Origin: Candidatus Eiseniibacteriota bacterium
Lineage (GTDB): Bacteria > Eisenbacteria > RBG-16-71-46 > CAIMUX01 > WJJG01
Direction: 5' to 3'
DNA: 46,111 nucleotides
NCBI GenBank assembly: GCA_023129715.1
Contig: JAGMBO010000107.1
Location: forward strand, 1-46,111
A model generated the notes under the pieces. The model was not told where the DNA came from. It searched no databases and was given only the letters and a program-made list of their open reading frames with translations. The position numbers were made by a program, and so were the translations under genes. Shown one piece after another: positions 1 through 46,111 of the stretch. The first letter of the stretch is position 1. The number at the start of each line of letters is the position of its first letter.

Positions 1-1752
1 AATCAGTTGGTACAGGCCACTAGTCTGGGCTTCGGCCTCCAAGCCCAGCTCTTTGATGGCCATCTCCCGCATCTTGAATTTCTGGATCTTGCCGGTAACG
101 GTCATGGGAAACGCGGAGGCAAACCTTATGTACCTCGGGATCTTGTAATGGGCAATGTTTCCTCGGCAGAACTCCCGAACTTCATCTGCGGTGGCGCTCT
201 CTCCCTCTTTCAGTTGAATCCAGGCCTGGATTTCCTCGCCATACTTCTTGTCGGGAACACCAATTACTTGAACATCCTTGATCTTGGGATGAGCAAAAAG
301 GAATTCCTCGATCTCTCTCGGGTAGATATTCTCTCCGCCCCGGATTATCATCTCCTTGATCCGACCAGTGATCCTGCAGTATCCCCTCTCGTCCATGGTG
401 GCCAGGTCACCGCTGTGCAGCCAGCCCGCCGCGTCGATCACTTCCGCCGTGGCGCCGGGGTTGTTGTAGTAGCCCCTCATTGTGCTGTAGCCCCTGAAGC
501 AGATTTCCCCCTGCTGACCACAGGGTATGGTTTGTCCCGTATCCTGGTCGACTACCTTGACCTCCAGATGAGGCAAGGGTGAGCCCACCGTTGCGGTGCG
601 GTCTTCCAACGAGGCATCGACCGGAGTTAGGGTGGCGACTGGGGAGGCTTCCGTCTCGCCATACGCTATGACGATTTCCCTGACATGCATCAGATCAATC
701 GCCTTCCGCATGACCTCTACCGGGCAGGGCGCCCCAGCCATGATGCCCGTTCTGAGCGTGCTGAGATCGAATTGGGCGAATTCTGGATGGTCCATCACGG
801 CAATGAACATGGTCGGCACCCCGTGAACCGCTGTGCATTTCTCCTTCTCGATTGCCTGCAGCGTGGAGAGAGGGTCGAAATACTCGGCCGGCATGACCAT
901 GGTGGCACCATGGGTGAGGCAGACAAGGTTCGAGAGCACCATGCCGAAGCAATGGTAGAAGGGCACGGGGATGCAGAGCCTATCCTTGTCCGTGAAGCGC
1001 ATGCCCTCCCCAACGGAATGGCCGTTATTGACTATGTTGTTATGGGTCAGAGACGCTCCCTTTGGCGATCCTGTGGTTCCGGAGGTGTATTGGATGTTTA
1101 TCAGGTCGTCGATATCCAGTCGTTTCTGCCTTTGCGCTAGCTCTTCATCGGAAATACCCTCGCCCAGCTTCATGAACTCCTGCCAGGCACGCATGCCCGG
1201 GGAGGCCTCATCGCCAATGAGAATGACATTGCGCATGAAAGGCAGGTTCTTCGGTTTCATCTGTCCTGGCGCGGAATCCTTGGCTTCAGGACACACGGAG
1301 TAGAACATGGAAACATAGTCCGAGGTCTTGAAGCGGTCGATAAGCAGCAGGGTGCCGGCCTCGGAGTTACGCAAAGCGTGCTGGAGTTCATGAGTCCGAC
1401 AGGCGGGATTGATGTTGACCAGCACGGCGCCGATCATGGCGGTGGAGAGCTGTACGATCACCCACTCCGGGCGATTGGTGGCCCAGATGGCCACCCGATC
1501 GCCCCTTTGCACCCCCAGGGTCATGAAGCTCTTGGCCGCTCTCCGACACGTGTCTCGGAACTCCCGGTAGGTGTATCTCCGGTCACTGGGAACATCGACC
1601 AGGGCTTCATTGTCAGGGTGCTTCTCCGTAATCTCGTCAAGCAGATCCGGTATGGTCTTTTCCAGCAAGGGGATGTCATCCCCACCGAAGGCATAACTCA
1701 ACTTGGGCGATTCAGCCACTTCTGCGCTCCTGTTGCTATGTTCTTGTTCCAT
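1..1752 (-). CDS. Acyl-CoA synthetase (AMP-binding), 3' end cut by window edge
   Basis: Predicted to activate a fatty or other carboxylic acid with ATP and then CoA (ANL superfamily). The reading frame is open for 584 codons to the first base of the window, so only the last few residues are missing. Visible motifs: the P-loop-like YTSGTTGSPKGA near residue 195, the YGETE motif, the GWLHSGDLA segment, the hinge ITGRIKEMIIRGGENIYP, and the C-terminal lysine region TVTGKIQKFKM. ATG 1752 has GGGAG 8 nt upstream; an in-frame GTG at 1767 with GGAGGA 6 nt upstream is an equally good start. Base use is richer in A/T than in most neighbours, with many AGG, AGA and ATA codons, and an IS21 relic lies just upstream. 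I infer possible lateral acquisition. Substrate is unknown; medium- or long-chain FadD-type is most likely. Confidence 0.93.
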   Translation of the reverse strand, partial: MEQEHSNRSAEVAESPKLSYAFGGDDIPLLEKTIPDLLDEITEKHPDNEALVDVPSDRRYTYREFRDTCRRAAKSFMTLGVQRGDRVAIWATNRPEWVIVQLSTAMIGAVLVNINPACRTHELQHALRNSEAGTLLLIDRFKTSDYVSMFYSVCPEAKDSAPGQMKPKNLPFMRNVILIGDEASPGMRAWQEFMKLGEGISDEELAQRQKRLDIDDLINIQYTSGTTGSPKGASLTHNNIVNNGHSVGEGMRFTDKDRLCIPVPFYHCFGMVLSNLVCLTHGATMVMPAEYFDPLSTLQAIEKEKCTAVHGVPTMFIAVMDHPEFAQFDLSTLRTGIMAGAPCPVEVMRKAIDLMHVREIVIAYGETEASPVATLTPVDASLEDRTATVGSPLPHLEVKVVDQDTGQTIPCGQQGEICFRGYSTMRGYYNNPGATAEVIDAAGWLHSGDLATMDERGYCRITGRIKEMIIRGGENIYPREIEEFLFAHPKIKDVQVIGVPDKKYGEEIQAWIQLKEGESATADEVREFCRGNIAHYKIPRYIRFASAFPMTVTGKIQKFKMREMAIKELGLEAEAQTSGLYQLI

Positions 1753-1789
1753 TCCACATGCTCCCACAGCGATTCCTCCGCATCGCCTC

Positions 1790-1893
1790 AGACACCGATA
1801 CCGTAGCGGTGAAGCCCTCCCGGCAGACCTTGTGAGCCAGAGCACAACTGAGAGATGTCTTGCCTGCGTCCGTGGGTCCGGTGATCAGCGACA
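1790..1893 (-). pseudogene. IstB (IS21 family helper ATPase) fragment
   Basis: On the minus strand this short stretch reads VSLITGPTDAGKTSLSCALA and then HKVCREGFTA. That is the Walker A region and following helix of IS21-type IstB proteins. The reading then degenerates and stops at 1736, inside the start of the acyl-CoA synthetase gene. No IstA, no complete IstB and no terminal repeats are present, so it is a relic. It partly overlaps the 55-bp repeat at 1882-1936. Confidence 0.7.
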
Positions 1894-1936
1894 CTGAGAA
1901 CGCCGGTCGACCGGGAGAAAGAGCTGACGTTGATCA
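1882..1936 (-). repeat. Dispersed ~55-bp repeat, copy A
   Basis: This stretch matches 25519-25569 with about 80 percent identity and a 4-base gap. Shared blocks are GAACGCCGGTCG and GACGTTGATCA, and copy A is bounded by TGATCA on both sides. Both copies lie just downstream of the stop codon of a minus-strand gene (here the CadC-type regulator, there tex). Copy A abuts the IstB fragment, so it may derive from an insertion sequence. Confidence 0.7.
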
Positions 1937-1945
1937 TCGCGCCGC

Positions 1946-4072
1946 TCATTCCGCATCGAAGCGATCGACGATCATCAAGTCGCTCGCGAACTGCTCCGCA
2001 CGACAGCAAAGCAAGGTTGTGCCGTCGGGTGCGAGGACCGGATCGAGCGTCGCATGTCCCGTCACGCGAGCGAGCGCACGTTGCTCCCCGCTCTCGAATT
2101 CGTAGAAGCCGATGACGTACCCCTGACCCGTCGGTCGCGTGAAGACGATGCCACCGGTCGCGACACTCCAGCCGCGCCACGCGACGAGAACCTTTCCAGG
2201 CACGCGGAGGGTTTCTTCTTCTCCGGCCAGTGATCGTTCCCAGATTCCGAGATTCCCGACCTTCATGAACAACACGCTGCCGTCGGCCTCTCCCTCGCAG
2301 ATCATCGTGCAACCGGGGGCGCCAATTGGTTCGCGTCCGCTGCCATCGGGATGCATGCGCATCATCTGCCAGTCTTCCTCACTGTCGCTGTCGAAATAGA
2401 GCCACGCCCCATCGCGTGACCAATCGTAGAGGACATCGTTGTAGGAGCCTTGGCTGAGGCGCGTGGTCTTGGCGCTGGCGACATCAATGGCGTGGATCAC
2501 GGCCCGTCCGTCAGGGAAGGTGACGCAGGCGATTCGGTTCCCATTGGGGCTCCAGCAGGGGGCCATCACATAGATGCCGGAAAGATTCGTCAACTGCTGT
2601 AGATTGCCGCCGTCGGCATCGCAGATCCAGATTTCGTGGGATCCCGAACGGGTCGAAACGAAGGCGACTTGCCGGCCGTCATCGGAGTAGCGGGGACTGT
2701 GATCCGTCTGCGTCGAGGCGATCAGGGGTGTCTCATCGATGAGCGCCGAGCCGTCCGCCTGCAGCACGCCGCGCCAGATGTCGAGATCGAACGACTGTTC
2801 CTCGTAGACAAGCACCCGGCCATCCCGGGAAAGCGCGGGGGATTCGGGCCAGTGTCCCCGAACCGGGATCCAGTCCAATGCGCCACTCTCTATGTGGATG
2901 CGCCAGAGGGCCATCGTGCCGCTCGGGGCGGCCGAGACGAGCAGTTCCCTCCCGCCGGCCAACCACGCGACCCCGCGGGCGAAGCGGAGCGACGAGGTGA
3001 TCTGCCGCGTCTCGCCCGTCTCCAGCGTGTAGAGGTAGACGTTCTGCGCAAACGCAGGACCTTGCGACCGGATGAAGGCGATCGCCTCCCCATCCGGGGA
3101 AAAGCGGGGCTGGAAGTCGCAGGCGAACTCTTGCTCGGGGGAGGTCAGGTCGCGGGTGTCGAGCGTTTCCACCGTGAGCAGAACCAGCCGGCTCATCCCC
3201 CCGGCAGCATCGGCGACGGCATAGACGATGTGTTCTCCATCCGGTGACCAGTCGAGGCCGAAGACGCTCGCGGCGACGCCCACCAACTGGCGTGCCGGCC
3301 CGCCCAGCGCGGAGGCTTCGTAGACGCCCGCCTGCTCTCCGGAACGAGCGAAGGCGATCCGATCACCCTCAGGCGACCATGCGGGATAATACTCGGCGGC
3401 CGGATCATCGGTGATCCGCAGTGGTTGCTCGGTATGGCGGCCCCGGACGTAGATGTCCCGGTTCGCCTCGTCCGCGCCGTTCCAGGCAAAGGCGATGCGC
3501 GTGCCGTCGGGAGAGCGCGCGGGATGGATCTCGGTGCCCGGGTAGCTGGTCAAGGGCACCGCGGGAAGCAGGGTCGGCCGTGGAGGGGCCTGGGAGCGTG
3601 TGCCCCATAGGATGGCGGCGATGAACACAAGCGCGACGGTCGCCGCGCTGATCACTGCCGTCCGCCGCCGTTGCCCGCCCCGCGTGGAGCGGGCGGGCAT
3701 TGCCGGGGACTCGATCGCCAGAGGCTCGACCGGGGCAATCAGCCGGTAGCCCCCCTTGCGAATCGTCTCGATGAAGCGCGGCCGGCGGGCGTCGTCCCCG
3801 AGCGCCGCCCGCAGGTCGGAGATGGCGACGGTCAAGGTCTCCTCGGAGACGATCACCTCGTCCCAGACGCGCGCCAGCAGCGTTTCGCGCGAGACGACCT
3901 CCCCGGGGCGCTCGGCCAGAAGCAGAAGGATCTGCATCAGGCGCGGCTCGATCTGACGCACCTCCTCACCGCGGATCAGGCGGTGAAGATCGGGGCGGAC
4001 GATGAAGTCACCAAGCCGGAAGGGGGGCATGGCCGACCCCGGCGTGCCGTGAGAATCGCTTCCGTTGCGCAT
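1946..4072 (-). CDS. CadC-type wHTH regulator with TM helix and periplasmic PD40 propeller
   Basis: Predicted membrane-bound transcription factor. Residues about 15-110 form an OmpR/CadC winged helix (PRLMQILLLLAERPGEVVSR, then ETLLARVWDEVIVSEETLTV and IRKGGYRLI). One membrane helix follows at about 140-160 (AVISAATVALVFIAAILWG). The rest is a beta-propeller built from PD40/TolB-like repeats with SPDG, SPEGDRIAFA and YSDDGRQVAFVS motifs. The likely model is that the extracytoplasmic propeller senses a ligand or envelope state and the cytoplasmic wHTH binds DNA. ATG 4072 is chosen because a TTGGCA-17-TAGACT promoter ends 10 nt upstream; the upstream TTG at 4111 falls in the -35 box. The leader would be only a few nucleotides. 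No paired target gene is evident; the divergent FG-GAP gene is one candidate. Confidence 0.88.
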   Translation of the reverse strand: MRNGSDSHGTPGSAMPPFRLGDFIVRPDLHRLIRGEEVRQIEPRLMQILLLLAERPGEVVSRETLLARVWDEVIVSEETLTVAISDLRAALGDDARRPRFIETIRKGGYRLIAPVEPLAIESPAMPARSTRGGQRRRTAVISAATVALVFIAAILWGTRSQAPPRPTLLPAVPLTSYPGTEIHPARSPDGTRIAFAWNGADEANRDIYVRGRHTEQPLRITDDPAAEYYPAWSPEGDRIAFARSGEQAGVYEASALGGPARQLVGVAASVFGLDWSPDGEHIVYAVADAAGGMSRLVLLTVETLDTRDLTSPEQEFACDFQPRFSPDGEAIAFIRSQGPAFAQNVYLYTLETGETRQITSSLRFARGVAWLAGGRELLVSAAPSGTMALWRIHIESGALDWIPVRGHWPESPALSRDGRVLVYEEQSFDLDIWRGVLQADGSALIDETPLIASTQTDHSPRYSDDGRQVAFVSTRSGSHEIWICDADGGNLQQLTNLSGIYVMAPCWSPNGNRIACVTFPDGRAVIHAIDVASAKTTRLSQGSYNDVLYDWSRDGAWLYFDSDSEEDWQMMRMHPDGSGREPIGAPGCTMICEGEADGSVLFMKVGNLGIWERSLAGEEETLRVPGKVLVAWRGWSVATGGIVFTRPTGQGYVIGFYEFESGEQRALARVTGHATLDPVLAPDGTTLLCCRAEQFASDLMIVDRFDAE

Positions 4073-4082
4073 ATACCTCAAC

Positions 4083-4112
4083 AGTCTAGGGGAGCCGCGG
4101 TGGGCTGCCAAG
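4083..4112 (-). promoter_or_regulatory. sigma70-like promoter of the CadC-type regulator gene
   Basis: On the minus strand TTGGCA (4112-4107) and TAGACT (4088-4083) are separated by 18 plus-strand positions, 17-18 bp depending on box edges. The predicted start of transcription is only about 3-5 nt before ATG 4072, so the mRNA would be almost leaderless. Confidence 0.6.
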
Positions 4113-4114
4113 GG

Positions 4115-4225
4115 ATGTTGGGTTGCTCGGGGGGCGTCCGGCTACGCAGCAATGTCGGGTTACCTCGGGAGTGCCTGCCTGCCAAGCAATCTTGGACTAC
4201 CCGGCGGTGTTAGCCCTGCCTCGAT
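4115..4225. repeat. 37-bp tandem array, three diverged copies
   Basis: Units start at 4115, 4152 and 4189, each 37 bp. They share ATGTTGGGTT / ATGTCGGGTT / ATCTTGGACT starts and a pyrimidine-rich GCC end. The segment before 4115, which holds the promoter on the minus strand, resembles a further copy. The second unit retains TTGGCA with a decayed -10 (TAACCC) 17 bp away. The array occupies the divergent intergenic region between the regulator and the FG-GAP gene. No gene is seen in 4073-4416. Confidence 0.6.
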
Positions 4226-4416
4226 ACAGCCTAGAGCCAATCCCAATGTTTTCCCTACCCATTCCGTGGCTCCCCATCAGGCCCCCGAGGGGGCGGCCGT
4301 CCTAATCTTGGGGGCGAAGATGCTGGTCTTTGTCCGCCGGGCTCGCCAACGCCATGGCCGGCGAGGCCACGGTCGATGGCAGCGGGGCCCCGGGGGGTCT
4401 GAGAGAGGGGAGTACC

Positions 4417-5370
4417 ATGGAATATCACAGCTCGAAGTCGTGGTGGAGTCCGGTCCTAGTCGGCCTTGTGGGAATGGGGTTGGCCGGCATCGGACTGACC
4501 ACCCCGTCCGTCGGCCTGGCCGAGAGCGCCGTGCAGACCGACTGGGTCGGCGGCGACGGGATTCCCGGGCCGGTCGCGGCCTGGGAGGGTGCTTTCGATA
4601 CCTGCGACAGCATTGCCTGGCGAGCAATTCCGGGCCAGATCGTTCTCGGGGGCACTCCGCTGGAGACGCCCGCGGGAGAGCTGGTCGACGGCACATACTC
4701 GGCGAACTGCCTGCGGGCGGGTGATATCGATGGTGACGGCGATCCCGATTTGGCCGGATCCTGCCTGCACGATCCGGGCACAATCGTCTGGTGGCGCAAC
4801 GAGGGGGGCGACCCGATCACCTGGACGTGCTCGACGATCGAGTCGGGGTTCACCGGTGCCCGCGGGGTCGCGATCGCCGACTTCGACGGCGACGGCCGCG
4901 CCGATGTCGCGGCGACCGGCTTCAACGATGAGGTTGCCTGGTACCGCAATCTGGGCGGGGATCCGATCACCTGGGAAAAGCGGGTCATCGCGGCTGATTT
5001 CGAGGGGGGGGGCATCGCCTCTTTGTCGCCGACATCGATGATGACGGTGACCTCGACATGGCCGGGGCCGCCTATCTCGCCAGCGACATCCGCTGGTGGC
5101 GCAACGATGGCGGAGACCCCGTCGTCTGGACCGAGACGATCCTCAACGGCGAGTTCGATGGCGCGGTCGACGTGTGGGCCGACGACATCGACGGTGATGG
5201 GCGCACTGACATCATCGGCGGGGCCTACGACGGCGACGAGGTCGCCTGGTGGCACAACGAGGGGGGTGATCCGATCACCTGGACCCAGCAGACGATCACC
5301 ACGACCTACGGCGGAACTCACTCGCTCTCCACCGAGGACATCGACGGAGACGGCGACACCGATATCGTGA
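4417..5370 (+). CDS. Secreted FG-GAP/VCBS repeat protein, 5' part (frameshifted)
   Basis: N-terminal part of a secreted calcium-binding repeat protein. ATG 4417 follows GGGGAG with 6 nt spacing. Residues 1-34 form a signal peptide (hydrophobic VLVGLVGMGLAGIGL, then VGLAES). Two VCBS/FG-GAP repeats follow, with loops GDIDGDGDPD and ADFDGDGRAD, each linked to a W(W/Y)RN.GGDPITW strand. The frame is lost in a run of nine G at 5004-5012: upstream reads AADFEGG, and the correct continuation HRLFVADIDDDGDLD lies in the frame of the next entry. Codons after about 5012 in this frame are therefore noise up to the stop at 5370. Aligning neighbouring repeats fits an ancestral run of 7 G (or 10). It may be a true mutation, slippage, or a sequencing error. 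Confidence 0.75.
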   Translation: MEYHSSKSWWSPVLVGLVGMGLAGIGLTTPSVGLAESAVQTDWVGGDGIPGPVAAWEGAFDTCDSIAWRAIPGQIVLGGTPLETPAGELVDGTYSANCLRAGDIDGDGDPDLAGSCLHDPGTIVWWRNEGGDPITWTCSTIESGFTGARGVAIADFDGDGRADVAATGFNDEVAWYRNLGGDPITWEKRVIAADFEGGGIASLSPTSMMTVTSTWPGPPISPATSAGGATMAETPSSGPRRSSTASSMARSTCGPTTSTVMGALTSSAGPTTATRSPGGTTRGVIRSPGPSRRSPRPTAELTRSPPRTSTETATPIS

Positions 5371-6293
5371 CCTGCGCCTACCACGCCAGGGACGTGACCT
5401 GGTGGCGCAATGACGGCGGTAGTCCGATCGTCTGGACCGAGCAAGTGATCGACGACAACTACCTCGGCGCCGCCAACGTCCGCGTCGGGGATCTGGACGG
5501 CGACGGGGATATCGACGTTGCCGCGGCGGGGCAGGATCCCGGTCGGCTGGCCTGGTACGAGAATGTCGACGGCGCGGGCACGAGCTGGACCGTGCGGGAC
5601 ATCCGCGCCTCCTATTCCGGCGCCTGGCCGCTGGCGATCGTCGATATCGACCAGAACGGCCAGCTCGATGTGGCCTGCGCCGCCTACTACATCGGAAAGA
5701 TCCGGTGGTGGGAGGTTGCCGAGTATAAGACGGGTGGCTCGCTGACCAGCTCGATCCTCGATGCGGGCGCCGGCACCGAGGCGATCGTTCTCGACTGGGA
5801 GGCGAGCGTACCGGCGAACACGGGGCTGAGCCTCGAGGCGCGGGCGGGGAACAACCCGGCCGACTTGGGCGCCTGGGCGCCGCCGCTCACCAGCCCTGGC
5901 GCCGTGGCTGGTCTCGGCGGCCGCTACCTGCAGTACCGGGTGACCCTGCAGAGCGCCGCGGCGCAGGCGTCTCCGATCGTCGACTGGATCGAGCTCGGGT
6001 GGCAGCCGGCGGCCGGACTCGAAGACTCTCAGGGAGCGGACATCGATGCATGGGCAACGGTCTCGAGTCCGGCCCGCAGATCGGCCACGATTCGCCTGAG
6101 GCTACAGCACCCCGGTCCGGTTCGCCTCGAAGCCTTCGATCCCACCGGGAGGCTGGTCTGGCGCGCGGCGGAACGCGAACTGCCGGCGGGCGATCACACC
6201 CTGACGACGCCCTCTCTGGCGGCGGGATGCTATCTCTACCGCATCGTCAGGCCCGGTGGGAGCCTCCTGCTGCGGGGCGTGGTGGTCGACTAA
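5058..6293 (+). CDS. Secreted FG-GAP/VCBS repeat protein, 3' part with C-terminal sorting-like domain
   Basis: Continuation of the gene starting at 4417. The frame is truly open from about 5013; ATG 5058 is only the first methionine, with no ribosome-binding site. It carries at least four more repeats (ADDIDGDGRTD, TEDIDGDGDTD, VGDLDGDGDID, IVDIDQNGQLD), then a discoidin-like or Ig-like linker. The end is a FlgD-like domain (VRLEAFDPTGRLVWRA ... LAAGCYLYRIV). FG-GAP repeats usually bind Ca2+ and form propellers on secreted or surface proteins. The C-terminal domain resembles that on five other proteins here and probably directs export or surface attachment. A hairpin at 6315-6340 follows the stop. 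Without the frameshift the full protein would be about 625 residues. Confidence 0.78.
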   Translation: MAGAAYLASDIRWWRNDGGDPVVWTETILNGEFDGAVDVWADDIDGDGRTDIIGGAYDGDEVAWWHNEGGDPITWTQQTITTTYGGTHSLSTEDIDGDGDTDIVTCAYHARDVTWWRNDGGSPIVWTEQVIDDNYLGAANVRVGDLDGDGDIDVAAAGQDPGRLAWYENVDGAGTSWTVRDIRASYSGAWPLAIVDIDQNGQLDVACAAYYIGKIRWWEVAEYKTGGSLTSSILDAGAGTEAIVLDWEASVPANTGLSLEARAGNNPADLGAWAPPLTSPGAVAGLGGRYLQYRVTLQSAAAQASPIVDWIELGWQPAAGLEDSQGADIDAWATVSSPARRSATIRLRLQHPGPVRLEAFDPTGRLVWRAAERELPAGDHTLTTPSLAAGCYLYRIVRPGGSLLLRGVVVD

Positions 6294-6314
6294 CTTGTTT
6301 CTGGTAGGTGTGTT

Positions 6315-6340
6315 GGGCCCACCAGGCCTGTGGTGGGCCC
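6315..6340 (+). terminator. Hairpin after the FG-GAP gene
   Basis: Perfect 10-bp stem GGGCCCACCA / TGGTGGGCCC with a 6-nt loop, 22 nt after the stop codon. It lacks a clear U tract, so termination may be weak or of a non-canonical type. Confidence 0.55.
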
Positions 6341-6350
6341 GCCTGCTGCT

Positions 6351-6379
6351 TTGCGAGAAAACCCTCCGGAGCGTAGAAT
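6351..6379 (+). promoter_or_regulatory. sigma70-like promoter for the gene at 6559
   Basis: TTGCGA (6351-6356), 17 bp, TAGAAT (6374-6379). The same -10 hexamer within a similar context (AAAACC...GCG-TAGAATCC) precedes the gene at 7698. It predicts a leader of about 170 nt, which contains the tandem array at 6416-6515. Confidence 0.6.
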
Positions 6380-6415
6380 CCTTCCGGTCACCTTCTCCGT
6401 AGATCCCTGAGGGGG

Positions 6416-6515
6416 CGAGGCCCCGCCGGGGCCAGTGCATCGCGGTGCCGCCGGGGAGTCTGCTCGCGACGCCGGCAGGGAGCCTGCCCGTGAGCGCTGC
6501 CGATTGGGTTGCGGG
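6416..6515 (+). repeat. Degenerate ~24-25-bp tandem array in a 5' leader
   Basis: Four diverged GC-rich units. The clearest pair is at 6447-6466 and 6471-6490 (both GCCG-C-GGGAG-CTGC-CG). The array lies between the promoter at 6351-6379 and the start codon at 6559, so it would be transcribed as leader RNA. Confidence 0.45.
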
Positions 6516-6558
6516 GCAAGCCCCACGCATCTGCTCATCGAACAAGGGAGGATCGAGC

Positions 6559-7428
6559 ATGTGGGCGAGAGGATCGAGGATGCGAGGCATAGGATTGCTT
6601 GGGCTGGTGGCGGTGGTCGTCATCCTGGGGTGTGACGCGGCGTGGGCCTTTGATCGTCCGCGGCTGCGCGGAGCCCCGTCGATAGAGGTCGGCTATGGCA
6701 TCGCCGATCCCTCACTCGAAGAGCTCGGACCCAAGTTCGCCCGCACCGGGGTTGTCGAACTCAATCTCGGCTTCGTCAGCCTGCGCCGGGTCAAGGGCGG
6801 CATCAAGGATTTCGAGTGCGGAGGGGTCTTGCTGGCCAGGCTGGGGAGCGACTTGGGCGGGAGCGCCGGGGGGGATGAACTCGATTCCGAATTCTGGCGC
6901 ATCGGCCTGCGTTGGAATACGGGGTATGCCTATCCGGTGCGCGGCAGCCATGTGGTCCTCTTTCATGGAACGGGCATGAACATTACCCGCTTCGACGCCC
7001 CGGGCCTCGGTGACAACGCCGATGAGTCCGAGCTGCTCGACGAGGCCGTCGACCAGCACCTGCTCGGGTATTTCGACGAGGAGTTCACCTTTGGGACCAG
7101 TACAACGGGCGGTCTGCTGCTCCAATTCGGCCCGATCGTGGGGCTGGAAGCCGGCTACGAGCGCGCGGTGGCCTTTCGGCGCCTGCTCCTCTGGAAGTGG
7201 GCCGGCAGTGAGGTTCTCGAGCACGTTGCCCTGGGGCTCGTCGATGAGTTCGTCAAGAAGATTCTGGACCGCCGCCCCGCGGCCGCGCCGATCGTCAACT
7301 TCCTGCTCAAGAACGGGCTCTCGTATGCAGCCTACGAGTTGCGACGTGATGACATGAACTACCCTTTCGATACGGCGCCGCCACTGTTCACCGACAGCTA
7401 CAAGGTGGGGTTGAGGTTCACGTTCTGA
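6559..7428 (+). CDS. Secreted or outer-membrane beta-barrel-like protein, unknown function
   Basis: 289 residues. ATG 6559 follows GGGAGG with 7 nt spacing; the longer frame from 6445 lacks a ribosome site. The N-terminus has a signal peptide (MRGIGLLGLVAVVVILG). It could be cut after AWA or, less convincingly, at the cysteine of ILGC as a lipoprotein. The mature part has alternating strands (VVELNLGFVSLRRV, FWRIGLRWNTGYAYPV, GGLLLQFGPIVGLEAGYER) and ends in YKVGLRFTF. The C-terminal phenylalanine is typical of outer-membrane barrel proteins recognised by BamA. A helical stretch of about 50 residues (VLEHVALGLVDEFVKKILD) interrupts the strands. I do not recognise a family. It has its own promoter (6351-6379) and sits between two sorting-domain proteins. 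Confidence 0.75.
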   Translation: MWARGSRMRGIGLLGLVAVVVILGCDAAWAFDRPRLRGAPSIEVGYGIADPSLEELGPKFARTGVVELNLGFVSLRRVKGGIKDFECGGVLLARLGSDLGGSAGGDELDSEFWRIGLRWNTGYAYPVRGSHVVLFHGTGMNITRFDAPGLGDNADESELLDEAVDQHLLGYFDEEFTFGTSTTGGLLLQFGPIVGLEAGYERAVAFRRLLLWKWAGSEVLEHVALGLVDEFVKKILDRRPAAAPIVNFLLKNGLSYAAYELRRDDMNYPFDTAPPLFTDSYKVGLRFTF

Positions 7429-7591
7429 ACGGCTTGGCGCGAATCTCGAGCTGGCCCTATTGGGCTACGCCGAATCTCACGCACCTTGCGAGACCGTCCG
7501 GAGAGCCTGGTGGCAGGGGCGGCCCCCCGCACTTGGCACACAAGCGGGAAAAGCCGCCTCATTTCCGGGGCGGGATCCCTGCCGGCCAACC

Positions 7592-7620
7592 TGGACAAAA
7601 CCCGCCAAAAGCGGTAGAAT
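7592..7620 (+). promoter_or_regulatory. sigma70-like promoter for the gene at 7698
   Basis: TGGACA (7592-7597), 17 bp, TAGAAT (7615-7620). The predicted transcription start near 7627 coincides with the first copy of the 13-bp repeats. Confidence 0.6.
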
Positions 7621-7628
7621 CCATAGTG

Positions 7629-7667
7629 GTATGTGCTAGCGACATGTGTTGGCGATATGTATTGGCG
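7629..7667 (+). repeat. 13-bp tandem array, three copies, at the transcription start
   Basis: Units GTATGTGCTAGCG, ACATGTGTTGGCG and ATATGTATTGGCG lie head to tail directly after the -10 box at 7615-7620. They would form the first 40 nt of the leader of the gene at 7698. Confidence 0.75.
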
Positions 7668-7697
7668 CTCTGACCTCGATTCGGGGGGGGAAGCCTG

Positions 7698-9185
7698 ATG
7701 CATCTGCGCATCAGCATCGTACTGCGCGCGGCATTCCTCTTGGTTGTCGGATTTTCCCTCTTCGCTCCATCCCCAATGGCCGAGACGGCCATGATAGCAG
7801 AAAGCTTCCAGGGAACCGCGACGGAGAGAAACAATGCCCGGCTGATCGTTGAGGACGCTCTGGGCATCATCCATGTCGTCTATTACAGTGATGGCATCTA
7901 CCATTGCACTTCAGACAATGGGGGGCAGGACTGGTCATATCCGCTTCTGATATCCTCCATCGGCAGAAACCCCTCTCTTGCTATTGATCTCAACAACACG
8001 CTCCAGCTCGTCTACAGGTCTGGCTTGTTGACTGCCTACGATATCGTCCACCGGAGTTATGATGGAGCTTGGAGCGACCCCGCCGTTGTCCACCACACAT
8101 ATGTGAATCCCGTTTCCAGACCCGTCATCGCAGTGGATCCGGAGAACAACCTCCACTGCGTCTGGCAGCAAGCAGGGGCAGGGGCAATCCCGAACTCCGA
8201 GATATGGTACAAGAAGCACACCCCGGCGACCGGCTGGTCTGATGGCGGCACGAACATAAGCAGCACATACGGCGCCTCGGAATACCCCACCCTGGCAATC
8301 GATGCGGACGGCGATCTCTACGCATTCTGGAAGGATTCCGGGGAAGATATCGGCAATGACAAGATGGTTCTGCACCGCAAGTATGCCGCCGGTGTCGGGT
8401 GGGACGCGGAGTACACGAACGTAAGCAACACATCGGGGAACGGCAGCTATGCGACAATGGATCCCTGTGCGGTCATTGATTCGCAGGGCAATGTCCACCT
8501 CGTCTGGAGCGACTCGCAAGTCGGGAATCGGGAGATCTTCTATAAGAGATGCACGGGTGGGGTCTGGGATACTACGCCGGCCAACATCAGTAATAGCGCT
8601 ACTTCCTCCCGTGCGCCCACGCTCAGCCTCGATGATCAGGACAGGCTACATCTCGCATGGGCAGAGAAGATGGACGGTGTGTACTGCGACGTTCTTTACA
8701 GAATGTGCGAGAGTGGCACGGGGACCTGGACCGATACGGAGAACCTCAGCAACAGCGAGCATGTCGATTCAGAGCACCCCAATGGTCCGGTGAGGATCGG
8801 CGATTCTCTCCGGATGATCTGGACGGAGGGCGAAGGATCGCCCTATGCCGTAGTGATCAGTAGAAGCTCGGCTGCCGATGCAAATGAGGCAGCCCTCCCC
8901 GATCAGGCAGGGAATTGGCTTTGGCAGAGCCGCCGCAACCCGTTCAATCCGCCTGGAACCATCAGCTACGCGATTCCGCAGGCCGGCAATGTAACCATCG
9001 AGATCTACGATCTGACCGGACAGCGCGTGCGGCGGCTGCATGACGGATACAGGCTGGCCGGTGTACATCAGGTTACCTGGGACGGCAGGAATGGCCAGGC
9101 AGGCCCCCTCGCCAGCGGCATATACCTCTGCCGGATTGTCTCGGGGACCCGCGCCTCGACCGGGAAGATCTGTCTAGTTGAATAG
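7698..9185 (+). CDS. Secreted BNR/sialidase-like propeller protein with C-terminal sorting-like domain
   Basis: 495 residues. ATG 7698 follows GGGGAAG with 5 nt spacing. Signal peptide at 1-29 (IVLRAAFLLVVGFSLFA, then PMAETA). Residues about 40-390 hold six or seven blades of a sialidase-like propeller, each with a NLHCVW / DLYAFW / NVHLVW / RLHLAW strand and DxDGDLY-type turns. Such folds bind or survey polymers; no complete sialidase catalytic set is apparent, so an enzymatic role is not claimed. Residues about 415-495 form a FlgD/T9SS-like domain beginning NPFNP and containing IYDLTGQRVRRL, TWDGRNGQAG and ASGIYLCRI. The protein is probably exported and anchored through this domain. It is transcribed from its own promoter. 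Confidence 0.85.
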   Translation: MHLRISIVLRAAFLLVVGFSLFAPSPMAETAMIAESFQGTATERNNARLIVEDALGIIHVVYYSDGIYHCTSDNGGQDWSYPLLISSIGRNPSLAIDLNNTLQLVYRSGLLTAYDIVHRSYDGAWSDPAVVHHTYVNPVSRPVIAVDPENNLHCVWQQAGAGAIPNSEIWYKKHTPATGWSDGGTNISSTYGASEYPTLAIDADGDLYAFWKDSGEDIGNDKMVLHRKYAAGVGWDAEYTNVSNTSGNGSYATMDPCAVIDSQGNVHLVWSDSQVGNREIFYKRCTGGVWDTTPANISNSATSSRAPTLSLDDQDRLHLAWAEKMDGVYCDVLYRMCESGTGTWTDTENLSNSEHVDSEHPNGPVRIGDSLRMIWTEGEGSPYAVVISRSSAADANEAALPDQAGNWLWQSRRNPFNPPGTISYAIPQAGNVTIEIYDLTGQRVRRLHDGYRLAGVHQVTWDGRNGQAGPLASGIYLCRIVSGTRASTGKICLVE

Positions 9186-9346
9186 GGTCCAGTTTGCGGT
9201 TGGCTTCATCCTGCTCTTCCTCTGGTCCGCGCAGCAAGATGATTGTCTCCTCGGATAGCAGTACCTCCCAAGGTATTCTCGCGCGAGGCGCATGCCCTGT
9301 GCGCCGGAGCCGCCTTGGGCTTACATGTCCTGTGTTGATTGCCTTT

Positions 9347-9378
9347 CAGTACACTAGGTATATATACCTAGTGTACTG
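9347..9378. other. 32-bp perfect palindrome in a convergent intergenic region
   Basis: CAGTACACTAGGTATA is followed immediately by its exact reverse complement. Flanking CTTT and AAAG extend the symmetry with one bulged C. It is AT-rich against a GC-rich background. As RNA it gives a 14-bp stem with a 4-nt loop in either direction, without a U tract. It lies between two convergent genes (ends at 9185 and 9468). It could be a bidirectional terminator, a binding site for a dimeric protein, or a recombination site. Confidence 0.9.
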
Positions 9379-9392
9379 CAAAGAGCACGAGA

Positions 9393-9423
9393 CTTGCTCC
9401 TCAGCTAAGTCCTTGCTCCTCAG
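9393..9423. repeat. 19-bp period direct repeat
   Basis: CTTGCTCCTCAG occurs at 9393-9404 and 9412-9423, separated by 7 bp. It lies beside the 32-bp palindrome in the 282-bp gap 9186-9467, in which I see no gene. Confidence 0.6.
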
Positions 9424-9467
9424 GGCCGGTGTGGGCCTCTCGCCGTCGGCGTGGGAACCGTCAGGCT

Positions 9468-10274
9468 TTAGCCGTACGCGTGCTGGCCGCCGAGGAAGAG
9501 GTTGCCGACGAATGAGAGAACCACCATCACGAAGCCGATGATTGCCAGAATCGCCGCCCGGCGCCCCCGCCAGCCCCGCTTGTAGCGCGCATGTAGGTAG
9601 CCGGTGTAGAAGAGCCAGATGATCCACGAGCCGACTTCCTTCGGATCCCAGCTCCAGAAGCTGCCCCAGGCGCTGTAGGCCCAGATCGCCCCGGCGAAGA
9701 GGGCGCCGAGGGTGAAGAGCGGATAGCCGATCGAGATCACGCGGTGGTTGAGGCTGTCTAGACGCTCCAGCTCCTCAGGTGGCGTGTGCGGCTTGCCCGA
9801 CTTGATCAAGTAGGCGATCGCTAATCCGCACGAGAGTGCGAAAGCGCCTTCCGCCAGGGCCGCCATGCTGACATGGATGTGTAACCAATAGCTCTGCAGT
9901 GCGGGGACGAGCTGCTGGTAGATCTCCTTGGGCACCAGGGAGGCGATCGCCATCATGCCAAGGATTAAGGGGACGACAAAGGAGGCGACCTCGAAGCGGC
10001 GCGTGCGCGCCACCAGGATCCCGAGCGATCCGGCGGCCATCCAGGACATGACACTGGCGTACTCGTGCATCGAGGCGAGCGGCGGGTGGCCGGCGAGGTT
10101 CCAGCGGACGATCAGGGCGATCGTCTGGAGGATGAACCCGGCGCCGAGGGTGATCAGTCCGATCCAGCCGAACAACGACCGGCGCAGTGCGCTGCGGACG
10201 AGGAAGAGCAGGAATGCAACGCCATAAAGCACAAAGGCGGCAGTGAAGAACTGAATGTCGAGCGAGTGATTCAC
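9468..10274 (-). CDS. ccsA: Cytochrome c biogenesis protein CcsA (ResC/CcmC family)
   Basis: System II cytochrome c maturation: with ResB, this membrane protein carries haem to the outside of the membrane and joins it to CXXCH apocytochromes. 268 residues, about eight membrane helices. The diagnostic tryptophan-rich WWD motif is visible (WGSFWSWDPKEVGSWIIWL). Candidate haem-ligand histidines lie in LHIHVSMAALAEGAFA and SLNHRVISIGYP. The start is GTG 10274, with GGAGGAGG about 8 nt upstream. It lies downstream of resB in the same orientation with an 80-bp gap that contains a 23-bp tandem array. At 268 residues it is shorter than many CcsA proteins but contains the complete core. Confidence 0.93.
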   Translation of the reverse strand: MNHSLDIQFFTAAFVLYGVAFLLFLVRSALRRSLFGWIGLITLGAGFILQTIALIVRWNLAGHPPLASMHEYASVMSWMAAGSLGILVARTRRFEVASFVVPLILGMMAIASLVPKEIYQQLVPALQSYWLHIHVSMAALAEGAFALSCGLAIAYLIKSGKPHTPPEELERLDSLNHRVISIGYPLFTLGALFAGAIWAYSAWGSFWSWDPKEVGSWIIWLFYTGYLHARYKRGWRGRRAAILAIIGFVMVVLSFVGNLFLGGQHAYG

Positions 10275-10295
10275 GAACCCTCCTCCCAGGCGTGG

Positions 10296-10387
10296 TGGTT
10301 CGAATTCCCTGGGCCTAGTGGCTCGAGGCTCCTAGGCTGGATGGCTCCAACTCCCTACGCCTTGCGGTTCGAGCTTCGAACCGGCGG
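10296..10387. repeat. 23-bp tandem array spanning the end of resB
   Basis: Four units of exactly 23 bp start at 10296, 10319, 10342 and 10365. They begin TGGTTCGAA, TGGCTCGAG, TGGCTCCAA and CGGTTCGAG. The third unit contains the resB stop codon, so the last residues of ResB are encoded by the array. Confidence 0.7.
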
Positions 10388-11890
10388 ATCGCCATCGGGT
10401 TCCAGCCAGCGCACGAGCTGGACCCCCAGGGCGGTCATCTGGGTCTCCCATTCCTCGCGGGCAAACTCCGGTGCCTGCTTCGCGGCGCCCTGGTGGATCA
10501 GGGCAATCTCCCGGCGGGACCCCACGGTCCGGAGGCGCAACCAGAGCTGCTCGCGCCGCAGGAGGAAGACGAGCACCGTGCCGAGCGAGACGAACGCGAA
10601 TCCGGCCCATACCCAGCCCGATCCGGGATGTGTCGCGACCTCAAGACCGGCCGTAAGTTGCGGGCTGTAGTCGGCGATGCGCATGGGCAGGTCGGGGCCC
10701 GTGCCGACCGGCATCTGGGGGTGGAGGAGGAAGTACCAGGTGCGGCCGGCAAGGGAGTCGCCCTTGTAGAAGCGCAGTAGCGCGGCCGGATTGCGCGGCT
10801 CGTTCGAGTCCAGGCCGGGCCCCTCTTCGCCGATGCGGAAGTCGGCGAAGAAGGTATCGATCGCGACTGCATAGGGCGTCTCGGGCAGCGCGATCCGCTC
10901 GCCCCAGGGAACGGTCACCGTCAACGGCTCCAGGAAGCGATTCGGGATCGCTTGCCGGCCCGGCATGCCCTCCGGCGTCTGCGCCGGGACTTCCTCTCCG
11001 GCGCCACGCTCGCCGGCTCCGTCGCCCGCGCCCAGGCTTCCCAGGTCGAGAACGACATCGATCGAATGCACCTTGGTCGGATCCTGCCGGTAGGAGCTCT
11101 GATACAGGCTGTAGCCGCGATGGCGCAGCGGCTTGTTGACCTTGATCTCGGTGCGCTCGACCAGCGTCGTGTCCTCACGCAACGCGACACTGGAGATGTA
11201 GGCGGAGACGCGTCCCGCGGACGTCGTCTCGATGCGGAAATCCTCAAGCGTCACCTGGAACCCCGGCTGTGGAATCGTCACCGTATCCCCGGGACGCATC
11301 CAAACGAGCTCCGAGAAACCGGTCGAGGCCATCACCAACGCTCCGACGATGAGCAGGAGCAGGCCGACGTGCGTGATGACCGAGCCGAGTTCCGAGACGC
11401 CGAAGCGGGTGGCGGAAAGCGTGAGTCTGTCGTCGCCGGCGCGCAGGCGCACGGCGAAGAAGCGCTTCTTCAGGAAACCGGTCAGCTCCTCATGCCTGGG
11501 ATCCATGCGGGTCGTCCAGCGTCGGGTGGCCGGCGCATCGAAGATCCCTGCTGGGGGAGGCAGGACCGTCAGCGCACGCCGCCAATGATGCCGCCAGCGC
11601 TTGATCGTACAGGCGAGCAGACTCAGGGAGAGCAGCGCCAGCAGGGTGCGAAAGAAGATGCAGCGGAAAGGCTGTTCCGGAACGACATGGATCAGGAGCC
11701 AGACGATCGGATCACCGGTGCGATCGGGGTAGGCCATCCGGGCGTAGTCCCCGCGGAAGGGGACCTGATCGACGACGACCACCCCAAGGATGCTCGCCAC
11801 GGCCAGGGCGATCAGGACTACGATCGCGAAGCTCGTGTCGGTGAGCAGCTCGTAGAGCTGGGTGAGCATGTTTCGCGAGCGAGGTCGCAT
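10355..11890 (-). CDS. resB: Cytochrome c biogenesis protein ResB
   Basis: System II partner of CcsA; ResB is thought to bind and reduce the apocytochrome and help relay haem. 511 residues from ATG 11890, which has GGAGG 7 nt upstream. The longer frame to 12055 has no ribosome site and overlaps the promoter. Three N-terminal helices (AIVVLIALAVASILGVVVV; RTLLALLSLSLLACTI; VGLLLLIVGALVMAS) precede a large extracytoplasmic domain of about 270 residues and a C-terminal helix (WVWAGFAFVSLGTVLVFLL). This is the usual ResB topology. The C-terminal tail WLEPDGDPPVRSSNRKA comes partly from an intergenic tandem array. It forms an operon with ccsA. Confidence 0.92.
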   Translation of the reverse strand: MRPRSRNMLTQLYELLTDTSFAIVVLIALAVASILGVVVVDQVPFRGDYARMAYPDRTGDPIVWLLIHVVPEQPFRCIFFRTLLALLSLSLLACTIKRWRHHWRRALTVLPPPAGIFDAPATRRWTTRMDPRHEELTGFLKKRFFAVRLRAGDDRLTLSATRFGVSELGSVITHVGLLLLIVGALVMASTGFSELVWMRPGDTVTIPQPGFQVTLEDFRIETTSAGRVSAYISSVALREDTTLVERTEIKVNKPLRHRGYSLYQSSYRQDPTKVHSIDVVLDLGSLGAGDGAGERGAGEEVPAQTPEGMPGRQAIPNRFLEPLTVTVPWGERIALPETPYAVAIDTFFADFRIGEEGPGLDSNEPRNPAALLRFYKGDSLAGRTWYFLLHPQMPVGTGPDLPMRIADYSPQLTAGLEVATHPGSGWVWAGFAFVSLGTVLVFLLRREQLWLRLRTVGSRREIALIHQGAAKQAPEFAREEWETQMTALGVQLVRWLEPDGDPPVRSSNRKA

Positions 11891-11937
11891 CCGGTCGCCT
11901 CCGGTCTCTCCCCGGCTTCCTCTGGGCACAAGCGGGC

Positions 11938-11966
11938 AGCATAGCGGATCTGTTTCCCGCTCGCAG
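11938..11966 (-). promoter_or_regulatory. Candidate promoter of resB-ccsA
   Basis: On the minus strand CTGCGA (11966-11961), 17 bp, TATGCT (11943-11938). It lies about 48 nt upstream of the resB start codon. Confidence 0.45.
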
Positions 11967-11997
11967 CCGGGAATGCCCCCGGGAGGTGCGCCGTCGG

Positions 11998-12084
11998 GTC
12001 GACTCCCTGCTGGAGCGCGCTGCCATGTCGACTTCCTGCTGAAGAGCGCCGTCATGTCGATTCCCTGCTGGAGCGGGCCGTCGC
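11998..12084. repeat. 29-bp tandem array, three copies
   Basis: Units at 11998-12026, 12027-12055 and 12056-12084, each exactly 29 bp. All begin GTCGA and carry TCCTGCTG-AG-GCG. It lies between the divergent resB and antiporter genes and runs up to the antiporter promoter. Confidence 0.85.
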
Positions 12085-12097
12085 ACCCGACTAGACT
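12069..12097 (+). promoter_or_regulatory. Candidate promoter of the antiporter gene, leaderless
   Basis: TAGACT (12092-12097) ends only 8 nt before ATG 12106, and no Shine-Dalgarno site is present. A weak -35 (TGGAGC) lies 17 bp upstream, inside the last 29-bp repeat. The same -10 hexamer precedes the regulator gene at 4072. The transcript would begin at or next to the ATG. Confidence 0.45.
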
Positions 12098-12105
12098 GCG
12101 GCGGC

Positions 12106-13245
12106 ATGGAGCACTTGATTCCGCAGAGCTGGTTCGAACCTCTGGCCACTGTGTGGCTTCTAGCCATCACGCTGGCCAGCCTGGCCGTGCTCGTCAAGGG
12201 CGCCGACTGGCTCGTCGCGGCCGCCGTGGGGATCGCCTATCGCTTCGGGATCTCGAAGGTGATCGTCGGGGCGACGGTGGTCTCGCTGGGGACGACGAGC
12301 CCCGAGGCGGCCGTCTCGGTGCTCGCCGCCTGGTCGGGCCAATCGGGGCTGGCATTGGGGAACGCGGTCGGCTCGATCTGTGCCGACACCGGCCTGATCT
12401 TCGGCCTCGGCTGCCTGCTCGCGGTCTTGCCGGCGGACCGGTTCGTTCTGCAGCGTCAGGGTTGGGTGCAGTTCGGGGCGGCGCTGCTCCTGGCCGGGTT
12501 CTGCTACGTCGCCTTTGCCATGCAGGGTGATCAGGCGGCGCTCGGGCGGGGGGTCGGCGCTTTCTTCCTCGTGCTGTTGATCATCTATCTGGTCGTCTCC
12601 GTGCGCTGGAGCCGCCGCCATCCGGCGCCGGCCGTGGCGCCGGTGGCGTCGGTGGGACTGTCGGAGACGGTGGAAGTAGCGAAGGGAGAGGACCCAGGTA
12701 CCTCACCGTCCGTCCCCGCCGGCCCCGCTGTGGCCGCCGCCGCGGCGGTCGAGCAGCAGCGGGCGATCCCGCTGCTCGCCGGGATAGGGGTGGCGGGGCT
12801 CGTGCTCGTGATCTTCGCCAGCCGCGTCCTAATTTGCGCGGTTTCCGAGATCGCGATCCGATGGGGGGTTCCACAAGTCGTGATCGCGGCGACCTTGGTG
12901 GCGATCGGCACCTCACTTCCCGAACTCGTCGTGGGCATCACCAGCATCGTCAAGGGGCATGGCGAGATACTCGTCGGCAATGTGATCGGCGCCGATGTCC
13001 TCAACGTGCTCTTCGTCATCGGTGCCTCAGCGACCGCGGCGAGGCTCCCGATCGTCGAACTCAGCGCGCAGGTGCCGCGAATCTTCCTCTATCTCCATCT
13101 GCCGGCAATGATCGTGATCCTCCTGCTCTTCCGGATCTTCATCTTCTCCGCCGTGCGGCGGGGCGAGTTCCGGCGCTGGTTCGGCATCCCGCTGGTGGCG
13201 ATCTATGTGACCTACGTCGTCACGCAGTTTCTGCTGTCGACTTGA
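12106..13245 (+). CDS. Calcium/sodium antiporter, CaCA family
   Basis: Inner-membrane exchanger, probably moving Ca2+ out against Na+ (or K+). 379 residues, with two inverted halves. The alpha-1 repeat GATVVSLGTTSPEAAVSVL then LGNAVGSICADTGLIFG, and the alpha-2 repeat AATLVAIGTSLPELVVGI then VGNVIGADVLNVLFV, carry the acidic residues of the ion site (Glu in SPE and PEL, Asp in ICAD and GAD). The halves are joined by a cytoplasmic linker of about 60 residues rich in Ala, Val and Pro, longer than in the simplest YrbG-like proteins. There is no ribosome-binding site before the ATG. The gene is divergent from resB-ccsA and has no obvious operon partner. Confidence 0.93.
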   Translation: MEHLIPQSWFEPLATVWLLAITLASLAVLVKGADWLVAAAVGIAYRFGISKVIVGATVVSLGTTSPEAAVSVLAAWSGQSGLALGNAVGSICADTGLIFGLGCLLAVLPADRFVLQRQGWVQFGAALLLAGFCYVAFAMQGDQAALGRGVGAFFLVLLIIYLVVSVRWSRRHPAPAVAPVASVGLSETVEVAKGEDPGTSPSVPAGPAVAAAAAVEQQRAIPLLAGIGVAGLVLVIFASRVLICAVSEIAIRWGVPQVVIAATLVAIGTSLPELVVGITSIVKGHGEILVGNVIGADVLNVLFVIGASATAARLPIVELSAQVPRIFLYLHLPAMIVILLLFRIFIFSAVRRGEFRRWFGIPLVAIYVTYVVTQFLLST

Positions 13246-13577
13246 TGTGGGCCACGAATCTGCCCCCCCTGCGCATGGCGGGCATCTCTCCGGAGGAGCT
13301 TGGGTCCGACCAGGGTGTCAGCGGTGTCGGGTGGGACTGATGGTAGGGGAGATCAGCCAATCCCGCCGGCGATCCGGGCCGGCACCTCGCGCGGAACTTG
13401 CTTGCTGGCTGGAAATTCCGGATAGGTTCCCTGTACGGGTGCCCCGGAGGCTTCCCATGCGGAATTCCTGTTGTGTAACGTGTACAGGGCTGGGCCGGCG
13501 ACGGCTCGGGGCGCGGTACGTGCCCCGCGTCTCGGGAGGCGTCGATGGGCAGGCGGCTCTGCTCTGCGCTCGATGGC
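13246..13577. other. 332-bp intergenic region, no gene seen
   Basis: Lies between the antiporter and the mtfA-like gene, which converge. No convincing coding sequence is visible. CCCTGTAC (13429-13436) and GTACAGGG (13482-13489) form a widely spaced inverted repeat. GGGGC (13508-13512) and GCCCC (13522-13526) could form a small hairpin downstream of the mtfA-like gene. Neither is followed by a U tract. Confidence 0.5.
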
Positions 13578-14363
13578 TCAACGCCCCCGGGCGGCAGGGT
13601 TCATGCGGGCAGCGGGATCTTGGGCATAGTAGGCCTGCAGGAGGCGGTAGAGATCCGGGTGCCTCGCCCGCAGCCCGCCAGGCACTTCGAAGAAGTACTC
13701 GGTGACGACGGCGAAGAACTCGGCGGGACTCTCGGCGGCGTACTCGTCGAGGAACGCCCGACGGCCGCGCTCCACGCGGCGGACGAGGGCCTCATACTGG
13801 CGCGTAAAGACGCGCGCCCACTCGGCAATCATCGAGTCTTCGGGGAGCACCGGGATGCCGTTGGCGTCTCCGGTTTCCTCGTCCAGCTGATGGGCGAACT
13901 CGTGGAGGACGACATTGTAGCCATCGCCTGGATCGCGACTGCTCTCGAGAACCTCGTCCCAGGAGAGCACGACCGCCCCCTGCGACCAGGATTCCCCCGC
14001 GCGTTCCTCGAGGCCCTCCGATACCGTCCCCTCGGGCCATTCGGTGAGATCGGGCGCTACGTAGGCCTCGGGGTAGACGATCACCGACTGCAGCTCCGGA
14101 TAGAGGCGCGTCTCACGACCGAGCAAGAGCAGGCAGGCCTGGGCGGCGATGGTGACGCGGATCTCATCGGTCATCTCGAGGCGGCCGGCGCCCTCGAAGT
14201 TCTTCTGCGCGATGAAGTCCTGGGTAAGGCGCTGGAGCTCAGCCCGCTCCGCGGATGAGAGGCTCCGGTAGTAGGGAACATTCCGCTTGAGAATCGCGAT
14301 CCACGCCGGGGAAAAGGGAAGCGGGGCTTTGCGCCCTCGAGATCGCCGCCGGGACCAGAACAT
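13578..14363 (-). CDS. mtfA: MtfA-like M90 family zinc peptidase
   Basis: Predicted zinc metallopeptidase of the Mlc titration factor A / DUF980 family. In E. coli, MtfA binds the repressor Mlc and has aminopeptidase activity; whether an Mlc partner exists here is unknown. 261 residues, close to the usual 260-270. The zinc motif VVLHEFAHQLDEETGDANG is clear (HExxH), as are the upstream VLSWDEVLESS strand and the downstream ESPAEFFAVVTEYFFE helix with its conserved Glu. ATG 14363 follows GGAGG with 7 nt spacing. An ATG at 14399 overlaps the predicted -10 box and was not used. The gene stands alone. Confidence 0.9.
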   Translation of the reverse strand: MFWSRRRSRGRKAPLPFSPAWIAILKRNVPYYRSLSSAERAELQRLTQDFIAQKNFEGAGRLEMTDEIRVTIAAQACLLLLGRETRLYPELQSVIVYPEAYVAPDLTEWPEGTVSEGLEERAGESWSQGAVVLSWDEVLESSRDPGDGYNVVLHEFAHQLDEETGDANGIPVLPEDSMIAEWARVFTRQYEALVRRVERGRRAFLDEYAAESPAEFFAVVTEYFFEVPGGLRARHPDLYRLLQAYYAQDPAARMNPAARGR

Positions 14364-14389
14364 GACCCATCCTCCACTGCCCGCCGGCC

Positions 14390-14398
14390 AGTGTAGCA
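14390..14398 (-). promoter_or_regulatory. Extended -10 promoter of the mtfA-like gene
   Basis: TGC followed by TACACT on the minus strand (14398-14390), about 27 nt upstream of ATG 14363. No good -35 is visible, as is usual with an extended -10. Confidence 0.4.
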
Positions 14399-14544
14399 TG
14401 TCGGGCGGACGGCGACACGAAGCCGCAGCAGAGTGTTGCGCCCCCGCGTTCTGCCGCGACTGCCGGCCGATCGATCAGCTTTGAACGCGACTGCCGCGGA
14501 CCGCGACACAGGCTTGTGAAGTCGGGACGGGTCGACACAACACA

Positions 14545-14885
14545 TCAGTCATTCCCGTGCGTGGACAGCAATCTGTCGCGGTGCCTGGCCGTGAGACTAT
14601 CTTGGCCCGTCTCATCGCACAGCATCGCGAGCGTCTCCATCAAGGTGACAACGTTCGGATGCTCTGGTCCGAGATAGTCCTCAATAGTGGCAGAAGGCGG
14701 GCGTACAGGGAGTCCGCGGTCGAGTGCTTGCCGAGGACCTTATGGACCCGGCCAAGTTGGTCAAGGAAGTCGCCGCATCGGGATGATCAGGCCCCAAGCA
14801 GCTCTGCATGATCGCCAGTGCCCAAGTGTAGAGCGGCTCCGCGGCGGCATAGTCGCCCTGGAGCTCGTATGCCCATCGCCGGAAC
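14545..14885 (-). pseudogene. Decayed TPR (kinesin-light-chain-like) gene end
   Basis: Three pieces in different minus-strand frames read as consecutive TPR_12-type repeats. They are YELQGDYAAAEPLYTWALA with CLGPDHPDAATSLTNLA (about 14885-14750), LGRVHKVLGKHSTADSLYAR (about 14755-14690), and IEDYLGPEHPNVVTLMETLA (about 14685-14620), followed by a terminal segment to the stop at 14545. At least two frameshifts break the gene, and nothing TPR-like is found upstream of 14885. The whole region 14364-15135 has no intact gene. Confidence 0.75.
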
Positions 14886-15101
14886 GGGCGGGCGCGACCC
14901 GCTTGAGGAGCGCGGGCCGCCGGAGGGTGAGCCGGCCGGCGACGGATTCCGAGGGTCGGCGAAGGCCTCCCGAGGCGCGCAAACGGGGGGGGCGTCTGGC
15001 GGTGTGGGGGATACAATCCATTGTGCTCCCTCAACTTGTTGAGATCATGGAAGATGGCCCGCCGCCCGGCGAAGGCTGTCGACCGAGGATTTGTTGTTGA
15101 C

Positions 15102-15134
15102 ACACCGTCATTTTTCGCCGAAAAATGACGGTGT
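15102..15134. promoter_or_regulatory. 33-bp palindrome over the DUF4143 ATPase start region
   Basis: ACACCGTCATTTTTCG, a central C, then the exact reverse complement. It ends one base before ATG 15136. TTGACA (15097-15102) overlaps its left edge, and AAAAAT about 18 bp further could serve as a -10, so the palindrome would cover the whole promoter. It looks like an operator, perhaps autoregulatory. As RNA it would form a 16-bp hairpin that hides the start. It could also be the remnant of a small palindromic repeat element. Confidence 0.8.
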
Positions 15135-15135
15135 C

Positions 15136-16296
15136 ATGACAAGCACGCAATTACCACGGATCATCAAGCCCGCCAAGGGATCGTTCTTTCTCTTCGGGCC
15201 GCGCGGGACCGGGAAGAGCACCTGGCTCAAGACCGCGTTTCCGCGCGCCCACACGATCAATTTGCTCGATGAGGCACTCTATCAGTCCTACCTCGCAGAC
15301 ATCGGTCTCTTTGTTGCCGAGCTTCGCTCTCTGCGGCCCGGGACGCAGGTGGTGCTCGACGAGGTCCAACGGATTCCCCAACTCCTCAACGAGGTGCATC
15401 GCTTCATGGAAGAGCGGCGCCTGCGCTTCGTTCTCTGTGGTTCATCTGCCCGCAAGCTCAAGCAGAGCGGGACGAACCTCCTTGCCGGGCGGGCGGTGCG
15501 CCATCACATGCACCCGTTTGTTCCGGAGGAACTCGGTCGAGAGTTCGACCTCGATGACCTGCTCCGCTGGGGAAGCCTTCCCGTGATCTGGAACGCTGAG
15601 GATCGCCGGGGGGCGCTCGAGGCGTACGTACAGATGTACTTGCGCGAGGAGATTCAGGCCGAAGCCTTGGTGCGCAATCTTCCCGGCTTCGCCCGCTTCC
15701 TGCCCATCGCGGCGCTCTTTCATGCGCAGACACTGAACGCGGCGGGCCTGGCCCGCGATGCACAAGTCGCTCGCACGACGGTCCTGGGGTATCTGAGCGT
15801 TTTGGTGGACACCCTAGTCGCGTTCACCCTGCCCGCGTATGAGACGAAGCTGCGAGTCAAGGAGCGCAAGCACCCGAAGCTCTACTGGTGCGATCCGGGA
15901 CTCGTTCGCGCACTCAGACGGCAATTCAGTCCCCCGGGAGCCGAGGAGTGCGGAGCCCTGTTCAAAGGATGGATCGCCCAATTGCTTCGGGCCTACCGTG
16001 ACTATCGGCGGCTTTACGATGACTGGTTCTACTGGGCACCGAGTGAGGCACAGCGGACAGAGGTTGACTTCTTGCTGCGTCGCGGGCAGGAGATGGTAGC
16101 GATCGAGGTCAAGGCCGGGAAGACATTTGCCGAAGTTGATGCGCGCGGGCTGCGCGCGATCGCTGAGCTGCAGGGACTGACCCGCCGAATCCTGATCTAC
16201 AGAGGCGCGCGAAGACTGAAGACCAAGGATGGGATCGACGTCCTGCCGGTCGGTGCCTTCGCAGAGGAATTGGAGGGTGGACGCCTCTTCCCGTAG
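15136..16296 (+). CDS. AAA_14 ATPase with DUF4143 domain
   Basis: 386 residues. N-terminal P-loop ATPase with Walker A GPRGTGKSTW (about 21-30), Walker B VVLDEVQRIP (72-81) and a sensor-like FVLCGSSARKLKQSG. The C-terminal DUF4143 half ends in a restriction-endonuclease-like fold (RTEVDFLLRRGQEMVAIEVK), with Asp, Glu and Lys spaced as in PD-(D/E)XK proteins. A helical LARDAQVARTTVLGYLSVL segment looks like a DNA-binding winged helix. These proteins are widespread and patchily distributed, and their biological role is not established. ATG 15136 is preferred over an upstream TTG at 15091, since a 33-bp palindrome sits directly before it. No Shine-Dalgarno site is present. It converges with the LVIVD gene across 14 bp. 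Confidence 0.9.
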   Translation: MTSTQLPRIIKPAKGSFFLFGPRGTGKSTWLKTAFPRAHTINLLDEALYQSYLADIGLFVAELRSLRPGTQVVLDEVQRIPQLLNEVHRFMEERRLRFVLCGSSARKLKQSGTNLLAGRAVRHHMHPFVPEELGREFDLDDLLRWGSLPVIWNAEDRRGALEAYVQMYLREEIQAEALVRNLPGFARFLPIAALFHAQTLNAAGLARDAQVARTTVLGYLSVLVDTLVAFTLPAYETKLRVKERKHPKLYWCDPGLVRALRRQFSPPGAEECGALFKGWIAQLLRAYRDYRRLYDDWFYWAPSEAQRTEVDFLLRRGQEMVAIEVKAGKTFAEVDARGLRAIAELQGLTRRILIYRGARRLKTKDGIDVLPVGAFAEELEGGRLFP

Positions 16297-16310
16297 GGGA
16301 GAGGCGCGAC

Positions 16311-18485
16311 TCACCGTACGATCAGCACACGCCCGCTGGCCCGATCGCCTGCGGTCGTCGTGATGCGCATGAGATAAACTCCTGCCGCGACTGGATGGCC
16401 GGCATGATCCCGCCCGTCCCACATGAGATCGCCGACACCGGCTGGGAAGACCGCATCGAGCAGCGCCCACACTTGCCGCCCGGTGACATCGTGGATGTGT
16501 GCGTCCACGCGGCTGTGCGCCGGCAGCTCGAGGCGGATCCCAATGCGATCCGATCCTGGGTTCGGAAAGATGCACACGCTCAGTGACGCAGCCGTTGGCT
16601 CCGGTGGACTGGCCGATTCGGGCTCGCACTGCAGCGGCAGGATCCAGAGACCGTAGTAGTCGGCCACGAAGACGTACGTCTCTGAAACTGCCACCCCGCA
16701 TGCTTCCACAGGGGTCGTCACGCCACCCACGAGCCATGGGGACTTGGGATTCGCGATGTCGATCACCTGGAGACCACTGTACCCGTCCGCGACATACGCG
16801 TGGGTGCCCAAGAGAGCCACGTCTCGGGCAGCGTAGGGCGTGTCGGTGCTGCCCACGAGATACGGGTTGGTGGGATCCGTGATGTCGGCGATTCGTAGAC
16901 CGGAACTCCCGTCCGCGATATATGCATACTTGCCGGAGAGCGCCACGTCGTGGGCGGAGCCAGGTGTCTCCAGGTGGCCGACAATCTGTGGGCTCTGTGG
17001 GTTCTTGATGTCGATGATCTGCAGACCGGCTGAACCGTTGGCAACGAAGGCGTGATCGCCCGAGATGGCCATGTCTCCCGCGGAGCCTGGCGTTTGCACG
17101 CTACCTGCAATCACGGGATTCTGGGGATCGCTGACATTGACTACATAGAATCCGGCCGAACCATCCCCAACATAGGCATAGTCTCCCGAAGCGGCCACGC
17201 CATAGGCGAACGCCGGGAGGGGCACGCTCCCCGTGACGTAGGCGTTCTCGGGGTCCGCGATGTCGATGACATGCAGGCCGGTCTGATAGGTGGCGGCGTA
17301 GGCATAGGCGCCGCAGATGGTCACCGCCTGGGCGAATCCCGGCACATACACGCCGTCGATGACCTGCGGGTCGTCAGGAGAGGCGATGTCGATCACCAGG
17401 AGGCCCGAGCCTTGATCGACAAGCAAGGCGTAGGAGCCTGAGATGGCGATGTCGAGAATGTTGTCGTATTCCAGATCGAGACTTCCCACGACCTCGGGAC
17501 ATCGCGAGTTACCGAGCTCGAAAACCTGCAGGCCGTTCCAATCGGGCGGTTGGTCGTCTCCGGAGACCGCGACATAGGCCCGGCCCTCCGAGACCGCCAC
17601 CCCGCGGGCGTTTCCCGGCCAGCCATCCACGTCGGCTCTGCAGAGGTGCTCGGGATCCCAGGGATCAGTGACGTCGACCGAATGGAGCCCGTCGTAGCTC
17701 GCGAAGTAGGCATGCGTACCGGAAACCGTCACGTCCCAACCTCGATCCGGCAGATCTGTGGCGCCCATGACAAACGGTGTCTGGGGGTCCGCGATATCGA
17801 TCACCGTCAAGGTGCTATCGGCGATCACGTAGGCCCGGGAGCTATCTACGGTCACCTGGGCGTAGTCCGCTGGGAGAGGTGCACTGCCGGCAAACTGAGG
17901 GTCTAGGGGGTTCGTCACGTCGATGACCTGCAGGTTCTGGCCAATCGTTGCATACGCATAGGCCCCAGAGGCGGCGATATCGCAGGCCGATTCGGGCGTG
18001 CTCAGCGTCGCGACGACCTCCGGATTCTCAGGGTCGGAGACGTCGATGACGCTGAGCCCCCAGAGGCCGTTGGCGGCGTAGACGTACGTGCCTGCGGCGG
18101 CAATGTCTGCAATCGGTGAGGTGTCCAGGATGCTGACGATCTGTGGGTTCAGGGGATCGGCGATGTCGATTACGCGAAACTGGATGCCGCTGACATAGGC
18201 ATGGGATCCAGAGAGAACCAAGTGATCCGCCATGAAATCACGGCTGGCGACGAGCTGCGGGACTGCGGGATCCGAAACATCGAATACCAAGAATCCGGAG
18301 CGCCAAGAGGTCACGTAGGCGAAAGAGCCGGAGACGGCGACATCCTCGGCACCCTCTAACATCTGTTGGCTGCCGATGGCGTGAAGGAACTCCCCATAGT
18401 CGATGCAGTCGTTGGCCGTAGATCCACTAGGGAGCGAGGCTCCCATCGCGGTTAGAACTCCGACGACCGCTAGGCTCTTCCACAT
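16311..18485 (-). CDS. Secreted LVIVD-repeat protein with C-terminal sorting-like domain (paralogue 1)
   Basis: 724 residues. ATG 18485 follows GAGGT with 6 nt spacing. Signal peptide at 1-24, then CIDYGEFLHAIGS. Thirteen LVIVD repeats of about 43-48 residues follow, each with SG.YAYVADG.SGLQVIDI and DP..P.IVG elements. The seventh is atypical (VFELGNSRCPEVV). The repeats probably fold as one or two beta-propellers. The C-terminal 80 residues are FlgD-like: FPNPGSDRIGIRLELPAHSR, IHDVTGRQVWALL, MWDGRDHAGHPVAAGVYLMR. LVIVD proteins are surface or secreted, with unknown ligands. It lies 22 nt downstream of a close paralogue with the same repeat number and order, so the pair arose by tandem duplication and is probably co-transcribed. 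Confidence 0.88.
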   Translation of the reverse strand: MWKSLAVVGVLTAMGASLPSGSTANDCIDYGEFLHAIGSQQMLEGAEDVAVSGSFAYVTSWRSGFLVFDVSDPAVPQLVASRDFMADHLVLSGSHAYVSGIQFRVIDIADPLNPQIVSILDTSPIADIAAAGTYVYAANGLWGLSVIDVSDPENPEVVATLSTPESACDIAASGAYAYATIGQNLQVIDVTNPLDPQFAGSAPLPADYAQVTVDSSRAYVIADSTLTVIDIADPQTPFVMGATDLPDRGWDVTVSGTHAYFASYDGLHSVDVTDPWDPEHLCRADVDGWPGNARGVAVSEGRAYVAVSGDDQPPDWNGLQVFELGNSRCPEVVGSLDLEYDNILDIAISGSYALLVDQGSGLLVIDIASPDDPQVIDGVYVPGFAQAVTICGAYAYAATYQTGLHVIDIADPENAYVTGSVPLPAFAYGVAASGDYAYVGDGSAGFYVVNVSDPQNPVIAGSVQTPGSAGDMAISGDHAFVANGSAGLQIIDIKNPQSPQIVGHLETPGSAHDVALSGKYAYIADGSSGLRIADITDPTNPYLVGSTDTPYAARDVALLGTHAYVADGYSGLQVIDIANPKSPWLVGGVTTPVEACGVAVSETYVFVADYYGLWILPLQCEPESASPPEPTAASLSVCIFPNPGSDRIGIRLELPAHSRVDAHIHDVTGRQVWALLDAVFPAGVGDLMWDGRDHAGHPVAAGVYLMRITTTAGDRASGRVLIVR

Positions 18486-18507
18486 ATCGCACCTCGCAGA
18501 TACTGGT

Positions 18508-20790
18508 TCACCGCACGATCAGCACGCGCCCCACGGCGACATCCCCGTCATCCGTCGAGAGGCGCACCAGATAGATCCCAGCCGCAACCGGTGTGCCGGC
18601 ATCGTCCCTCCCGTCCCACACGAAATCGCGCACACCGGCAGGGAAGGTGGCATCAAGGAGCGCCCGCACCCGGCGTCCGGTGACATCGTGGATGCTTGCG
18701 GCCACGCGGCTGTTCGCCGACAGCTCGAGGCAGATCCGGGTGTGATGCGACCCCGGATTCGGGAAGGCGCGAATTCTCAGGTTCGCGGCTGTACCCACCG
18801 GCGGGACGAGCGACGCAGACTTGCATTGGAGCGGCAGGATCCAGAGTCCATGGAAATGAGCTGCGATGACATGGGTGCCTGACACTGCGACCCCATGCGT
18901 TGTTCTCGGAATACTCACGCCCCCCCCGAGGCGGGGGCACTCGGGATTCGCGATGTCGATCACCTGAAGACCGTGCCCGTCCGCGATGTAGGCATGCGTG
19001 CTCGAGAGAACCACGTCTTCGGCATTGTAGGGTGTGTCTGCACCGCCCACCAGCTGGGGGCTTGCGGGACTTGTGATGTCGATCACCTGCAGACCGGACG
19101 CTCCGTCCGCGACATAGGCGTAATGGCCGGCGAGAGTTACATCCTGGGCGGAACCTGGTGTGTCCAGATAACCGGCAATCTGTGGGTCTTGGGGATTCTT
19201 GATGTCGACCACCTGGAGACCGCTGGCCCTGTCCGTGACAAAGGCATAGGTGCCTGTGACCTCGACGCCACGAGCTACGCCCGGCGTATCCACGCTGCCC
19301 ACGATCGCGGGACTCCGGGGATCCGTGACGTCGACCACATAGAGCCCGGCATAGCCGTCCGCGACATACGCATAGGTGCCCGAGACGGCCACGCCGTAAG
19401 CGTATTCCGGCAGGGCCACACTCCCAACGATGTAGGGGCTCTCTGGATTCGTGATGTCGATCACCTGGAGGCCGGAGTAATATGTAACCATGTACGCATA
19501 GGGGTCCCTGACGGCCACTGCCCGGGCAGAGCCCGGCACATACACGCCTCCCAAGATTCGCGGGTCCTGCGGAACGGTGATGTCGATCACCCGAAGGCCG
19601 TAGGCTTGGTCAACGAGAAAGGCATAGGTGCCCGAGACGGCGACACCAAAGACATTGCCGCCGGATCCCAGATCGATGCTCCCCACGGCCTCAGGACATC
19701 GAGAGTTGCCGATCGCGAACACCTGAAGCCCGTTCCAGTCGGGCGGCAGCCCATCTCCGGAGACCGCACCGTAAACCTGGTCCTCCGATATGGCCACCCC
19801 GCGGGATCTGCCCAGCCAGCCGTCCGGATCCGCGCTGCATATGAACTGAGGATTCCAGGGATCTGAGATATCGATCGCGTGGAGCCCGTACGCGCCCGTG
19901 ACATAGGCATGCGTGCCCGAGATAGCCACGTCGTAGAGCCGACCGGGAGGATTCACGATGCCCATGACTTGCGGAGTCTGGGGGTCCGTGATGTCGATCA
20001 CCACAAGGGTACTGTCGGTGGTCACATAGGCTCGGGGGCCGCAGACGGCCACGCGCCAAGCTTCCGCCGACATATTTACGCTGCCGACGACCTGAGGGCT
20101 TGGAGCGTTCGTCACGTCGATGACCTGAAGGGTGCAACCAACTGCCACATAGGCGTACGAGGCCGAGACGGCAATCCCGCGGACATAGTCCGGATTGTCC
20201 ATTGTCGCGACGATCTGTGGGTTTTGAGGGTCGGAAATGTCGACCACACAGAAACCCGAATAGCCGTTGGCGGCATAGGCGTACGCCCCCGACACGGCGA
20301 TGTCTACCGCCCATGGCATGTCCACGCTGCCGAGCATCTGCGGGCTTGCGGGACTCGTGATGTCGATCACCTGGAGACCGGGACTACCGGTGACATAGGC
20401 ATAGGAACCCGAGACGGCCACGCACCACGCATAGAAGGCGCAGCTGCCCGCCAACTGAGGGCATGAGGGATCCGAGACATCGATGACCAGGAATCCCGAT
20501 CTCGTGGCGGTCATATAGGCAAACGAGCCGGAAACGGCTACATCCTCCGCACCGCGCAGCGTCGCGATGCTGCCGGTGGCATGGAAAAACTCCCCATAGT
20601 CGATGCATTCGGCGGCCGTTGGTGCGCAGAGCAGCGAAATCCCGATCACGACCAGGGCGCCGGCGGCGGCATGCTCCTTCCACCTGAGACATCGAATCAG
20701 GCGTACAGGGGCCACCAGTAGAGTAACAGCCCGGAACCGAATAGAGAACACCGGCAGGTACGGGATGAGAAAACCTGGAATGAGGGGCAT
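18508..20790 (-). CDS. Secreted LVIVD-repeat protein with C-terminal sorting-like domain (paralogue 2)
   Basis: 760 residues. ATG 20790 follows GAGGAGGTGCGAC, nearly the same ribosome site as its paralogue (GAGGTGCGAT-ATG). Between the ATG and the TGGAAG codons that open the paralogue, this gene has 35 extra codons (hydrophobic PGFLIPYLPVFSIRF and TLLVAPVRL). The usual signal peptide (GALVVIGISLLCAPTAAE) therefore lies at about residues 42-60. Thirteen LVIVD repeats follow, with the same atypical seventh copy (VFAIGNSRCPEAV). The FlgD-like end has IHDVTGRRVRALL and VWDGRDDAGTPVAAGIYLVR. Transcription probably starts at the TTGGCA-17-GATAAT promoter at 20955-20927 and continues into paralogue 1. 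The extra N-terminal segment may mean a wrong start or an unusual double hydrophobic leader. Confidence 0.85.
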   Translation of the reverse strand: MPLIPGFLIPYLPVFSIRFRAVTLLVAPVRLIRCLRWKEHAAAGALVVIGISLLCAPTAAECIDYGEFFHATGSIATLRGAEDVAVSGSFAYMTATRSGFLVIDVSDPSCPQLAGSCAFYAWCVAVSGSYAYVTGSPGLQVIDITSPASPQMLGSVDMPWAVDIAVSGAYAYAANGYSGFCVVDISDPQNPQIVATMDNPDYVRGIAVSASYAYVAVGCTLQVIDVTNAPSPQVVGSVNMSAEAWRVAVCGPRAYVTTDSTLVVIDITDPQTPQVMGIVNPPGRLYDVAISGTHAYVTGAYGLHAIDISDPWNPQFICSADPDGWLGRSRGVAISEDQVYGAVSGDGLPPDWNGLQVFAIGNSRCPEAVGSIDLGSGGNVFGVAVSGTYAFLVDQAYGLRVIDITVPQDPRILGGVYVPGSARAVAVRDPYAYMVTYYSGLQVIDITNPESPYIVGSVALPEYAYGVAVSGTYAYVADGYAGLYVVDVTDPRSPAIVGSVDTPGVARGVEVTGTYAFVTDRASGLQVVDIKNPQDPQIAGYLDTPGSAQDVTLAGHYAYVADGASGLQVIDITSPASPQLVGGADTPYNAEDVVLSSTHAYIADGHGLQVIDIANPECPRLGGGVSIPRTTHGVAVSGTHVIAAHFHGLWILPLQCKSASLVPPVGTAANLRIRAFPNPGSHHTRICLELSANSRVAASIHDVTGRRVRALLDATFPAGVRDFVWDGRDDAGTPVAAGIYLVRLSTDDGDVAVGRVLIVR

Positions 20791-20926
20791 GTCGCACCTC
20801 CTCGAGCAGCGGACCGCGAGCCTCTGCGTCCGTTGGGGTCGCATGGCAGCCGGCGATCTCGAAAGGCAGGTTGACGTTCGCCTCGTGTTCGACTCGCTAC
20901 GCGCCCGCCCATGTAATCCCGTATCT

Positions 20927-20955
20927 ATTATCGCTCAAAGCGGGTGAATTGCCAA
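20927..20955 (-). promoter_or_regulatory. sigma70-like promoter of the LVIVD operon
   Basis: On the minus strand TTGGCA (20955-20950), 17 bp, GATAAT (20932-20927). This is the best consensus match in the window, with a leader of about 130 nt to ATG 20790. Confidence 0.7.
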
Positions 20956-20995
20956 TGGGTCGCTGTGGGCGGATGAACCGGAATCCCATCCGCAC

Positions 20996-21706
20996 TCACG
21001 CGTCCCGGGGGTGAAGCTGGATCAACCGCTCGTAGAACGCGGCCTGGGTTGCATAGGTAAACGGCACGGTGACCAAGAGGCCGAGGCCGAGCGGGATGAG
21101 ACCGACGAAATTGACCGTGATCAAGACCAGCCAGAGTAGGAAGTAGTCGGCCTTGTATCCCTTCATCATGTGCCAGCTCTGACCCAGGGACTCGGGCCCC
21201 CCGACGCCCCGATCCATGATCAAGAGGGGCCATTGCGAGAAGGCGATGGCGAAGATGATGCCGGGAACGAGGAAGAAGAGAATCCCGAAGCCGACGACGA
21301 GTTGCACGATCACATAGGCCAAGATGATCGGGACGAACCTGGTGAAGGCCGAGAAGAACGTGCTGAACACAACTGGCTCACGGCGCAGGATGCGCAGGGC
21401 CGCATAGAGGATCCCGGCAGAGAGAAAGCCGTCCAGCAGTCCGATTGCGGATCCCCATAGCAGCTTGCGGAACTGTTCGAAGGGTGGGATCTCTCCGGCG
21501 GAGATCGCCCCGATCGCGAGGGTGCCCCCGAGGATCCATGCCGCGAGCGCGGTGATCGGGATCTTGAGGAGACAGAAACCGATCAGGACCGCGGGGTCCC
21601 GCTTGAGGGCCTCCCAACCGCCGCGCAGAGAAAGGCTGACCAGGCCCTCACCGGGTGCTGCCAGCGGAGGCCCCGGTGGCGGTGAGTAGCCTGTCGGCGT
21701 GCTCAT
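20996..21706 (-). CDS. Integral membrane protein, DUF975/GPDPase-membrane-domain-like
   Basis: 236 residues with about five or six membrane helices (AVLIGFCLLKIPITALAAWI; FVPIILAYVIVQLVVGFGI; FFLVPGIIFAIAFS; FLLWLVLITVNFVGLIPLG). The segment WPLLIMDRGVGGPESLGQSW, followed by MKG, is characteristic of the broad family of membrane domains annotated as DUF975 or glycerophosphoryl diester phosphodiesterase membrane domain. Its biochemical role is unknown, and no phosphodiesterase domain is present. The N-terminus has a Pro/Gly-rich cytoplasmic tail. Of two adjacent ATGs, 21706 is preferred because GGAGG lies 8 nt upstream. It is divergent from the PLP enzyme gene; the 203-bp gap shows no strong promoter. 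Confidence 0.8.
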   Translation of the reverse strand: MSTPTGYSPPPGPPLAAPGEGLVSLSLRGGWEALKRDPAVLIGFCLLKIPITALAAWILGGTLAIGAISAGEIPPFEQFRKLLWGSAIGLLDGFLSAGILYAALRILRREPVVFSTFFSAFTRFVPIILAYVIVQLVVGFGILFFLVPGIIFAIAFSQWPLLIMDRGVGGPESLGQSWHMMKGYKADYFLLWLVLITVNFVGLIPLGLGLLVTVPFTYATQAAFYERLIQLHPRDA

Positions 21707-21909
21707 GTTCATCTCCTCCCAGCACGACGCCGTCGTTCCCGGCGTCGATTCCCCTTGTTCCTACCATACGTCCCGCCGGGCGTGAAGTTGCCCGCCGCGG
21801 GCGGCCCCGCGTAGCGGCATTCCCAAGGAGAGCAGGGGATGCTAGCGTGACGCGGAGCCCCGCTACCGACGGGACTGCTATCGCTTATCGACACACGGAG
21901 GGGAACGAC

Positions 21910-23151
21910 ATGGCTCGCATCCTGCGTTTCGATCGGTTGCCGATTGAGCGGCCGACCCTGGTTCTCGACCGGGAGCGGGTGATGCGCAATATCGCGCGCA
22001 TGAGCGCCCGCGCCAAGGCCGCCGGCGTGGGATTCCGGCCCCACTTCAAGACCCATCAGTCCGCCCTGATCGGGGATTGGTTCCGGGACCATGGCGTGAC
22101 CGGGATTACGGTCTCCTCCGTGGCGATGGCCGAGTACTTCGCCGCTGCCGGGTGGAGCGACATCACGATCGCCATCCCGGTCAATCCGCGGGAGATCGCG
22201 CGCATCCGCGAGCTGGCCGGTCTTATCGAGCTGGGGGTGCTGGTCGAGTCGCGGGAGACCGTCGACCTTCTAGCTGAGAGCCTCGATGCCCCCGTGCAAG
22301 TCTGGATCAAGGTCGATGCCGGCTACGGCCGTGCCGGGATCCGCTGGGATGAAACCGACCGCATCCGCGCACTCGCCCAACGCATCCGCGAGCAACGACG
22401 ACTGAGCTTCGCCGGAATCCTCGCCCACAGTGGTCACAGCTACCACGAGGTCCGTTGGGGTGACATCCAGGCGACCCGCCAGGCGGTGCTGCGTGTCCAC
22501 GAAGAGTCCCTGACCCGGCTCCAGGGCGTGCGGGAGGCGCTCCTCGCCGGGGGCCTCGAGGCCTGTGCGATCTCGGTCGGGGATACGCCGACCTGCAGTC
22601 AGGCGGAGCACTTCCGTGGGGCCGATGAGATCCGGCCGGGGAACTTCGTCTTCTACGATCTGATGCAGCTTCAGCTCGGTTCCTGCACGGGTGCGGAGAT
22701 CGCCGTTGCGGTGGCCACGCCCGTCCTAGCGGTCTACCCGGAGCGCCGGCAGATCCTGCTCTATGGCGGTGCCGTGCACTTGGCGGTCCAGGCGTTGCCC
22801 GGGGCATCCGAACGGCGCTGGTTCGGGTGTCTGGCGGCAGAACTCGCCGGCACGACGGGGGAGACTCGGCCCCAGGTGGGCAGTCCCCACGAGTCTGCCG
22901 GGCGTGAACGAGCAATCACTGCCGAGCAGACCGAGGGACTCGGGATCCCCGAGATGGCGGCGCCGTTGACCTCACTTTCACAAGAGCATGGAATTGCCGA
23001 TCTCCCCGAGGCACTGATCGAGACGATCCGGTGCGGTGACATCGTGCTTGTCTACCCGGTCCACTCCTGTCTGACGGGCAATCTCTACGATCGCTATGTG
23101 ACCCTCGGGGGTGAGGAGATCCCACGCTTCCGCTCCCTGCCCAGTGCCTGA
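21910..23151 (+). CDS. PLP-dependent D-threonine aldolase / D-serine dehydratase-like enzyme
   Basis: 413 residues, fold type III PLP enzyme (alanine racemase N-terminal barrel plus D-serine dehydratase-like C-terminal domain). The PLP lysine is Lys47 in RPHFKTHQS. The barrel motifs VWIKVDAGYGRAG and GILAHSGHSYHE are clear. The C-terminus has VYPVHSCLTGNLY, whose His and Cys bind the catalytic metal in this family. The likely reaction is metal-dependent cleavage of D-threonine (or another D-beta-hydroxy amino acid) to glycine and an aldehyde, or dehydration of D-serine; sequence alone does not decide. ATG 21910 follows GGAGGGG with 6 nt spacing. The frame is open upstream to 21655, but that part is low-complexity and antisense to the next gene. 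Single gene. Confidence 0.88.
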   Translation: MARILRFDRLPIERPTLVLDRERVMRNIARMSARAKAAGVGFRPHFKTHQSALIGDWFRDHGVTGITVSSVAMAEYFAAAGWSDITIAIPVNPREIARIRELAGLIELGVLVESRETVDLLAESLDAPVQVWIKVDAGYGRAGIRWDETDRIRALAQRIREQRRLSFAGILAHSGHSYHEVRWGDIQATRQAVLRVHEESLTRLQGVREALLAGGLEACAISVGDTPTCSQAEHFRGADEIRPGNFVFYDLMQLQLGSCTGAEIAVAVATPVLAVYPERRQILLYGGAVHLAVQALPGASERRWFGCLAAELAGTTGETRPQVGSPHESAGRERAITAEQTEGLGIPEMAAPLTSLSQEHGIADLPEALIETIRCGDIVLVYPVHSCLTGNLYDRYVTLGGEEIPRFRSLPSA

Positions 23152-23257
23152 ACGGACGGCGGGAGCGGGGGTGTCGATGCTCAATCAATTCGACAAGGCC
23201 CGATAGGACACTCTTGCCGCGGGCTGTTAGGGGCTCTCCCCGCTGACGCCCGATTCC

Positions 23258-23266
23258 TGCTATAAT
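23258..23266 (+). promoter_or_regulatory. Extended -10 promoter of the papain-like protease gene
   Basis: TGC directly before a perfect TATAAT (23261-23266); no -35 is recognisable. It gives a leader of about 100 nt to ATG 23372. Confidence 0.55.
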
Positions 23267-23300
23267 ATGAGATGGACGAAGGTTACGCAGATCGGCAAAG

Positions 23301-23327
23301 CATGCCGCCGAGTGAAGGCGGAGCATG
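23301..23327 (+). other. Stem-loop in the 5' leader of the protease gene
   Basis: CATG-CCGCC (23301-23309) pairs with GGCGG (23317-23321) and CATG (23324-23327) across a 2-nt bulge. The 7-nt loop is GAGTGAA. It sits mid-leader, preceded by ACGCAGATCGGCAAAG. It has the look of a structured leader, but I cannot match it to a known riboswitch. Confidence 0.35.
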
Positions 23328-23371
23328 AACCCCAGAGACCAAGGAACGATGCTGCAGTGGAGAAAAAGAGG

Positions 23372-25513
23372 ATGAGATCAGAGAAGCTACGCGCGATTGC
23401 CGGCGGCCGCTACGCGGTAGCCTGCGCATGCTTGGTTCTACTGGGCCTACTGATGCCCGCGGTCAGTCAGGCGGAGCGACTCACCCCCCAGGAGGAAGCC
23501 GCCTGGATCGCCACGCTCCGGGCCGAGATCGCCGCGCGCGGGGCCACCTTCCAGATCGCCGCGAACTCATTGACCAAGATCCCCTGGGAGGATTTCCAGC
23601 AGCGCTACCTCGGATTGCGGATCCCGGAAGGGATCGAATCACATCCGATCATTGACGACCATGGCATCAACGATCGGGATCTGCCTTCCCACTGGGACTG
23701 GCGTGAGCATGCGGGCGTACCCGGGATGCGCCATCAGGGTGCCTGCGGGAGTTGCTGGTGCTTCTCGGCGGCCGTGGCGTTCGAGTCGGCGATCATGATC
23801 GCCGAGGGCTTTGAAGTCGACATCAGCGAGCAGTATGCGCTGGTCTGCAACTTGGGCGGCAGCAGCTGCAGTGGCGGCTGGATGTGGGACGCCTACGAGG
23901 TCTGGCAGGACTACGGGGCGATCGCCGAGGAAGACATGCCTTATGAGGCTGACGATACGATCCCTTGTCCGGGCAGCACATATCCGCCAATCGCCGCGGC
24001 CGGCACGGTCCATGATGTGGATTACACAGTCAGTGCGATCAAGCAAGCAATCTACGACCACGGGATCATCTCGGCGACGGTGATGGTCTACCCCGACCTG
24101 GTACCCTATGAAGGTGGTTGTTACACGCATGACTGTCCCGGGCAATCGAATCATGCCATTGGCCTGGTCGGCTGGGACGATGACTACTGCGACGGCCAGG
24201 GCGCCTGGATCATGAAGAACAGCTGGGGAGATGATTGGGGCATGGGTGGCTATGCCTACATCCGCTACGATGCCGCCTGCATTGGACAGAATGGGACCTA
24301 CGTGGACTACGTCCCGATTGCGAACCTACTCGGTATCAACCACGAGCCGCTGGAGAACACGGTAGACAGCACGAGCCCCTACGAGGTCGTTGCCGAAATC
24401 ATCAGCACGGGCGGAAGCGTGGATTTGGCCGAGAGCTACTTGGCCTACCGCATCAACAATCAAACCTGGGCTCAGGTGGTTCTGATTCCGTCCGCTTCGC
24501 CAAATGAATACCTGGCCGACATCCCGGCCCAGCCAACGGGAACGAAAGTTGAATACTACCTGCACGCGGAGGACACGGTCGACAACGAGAAAACCGTCCC
24601 GATCTGGGCCCCGGAGGAATCCTACGTCTTCATCGTGGGCGATCTGGAGCTGATTCTCTGCGAGGACTACGAGCAGGATTCCGGCTGGACCGTGGGAGCC
24701 GCCGGCGACGACGCCACCAGCGGCATTTGGGAGCGCGTCGACCCGCAGGGGACTTACAACGATGGCGGCTATATGGTCCAGCCCGAGGATGACCATACCG
24801 AGTCGCCGGGAGTCCTCTGCTTCGTCACCGGCGGCCAAGCCGGTTCAAGTGTCGGCGACCATGACGTCGATGGCGGCAAGACGACCCTGCTCTCCCCCAT
24901 CTACGACTTCAGCGAGTACGAACTCATCCTGCTCGACTACCGGCGCTGGTATACGAACCGGCGTGGCAGTAGCCCCTACAATGACATCTGGGAGGTCAGC
25001 GCCAGATCGGGCGAGTCGGATTGGGCGCCGATCGAGTACACGAGTATCTGCCGCGAGAACTGGAGCCACCAAATCCACATCCTGAATGACTTCGTCGAGC
25101 TGGGACCGGAAGTCCAATTCCGCTTCGTCGCCTCGGACGAAGGTGATGGCTCGCTGGTCGAGGCGGCGCTTGATGACTTCCTGATCAAGGGGATCCGCCG
25201 CGGAGCATCGGCGATCCATGAAGTCACGCCCATCCTGGCGGGGCCGTTGCTACGCGCAGCCCCGAATCCTTTCCAATCCGAGATCGCGTTCTCCTTCCGG
25301 CTGGCGGAACGCGGCCCGGTCGTGCTTCGCGTGCATGACTGTGCCGGTCGCCTGATCCGCGTACTACAGGCAAGTGCGATGGCCCCCGGCCGGCAGCGGG
25401 TGGTCTGGGATGGCCGGGACGGCGCGGGGCAATCCGTTCCATCCGGTGTCTATATGGCGAGACTGATTGCGGATGGAGTGTCCCATCAGATGAGCATGAT
25501 GCTCATTCGATGA
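23372..25513 (+). CDS. Secreted papain-like (C1A) cysteine protease with C-terminal sorting-like domain
   Basis: 713 residues. ATG 23372 is chosen because a perfect -10 lies just before the first upstream ATG (23267). Signal peptide at 1-34 (VACACLVLLGLLMPAVSQAE). A short propeptide-like segment follows (WIATLRAEIAARGATFQIA). The protease domain is at about 103-305, with the full papain set: Gln122, Cys128 (QGACGSCWCFS), His261 (SNHAIGLVGWDDD) and Asn283 (MKNSWGDDWG). Next come a beta-sandwich (about 310-410), a jelly-roll-like domain (about 425-620) and a FlgD-like end with APNPFQSEIAFSF, VHDCAGRLIRVL and VVWDGRDGAGQSVPSGVYMA. It is probably exported and surface-attached, degrading extracellular protein. 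It is expected to be active, since no catalytic residue is missing. Confidence 0.92.
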   Translation: MRSEKLRAIAGGRYAVACACLVLLGLLMPAVSQAERLTPQEEAAWIATLRAEIAARGATFQIAANSLTKIPWEDFQQRYLGLRIPEGIESHPIIDDHGINDRDLPSHWDWREHAGVPGMRHQGACGSCWCFSAAVAFESAIMIAEGFEVDISEQYALVCNLGGSSCSGGWMWDAYEVWQDYGAIAEEDMPYEADDTIPCPGSTYPPIAAAGTVHDVDYTVSAIKQAIYDHGIISATVMVYPDLVPYEGGCYTHDCPGQSNHAIGLVGWDDDYCDGQGAWIMKNSWGDDWGMGGYAYIRYDAACIGQNGTYVDYVPIANLLGINHEPLENTVDSTSPYEVVAEIISTGGSVDLAESYLAYRINNQTWAQVVLIPSASPNEYLADIPAQPTGTKVEYYLHAEDTVDNEKTVPIWAPEESYVFIVGDLELILCEDYEQDSGWTVGAAGDDATSGIWERVDPQGTYNDGGYMVQPEDDHTESPGVLCFVTGGQAGSSVGDHDVDGGKTTLLSPIYDFSEYELILLDYRRWYTNRRGSSPYNDIWEVSARSGESDWAPIEYTSICRENWSHQIHILNDFVELGPEVQFRFVASDEGDGSLVEAALDDFLIKGIRRGASAIHEVTPILAGPLLRAAPNPFQSEIAFSFRLAERGPVVLRVHDCAGRLIRVLQASAMAPGRQRVVWDGRDGAGQSVPSGVYMARLIADGVSHQMSMMLIR

Positions 25514-25518
25514 TCACC

Positions 25519-25569
25519 TGATCGGCGACAGCCAGAACGCCGGTCGGAGGAAAGAGTTGACGTTGATCA
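25519..25569 (-). repeat. Dispersed ~55-bp repeat, copy B
   Basis: Second copy of the repeat at 1882-1936, 4 bases shorter, in the same orientation, in the 76-bp gap between the convergent protease and tex genes. It carries no IstB sequence. The end has a small inverted repeat (GTTGA-TCAG-TCAAC). Confidence 0.7.
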
Positions 25570-25589
25570 GTCAACCAGCCAACAAGAAC

Positions 25590-27782
25590 CTACTCGTTCC
25601 TCTCAGGAGCGCTCTTCATCGACAATGATATCCTCTTGCGCTCCAGATCCACGCCTATGACCCTCACGGTGACTTTCTGCTGGACCTTGACCACCTCGGC
25701 CGGGTCGCGGACGAATCGATCGGCCAATTGACTGATGTGGACGAGGCCATCCTGATGGATACCGATATCGACGAAGGCGCCGAAAGCGGTGACATTGGTG
25801 ACCAGGCCGGAAAGCGTCAGGCCAACCTTGATATCCTCAATGCTGTTGATGTCCTCGGTGAAGCTGAAGGCCTCGAACTCCTCGCGCGGGTCGCGTCCCG
25901 GTATGGCAAGTTCCGCTCGGATATCCCGCAGGGTCGGCAGTCCGACCTTCTCGGTAACGTAGCGCTTCAGATCGATCCGATCCCGCAGCGACGAATCCCG
26001 CATCAGATCCTTTGCCTGACAGCCAAGATCGGTGGCAATGGCAGCGACGACGGGATAGCACTCGGGATGAACGGCACTCGCGTCGAGCGGGTTCTTCCCG
26101 TTACGGATGCGCAGAAAACCCGCGGCCTGTTCGAACGCCTTGGGTCCCAGACGGGGGACCTTGGTGAGTTTCCGGCGCGTGGCAAAGGGGCCATGTTCGT
26201 CGCGGAAGGCCACGATGTTCTGAGCGAGCTGTGGCCCGAAGCCCGACACGTAGGTGAGTAGCTGTTTACTGGCCGTGTTGAGGTCGACGCCGACCGCGTT
26301 GACGCAACTCATCACGACATCGTCCAGGGCGCGGCGCAAAGCCCCCTGATCCACATCGTGCTGGTACTGTCCGACCCCGATTGACTTGGGCTCGATCTTG
26401 ATCAGCTCGGCGAGCGGGTCCATCAGCCGCCGTCCGATCGAGACGGCTCCGCGCACGGTGAGATCGTGGTCGGGAAACTCCTCGCGGGCGGCCTCTGAGG
26501 CGGAATAGATCGAGGCCCCCGATTCGTTGACCATCACGATGATGGTCTGAGCGGGCAGTTTCAGGCCGCGGACGAAGGCGTCCGTCTCCCGCCCCGCCGT
26601 GCCGTTCCCGATCGCAATCGCTTCGATGTCAAAGCGTCGGCAGAGCTTCCGCAGCGTTTCGCGCGCCGCCTGTGCACGCGCTTCCCCCGCATGAGGGTAG
26701 ATCGTGTCACTGTGGATCAGCTTACCCTGCTCATCCAAGCAGACCAGCTTGCAGCCCGTACGGAATCCGGGGTCGATCGCCAGCACGTGCTTCTGCCCCA
26801 GGGGCGGGGCAAGCAGCAACTCGCGCAGGTTCCCGGCGAATACCCGAATGGCCTCGTCGTCGGCGCGGCGCTTCAGCGCGGTCCACATCTCCGTTGTCAT
26901 CGCGGGCGCGAGCAAGCGCTTGTACCCATTCGCCACCGCCAGGGTGAGCTGCTGGGCCGCGGGCGAATCGGGTTCGGGCGCCCCCCCGCGGGAGTCAGCG
27001 GCGTGCGGCACGACAAACAGGCGGTGCAGCTCAGCCAATGCCATCTCTTCAGGGGGTTCGATCTTCAGGCTTAGAAAGGTCTCCTTCTCGCCGCGTCGCA
27101 TTGCCAGAACGCGATGTGAAGGAGCGGTTGGCAGGGGTTCCTCCCACTCGAAGTAGTCCTTGTACTTGGCCCCCGGGTCCTCTTGGCCTTTGACGACCTT
27201 GGACTTGATGACCCCTCTGGTGCTGTACAACGCGCGCATGGCCATGCGCGCCCGCGCATCCTCGCTGATTGTCTCGGCGATGATGTCCCGCGCGCCGGCG
27301 AGCGCATCGTCGGCCGTCGCCACGCCCTTCTCCTCGTTCACAAAGGCCGCGGCTTCCGCGATCGGATCGAGGGAAGGTTCGGCAGGTGAATCCAAGAGCA
27401 GCCGCGCCAAGAGCTCGAGTCCCTTTTCACGCGCAATGGTGGCGCGGGTACGCCGTCTTGGACGATAGGGAAGGTAGATATCTTCCAGTGTCGCGAGGGT
27501 ATCAGCGGCCGCGATCTGGGTCTTGAGTTCCGGGGTCAGCAGTTCCCGCTCCGCCAACGACTTGAGGATGGCCTCACAGCGCTTGTCCAATTCCCTCAAA
27601 CCATGGAGGCGATCGCGGATGGTCGTAATGGCGACTTCATCCAGTGAGCCGGTGGCTTCCTTTCGGTAGCGCGCGATGAACGGCACGGTGGCGCCGTCGT
27701 CGAGCAGGGCGGCGGCGGCCTGTACCTTGCCGGGAAGTACATCCAACTCCTCCGCAATGCGAGTGATGTGGGTCTCGTTCAT
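25590..27782 (-). CDS. tex: Tex family RNA-binding transcription accessory protein
   Basis: 730 residues, the normal length for Tex. Domains in order: N-terminal helical region with VPFIARYRKEATGSLDE; a YqgF/RNase H-like domain (HVLAIDPGFRTGCKLVCLD); a helix-hairpin-helix pair (LLTYVSGFGPQLAQNIVAF, VPRLGPKAFEQAAGFLRI); and a C-terminal S1 domain (GLVTNVTAFGAFVDIGIHQD, GLVHISQLADRFV). Tex binds nucleic acids and affects transcription or RNA metabolism; its precise role is unsettled. ATG 27782 is preferred to an upstream start at 27878 that has no family similarity. AGGA lies 9 nt upstream. It is a single gene convergent with the protease gene. Confidence 0.96.
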   Translation of the reverse strand: MNETHITRIAEELDVLPGKVQAAAALLDDGATVPFIARYRKEATGSLDEVAITTIRDRLHGLRELDKRCEAILKSLAERELLTPELKTQIAAADTLATLEDIYLPYRPRRRTRATIAREKGLELLARLLLDSPAEPSLDPIAEAAAFVNEEKGVATADDALAGARDIIAETISEDARARMAMRALYSTRGVIKSKVVKGQEDPGAKYKDYFEWEEPLPTAPSHRVLAMRRGEKETFLSLKIEPPEEMALAELHRLFVVPHAADSRGGAPEPDSPAAQQLTLAVANGYKRLLAPAMTTEMWTALKRRADDEAIRVFAGNLRELLLAPPLGQKHVLAIDPGFRTGCKLVCLDEQGKLIHSDTIYPHAGEARAQAARETLRKLCRRFDIEAIAIGNGTAGRETDAFVRGLKLPAQTIIVMVNESGASIYSASEAAREEFPDHDLTVRGAVSIGRRLMDPLAELIKIEPKSIGVGQYQHDVDQGALRRALDDVVMSCVNAVGVDLNTASKQLLTYVSGFGPQLAQNIVAFRDEHGPFATRRKLTKVPRLGPKAFEQAAGFLRIRNGKNPLDASAVHPECYPVVAAIATDLGCQAKDLMRDSSLRDRIDLKRYVTEKVGLPTLRDIRAELAIPGRDPREEFEAFSFTEDINSIEDIKVGLTLSGLVTNVTAFGAFVDIGIHQDGLVHISQLADRFVRDPAEVVKVQQKVTVRVIGVDLERKRISLSMKSAPERNE

Positions 27783-27868
27783 AGGCGTGTTCCTGCCTCT
27801 CTCGGGACTCGTGTCGCCATCTTCTCCGCATGAGGATCTGACGAGGATTTCGCACGAGATACAATGAT

Positions 27869-27898
27869 TCAATAGCAATGGACGCCGCGGACAGGCAA
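27869..27898 (-). promoter_or_regulatory. Candidate promoter of tex
   Basis: On the minus strand TTGCCT (27898-27893), 18 bp, TATTGA (27874-27869). It lies about 87 nt upstream of the tex start. Confidence 0.35.
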
Positions 27899-27962
27899 TG
27901 AGATCGGCGGCGGCCAGGGGACACGACCGTGCTCCCCCAGCGGCGCGATGGATGCACCCCCG

Positions 27963-28244
27963 CTGTTACCCACTCGTTACACGTTCTGCCCTCATTGCGG
28001 CGTTTAGCGGCGTCTAATGGAGTGAGAACTCCAACTCGGAAAGGAGGGTCACGATGCTACGCTCCCACGCCCGCAGACGGATCGTGTTCGCCGCGGCGGC
28101 GGTCACTGCCATCGCCCTACCGATGGTCCCACCGGCCGGCGCACAGGTCTCCCGGACTGCAGCGCCGCCGACCGGAGTACTGAGTGGCCGATTACCGGCT
28201 GGGGCGATCAACGCCTTGAGCAGCCGAGCACCGGCTAGGCCGTT
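27963..28244 (+). repeat. Direct segmental duplication, copy 1 (partial VIT/VWA gene 5' end)
   Basis: Near-identical to 31306-31577: upstream region, ribosome site, signal peptide and about 60 codons of the VIT/VWA gene. Copy 1 is 10 bp longer because GCGGCGTTTA is tandemly duplicated as GCGGCGTCTA before the start. Identity stops sharply at 28244. Confidence 0.93.
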
Positions 28245-28422
28245 TCTGTCCCAGTTGTCAAGCGAAGCGGGCGGTGGTGCTTCTGTCGACATGCCACCCG
28301 GTGCCGGGCCGGGAGGTCGCGGAGCTGCTCGGCGTTGTGAAGGGCAACACTATCCGCGCGCGCCACCTCGGCCGTGGCATCATGGCCGGGCTCAAGAATC
28401 TGGTCGGCGGGGAGATAGCTGA
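28054..28422 (+). pseudogene. Truncated duplicate of the VIT/VWA gene N-terminus
   Basis: Starts at ATG 28054 with the same AAGGAGGGTCACG ribosome site as the intact gene at 31387. It encodes the same signal peptide (IVFAAAAVTAIALP) and leader to SSRAPARPF. After the end of the duplicated segment at 28244 it runs out of frame into the UPF0145 gene and stops at 28422. It would make a secreted 122-residue peptide with no VIT or VWA domain. It may still drive transcription of the UPF0145 gene. Confidence 0.8.
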
Positions 28423-28654
28423 GTACACCAAGCTCATGGGCAAGAGCCGTGAGCAGTCCGTTGACCGCATGGTGCGATCAGCGGAGGTGCTCGGTGCCGA
28501 CGCGATCCTCGGGGTGCGCCTGACGACCTCGATGGTGATGAGCCAGGCGGCCGAGATCATCTGCTATGGCACGGCGGTCCGGCCAAGACAGTACAGCTGG
28601 CCGAACGGAGCCGCGCCGGGCATGGAAGCAGCCCGGCCGGACAAGCCACCATGA
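28274..28654 (+). CDS. UPF0145 (YbjQ) family protein
   Basis: 126 residues; the UPF0145/YbjQ fold is an oligomeric beta-rich domain sometimes called heavy-metal-binding, without an established function. Family marks: STCHPVPGREVAELLGVVKG, NLVGGEIAEYTKLMGKSREQ, LGADAILGVRLTTSM, ICYGTAV. The start is uncertain. GTG 28274 opens the conserved part but has no good ribosome site, and the normal N-terminus may have been lost when the duplicated VIT/VWA leader was joined upstream (boundary 28244). That leader is in frame +1 relative to this gene, so no direct fusion protein is made. Expression may depend on translational coupling. The proline-rich tail overlaps one arm of the terminator hairpin. Confidence 0.82.
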   Translation: MVLLSTCHPVPGREVAELLGVVKGNTIRARHLGRGIMAGLKNLVGGEIAEYTKLMGKSREQSVDRMVRSAEVLGADAILGVRLTTSMVMSQAAEIICYGTAVRPRQYSWPNGAAPGMEAARPDKPP

Positions 28655-28669
28655 ACCTGCCGGCCGGGC
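28631..28669. terminator. Hairpin between convergent genes
   Basis: Perfect 10-bp stem GCCCGGCCGG (28631-28640) / CCGGCCGGGC (28660-28669), 19-nt loop. It spans the end of the UPF0145 gene and lies 35 nt before the end of the opposing gene, so it could act in both directions. No U tract. Confidence 0.5.
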
Positions 28670-28703
28670 TTGGGGGTTGAATCGAGACCCCGGGATGCCC
28701 GGG

Positions 28704-30839
28704 CTAGTCGATCAGGGTCATCTTCCGAGTCACCGTCATGCTTCCGATCCTCACCTTGCAGAGGTAGATGCCTGCCGCAGCGACCTGCCCGTCGTTGTCA
28801 CGTCCGTCCCAGAGGAAGCGCTTGACCCGCTGGGGCGCGTCGCCCTCGTACAGATCGCGCACTCTGCGTCCGGTGTGATCATAGACCGCAACGTCGACCC
28901 GGCCGGTTGCTCCCGGCAGCGAGAGAACGATGCTGGTCGCCCCGGATGTCACGAACGGGTTGGGGGCATTCCAGAGTGCGAATGGAGTGCTTTCCCGTGC
29001 CGGTCCGACGCTCGCCGATTGGATCCCGAGCACCGCGGCGATCTCGCGGGGATCGACCCGCGGGTAGAGGTCATCCCGGTCGGTTGAGAAGCCCCCGAGA
29101 TCCATAAAGTGCAGGTTGTAGTAGGACACATTAACCGACAGCTCGGCCACGGGATCGATGATCTCGAGGAAGCCCATGTTGATCAGTTCCCCGCAGGTCA
29201 CGCAGTTGTAGTGGCCATAGGCCGGGTGATGGACGACATAGGTCTGATCCGGCTGGGGGCCTTCAGGCAGCTCGTGGAGCAGGGACGCGAGGTGCGTGGC
29301 CAGCTCGCGGCCGTCTGGGGTCCCGTTCTCATCCTGATCAGGATCCTCCGGATCCAGGCCGAAGTAGGGCTCTTCTTCATCCGTCAGGCCGTCGCCGTCG
29401 GTATCCTCGGCAACCGGCATCCAGTGCGCCGTCCCGTCCCCGGTCAGCACCGTTTGCAGGACCGTTGGGATGATCCGCCCGCCATTTTCGGTCCCGTCGA
29501 AGGTGAATCCGCCGTGAGCGATCGTATGGAGCGCGACGAATGGAACCGAGACAGAGAGCCCCTCATGGGGATTGACGATCTCCGCCACACCCATGTTGAG
29601 TGTGGTGCCGCAGATCTCGCATTGCTCGTTGCCGTCGGCCCAGTACTCCAGCATGTAGGGCTGATCCGGCATCTGCTCGCGCGGAAGCTGACTGATCAGC
29701 GCAAGGAGACCCTCTGCCACCTGGGGGCCGTCGATCAACGAGTCGCCATCCGTGTCGGGGATCGCCGGATCGGTCTCGAGCAGCGGTTCTTCCTCGGAGA
29801 GCAGGCCGTCCTCGTCGGGATCGGTCCCGCCGGAGGGAAGCAGATGCGGTGGATCGCACGGGAAGAGGATTTCCTTAAGGGCTTTTAGATCGGCCCGGCC
29901 CGAATGGATGCTGCCATCGAACCACAGACTGCCATGCTCCAGATAGTGGAGGGCAATGTAAGGTAGATCGATCGAGAGGCCGCGCTGCGCGTGCGTGATT
30001 CGCACAAAGCCCATGTTCACCGTTTCTTCACAGATGTTGCAGGTCTCAAGGCCGAACTGGAGATAGTCGGTCACGTCGACACCCGGCGGTGGAGACGCGA
30101 TTAGCTGCTTGAGGGAATAGGCCGTTTGAACGCCATCCAGGATCAGGTTGCCGTCCGAGTCGGGAAGCTCCCAGTTCGTCCCCCGGATGATCTCCTCGGC
30201 AACCGAGATGTAATCCTGGTCTTGGTCGTCCTCGACGGACAGCCAGTGGGAATCCTCCGCTGACGCCAATCCCGCCGTGCCCGCCACCAGGGCCAGGGAC
30301 GCCGCGAACGTGGCTGCCGTGCCGGCCCACCCCAGTGAGCGACGGCGAGGCTCTTCGGTGGGATCGCCGAAGAGGTGTAGACACTCGGCGTAGAGCCGGC
30401 GGTACTCGCGCAGCAGGTCGGGTGTGGTCAGGCATCCCGGGCAAGCCCAATGGAACAGGATCCTCTGATCATCGGGATCAATGTCATTTGGGGTGTAAGG
30501 ATGTCGGATGAAGGTTTCGATGCAGCACGAAGGATAGCCGAACAGACGGCCCTCCAGACGGACCACATCGGGAGTGTGCCTCAGCCGCGTACCATCGAAG
30601 CGCTTCTGGTAGAACCCGGTGCGGCGCTGATCCCTCGCGAAGACCGTCTCGATCCGCTTGCGGCCGATCCGGGTCCGTCGGTCAACGGTATCGAGAACCA
30701 ACCCACCAGAGCGGATCAGATCGCACTGCGCCTCGGTGAGAGCCCCCTCCCACCGGCTGAGCGGCTTGAGCCCGGAGCGCGTCAGCAAGACCAGATAGGC
30801 GAGCTGAAAGTCGAGGCCCGTAAGTCGTGAAAACCGCAT
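28704..30839 (-). CDS. DUF483-like / TM / triple CxxC-NMG-HxxxH module protein with sorting-like domain
   Basis: 711 residues. ATG 30839 follows GGAGG with 5 nt spacing; the open frame upstream to 31070 has no such site. Residues 1-165 are soluble and resemble DUF483 (LFGYPSCCIETF at about 99-110, HWACPGC at 130-136). A hydrophobic segment lies at about 171-194 (AGTAATFAASLALVAGTAGL). Then come three units with a period of 139-140 residues. Unit 1 has C267/C270, NMG 275-277 and H298/H302. Unit 2 has C407/C410, NMG 415-417 and H438/H442. Unit 3 has C546/C549, NMG 554-556 and H577 only. Between them are Ca2+-type loops (DPDEDG, DTDGDS, DTDGDG). The end is FlgD-like (VYDHTGRRVRDL, WDGRDNDGQVAAAGIYLC). 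CxxC plus HxxxH suggests a metal site. I know no described function. Confidence 0.83.
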   Translation of the reverse strand: MRFSRLTGLDFQLAYLVLLTRSGLKPLSRWEGALTEAQCDLIRSGGLVLDTVDRRTRIGRKRIETVFARDQRRTGFYQKRFDGTRLRHTPDVVRLEGRLFGYPSCCIETFIRHPYTPNDIDPDDQRILFHWACPGCLTTPDLLREYRRLYAECLHLFGDPTEEPRRRSLGWAGTAATFAASLALVAGTAGLASAEDSHWLSVEDDQDQDYISVAEEIIRGTNWELPDSDGNLILDGVQTAYSLKQLIASPPPGVDVTDYLQFGLETCNICEETVNMGFVRITHAQRGLSIDLPYIALHYLEHGSLWFDGSIHSGRADLKALKEILFPCDPPHLLPSGGTDPDEDGLLSEEEPLLETDPAIPDTDGDSLIDGPQVAEGLLALISQLPREQMPDQPYMLEYWADGNEQCEICGTTLNMGVAEIVNPHEGLSVSVPFVALHTIAHGGFTFDGTENGGRIIPTVLQTVLTGDGTAHWMPVAEDTDGDGLTDEEEPYFGLDPEDPDQDENGTPDGRELATHLASLLHELPEGPQPDQTYVVHHPAYGHYNCVTCGELINMGFLEIIDPVAELSVNVSYYNLHFMDLGGFSTDRDDLYPRVDPREIAAVLGIQSASVGPARESTPFALWNAPNPFVTSGATSIVLSLPGATGRVDVAVYDHTGRRVRDLYEGDAPQRVKRFLWDGRDNDGQVAAAGIYLCKVRIGSMTVTRKMTLID

Positions 30840-31305
30840 GAGATCCTCCTTCCTGCGGCAGATCCGTGCTTGGCCGTGCCGGCCGAGCAGTGCGGCTGAC
30901 TGCCTCCTTCGGTTTTCCATCTTGGGGCAGAGCGACAAGAGCAGGTGGGAAGCCTGGGGATTCTCCTTGAAAGGCTCTGCCTCCTGCGCCTCGCCGTAGG
31001 CCACACGACCAACCGCGGTCATCACGGGCGGCAGCATCTGTATGCTGGGCCACAACGCCGGGTAAGTCAAGCGTAGATCGACGCGATCCTGTACTCCAGA
31101 CCAGTAGTGTCCAGCGTTTTCAGCATGGCTGAGAAGGAGTTGCCTCGGAGATCATGCGCTTCAGTTTCCTGCTCACCCGATCGAAGAGGTGTTCACTGAT
31201 TATGCGCAGCGCCCGAGCAGAAATGTGTTCTGCGCGAGGCGGTAGGCCGGCCACGATCTTCAACCTAAGGAAAGCACGGAATGCCAGCGTGACGCCGTCC
31301 CCCCC
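30840..31305. other. Divergent intergenic region, no intact gene
   Basis: On the minus strand TTGACT (31070-31065) with a weak CAGCAT 17 bp on could be a promoter for the CxxC-module gene, giving a leader of about 200 nt. A minus-strand stretch at about 31130-31300 is free of stops (AGLPPRAEHISARALRIISE and onward to a stop), which I cannot assign to a family. It may be a gene relic or chance. Confidence 0.4.
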
Positions 31306-31577
31306 CTGTTACCCACTCGTTACACGTTCTGCCCTCACTGCGGCGTTTAATGAAGTGAGAACTCCAACTCGGAAAGGAGGGTCACGATGCTACGCTCCCA
31401 CGCCCGCAGAGGAATCGTGTTCGCCGCGGCGGCGGTCACTGCCATCGCCATTCCCATCGCCGCATCGGCCGGCGCGCAGGTCTCCCGGCCTGCAGCGCGG
31501 CCGACGGAAGTATTGACTGGCCGATTACCGGCCGGGGCGATCAACGCCTTTAGCAGCCGAGCACCGGCTAGGCCGTT
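31306..31577 (+). repeat. Direct segmental duplication, copy 2 (intact VIT/VWA gene 5' end)
   Basis: Partner of 27963-28244, 3.3 kb away in the same orientation. This copy belongs to the complete gene and is taken as the source. Confidence 0.93.
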
Positions 31578-33861
31578 CGCCGCAAATGTGATCATCCCGC
31601 AGACGCGTGCGTTCGCCGTCGGCCGGCCCGAGGTGGTCCACATCACGGGAGTCGATGTCGATGTGATGATCGCCGGCCAGACGGCCACGACAACGATGGA
31701 CATCCACCTGCAGAATCCTTGCGCGGGCTGGATGGAGGCCGAACTGATCGTGCCGGTTCCGGACGGCGCTATCGTCCGGGGCTTCGCCTTCGCAGGACCG
31801 GCCCAGGAGCCGGTCGCTAGAGTGCTGCCCGAGGACGAGGCCCGCAGAATCTATGACGGCCTGGTTGCCAGGATCCGTGATCCGGCCCTGCTCGAGTTTC
31901 TCGGGTACAACCTCGTGCGCTCGAGCGTCTTTCCGGTGGAGGCGGGGGGAACGCAACAGGTCCGGCTGATCTACGAGCATCTGCTCCCCCGCGACGGAGC
32001 GCGCATCGACTACAGCCTCCCGCGAACCGAAGCACTCGACTATGGGGTGCCCTGGTCGATCGAGGTCTACCTGCGATGCTCCCAGGCGGTTTCGACCGCC
32101 TACTCGCCGAGCCACGAAATCGAGACCCAACGCCTGGCCGCGGGAGACATCATCGTTCGCTTGGCCCCAGGCGCCGGTTTGGAGCCGGGCCCCTTCCGCC
32201 TCTCCTTCCTATTGGAAGAGAGTGCCGTGACCGCCTCTCTCTTTGCCTACCCCGATCTGAAAGGGGATGGAGGCTACTTTCTCCTGCTGGCAGGCACACC
32301 CGCGGCGGCCGATGCACGCAGCACCGCCGGCAACGCCGGCAACGTTCAGACGGTCAAGCGCGAGGTGATCATCGTGCTCGACCGTTCGGGCAGCATGGGC
32401 GGCGAGAAGCTCGAACAGGCGCGCCAGGCTGCCCTGCAAGTCATCTCGGCTCTCGAAGATGGAGAGACCTTCAACTTGATCGTCTACAACGAGGGGGTGG
32501 ATCTCTTCGCACCCGCGCCCGTCGTGAGAGGCGCATCGAGCCTGCGGCGGGCGGCGGAGTATCTCGCGAGCCTGCGGGCGAGTGGCGGCACCAATATCCA
32601 CGAGGCGCTCCTGGTGGCCCTCAATCAGAAGTCCACAGAGGGGAAGCTGCCGATCGTGTTGTTTCTCACCGATGGTCTGCCGACGATCGGTCAGACCTCG
32701 GAGCATGTGATCCGCACGGCGGTCCGAGAGCGGAATCCCCAGGGGCGGCGGATCTTTACCTTCGGTGTCGGCGTCGATGTCAACGCGCCGCTGCTCGATG
32801 CGATCGCCTCCGGCACCCGCGCTCGTCCGACCTACGTGCTTCCCGGCGAGGATATCGAGGTCAAGGTCGCCCGGCAGTTCCAGTGCCTGGCCGGACCGAT
32901 CCTCGCAGCTCCCGAGATCCACTTCACGGGATTGGATGGCGCCTCCGCGCGCAGCCGGGTGCGCGATGTGATCCCGACGCCGCTTCCCGATCTGTTTGCC
33001 GGTGACCAACTCGTGCTGCTGGGACGCTACACCGGTGAGGAACCCCTCGAGTTCGAGCTGACGGGCGACTTACTCGGTGAGCCCAAGGCGTTCCGCTACT
33101 GCTTCGAGATGGGCAAGGCGAGCACGAGGAACGCCTTCGTGCCCCGGCTGTGGGCGAGCAGGCGGATCGCTGCGTTGGTCGATGCCATCCGTCAAGCGGG
33201 GGACGGCCGCGCGACCGGCCATGCCGATGCGCGCCCGGCGGCGGATCCGCGTCTGAGGGAACTCGTCGACGAGATCATCGCGCTCTCGACCGAGTTCGGC
33301 ATTCTGACTGAGTACACCGCCTTTCTGGCCGAGGAGGGAACCGATCTCAGCGCCCGCAATGAGCTCCTCGCCCGGGCGGCGCGGAATCTCAGGCAGCGAG
33401 CGGTGGCCGTGCGATCGGGCAAGGGCGCCGTGGGCCAGAGCCTGAACATCCAGACGCAGATCAACCAGAAGACCCTCAACTACAAGAATAGCTTCGTTTA
33501 CCTGGATGAGGCACCTGCCTTTGAGGGCGGTGGAATTCAGCGGAATACGCCCCCCACCTCCGGGAGTAGTACCGGCAGACAGTTGCCGGAGGGTGTCACG
33601 AGCGTCTCCTTCGGCTCCATCCAGCAGGTCAACGACCGGACGTTCTTCAAGAGGCAGGGACAATGGGTCGACAGTCGGATCATCACGAACCAAGGCGTGG
33701 TCGCACCCACCCGAACCATCGAATTCGGGAGCGGGGAATTCCACCAGTTGGCGCTCAGGCTGGTGCAAGAGGGCCGGCAGGGAACGATTGCCCTTCAGGG
33801 CGACATCCTGCTCGAGGTCGATGGCCAGCGGATCCTGGTAAGGGCCCCGGCCGGGAATTGA
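31387..33861 (+). CDS. Secreted VIT and VWA domain protein
   Basis: 824 residues. ATG 31387 follows GGAGGG with 5 nt spacing. Signal peptide at 1-30 (IVFAAAAVTAIAIPIAASAGA). VIT (inter-alpha-trypsin-like) domain at about 80-270, with QNPCAGWMEAELIVPVPDGA, LPEDEARRIYDGLVA and QQVRLIYEH. VWA domain at about 325-500, with a complete metal-ion-dependent adhesion site: D332-R-S334-G-S336, T402 (SGGTNIHEALL) and D429 (FLTDGLPT). A C-terminal beta region of about 300 residues is unassigned. Bacterial VIT-VWA proteins are envelope or secreted proteins thought to mediate adhesion or protein assembly. It is followed 50 nt later by another VWA gene and then by a two-component system. Its 5' end was copied to 27963-28244. 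Confidence 0.92.
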   Translation: MLRSHARRGIVFAAAAVTAIAIPIAASAGAQVSRPAARPTEVLTGRLPAGAINAFSSRAPARPFAANVIIPQTRAFAVGRPEVVHITGVDVDVMIAGQTATTTMDIHLQNPCAGWMEAELIVPVPDGAIVRGFAFAGPAQEPVARVLPEDEARRIYDGLVARIRDPALLEFLGYNLVRSSVFPVEAGGTQQVRLIYEHLLPRDGARIDYSLPRTEALDYGVPWSIEVYLRCSQAVSTAYSPSHEIETQRLAAGDIIVRLAPGAGLEPGPFRLSFLLEESAVTASLFAYPDLKGDGGYFLLLAGTPAAADARSTAGNAGNVQTVKREVIIVLDRSGSMGGEKLEQARQAALQVISALEDGETFNLIVYNEGVDLFAPAPVVRGASSLRRAAEYLASLRASGGTNIHEALLVALNQKSTEGKLPIVLFLTDGLPTIGQTSEHVIRTAVRERNPQGRRIFTFGVGVDVNAPLLDAIASGTRARPTYVLPGEDIEVKVARQFQCLAGPILAAPEIHFTGLDGASARSRVRDVIPTPLPDLFAGDQLVLLGRYTGEEPLEFELTGDLLGEPKAFRYCFEMGKASTRNAFVPRLWASRRIAALVDAIRQAGDGRATGHADARPAADPRLRELVDEIIALSTEFGILTEYTAFLAEEGTDLSARNELLARAARNLRQRAVAVRSGKGAVGQSLNIQTQINQKTLNYKNSFVYLDEAPAFEGGGIQRNTPPTSGSSTGRQLPEGVTSVSFGSIQQVNDRTFFKRQGQWVDSRIITNQGVVAPTRTIEFGSGEFHQLALRLVQEGRQGTIALQGDILLEVDGQRILVRAPAGN

Positions 33862-33911
33862 GTCCGTGCTCGCCGGTCCGGAAAACAACGACAGAGAGAG
33901 GAGTGCAAGCA

Positions 33912-35105
33912 ATGACCACGATCAACGGAACTACAATGGGGTCCACAGCGCAGATGGCGCTGGGAGCAACGACATCGAAGGCCGCCACGCGGGGGCTGAT
34001 CCTCCTCGCCCTCCTGCTCATCATCCCGGCGGCGGGGGCCACGCAGGAAGAGACCCCGCGGATCCAGATCGCGATCCTGATCGACACGTCGGGCAGCATG
34101 TCGGGTCTGATCAACCAGGCCAAGACGCAGCTCTGGAAGGTCGTCAACGAATTCGCCACCGCTGAGCGCGACGGCCTGCGTCCCGAACTCGAAGTCGCTC
34201 TCTACGAGTATGGCAAGAGCAGTCTCTCGGGCGAGGAAGGTTACATCCGGATGATCCTCCCCCTGACGACCGATCTGGATGCCGTCTCGGAAGAGCTCTT
34301 CGTCCTGACGACGAATGGGGGAGACGAGTATTGCGGATGGGTGATTCAGGATGCGGTGACGGATCTCGCCTGGAGCCGGTCGCACAACGATCTGAAAGCC
34401 ATCTTCATCGCCGGCAACGAACCCTTCACTCAGGGCGGTGTTGATTTTCGGGAGTCGTGCAGGGCCTCGATCGCCAGAGGCATCGTTGTAAACACTATCC
34501 ATTGTGGATCATACGAAGATGGGCGTTCGGGGTTGTGGGAGGAGGGGGCCCGCCTGGCCGACGGGAAGTACATGAACATCGATCATGATCGGGACCTGGT
34601 TCATATCGACGCGCCGCAGGATGCCGAAATCGCCCGGCTGGGCGCGGAACTGAATACGACCTACGTTCCTTACGGCGCGTCCGGGGATGCCAGCGCGTCG
34701 AGACAGGAGGCCCAGGACACCAATGCAATGGCCGCGGCTCCCGCGGCGGCGGCGCAACGTACGCTCTTCAAGGCCTCGGTGCACTACAAGAACGCAGAGT
34801 GGGACCTGGTCGATGCCGTCAAGGGGGGACAGATCGATCTCGAGGAACTCAAGGATCTCGACGACGAGGCCCTTCCCGAGGAGCTGCGCGAGATGACGCC
34901 CGAGGAGCGCCTCGCCTGCATCGAGGAAAACAGCCGCAAGAGAACCGCGATTCAGGATGAGATCACCCGGCTCAACGAAGAGCGCAAGCAGTATGTGGCC
35001 GAGAAGATGCGCGAATTGGGCGAAGATGGAACCAGCACGTTGGACGAGGCGATGATTACGGCCATTCGCGAGCAGGCCGAGGCCCGCAAGTTCGTATTCA
35101 AGTAG
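33912..35105 (+). CDS. Secreted VWA domain protein with C-terminal coiled coil
   Basis: 397 residues. ATG 33912 follows AGAGGAG with 7 nt spacing. A long signal or anchor segment is at 25-43 (AATRGLILLALLLIIPAAGA). VWA domain at about 50-235, with D58-T-S60-G-S62 (LIDTSGSMSG), the TTNGGDEYCGW loop and AIFIAGNEPFTQGGVDF. A low-complexity Ala-rich link at about 272-288 is followed by a charged helical region (about 310-397: LEELKDLDDEALPEELREM, RLNEERKQYVAEKMRELGED), probably a coiled coil. The unusual DEYCG segment after the VWA threonine loop is seen in VWA proteins of unknown role. The 50-nt spacing from the VIT-VWA gene suggests one transcript. Confidence 0.88.
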   Translation: MTTINGTTMGSTAQMALGATTSKAATRGLILLALLLIIPAAGATQEETPRIQIAILIDTSGSMSGLINQAKTQLWKVVNEFATAERDGLRPELEVALYEYGKSSLSGEEGYIRMILPLTTDLDAVSEELFVLTTNGGDEYCGWVIQDAVTDLAWSRSHNDLKAIFIAGNEPFTQGGVDFRESCRASIARGIVVNTIHCGSYEDGRSGLWEEGARLADGKYMNIDHDRDLVHIDAPQDAEIARLGAELNTTYVPYGASGDASASRQEAQDTNAMAAAPAAAAQRTLFKASVHYKNAEWDLVDAVKGGQIDLEELKDLDDEALPEELREMTPEERLACIEENSRKRTAIQDEITRLNEERKQYVAEKMRELGEDGTSTLDEAMITAIREQAEARKFVFK

Positions 35106-35202
35106 ACGCGACGGACCGCGCGAGAGGTAGCGGAGGCCGACGCGTCGCTGTGGTAGAGTACCGGCGAGCGGACCTCAGGCATCGATGCCGAAGGGGATTC
35201 CG

Positions 35203-35913
35203 ATGAGTAGACCGTACATCCTGGTCGTCGAGGACGATGTCCCCATCCGGCGCGGCATCGTCGATGCCCTCCGCTTCGCCGGCTACGATCCCTTGGAAGC
35301 CGACAACGGCGAGGATGGCCTTGAGCTGGCGGTGAGAACCGACTGCGACCTCGTGCTTCTCGATCTCGTGCTGCCGCGGCGGCAAGGCCTCGATGTCCTC
35401 GAGTCGATCCGCCGCGACCGGCCGGTCCTGCCGGTCATCATCCTCACCGCCAGGGGGGGCGAAGACGACCGGGTCAAGGGCCTGCGACTCGGCGCCGATG
35501 ACTACGTGGTCAAGCCGTTCAGCATCAAGGAGCTGCTGGCGCGCGTGGAGGCGGTGCTCCGGCGGTCGCCGGCACGGCCCTCCGATGTGACCCGCGTCGG
35601 CATTCCCGGTGGGTACGCCGATCTCGAACGGCGCGAGATCCGCTTCGAGGACGGGGGGCGTACGCCTCTCTCCGAGCGGGAAGTCGAGCTGCTGCGCTAC
35701 CTCGCCCGCAACTCCCGTCGCGCGATCTCCCGTGAGGAGCTGCTCGCGCACGTCTGGCGTCTCAATCCCAAGACCGTGGGCGAGACGCGTACCATCGACA
35801 TGCATGTGGCCCGGCTCCGCGAGAAGCTGCGCGACGACTCGGCTGCGCCGGCGATCATCGCCACGGTGCGCGGCAAGGGGTATCTATTCTCCGGCGAGGA
35901 AGGCGCACCGTGA
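35203..35913 (+). CDS. OmpR/PhoB family response regulator
   Basis: 236 residues. Receiver domain with acidic pair Glu10/Asp11/Asp12, phospho-acceptor Asp54 (VLLDLVLP), Thr82 (IILTA) and Lys104 (YVVKPF). Winged-helix DNA-binding domain at about 135-230 (LSEREVELLRYLARNSRRAI, THIDMHV-like TIDMHVARLREKL, TVRGKGYLF). ATG 35203 is preferred to 35185, since AAGGGG lies 6 nt upstream. It overlaps the histidine kinase gene by 4 nt (GTGA), so the two are translationally coupled. It probably controls the adjacent VWA genes or envelope functions; the target is inferred from position only. Confidence 0.95.
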   Translation: MSRPYILVVEDDVPIRRGIVDALRFAGYDPLEADNGEDGLELAVRTDCDLVLLDLVLPRRQGLDVLESIRRDRPVLPVIILTARGGEDDRVKGLRLGADDYVVKPFSIKELLARVEAVLRRSPARPSDVTRVGIPGGYADLERREIRFEDGGRTPLSEREVELLRYLARNSRRAISREELLAHVWRLNPKTVGETRTIDMHVARLREKLRDDSAAPAIIATVRGKGYLFSGEEGAP

Positions 35914-37724
35914 GGCGTCCCTGGCTGACATGGGCGATCTTCGGCGTCTGTCTGGCCGTCCTCCTCTTGGCGATGGGCTGGGTGACGCAACTGACCCTGC
36001 GACTCGATCGGGAACGCGCTGCCGCCGGGCGCCGGGCGGTGACCGAAGAGAGCATCCGGCTCGCCCTGTGGCGCATGGATTCCGGACTCGCCACGCTCAT
36101 CGCACGCGAGAGCGCGCGGCCCTACTTCGACTACAGCTCGTTCTACCCGGCCGAACGCGCCTATGCGCGCATGTTCGCTCCCCTGCGGGCGGGAGAGGTT
36201 CTGATCCCGTCACTCCTGCTGACCCAGGATCCGCCGCACATCCGTCTCCATTTCCAGCTCCATCCCGACGGAGCCCTGTCTTCGCCTCAGGTGCCGCGCG
36301 GGAGCCTGCGCGACCTTGCCGAGATCCGGTTCACGACTTCTGCACAGATCGGGGAGAGCAGCGAATTACTCGCAGAACTCGAGCCACATCTCGCCCCCGA
36401 CGCCTTCGACGGACTTCCCGAGATCACCGAGCTGGACCCTCTTCTCCTGACCCGCATCACGCCGCCGTCCGAGATCGGGGAGAACGAGAGCCCCGATTGG
36501 CCACGCCGGCAGGAAGAGAGTGATGCACAGCAGGTGCGCAGCGCCGCGGAGTGGCAGATGCGCGCACTGATCTCCAAGCAGGCGAGTGCCCAGAATATCC
36601 TCAACAAGGCCGTCTCCAGCCTGCCCTTCGAGGCGCTCGACTACTCCGGGGAAACCGGCACGATCCGCGAAGGGCTGATGACGCCGCTCTGGATCGGCGA
36701 CCTGCTCGTCCTGGCCCGCCGCATCGTCGTTGACGGAGCTGAGTACATTCAGGGATGTTGGCTCGATTGGTCCTCGATCAAGAGCTGGTTGCTCCCCGGC
36801 GTGCGCGATCTGTTCCCGGAGGCGGATCTGATGCCGGTGGGGCCCACGGGCGACGAGGGGCAGGGCCACCGGTTGGCCTCCCTGCCGGCCGGATTCGTTC
36901 CGGGGCCGGTCTCCCTGACGCCCGCGGCAGAGGCTTCACCACTGCGCATCTCCCTGCTGATCGCCTGGATCTGCGCCATCCTGGCCGGCGTGGCGGCGGC
37001 CGTCTTGCTCCGCGGCACCGTGTCGCTTGGTGAGCGGCGGGCGGCATTTGTCTCCGCGGTCACGCACGAATTGCGGACACCGCTGACGACTCTGCGGATG
37101 TACGCCGAGATGCTGGCCGGCGGAATGCTTGCCGATGAGGGCAAGCGTCAGGAATACCTCGACACCCTTAGCCGGGAGGCGGAGCGGCTGGGGCACCTGG
37201 TCGAGAACGTACTGGCCTACGCACGTCTGGAGAAGGGCAGTCCGGGGGAACGCAGCGAGACGCTGACCATTGCGAGCGTCGTCGACCGGGTCCGCGAGAG
37301 ACTCGCCGCTCGGGCCGAGCAGGCCGGCATGTCACTGGTCGTCGAAGCTTCCCAGGATGAACTGACCACGTCGGTTCATACGGATCCCTCCGCCGTCGAG
37401 CAGATCCTGTTCAATCTCGTCGACAATGCCTGCAAGTATGCCTCGCGGGCGGAGGATGATCGCATCCATCTCCAAATCGGGGTCAGGGAGCGGTACGTGC
37501 ATGCGCGCGTGCGGGATCATGGTCCCGGGATCCCGCCCGGCGACGCCCGCCGTCTCTTCCGCCCGTTCTCGAAGTCGGCGCGCGATGCGGCGAACTCGGC
37601 TCCCGGTGTCGGCCTGGGGCTGGCCCTCAGCCGGCGTCTGGCGCGGAAGATGAAGGGCGATCTGTTCATCGACAAGGATGTCCGGGACGGGGCGTGCTTT
37701 GTCCTGACGATGCGTAGGGCGTAA
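35910..37724 (+). CDS. Membrane sensor histidine kinase
   Basis: 604 residues, GTG start overlapping the regulator stop. TM1 at about 8-29 and TM2 at about 347-367 (ISLLIAWICAILAGVAAAVLL) enclose a large, about 315-residue, extracytoplasmic sensor region with no recognised domain. HisKA with His386 (FVSAVTHELRTPLTTLRMY). HATPase_c with N box Asn506 (FNLVDNACKYAS), G1 DHGPGIP (536-542) and G2 GVGLGLAL (566-573). No HAMP domain is evident. It phosphorylates the regulator encoded directly upstream. The large periplasmic region suggests detection of an envelope or extracellular signal. Confidence 0.95.
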   Translation: MRRPWLTWAIFGVCLAVLLLAMGWVTQLTLRLDRERAAAGRRAVTEESIRLALWRMDSGLATLIARESARPYFDYSSFYPAERAYARMFAPLRAGEVLIPSLLLTQDPPHIRLHFQLHPDGALSSPQVPRGSLRDLAEIRFTTSAQIGESSELLAELEPHLAPDAFDGLPEITELDPLLLTRITPPSEIGENESPDWPRRQEESDAQQVRSAAEWQMRALISKQASAQNILNKAVSSLPFEALDYSGETGTIREGLMTPLWIGDLLVLARRIVVDGAEYIQGCWLDWSSIKSWLLPGVRDLFPEADLMPVGPTGDEGQGHRLASLPAGFVPGPVSLTPAAEASPLRISLLIAWICAILAGVAAAVLLRGTVSLGERRAAFVSAVTHELRTPLTTLRMYAEMLAGGMLADEGKRQEYLDTLSREAERLGHLVENVLAYARLEKGSPGERSETLTIASVVDRVRERLAARAEQAGMSLVVEASQDELTTSVHTDPSAVEQILFNLVDNACKYASRAEDDRIHLQIGVRERYVHARVRDHGPGIPPGDARRLFRPFSKSARDAANSAPGVGLGLALSRRLARKMKGDLFIDKDVRDGACFVLTMRRA

Positions 37725-37757
37725 GCGCGGCGGCGTGTCGGTTTGCCTGGCGCGGGA

Positions 37758-38480
37758 TCACCCGATTCCCAACCACCCGAACAACTCCCCCAGACCCATG
37801 CCGTAGACGTTGGCGAGCATGTGGGCGATGACCGCGGGAATCAGGCTACCCGAGGACTCGCGGAAATAGCCGGCGATCAGCCCGAGGGCGAAGGTGCTGC
37901 AGAGGATCTGGATACCCTGGATGGTGTCGATACCCATGACCAGCAGGGGAATGTGCATGGCCGAGAAGTAGACGGCACCTGTCAAGACCGGGACGCTCAA
38001 GTTCAGGCGCCCGATGTGGAGGCCATGATTCCGCAGCGGGTCGACAATGGTCTGTACAAGCCCGCGGGCAACGACCTCCTCGAGCGTACTGGCCACGATC
38101 AGCACGCCGATCAGCGTCTGCCACCAGGTGAAATCCGCCGCGAAGTGATCCGGCCCCGGCTTGGGGAAGGGCAGGAAGGCGAGCGAGATGAGCAGCTCGG
38201 CGGCGAGCACGATCAGAGCCACTCGCACGAAACGCCATTGACTGCCTCTTTGGAATCCGAAGCGGCGGAGGTTTCCTCGCCCGATGATCAACATGATCAG
38301 AACGGCGACGATCCCCATCGTGATCTGGAAGGTCAAGGTCGAGAGCCACGGGTCAACATCCGGGCCGGACTGCAGCAGTCTGTCGGGCAGTCGGGAGACC
38401 GGTCCCGCGATGGCGAAGACGACCAGCCCCAGAAGAAACCCAAGCGGTACCCGCAACCAGGTTCTTGCACTCGTACTCAT
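37758..38480 (-). CDS. CPBP family intramembrane metalloprotease
   Basis: 240 residues with about seven membrane helices. The CPBP/ABI motifs are present: EExxxR (TLEEVVARGLVQTIVD), FSAMHIPLLVMG and AHMLANVYG. These form the Glu/His catalytic site of the Rce1-like intramembrane proteases. Substrates in bacteria are mostly unknown; roles in bacteriocin immunity and prenyl-protein processing are known for relatives. ATG 38480 follows GAGGAG with 8 nt spacing. It lies convergent to the histidine kinase gene (33 bp) and downstream of the redox operon on the same strand, separated by 156 bp. Confidence 0.88.
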   Translation of the reverse strand: MSTSARTWLRVPLGFLLGLVVFAIAGPVSRLPDRLLQSGPDVDPWLSTLTFQITMGIVAVLIMLIIGRGNLRRFGFQRGSQWRFVRVALIVLAAELLISLAFLPFPKPGPDHFAADFTWWQTLIGVLIVASTLEEVVARGLVQTIVDPLRNHGLHIGRLNLSVPVLTGAVYFSAMHIPLLVMGIDTIQGIQILCSTFALGLIAGYFRESSGSLIPAVIAHMLANVYGMGLGELFGWLGIG

Positions 38481-38636
38481 GCCCGCAGCTCCTCTCTAGT
38501 CCCAAGACAAGCGTCTCTCACCGCTCGTGATTCCCGGATGCCCGGCCGGCAATCGCAGGTCGCGCGAGCGGTCGTGTGCGGGGCGGCGGAGAACCACCGG
38601 GCCCGCGGGGCGGCCCCTCGACAAACCGCCGACACG

Positions 38637-40397
38637 CTACAACCCCACTGTGAATCCCACCCCGACCATCTGCGCCTCCCGGAAGTTGGGCGGCAGCGCT
38701 CCATGGACAAGCTTCAGCAGAACCGCCGTGCGCGTATCGCGATCGACATACCAATTCCAGGAGAGCTCGAGGATTTGCTCGTCCTCGTCTCGCTCCAGGT
38801 CCCGATACCAGCGGTAGCGGACCTGCAGGTCGAGTGGGCGCAGCAAAGGGGCGAGGGCGACGACTTCGACATCCAGGCGCTTCCGGTCATCCAGGTCGGG
38901 ACCCGTGTGCCGCACGCGGTGGAGGTAGGTGTAGCCGACGCGCACCGTGGGAGGCAAGAAGCCGCGCGGCATCTCGATCGCCTGGTGCCAGGCGAGCAGC
39001 GGCCAGTCGAGCAATGGCAAGGAGAAGGTCACGGCGGGACCGAGCGTGTAGTCGACTACCCGGAAGTCCTGATCGCTCTCGAATCCGGCTGGGGAGAGCT
39101 GGAATCCGATGGCATGGACATGCCGGCGGGCCCACCGGGGCGTGGGTAATGTGTAGAGCTTCAACCATGAGAGGGCCAGCTCGAGATCGAGGGCATTGTG
39201 AGCCTTGCGCGCCCGGCGGTCGACGGCGAGCATGCCGGTTGCGTTCACCCGGCAGCGGATGGCATCAGCGAACAGGCGCTGCCGGAGAACGGGAAAGTCG
39301 AACTGTGCCTGGAAATCGACGCCCACCCGGTCCTCTTCGTCCTCGAGAGTGCGCAGATCGAGGCTGCCCGATACATGTCGGTCGACGAAGCGGACAAAGC
39401 GCACGAAGCCTCCGGCCGGTTCAGAGAGAGCGTCTTCGGCGCGCTGAACCACGATCTTGCCCGGCGGATGTTCCGGCATGGCCAAGAAGAGCGTATAGGA
39501 GCAGTCGGGATCGAGTCGGGCGTAGAGCACTGCTCCTGTTGTGTGATCCGGCGCGTCTCCCACGCCCCGCCAAACAATCTCATCGATGGGGACGATCGTC
39601 TCGGGATCACAGTCCGAGCGCAACTCGTAGTTGGACACATCGATGACGGCCTCGCGCGGCAGCTCAATGCGCCGGCCGGATGACGCGCGAAAGGCAACCT
39701 GGATGTCGTAGTTGAAGCGCACGCTTGCCGGCCGATCGGCAGGCGTCCGCTCCAGTGTCGCCGTCGAACCGGCGAGCGACGAGACGGCGCCATGCGCCGG
39801 GGCGATTCGCAGGATGGGGGTGCCGAGCAGTTGGTCGAGCGGCGGAGTGGATGACAAGGTGAGCAGCAAGGCGGGGAAGAGAGCGAGCGACAGGACAAGC
39901 GACAGAGCAAGCAGCAGGGCGGCAAGGAGGGCCGGCAGTCTGATCAATCCCCGCCGCGCTTCGGGCGGTGCCGGTGGGGGCTTGGCGCGCAGACCCTGCG
40001 ACGCCGATAGGGGCGTATCACGTGGACCCTGCGACACCGATGGGGGCATATCACGCGGACCCTGCGGCGCCGATGGGGGCTTGGTGCGCGGGTCCTCCGG
40101 CAGGGGCATTACCCGTTCCGCGACCCAGTCGCGCAACGAACGCATCTTGCGGTTCCAGCGCAGGAAGACGCGCGGTGAGAGCTCATCGATGCGGTAGCCC
40201 TCCTGGCGGAAGACCTCCTCGAGTGATGCGACCAGCGCCTCCTTCCAGAACGAGGACCACTGCGCGGGAGAAGAGCCGGGCAGCAGTCCGCCTAGCTGCA
40301 GATCGAGGAACTCTTCGAGGGTCGGAAGCGGGGGAGCGCGACGGATCACACGGAAGATCGCTTCATGAAGAAGCTCGGTGACACGGGCACGGGTCAT
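38637..40397 (-). CDS. Membrane protein of unknown function, last gene of the redox operon
   Basis: 586 residues, not recognised. Residues 1-95 are soluble and helical (TRARVTELLHEAIFRVIRR, SSFWKEALVASLEEVFRQEG). A Pro/Ser/Gln-rich linker at about 97-140 has three copies of an 11-residue repeat (GPRDMPPSVSQ-type). One strong membrane segment follows (PALLAALLLALSLVLSLALF). The remaining about 390 residues are beta-rich, with aromatic strands (RVGYTYLHRVRH, LDLQVRYRWYRDLERD, QILELSWNWYVDR), ending VGVGFTVGL. That end resembles an outer-membrane-style barrel, but the preceding helix argues for an inner-membrane anchor. ATG 40397 follows GAGG with 7 nt spacing and lies 9 nt after the MauE-like gene, so it is co-transcribed with two thiol-redox genes. 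Confidence 0.75.
   Translation of the reverse strand: MTRARVTELLHEAIFRVIRRAPPLPTLEEFLDLQLGGLLPGSSPAQWSSFWKEALVASLEEVFRQEGYRIDELSPRVFLRWNRKMRSLRDWVAERVMPLPEDPRTKPPSAPQGPRDMPPSVSQGPRDTPLSASQGLRAKPPPAPPEARRGLIRLPALLAALLLALSLVLSLALFPALLLTLSSTPPLDQLLGTPILRIAPAHGAVSSLAGSTATLERTPADRPASVRFNYDIQVAFRASSGRRIELPREAVIDVSNYELRSDCDPETIVPIDEIVWRGVGDAPDHTTGAVLYARLDPDCSYTLFLAMPEHPPGKIVVQRAEDALSEPAGGFVRFVRFVDRHVSGSLDLRTLEDEEDRVGVDFQAQFDFPVLRQRLFADAIRCRVNATGMLAVDRRARKAHNALDLELALSWLKLYTLPTPRWARRHVHAIGFQLSPAGFESDQDFRVVDYTLGPAVTFSLPLLDWPLLAWHQAIEMPRGFLPPTVRVGYTYLHRVRHTGPDLDDRKRLDVEVVALAPLLRPLDLQVRYRWYRDLERDEDEQILELSWNWYVDRDTRTAVLLKLVHGALPPNFREAQMVGVGFTVGL
39981..40105. repeat. 33-bp in-frame coding repeats
   Basis: Units start at 39981, 40014, 40047 and 40080 (the last partial). 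They share GGACCCTGCG-C-CCGATGGGGG. They encode the repeated 11-residue linker of the protein at 38637-40397. Confidence 0.85.
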
Positions 40398-40406
40398 TAC
40401 TGGACC

Positions 40407-41312
40407 TCAACGAGCTGTGTGCGCGACCTCCCCAGGCTTAGGAATCCGATTCCACCAGACGGCCTCGACAATGCCATCGCGTAGCAGAAAAGTCACGGGC
40501 AGTGCTCTAGAGTATTGCCGGATCACACGTTCGCTTGCATACCCAACGGGGAAGTTCGGCAAGTGACGCAGCCGCCAGGCTTGTGCGGCATTTCCCTTGC
40601 CGGAGAAGACCGCCGCCACGCGCGGCCCCGTGGAGTTTCCGGCGATGGCCTTCAGCGCCGGCAGACCTGCGTCACACGCCTCGCAGTCGGGTCCGATCAG
40701 CGCGACCAACACCGGCCCCTCATCGATCGGTGGCCGCACGCCCTCGACCGCCATGCCCGAGAGGTCCGTGCCGGGCCCGATTCCGACGACGAGACCGTCG
40801 ATCGGCAAGGCGGTGCCGAAGCCTGTCAGTACGATGACCGGGATCAGTAGAACTGCGAAGAGCGTCCACTGCCGGGGACGTGCCCGAAACCGTCCGATGA
40901 GGAAGAACCCGATCGCGGCGGCGATAATCACGATCGTATCCTCGATGATCACATCCTGCGGTCCCCGTTCGATCAAGCGCCCGAAGCAGCCGCAATCGGT
41001 GATGTTGCCGTGGGCCCAGGCCCAGGCCGTGATTCCGATGAAACCGAGCATCATTAGAATCGTCAGCGCAAACAGCACGCGCGGCCAAACAAAGGCGATC
41101 AGGGCGGCGGCCAACGCCAGTTCGGCGGCCACGAAGAAGAAGGCGAGAAACGGAGACCAGGATGCCGGCGTTACCTGGTGGGCAGTGATCTGTTCGGCGA
41201 AGAGGACCGGATCGCCCGCCTTGAGGAAGGCGGCGACTGCCAGCACGCCGGCGGCATAGAGGCCAAGCACGAAGGCTGCTCCGATCCGCCAACGCGGGAC
41301 CTGGAAGCTCAT
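40407..41312 (-). CDS. MauE/DoxX-like membrane protein fused to a thioredoxin-like domain
   Basis: 301 residues. Four N-terminal helices form a MauE/DoxX-type domain (AAFVLGLYAAGVLAVAAFLK to GFFLIGRF), with the family motif DCGCFG at 106-111. After a further helix (LFAVLLIPVIVLTGFGTAL) comes a thioredoxin-like domain with CEAC (Cys210, Cys213; LIGPDCEACDAGLPALKAI). Known MauE-type proteins feed electrons or thiols to periplasmic protein maturation. The joined CxxC domain suggests a self-contained relay. ATG 41312 follows AGAGGGG and overlaps the stop of the upstream TlpA-like gene by 4 nt, so the two are coupled. Partner substrates are unknown. Confidence 0.83.
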   Translation of the reverse strand: MSFQVPRWRIGAAFVLGLYAAGVLAVAAFLKAGDPVLFAEQITAHQVTPASWSPFLAFFFVAAELALAAALIAFVWPRVLFALTILMMLGFIGITAWAWAHGNITDCGCFGRLIERGPQDVIIEDTIVIIAAAIGFFLIGRFRARPRQWTLFAVLLIPVIVLTGFGTALPIDGLVVGIGPGTDLSGMAVEGVRPPIDEGPVLVALIGPDCEACDAGLPALKAIAGNSTGPRVAAVFSGKGNAAQAWRLRHLPNFPVGYASERVIRQYSRALPVTFLLRDGIVEAVWWNRIPKPGEVAHTAR

Positions 41313-42253
41313 CGGTTCCCCTCTTCCCAATCAAGAAGGATGTCGACCAGATCGGATTCCATCGATACTTCGGGCTCATCCTCGATGCGTCCGATCTCCG
41401 TGCCGTCGGCCAGAACGATGAACGTCGGTGTCGCCTGTACCTCGTGGGTAAACAACAGTCCGGCCGGTTCCGCCATGTTGTCGTCGACGCCGACGCAGGT
41501 GACCTGGATCTTGTCATTGGCCGCCCGATCGAGAACGGCGAACAGGGCGGGCAGATGTTCCTTGCAGGTGCTGCACCAGGTTCCGAAGAAGGCCAGGATC
41601 TCGATCGGCTGCTCGGAGGCGGCGATGATGTCGACCATGGTGGGCTCGGGTTCGTAGGCATGTACCCGCCGACCATAGACGGGCTGGCGGGCGACGAGAT
41701 CCTTGCGCGCCAGCGGGCCGACCAGCGGCGGCGCGGCTTCGACGACGAGCTCCCAGTCGCCATTGCTGAGACAGAGACGGCCTTCGGCGTCGGCGATGGC
41801 GATTCCGACGGACTGGCCGCTGTTGGGAGGCGGCGCCACGACGTGCCCCGTTTCCGTGAGGACTGCCTGTCTGTCGTGCGTGGTCGCCTGACCCGATTCG
41901 AGGTCAACGACGAAGGCGCGGTCCCACTGAGAGGGCAGCAGGAGAAGTGACTGATAGTCGATGCTATCGAAGACCTCTCCGCCGGTGACTTGCACAACGG
42001 CCGAATCCGCCGTTGCCGCGGCGCTCGGGTTGCCCGTGCTCTGGTAAACCGTCAGGCGGATCGTCAGACCGGCGTTCTCCACCCAGATGTCCTGCTCTGC
42101 GGCTGGCTGTCCATCCGTGGCCAGTGCGTGCTGGGCCGGGACGCAGAGGGCGGTGAGGGCACACAGGCAGACCAACCGCAACCAGACCAACCACAGGTGC
42201 CCGCGCTGGCGAATCGGGCTGGTCCGCGCCGCAGGCGCGACTGGTGAGCTCAT
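41309..42253 (-). CDS. Exported TlpA-like thioredoxin-fold protein
   Basis: 314 residues from ATG 42253. A signal or anchor helix lies at about 19-45 (LWLVWLRLVCLCALTALCV). A beta-rich domain of about 150 residues with no recognised family follows (WVENAGLTIRLTVYQSTGN, VVDLESGQATTHDRQAV). The C-terminal thioredoxin domain has the active site FFGTWCSTCKEHLPAL (Cys227, Cys230) and the cis-Pro loop VQATPTFIVLADGTEIGRI. It is likely a periplasmic thiol oxidoreductase of the TlpA/ResA type. It is the first gene of an operon with the MauE fusion and an unknown membrane protein. A link to the System II cytochrome c genes at 9.5-11.9 kb is functionally possible but only inferred. Confidence 0.85.
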   Translation of the reverse strand: MSSPVAPAARTSPIRQRGHLWLVWLRLVCLCALTALCVPAQHALATDGQPAAEQDIWVENAGLTIRLTVYQSTGNPSAAATADSAVVQVTGGEVFDSIDYQSLLLLPSQWDRAFVVDLESGQATTHDRQAVLTETGHVVAPPPNSGQSVGIAIADAEGRLCLSNGDWELVVEAAPPLVGPLARKDLVARQPVYGRRVHAYEPEPTMVDIIAASEQPIEILAFFGTWCSTCKEHLPALFAVLDRAANDKIQVTCVGVDDNMAEPAGLLFTHEVQATPTFIVLADGTEIGRIEDEPEVSMESDLVDILLDWEEGNR

Positions 42254-42350
42254 CTCGATCCGCTTCCTCTCTTCCGCCTCACCCAACCCTGGGCACCGTC
42301 TCCATCGACGACTCAGGGGCTCTGCACGCAGCCGGGGAGCCTGTCACCCG

Positions 42351-42356
42351 AGTATA
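42351..42356 (-). promoter_or_regulatory. Candidate -10 box of the redox operon
   Basis: TATACT on the minus strand after a run of seven T, about 98 nt upstream of ATG 42253. No good -35 is seen. The same T run lies downstream of the biotin carrier gene and could contribute to its termination. Confidence 0.35.
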
Positions 42357-42438
42357 GAAAAAAACCCACCCCGTTCCGGCCGGTTCCCTGCTGGGCTGGC
42401 CGCCCTGACCATCCGGCCAACCGGAGCCGAGGGGTGGT

Positions 42439-42903
42439 CTACTCGATCTGCGCCAAGAGCTGATTCTGCTGGACGGCATCTCCGGCCCTGACCGCGATCG
42501 CCTGGACGGTCCCGTCAATGGGCGTGCAGATCTCGTTCTCCATCTTCATCGCCTCGAGAATGACGATTACATCCCCTGATGTCACGGTATCGCCTTCCGA
42601 GACAAGCACCTTGATGATCAATCCCGGCATGATCGCGGTGAGGTCGCCCTCGCCCGCAGCCGCGCTGCCGGCGGCCTCTTCGCCCGGTCGCTCATCGAGG
42701 CCCTGGGTCTCGCAGGAATGAGCGATCCCATCGACGAAGGCACGCCCCTCTCCCAGTTCGATCGCATACTTCAGCTCGCCGATGGTGACCGTGGTCCCGG
42801 TGACTTGCGGTTCGAATCGCTTGCCGTTGACCAAGATCGCCCGGCCCTGCTGCTCGATCTCGTAGGCGGTGCCATCGAGATGCAATGTGAAGCTATTGAC
42901 CAT
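42439..42903 (-). CDS. Biotin carboxyl carrier (biotinyl-lipoyl) subunit
   Basis: 154 residues. The C-terminal biotinyl domain has the target lysine Lys120 in VILEAMKMENEI, flanked by MPGLIIKVLVSEGDTV and the PIDGTVQAI half. The N-terminal about 65 residues are a small beta domain with IVNGKRFEPQV-type strands, as in sodium-pump decarboxylase gamma/BCCP subunits. ATG 42903 follows AAGGA with 7 nt spacing, 19 nt after the carboxyltransferase gene. It carries CO2 on biotin between that carboxyltransferase and a biotin carboxylase (not in the window) or a Na+ pump (not in the window). Confidence 0.93.
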   Translation of the reverse strand: MVNSFTLHLDGTAYEIEQQGRAILVNGKRFEPQVTGTTVTIGELKYAIELGEGRAFVDGIAHSCETQGLDERPGEEAAGSAAAGEGDLTAIMPGLIIKVLVSEGDTVTSGDVIVILEAMKMENEICTPIDGTVQAIAVRAGDAVQQNQLLAQIE

Positions 42904-42922
42904 GGTCGATTCCTTAGTTGAG

Positions 42923-44419
42923 TTAGATCCCCCCAACACCCCAGCCGATGCTGCCGCAGGAAGAGCCGGCGGCGGCCTTCCAGCCGCTACGCCCCCCGGT
43001 CCCCGGCGCGGTCACCTGGGTGCGCTCGCGTTCCTTGAGTAATCGGGCCGCCACCGCGGCGACGATTGCCTCGCTCCGGTCGATGCCCCGCTGTCTCAAC
43101 TTGAGAAAGGGCCGGGCGACTTGCGGGAACAAGGCGTAGGACAGGACATCCTCTTCAGATTGCGCCAACGTCCCGATCTCCTCGCGGGCCTTCTCGAGCC
43201 CGGGGGCGATGCGATCGGCAGGACGGCAATCGATTGGTTCCTCGTCACCGATCACCTGGCGGCGGATCTCGGCGTCGATGGGTGCCGGCGGTCGGCCATA
43301 GTAGCCGCGGAAGTAGTTCTTCACCTCCTCGGGCACGACCTTGTAGCGCTTGCCCAGCACGACATTGAGGGTCGCCTGGGTGCCGACGATCTGGCTCGAG
43401 GGGGTGACTAGCGGAGGATAGCCCATCTCCTTGCGCACCCGCGGAACCTCGGCCAGCACCTCCATGTACTTGTCCTCCGCCCCCTGCTCGCGGAGCTGGG
43501 AGACCAGATTCGAGAGCATGCCGCCCGGGATCTGGAACTCGAGAACGTTGACGTCGACTCCCGCCATGCCGCTCTCGAAGCGCAGATAGCGCCTGCGGAC
43601 GTCGGCGAAGTAGCGTGCGATCCGCGCGAGGCGGGCGAGATCGAGTTTCGTATCGCGGGGCGTGTCCTGCAGGGCGCTGACCAGCGACTCGGTCGGGGCT
43701 TGGGAGGTGAGCAGGGCCATCGAGGAAATCGCCGTGTCGACGATGTCGACACCCGTCTCGGCGGCTTTGAGCAACACCATGCTTGCCATGCCGCTGGTGT
43801 AGTGAGTATGCAACTGCACCGGAATCGAAATGCGCTGCTTCAACGCGCGTACTAGTTCCTCGGTGGCATAGGGGGCCAGCAGTCCGGCCATGTCCTTGAT
43901 GCAGATCGAGTCGGCGCCCATCTTGGCCAATTCACCAGCCAGGTCGGCGAACTTCTCGATGCTGTGGAAGGGAGAGAGCGTATAGGAGAGCGTCGCCTGC
44001 GCATGTTTGCCCTCGCGTTTGACGATCTCCATCGCATAGCGCATGTTGCGGGGATCGTTGAGCGCGTCGAAGATGCGGAAGATGTCGATGCCGTTGCGGG
44101 CCGCCTGGACGACGAAGGACTCGACGACATCGTCGGGATAGTGGCGATAGCCGACCAGGTTCTGTCCGCGCAAGAGCATCTGCAGCTTGGTCTTCGGCAG
44201 AGCCTCGCGGAGCCGGCGCAGGCGCTCCCACGGGTCCTCGCCCAGAAAGCGCATCGCTGAGTCGAATGTCGCCCCGCCCCACATTTCAAGCGAGTGGAAG
44301 CCGACCTCGTCCAGCTCCCCGGTGATCGGGAGCATGTCGTCGGTGCTCATGCGCGTGGCGAATAGGGATTGGTGGGCGTCCCGTAGGACGGTGTCGGTGA
44401 TCCGCAGAGATTCTGCCAT
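42923..44419 (-). CDS. Pyruvate carboxylase subunit B / oxaloacetate decarboxylase alpha carboxyltransferase
   Basis: 498 residues. DRE-TIM (HMGL-like) barrel carboxyltransferase that moves CO2 between biotin and pyruvate/oxaloacetate. Motifs: TDTVLRDAHQSLFATRM (metal Asp14 and substrate-binding residues), MLLRGQNLVGYRHYPDD, SICIKDMAGLL (carboxylated lysine), PVQLHTHYTSGMA (metal histidines), then the conserved PYC_OADA domain (GVDVNVLEFQIPGGMLSNL, VTPSSQIVGTQA). ATG 44419 follows a G-rich ribosome site; the longer frame to 45004 runs through a tandem array and is rejected. It is co-transcribed with the biotin carrier. Without the other subunits, sequence alone does not tell carboxylase from decarboxylase. 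The Gly/Ser-rich tail (AAGSSCGSIGWGVGGI) is unusual. Confidence 0.93.
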   Translation of the reverse strand: MAESLRITDTVLRDAHQSLFATRMSTDDMLPITGELDEVGFHSLEMWGGATFDSAMRFLGEDPWERLRRLREALPKTKLQMLLRGQNLVGYRHYPDDVVESFVVQAARNGIDIFRIFDALNDPRNMRYAMEIVKREGKHAQATLSYTLSPFHSIEKFADLAGELAKMGADSICIKDMAGLLAPYATEELVRALKQRISIPVQLHTHYTSGMASMVLLKAAETGVDIVDTAISSMALLTSQAPTESLVSALQDTPRDTKLDLARLARIARYFADVRRRYLRFESGMAGVDVNVLEFQIPGGMLSNLVSQLREQGAEDKYMEVLAEVPRVRKEMGYPPLVTPSSQIVGTQATLNVVLGKRYKVVPEEVKNYFRGYYGRPPAPIDAEIRRQVIGDEEPIDCRPADRIAPGLEKAREEIGTLAQSEEDVLSYALFPQVARPFLKLRQRGIDRSEAIVAAVAARLLKERERTQVTAPGTGGRSGWKAAAGSSCGSIGWGVGGI

Positions 44420-44465
44420 GCCTCCCCCTCGGACTGCGGTGCCTATCTCCAGTCCAGTGCGCTGG

Positions 44466-44495
44466 ATGCTACGATAGCCGGGCGGCTGTCCGCAA
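44466..44495 (-). promoter_or_regulatory. Candidate promoter of the carboxyltransferase operon
   Basis: On the minus strand TTGCGG (44495-44490), 18 bp, TAGCAT (44471-44466), about 47 nt before ATG 44419. Confidence 0.4.
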
Positions 44496-44507
44496 CCCCG
44501 GTACGCC

Positions 44508-44610
44508 GGGCGAGCGCCGCGCGGATCCGGCAGGCGCCCCTGGGCGAGCAGCGCGCAGACCCGGCAGGCGCCCCTTGGGCGAGCAGCGCGCAGACCCGGC
44601 AGGCGCCCCT
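44508..44610. repeat. 34/35-bp tandem array, three copies
   Basis: Units 44508-44541, 44542-44576 and 44577-44610, sharing GGGCGAGC-GCGC-GA-CCGG and CAGGCGCCCCT. The last two are identical except for one extra T. The array lies in the 296-bp gap 44420-44715, just upstream of the carboxyltransferase promoter; no gene is seen there. Confidence 0.9.
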
Positions 44611-44715
44611 GGGCGGATCGCTCCCGTGACGGTGTGGGGGCTTTGGCAGGCCGGTCCCGCAGGTCCGATCCGGTCCGCTCGCCCCATTGAGCTGTGCCGA
44701 ATCGCGCGAAGCGAC

Positions 44716-45927
44716 CTAGGCAGCTTGGCGTCCCGATCGCTGGCGGGTGGCATCTGCGGTTCCGGGCCTCCCGGCCGTCTTGGCGCGATTCCCGAGCAGG
44801 CGGATCAGTTCGCGGAAGAGCAGCGGGTTGAAATCCTCGCGCATCTCGTTCTGCATCACGCGGACTGCGGGAAACGACTCGAGGGCTTGGCGGTAGGCGC
44901 GCTGGGTCGTCAGGGCGTCGAAGACATCGACCAGGCCGGCGATCTTGGCGAAGAAATGGATCTGGGAGGTCTCGCGTCCCTCGGGGTATCCGTTGCCGGT
45001 ACATCGTTCATGGTGTTGCCGGATGAGCGCCAGGGTGGCGGGGTCGGAATCTCCCATCGTCTCGAGGATTTCGGCGCCGCGCTGCGGATGGCCGTGCATG
45101 ACCTCCCATTCTTCATCGCTCAGCGCAGACTGCTTTTCCAATGTGGCACGATCGATCTCGGCCTTGCCGAGGTCCATCAGCAGCAGGCCGGTTCCGAGAT
45201 GGGTGAGCTCTTCTTCGCTGAGTCCCAGGCGCACGCCGAGACCGAGACCCAAGATGCAGGCATTCGTTGCGTGCGAGGGAAGTTGGTAGGTGGAGGCCAT
45301 GCACTGCAGCAAGTTGTTGAAATGTTCCGCCCGGGCGAGGATGAACTGGGTCAGCGTCCGGGCTCCGGCAGTCACGCGCTCGAGATCGGCATTCGCCTGC
45401 GGCGCCTCGAGGACGCCCTCGGTGAGCTGGGAGATGCATTCATAGACGACGCTGGCCTTGATCTCGGGGGTGAGGTGGTCTGCATCGGCCGTCAGTTCAT
45501 CGAGATGGCTCTCCATGTGGCGCAAGTAGGGGCGCCTGTCCGCGGCGGCGACGAAGACGAACTCGACGCCGCGTTGCTCCAGCTCCTCCTTGTGTCTGGC
45601 GCTGAGCGCAAAGTTGTCGTCGCCATAGGGAACGTACTGGTCACTGTCGGCGAGCCTGACATAAAGACGCAGATCCTGCTCGCCGTCCGTCTGCAGACTG
45701 CGCAGCGGTACGGGAAAGAATGCGTCCTCTTCCAGGACTTGTTCGCGCTCGCCACTGTCGGCGGGTTCTGGGCGGGCGGCATCCGTCTTCGCTTCCGGGT
45801 TCTCGGCAGTCTTCGCCTCCGGCTTTGCGGCGCTATTCGCCTCACCCTCGGCTTCTGCCTTCACGCCCTGTTCCACTCCTTCGTGCTGCACATCTCCATC
45901 CTTGGATTGGGACTTGTCGCTTGGCAT
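44716..45927 (-). CDS. HD-GYP-like domain protein with altered HD motif
   Basis: 403 residues. N-terminal about 65 residues are acidic and low-complexity (AEAEGEANSAAKPEAKTAEN); residues 70-140 resemble DUF3391-like regions before HD-GYP domains. The HD-GYP domain at about 195-380 keeps His219 (LPSHATNAC), His280 (GHPQRGAEIL), HHE 305-307, GNGYP 311-315 and DVFDALT 334-340. The canonical HDxGK is MDLGK at 251-255, so the metal-binding His is replaced by Met. Active HD-GYP enzymes hydrolyse cyclic di-GMP; loss of this His predicts reduced or no hydrolysis, perhaps a receptor role. ATG 45927 has GGGAGG 12 nt upstream, a long spacing. It is upstream of the carboxyltransferase operon on the same strand. 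Confidence 0.88.
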   Translation of the reverse strand: MPSDKSQSKDGDVQHEGVEQGVKAEAEGEANSAAKPEAKTAENPEAKTDAARPEPADSGEREQVLEEDAFFPVPLRSLQTDGEQDLRLYVRLADSDQYVPYGDDNFALSARHKEELEQRGVEFVFVAAADRRPYLRHMESHLDELTADADHLTPEIKASVVYECISQLTEGVLEAPQANADLERVTAGARTLTQFILARAEHFNNLLQCMASTYQLPSHATNACILGLGLGVRLGLSEEELTHLGTGLLLMDLGKAEIDRATLEKQSALSDEEWEVMHGHPQRGAEILETMGDSDPATLALIRQHHERCTGNGYPEGRETSQIHFFAKIAGLVDVFDALTTQRAYRQALESFPAVRVMQNEMREDFNPLLFRELIRLLGNRAKTAGRPGTADATRQRSGRQAA

Positions 45928-45984
45928 GCTTGACCGTGACCTCCCAGCTCATCGGTTGGTCGAGTAGGGCGTCCTGTTCCCGGG

Positions 45985-46080
45985 GCGGCCCACTTCCCCC
46001 AGCGTCTGGGATCGAGCAGGCGGCCCGCTTCCCCCAGCGTTTGGGATCGAATAGGCGGCCAGTTCCCGCGGTTCGATCGG
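45985..46080. repeat. 35-bp tandem array, two full copies plus diverged ends
   Basis: Units 45985-46019 and 46020-46054 are 35 bp each and begin GCGGCCC-CTTCCCCCAGCGT. A shorter diverged unit starts at 46055, and a weak copy precedes 45985. They lie upstream of the HD-GYP-like gene. Confidence 0.85.
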
Positions 46081-46111
46081 CACGGCCTAGCCCGGACTAT
46101 TCATGAAGCGA

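Follow-up and report, generated by a model that had tools for sequence, protein, structure and literature searches.

A perfect palindrome of 33 bp lies at positions 15102–15134 of the window, i.e. the whole 46,111-nt stretch of DNA that was analysed. Its arms (15102–15117 and 15119–15134) are 16 nt long and 100% complementary, with a single base between them at the centre, 15118; the feature was assigned to neither strand. One base past its end, at 15136 on the forward strand, is the ATG of a gene for an ATPase of the AAA_14/DUF4143 type. A -35 box (TTGACA, 15097–15102, forward strand), recognized by consensus match only, overlaps the palindrome by one base, and a -10-like box (AAAAAT, 15121–15126, forward strand), recognized by consensus match and by the -10 to ATG spacing found throughout the family, lies within the right arm, with 18 nt between it and TTGACA and 9 nt between it and the ATG. 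The original prediction, made from the sequence alone, had placed a 33-bp palindrome on the promoter of a DUF4143 ATPase, ending one base before the ATG and overlapping TTGACA, and it was borne out in each of these points.

Among 100 dinucleotide-shuffled versions of the window, perfect arms grew to at most 14 bp, a length reached once, and never to 16 bp. Across the 186 contigs (4.83 Mb) of the genome, an 81-bp region around the palindrome matched only its own locus, and the core motif (GTCATTTN{5,11}AAATGAC) occurred once, at the palindrome, with no second copy 3' of the gene in the same genome-wide search. The many unrelated copies that had been named as evidence against a regulatory site were therefore not present in the palindrome's own genome, and the palindrome is confirmed as a real feature. 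When a 25-base pattern was searched with at most one mismatch, matches were obtained in 12 of 385 genomes. Three of the four places with an exact match were directly before DUF4143 genes (the fourth, in genome G186, was not), and one of the nine places matching only with one mismatch (L407) was beside a partial DUF4143 match, the other eight not. The window holds one other perfect palindrome with 16-bp arms (9347–9378, no loop, TACACTAGGTATA core), which lies between the 3' ends of the convergent genes for a FlgD_ig protein and a cytochrome c assembly protein, and is not clearly a terminator.

The protein encoded downstream of the palindrome has 386 aa (15136–16293, forward strand, with the stop codon next). 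Homologues suggest ATG 15136 as the start, while the open frame itself extends from a TTG at 15091. In Pfam, DUF4143 (99.2 bits, cut-off 28.1) and AAA_14 (70 bits, cut-off 27) were both above the gathering cut-off, and the only other family found in the protein was a sub-threshold AAA_22. Both neighbouring long frames are on the opposite strand (13578–14399, Peptidase_M90, upstream; 16311–18485, LVIVD repeats, next). Residues 21–28 (GPRGTGKS; 15196–15219, forward strand), which we take to be the Walker A motif, include four positions (G21, R23, G26 and K27) that were invariant among 22 sequences. In the C-terminal domain, E309, D311 and E324 were invariant and K326 was conserved in at least 90% of the 22 sequences; judged by these conserved residues, positions 309–326 (16060–16113, forward strand) form a PD-(D/E)XK-like motif and the domain is a putative nuclease-like one, as expected of a PDC-S01 protein. 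The assignment of PDC-S01 to the PD-(D/E)XK superfamily is taken from PMC12988326. All seven PDC-S01 models listed by PADLOC matched the window protein, the best strongly (E 1.6e-51).

An AlphaFold model was built from 11 sequences, with the operators not used as input (mean pLDDT 89.3, pTM 0.90). It predicts a winged helix at residues 182–251 (15679–15888, forward strand), with helices at 182–193, 202–209 and 213–225 and strands at 229–232 and 248–251; residues 213–225 (15772–15810, forward strand) would be the recognition helix. The putative DNA-binding winged helix that had been attributed to DUF4143 ATPases is thus present in the model. The fold of residues 1–262, which comprises the ATPase and winged-helix parts, resembled the archaeal ATPases PABY2304 (2qen; Z 15.5, 239 aligned, 3.0 A) and SSO1545 (2fna; Z 15.2, 242 aligned, 3.2 A), followed by NLRs such as RPP1 (Z 14.0). 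Foldseek matches included Cdc6/Orc1 on DNA and RuvB, as well as low-scoring long matches to CARF nucleases. By Pfam, the archaeal ATPases and the STAND/NLR proteins belong to another sequence family, and a common fold does not mean a common function.

According to PMC12988326, PDC-S01 consists of an ATPase domain fused to a member of the PD-(D/E)-X-K superfamily and ranks as the fourth most common defence system across prokaryotes, and most such candidates still await experimental validation. In rumen genomes, PDC-S01 is reported to be the individual locus found most often (PMC13356809). For one family member, TT_P0211 of Thermus thermophilus, a 6.6-fold rise in RNA is reported when an Argonaute-bearing strain contained a plasmid (PMC4406477), a result that fits with regulated expression. 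The family had been described as one of unknown function; this description stands insofar as no paper found states a function, but the family is already the PDC-S01 defence candidate of PADLOC, which corresponds to COG1373. No description of the regulation of PDC-S01, of an operator or of a leaderless promoter was found in the open-licence, non-preprint papers searched, where absence is not absence in print.

The comparison of upstream regions in related genomes, which had been suggested as a check, revealed equivalent repeats at DUF4143 promoters in many bacteria. Among 306 gene matches, 13 were without a P-loop match; 261 were unique and had enough upstream sequence, and 252 had at least 300 residues. 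Odd-centred inverted repeats with a score of at least 8 were found upstream of 50.4% of these 252 genes (a set containing close homologues, which are not independent of one another), whereas the controls gave 5.1% for 2140 coding windows taken from these genes and 6.8% for dinucleotide-shuffled sequences. By this score, about half of the 252 genes had no strong odd-centred repeat. Even-centred repeats were found upstream of 20.6% of the genes, compared with 5.6% of coding windows and 6.9% of shuffles. Among the repeats scoring at least 9, 89 of 116 were odd-centred, and when the site choice was smoothed over neighbours, 172 of the 215 sites in promoters had an odd centre; the coding control gave 76 of 150. 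This fixed parity of the repeat centre points to a dimer bound to DNA.

The sequence of the repeat differed between clades while its upstream position was equivalent. A related repeat (roughly CGTCAT ... ATGACG) was present at the same place in six of seven relatives, all metagenome assemblies, from Acidobacteria, Planctomycetota, Lentisphaerae, Spirochaetaceae, Desulfobacterales and Gemmatimonadetes. The exception was a close relative (L014, 61% identity) with no such repeat upstream of the match, where the start may be misaligned or the upstream region lost. Relatives at about 40% identity had a different word at the same place (roughly TTCCAT ... ATGGAA), and in the palindrome's own genome, where the upstream regions of three of the four other matches (L004, L005 and L006) were examined, each had yet another repeat. 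In a distant subfamily whose helix has Arg-Thr-Thr (L056, L053, L125, L126 and L221), the CGTCA word of the window gene is present, with an even centre and another distance to the start. DUF4143 matches were also found in 149 plasmid records, of which six were looked at. Upstream repeats were clear for the genes GCU53_RS00045 of Azotobacter salinestris, DTQ70_RS30290 of Runella sp. SP2 and D0Z66_20820 of Cereibacter sphaeroides, moderate in Mesorhizobium japonicum pMLa (score 7), and weak in Simkania negevensis (6.2) and Thermus thermophilus HB8 (5.0). The gene on the Simkania plasmid pSn (L382) is flanked by two site-specific integrase genes, and upstream of it are several ACTCC/GGAGT words at wider spacing. 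On the Runella plasmid (L385), the gene is flanked by genes for a WYL-domain regulator and another ATPase, and a CRISPR-associated gene is nearby.

Some genomes hold many DUF4143 matches. The 2.2-Mb genome G178 has 50 match rows (L173–L202 and L280–L282 among them), some of which are pieces of one gene, and many matches were also seen in G203, G089, G389 and G445. The idea that the operators of paralogues diverge to avoid cross-talk was rejected, since pairs of operators from one genome were no less similar than the remaining pairs: at 42–50% protein identity, the mean operator similarity was 2.97 for 54 same-genome pairs and 2.53 for 414 others (91 genes, with genome labels assigned by hand).

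Promoter-like sites of the sigma-70 type were recognized in 181 of 304 upstream regions, whereas 55.2 were expected from shuffles. Among the 154 genes in which an in-frame ATG followed such a site, 104 had it 6–9 nt after the -10 box, compared with 2.0 of 36.6 in shuffles. This is where transcription is expected to start, so these mRNAs look leaderless. For the window gene, the distance from the -10 box to the ATG is 9 nt, and the predicted transcription start is the right edge of the palindrome. Where a promoter and a repeat scoring at least 7 were both found, 93 of 132 repeats were centred in the interval from the -35 box to 12 nt beyond the first base of the -10 box. The leaderless rule is not universal, as four relatives (L013, L016, L017 and L025) have a -10-like box upstream of the repeat.

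When the operators were sorted by the recognition helix of the adjacent protein, they visibly clustered. Scans of single alignment columns gave mixed results. In one scan residue 214 was first, and in another it led two of the three identity ranges and was seventh in the third; in three further settings it was second, twelfth and outside the top 15, and G24, F17, Q5 and E171 came near or above it in some settings. There is no reason for these four residues to touch the operator, and G24, F17 and E171 are clade-marking columns. The high rank of the N-terminal columns (Q5, and window 2–9) may arise where the right arm reaches into the beginning of the coding sequence. A window scan was then used, in which the most similar relative under a ceiling of overall identity was chosen for each window of the protein and the likeness of the two operators was compared; it covered those 212 of the 304 genes whose site scored 7 or more.

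At a ceiling of 55% and with windows of 13 residues, the best raw value was obtained for residues 211–223 (3.058), practically tied with 236–248 (3.056); the mean over windows was 2.689 and that of all pairs 2.351. After correction for overall identity, residues 211–223 were first. With a ceiling of 45%, or with sites scoring at least 8 (153 genes), residues 209–221 were first in the raw scan. In the four 13-residue settings the top window, raw or corrected, was either 211–223 or 209–221, with 211–223 leading the corrected scan where either of the two led the raw one, and helix windows were ahead throughout. With 8 residues, the wing (236–243) was first in the raw scan and residues 208–215 in the corrected one. 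The control with coding windows peaked at 230–242, 129–141 and 86–98, and since the first of these, the top raw window, is located in the wing, no wing signal is claimed. In 30 random 70% subsamples with less than 55% identity, the top raw window was in the winged helix in all 30, and the top corrected window was in the recognition helix in 25. With less than 45% identity, the recognition helix was top in 6 of 30 raw and 12 of 30 corrected subsamples of the same size, i.e. the localisation was weak. The exposed positions of this helix (213, 214, 217, 218 and 221) are variable, whereas 215, 216, 219, 222 and 223 are conserved. Across the whole protein, the recognition helix (211–223) therefore appears to be the best predictor of operator similarity, less so among distant relatives.

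Two simple rules were fixed before new genes were added, namely that Lys214 goes with a CC half-site and Arg213-Thr214 with CGTCA. In the training genes, CC was found in a fraction of 0.63 of 83 Lys214 genes, compared with 0.09 of 34 Ser and 0.11 of 27 Thr genes. Among 52 held-out genes (46 with a site) it was found for 5 of 12 with Lys214, 2 of 15 with Ser or Thr and 2 of 19 others, which is weak support for the first rule. The second was not confirmed, as none of the four new Arg-Thr-Thr genes (L357, L366, L392 and L394) had CGTCA in the called half-site. Taken together, these simple residue-to-base rules performed poorly outside the training genes.

The upstream repeats in many bacteria, their covariation with the recognition helix and the winged helix of the AlphaFold model together argue that the palindrome is very probably a DNA operator, through which the AAA_14/DUF4143 protein encoded downstream would bind its own promoter and regulate its own expression. 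As the clade-specific versions of the repeat change together with the helix that would read the DNA, each of these proteins probably acts as a switch of its own gene. Both the operator and the autoregulation by the winged helix had been put forward in the original prediction, and both are supported by the family comparison and the model. We infer binding, dimerisation and repression as follows. A dimer of the ATPase would insert its recognition helices into two half-sites about 20 bp apart, with the centre of the site on a base, and in doing so would cover its own leaderless promoter from -35 to -10. Because the site spans these two boxes, repression is the likely sign, and the protein would most likely repress its own transcription. 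More speculatively, the nucleotide state or foreign DNA may free the operator, so that the candidate defence protein is expressed more strongly when it is called for.

A further possibility, tentative and rather doubtful at present, is that PDC-S01 is a one-protein switch that unites sensor, repressor and effector in one chain. The resting ATPase would sit on its clade-specific operator until some trigger, which might be foreign DNA, an exchange of nucleotide or the loss of the operator-bound state, releases it; this release would both open the leaderless promoter and free the nuclease-like domain. The recognition helix would then be the fast-evolving part.

The inverted repeat had also been thought well placed for an RNA hairpin that sequesters the start, and a transcribed palindrome folding over the start region could control translation or mRNA stability. 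The single strand does fold well (-28.9 kcal/mol, z -2.33), and in the four relatives with a -10-like box upstream of the repeat its transcription is possible. In the window, however, the start is predicted at the palindrome's right edge, with the start codon next to it, and the leaderless pattern of the family means that the palindrome is mostly upstream of the RNA, which makes a leader hairpin unlikely. The skew towards odd centres would be unneeded for RNA, the covariation maximum is in the DNA-binding helix, and G-U pairs (34 against 27.9 expected, in 187 non-Watson-Crick cells) were in no clear excess. A search of Rfam gave no family at gathering score, the only match being Trp_leader (E 0.89, 16.7 bits, cut-off 41). 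A structured RNA leader is not supported by these data, and we regard the hairpin as very unlikely. Separate regulators with palindromic operators are common, RptR being one example (PMC12255303), and the palindrome might be the operator of another host regulator that acts on DUF4143 genes. Against this, the sequence of the repeat follows the protein clade, and best of all the protein's own recognition helix, and similar sites go with the gene across phyla. The absence of the motif elsewhere in the genome, which leaves no regulon to be seen, likewise argues against another regulator, and this explanation appears improbable.

A role in mobility or nuclease cleavage instead of transcription, as an insertion target or a site of resolution or self-recognition, would suit a gene that is scattered across phyla, borne on plasmids and in one copy placed between integrase genes, and whose product has PD-(D/E)XK-like residues. 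Against this, the genome contains the motif just once, with no second copy after the gene, and its position is fixed relative to the -35 box, the -10 box and the ATG; such a role is highly improbable. The presence of another perfect palindrome with arms of this length in the window might suggest chance, but shuffles never reached 16 bp and the repeat recurs in the family. A dispersed repeat element was rejected because both the palindrome region and the motif are single in the 4.83-Mb genome. The probability left for chance or a repeat element is close to nil. The self-encoded operator is therefore the explanation that we prefer.

Autoregulation of this kind has a parallel in AbiEi, the antitoxin of the type IV AbiE system, which is likewise linked to defence and regulates its own promoter via inverted repeats (PMC7319586). 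AbiEi, as a separate antitoxin protein, shares a two-gene operon with a DUF1814 toxin, whereas the DUF4143 protein combines the DNA reader with ATPase and nuclease-like domains in a single chain encoded by a solitary gene. No co-transcribed DUF1814 toxin partner was found in the window, the flanking long frames (13578–14399 and 16311–18485) being on the other strand. By analogy, the window gene may be regulated in a mode like that of AbiEi, but it would not be a member of the AbiE system. Promoters of defence genes are also repressed by the WYL-domain regulators of defence islands (PMC9122601) and by RptR (PMC12255303), but these are encoded by separate genes and act on neighbouring effectors, whereas here the regulator would be the effector-like protein itself.

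According to PMC12988326 and PMC13356809, few defence candidates are more common in prokaryotes than PDC-S01, yet no paper found gives its function. The self-operator would be a first concrete handle on it, providing for each protein a predicted DNA ligand that can be read from the sequence, and the gene's own promoter could serve as a reporter that tells when the protein is engaged. In addition, the family would supply many natural pairs of a winged-helix protein and its site, from which the rules by which recognition helices choose DNA could be studied. If the one-protein switch is true, there would be tens of thousands of such switches, differing mainly in the DNA word that they read.
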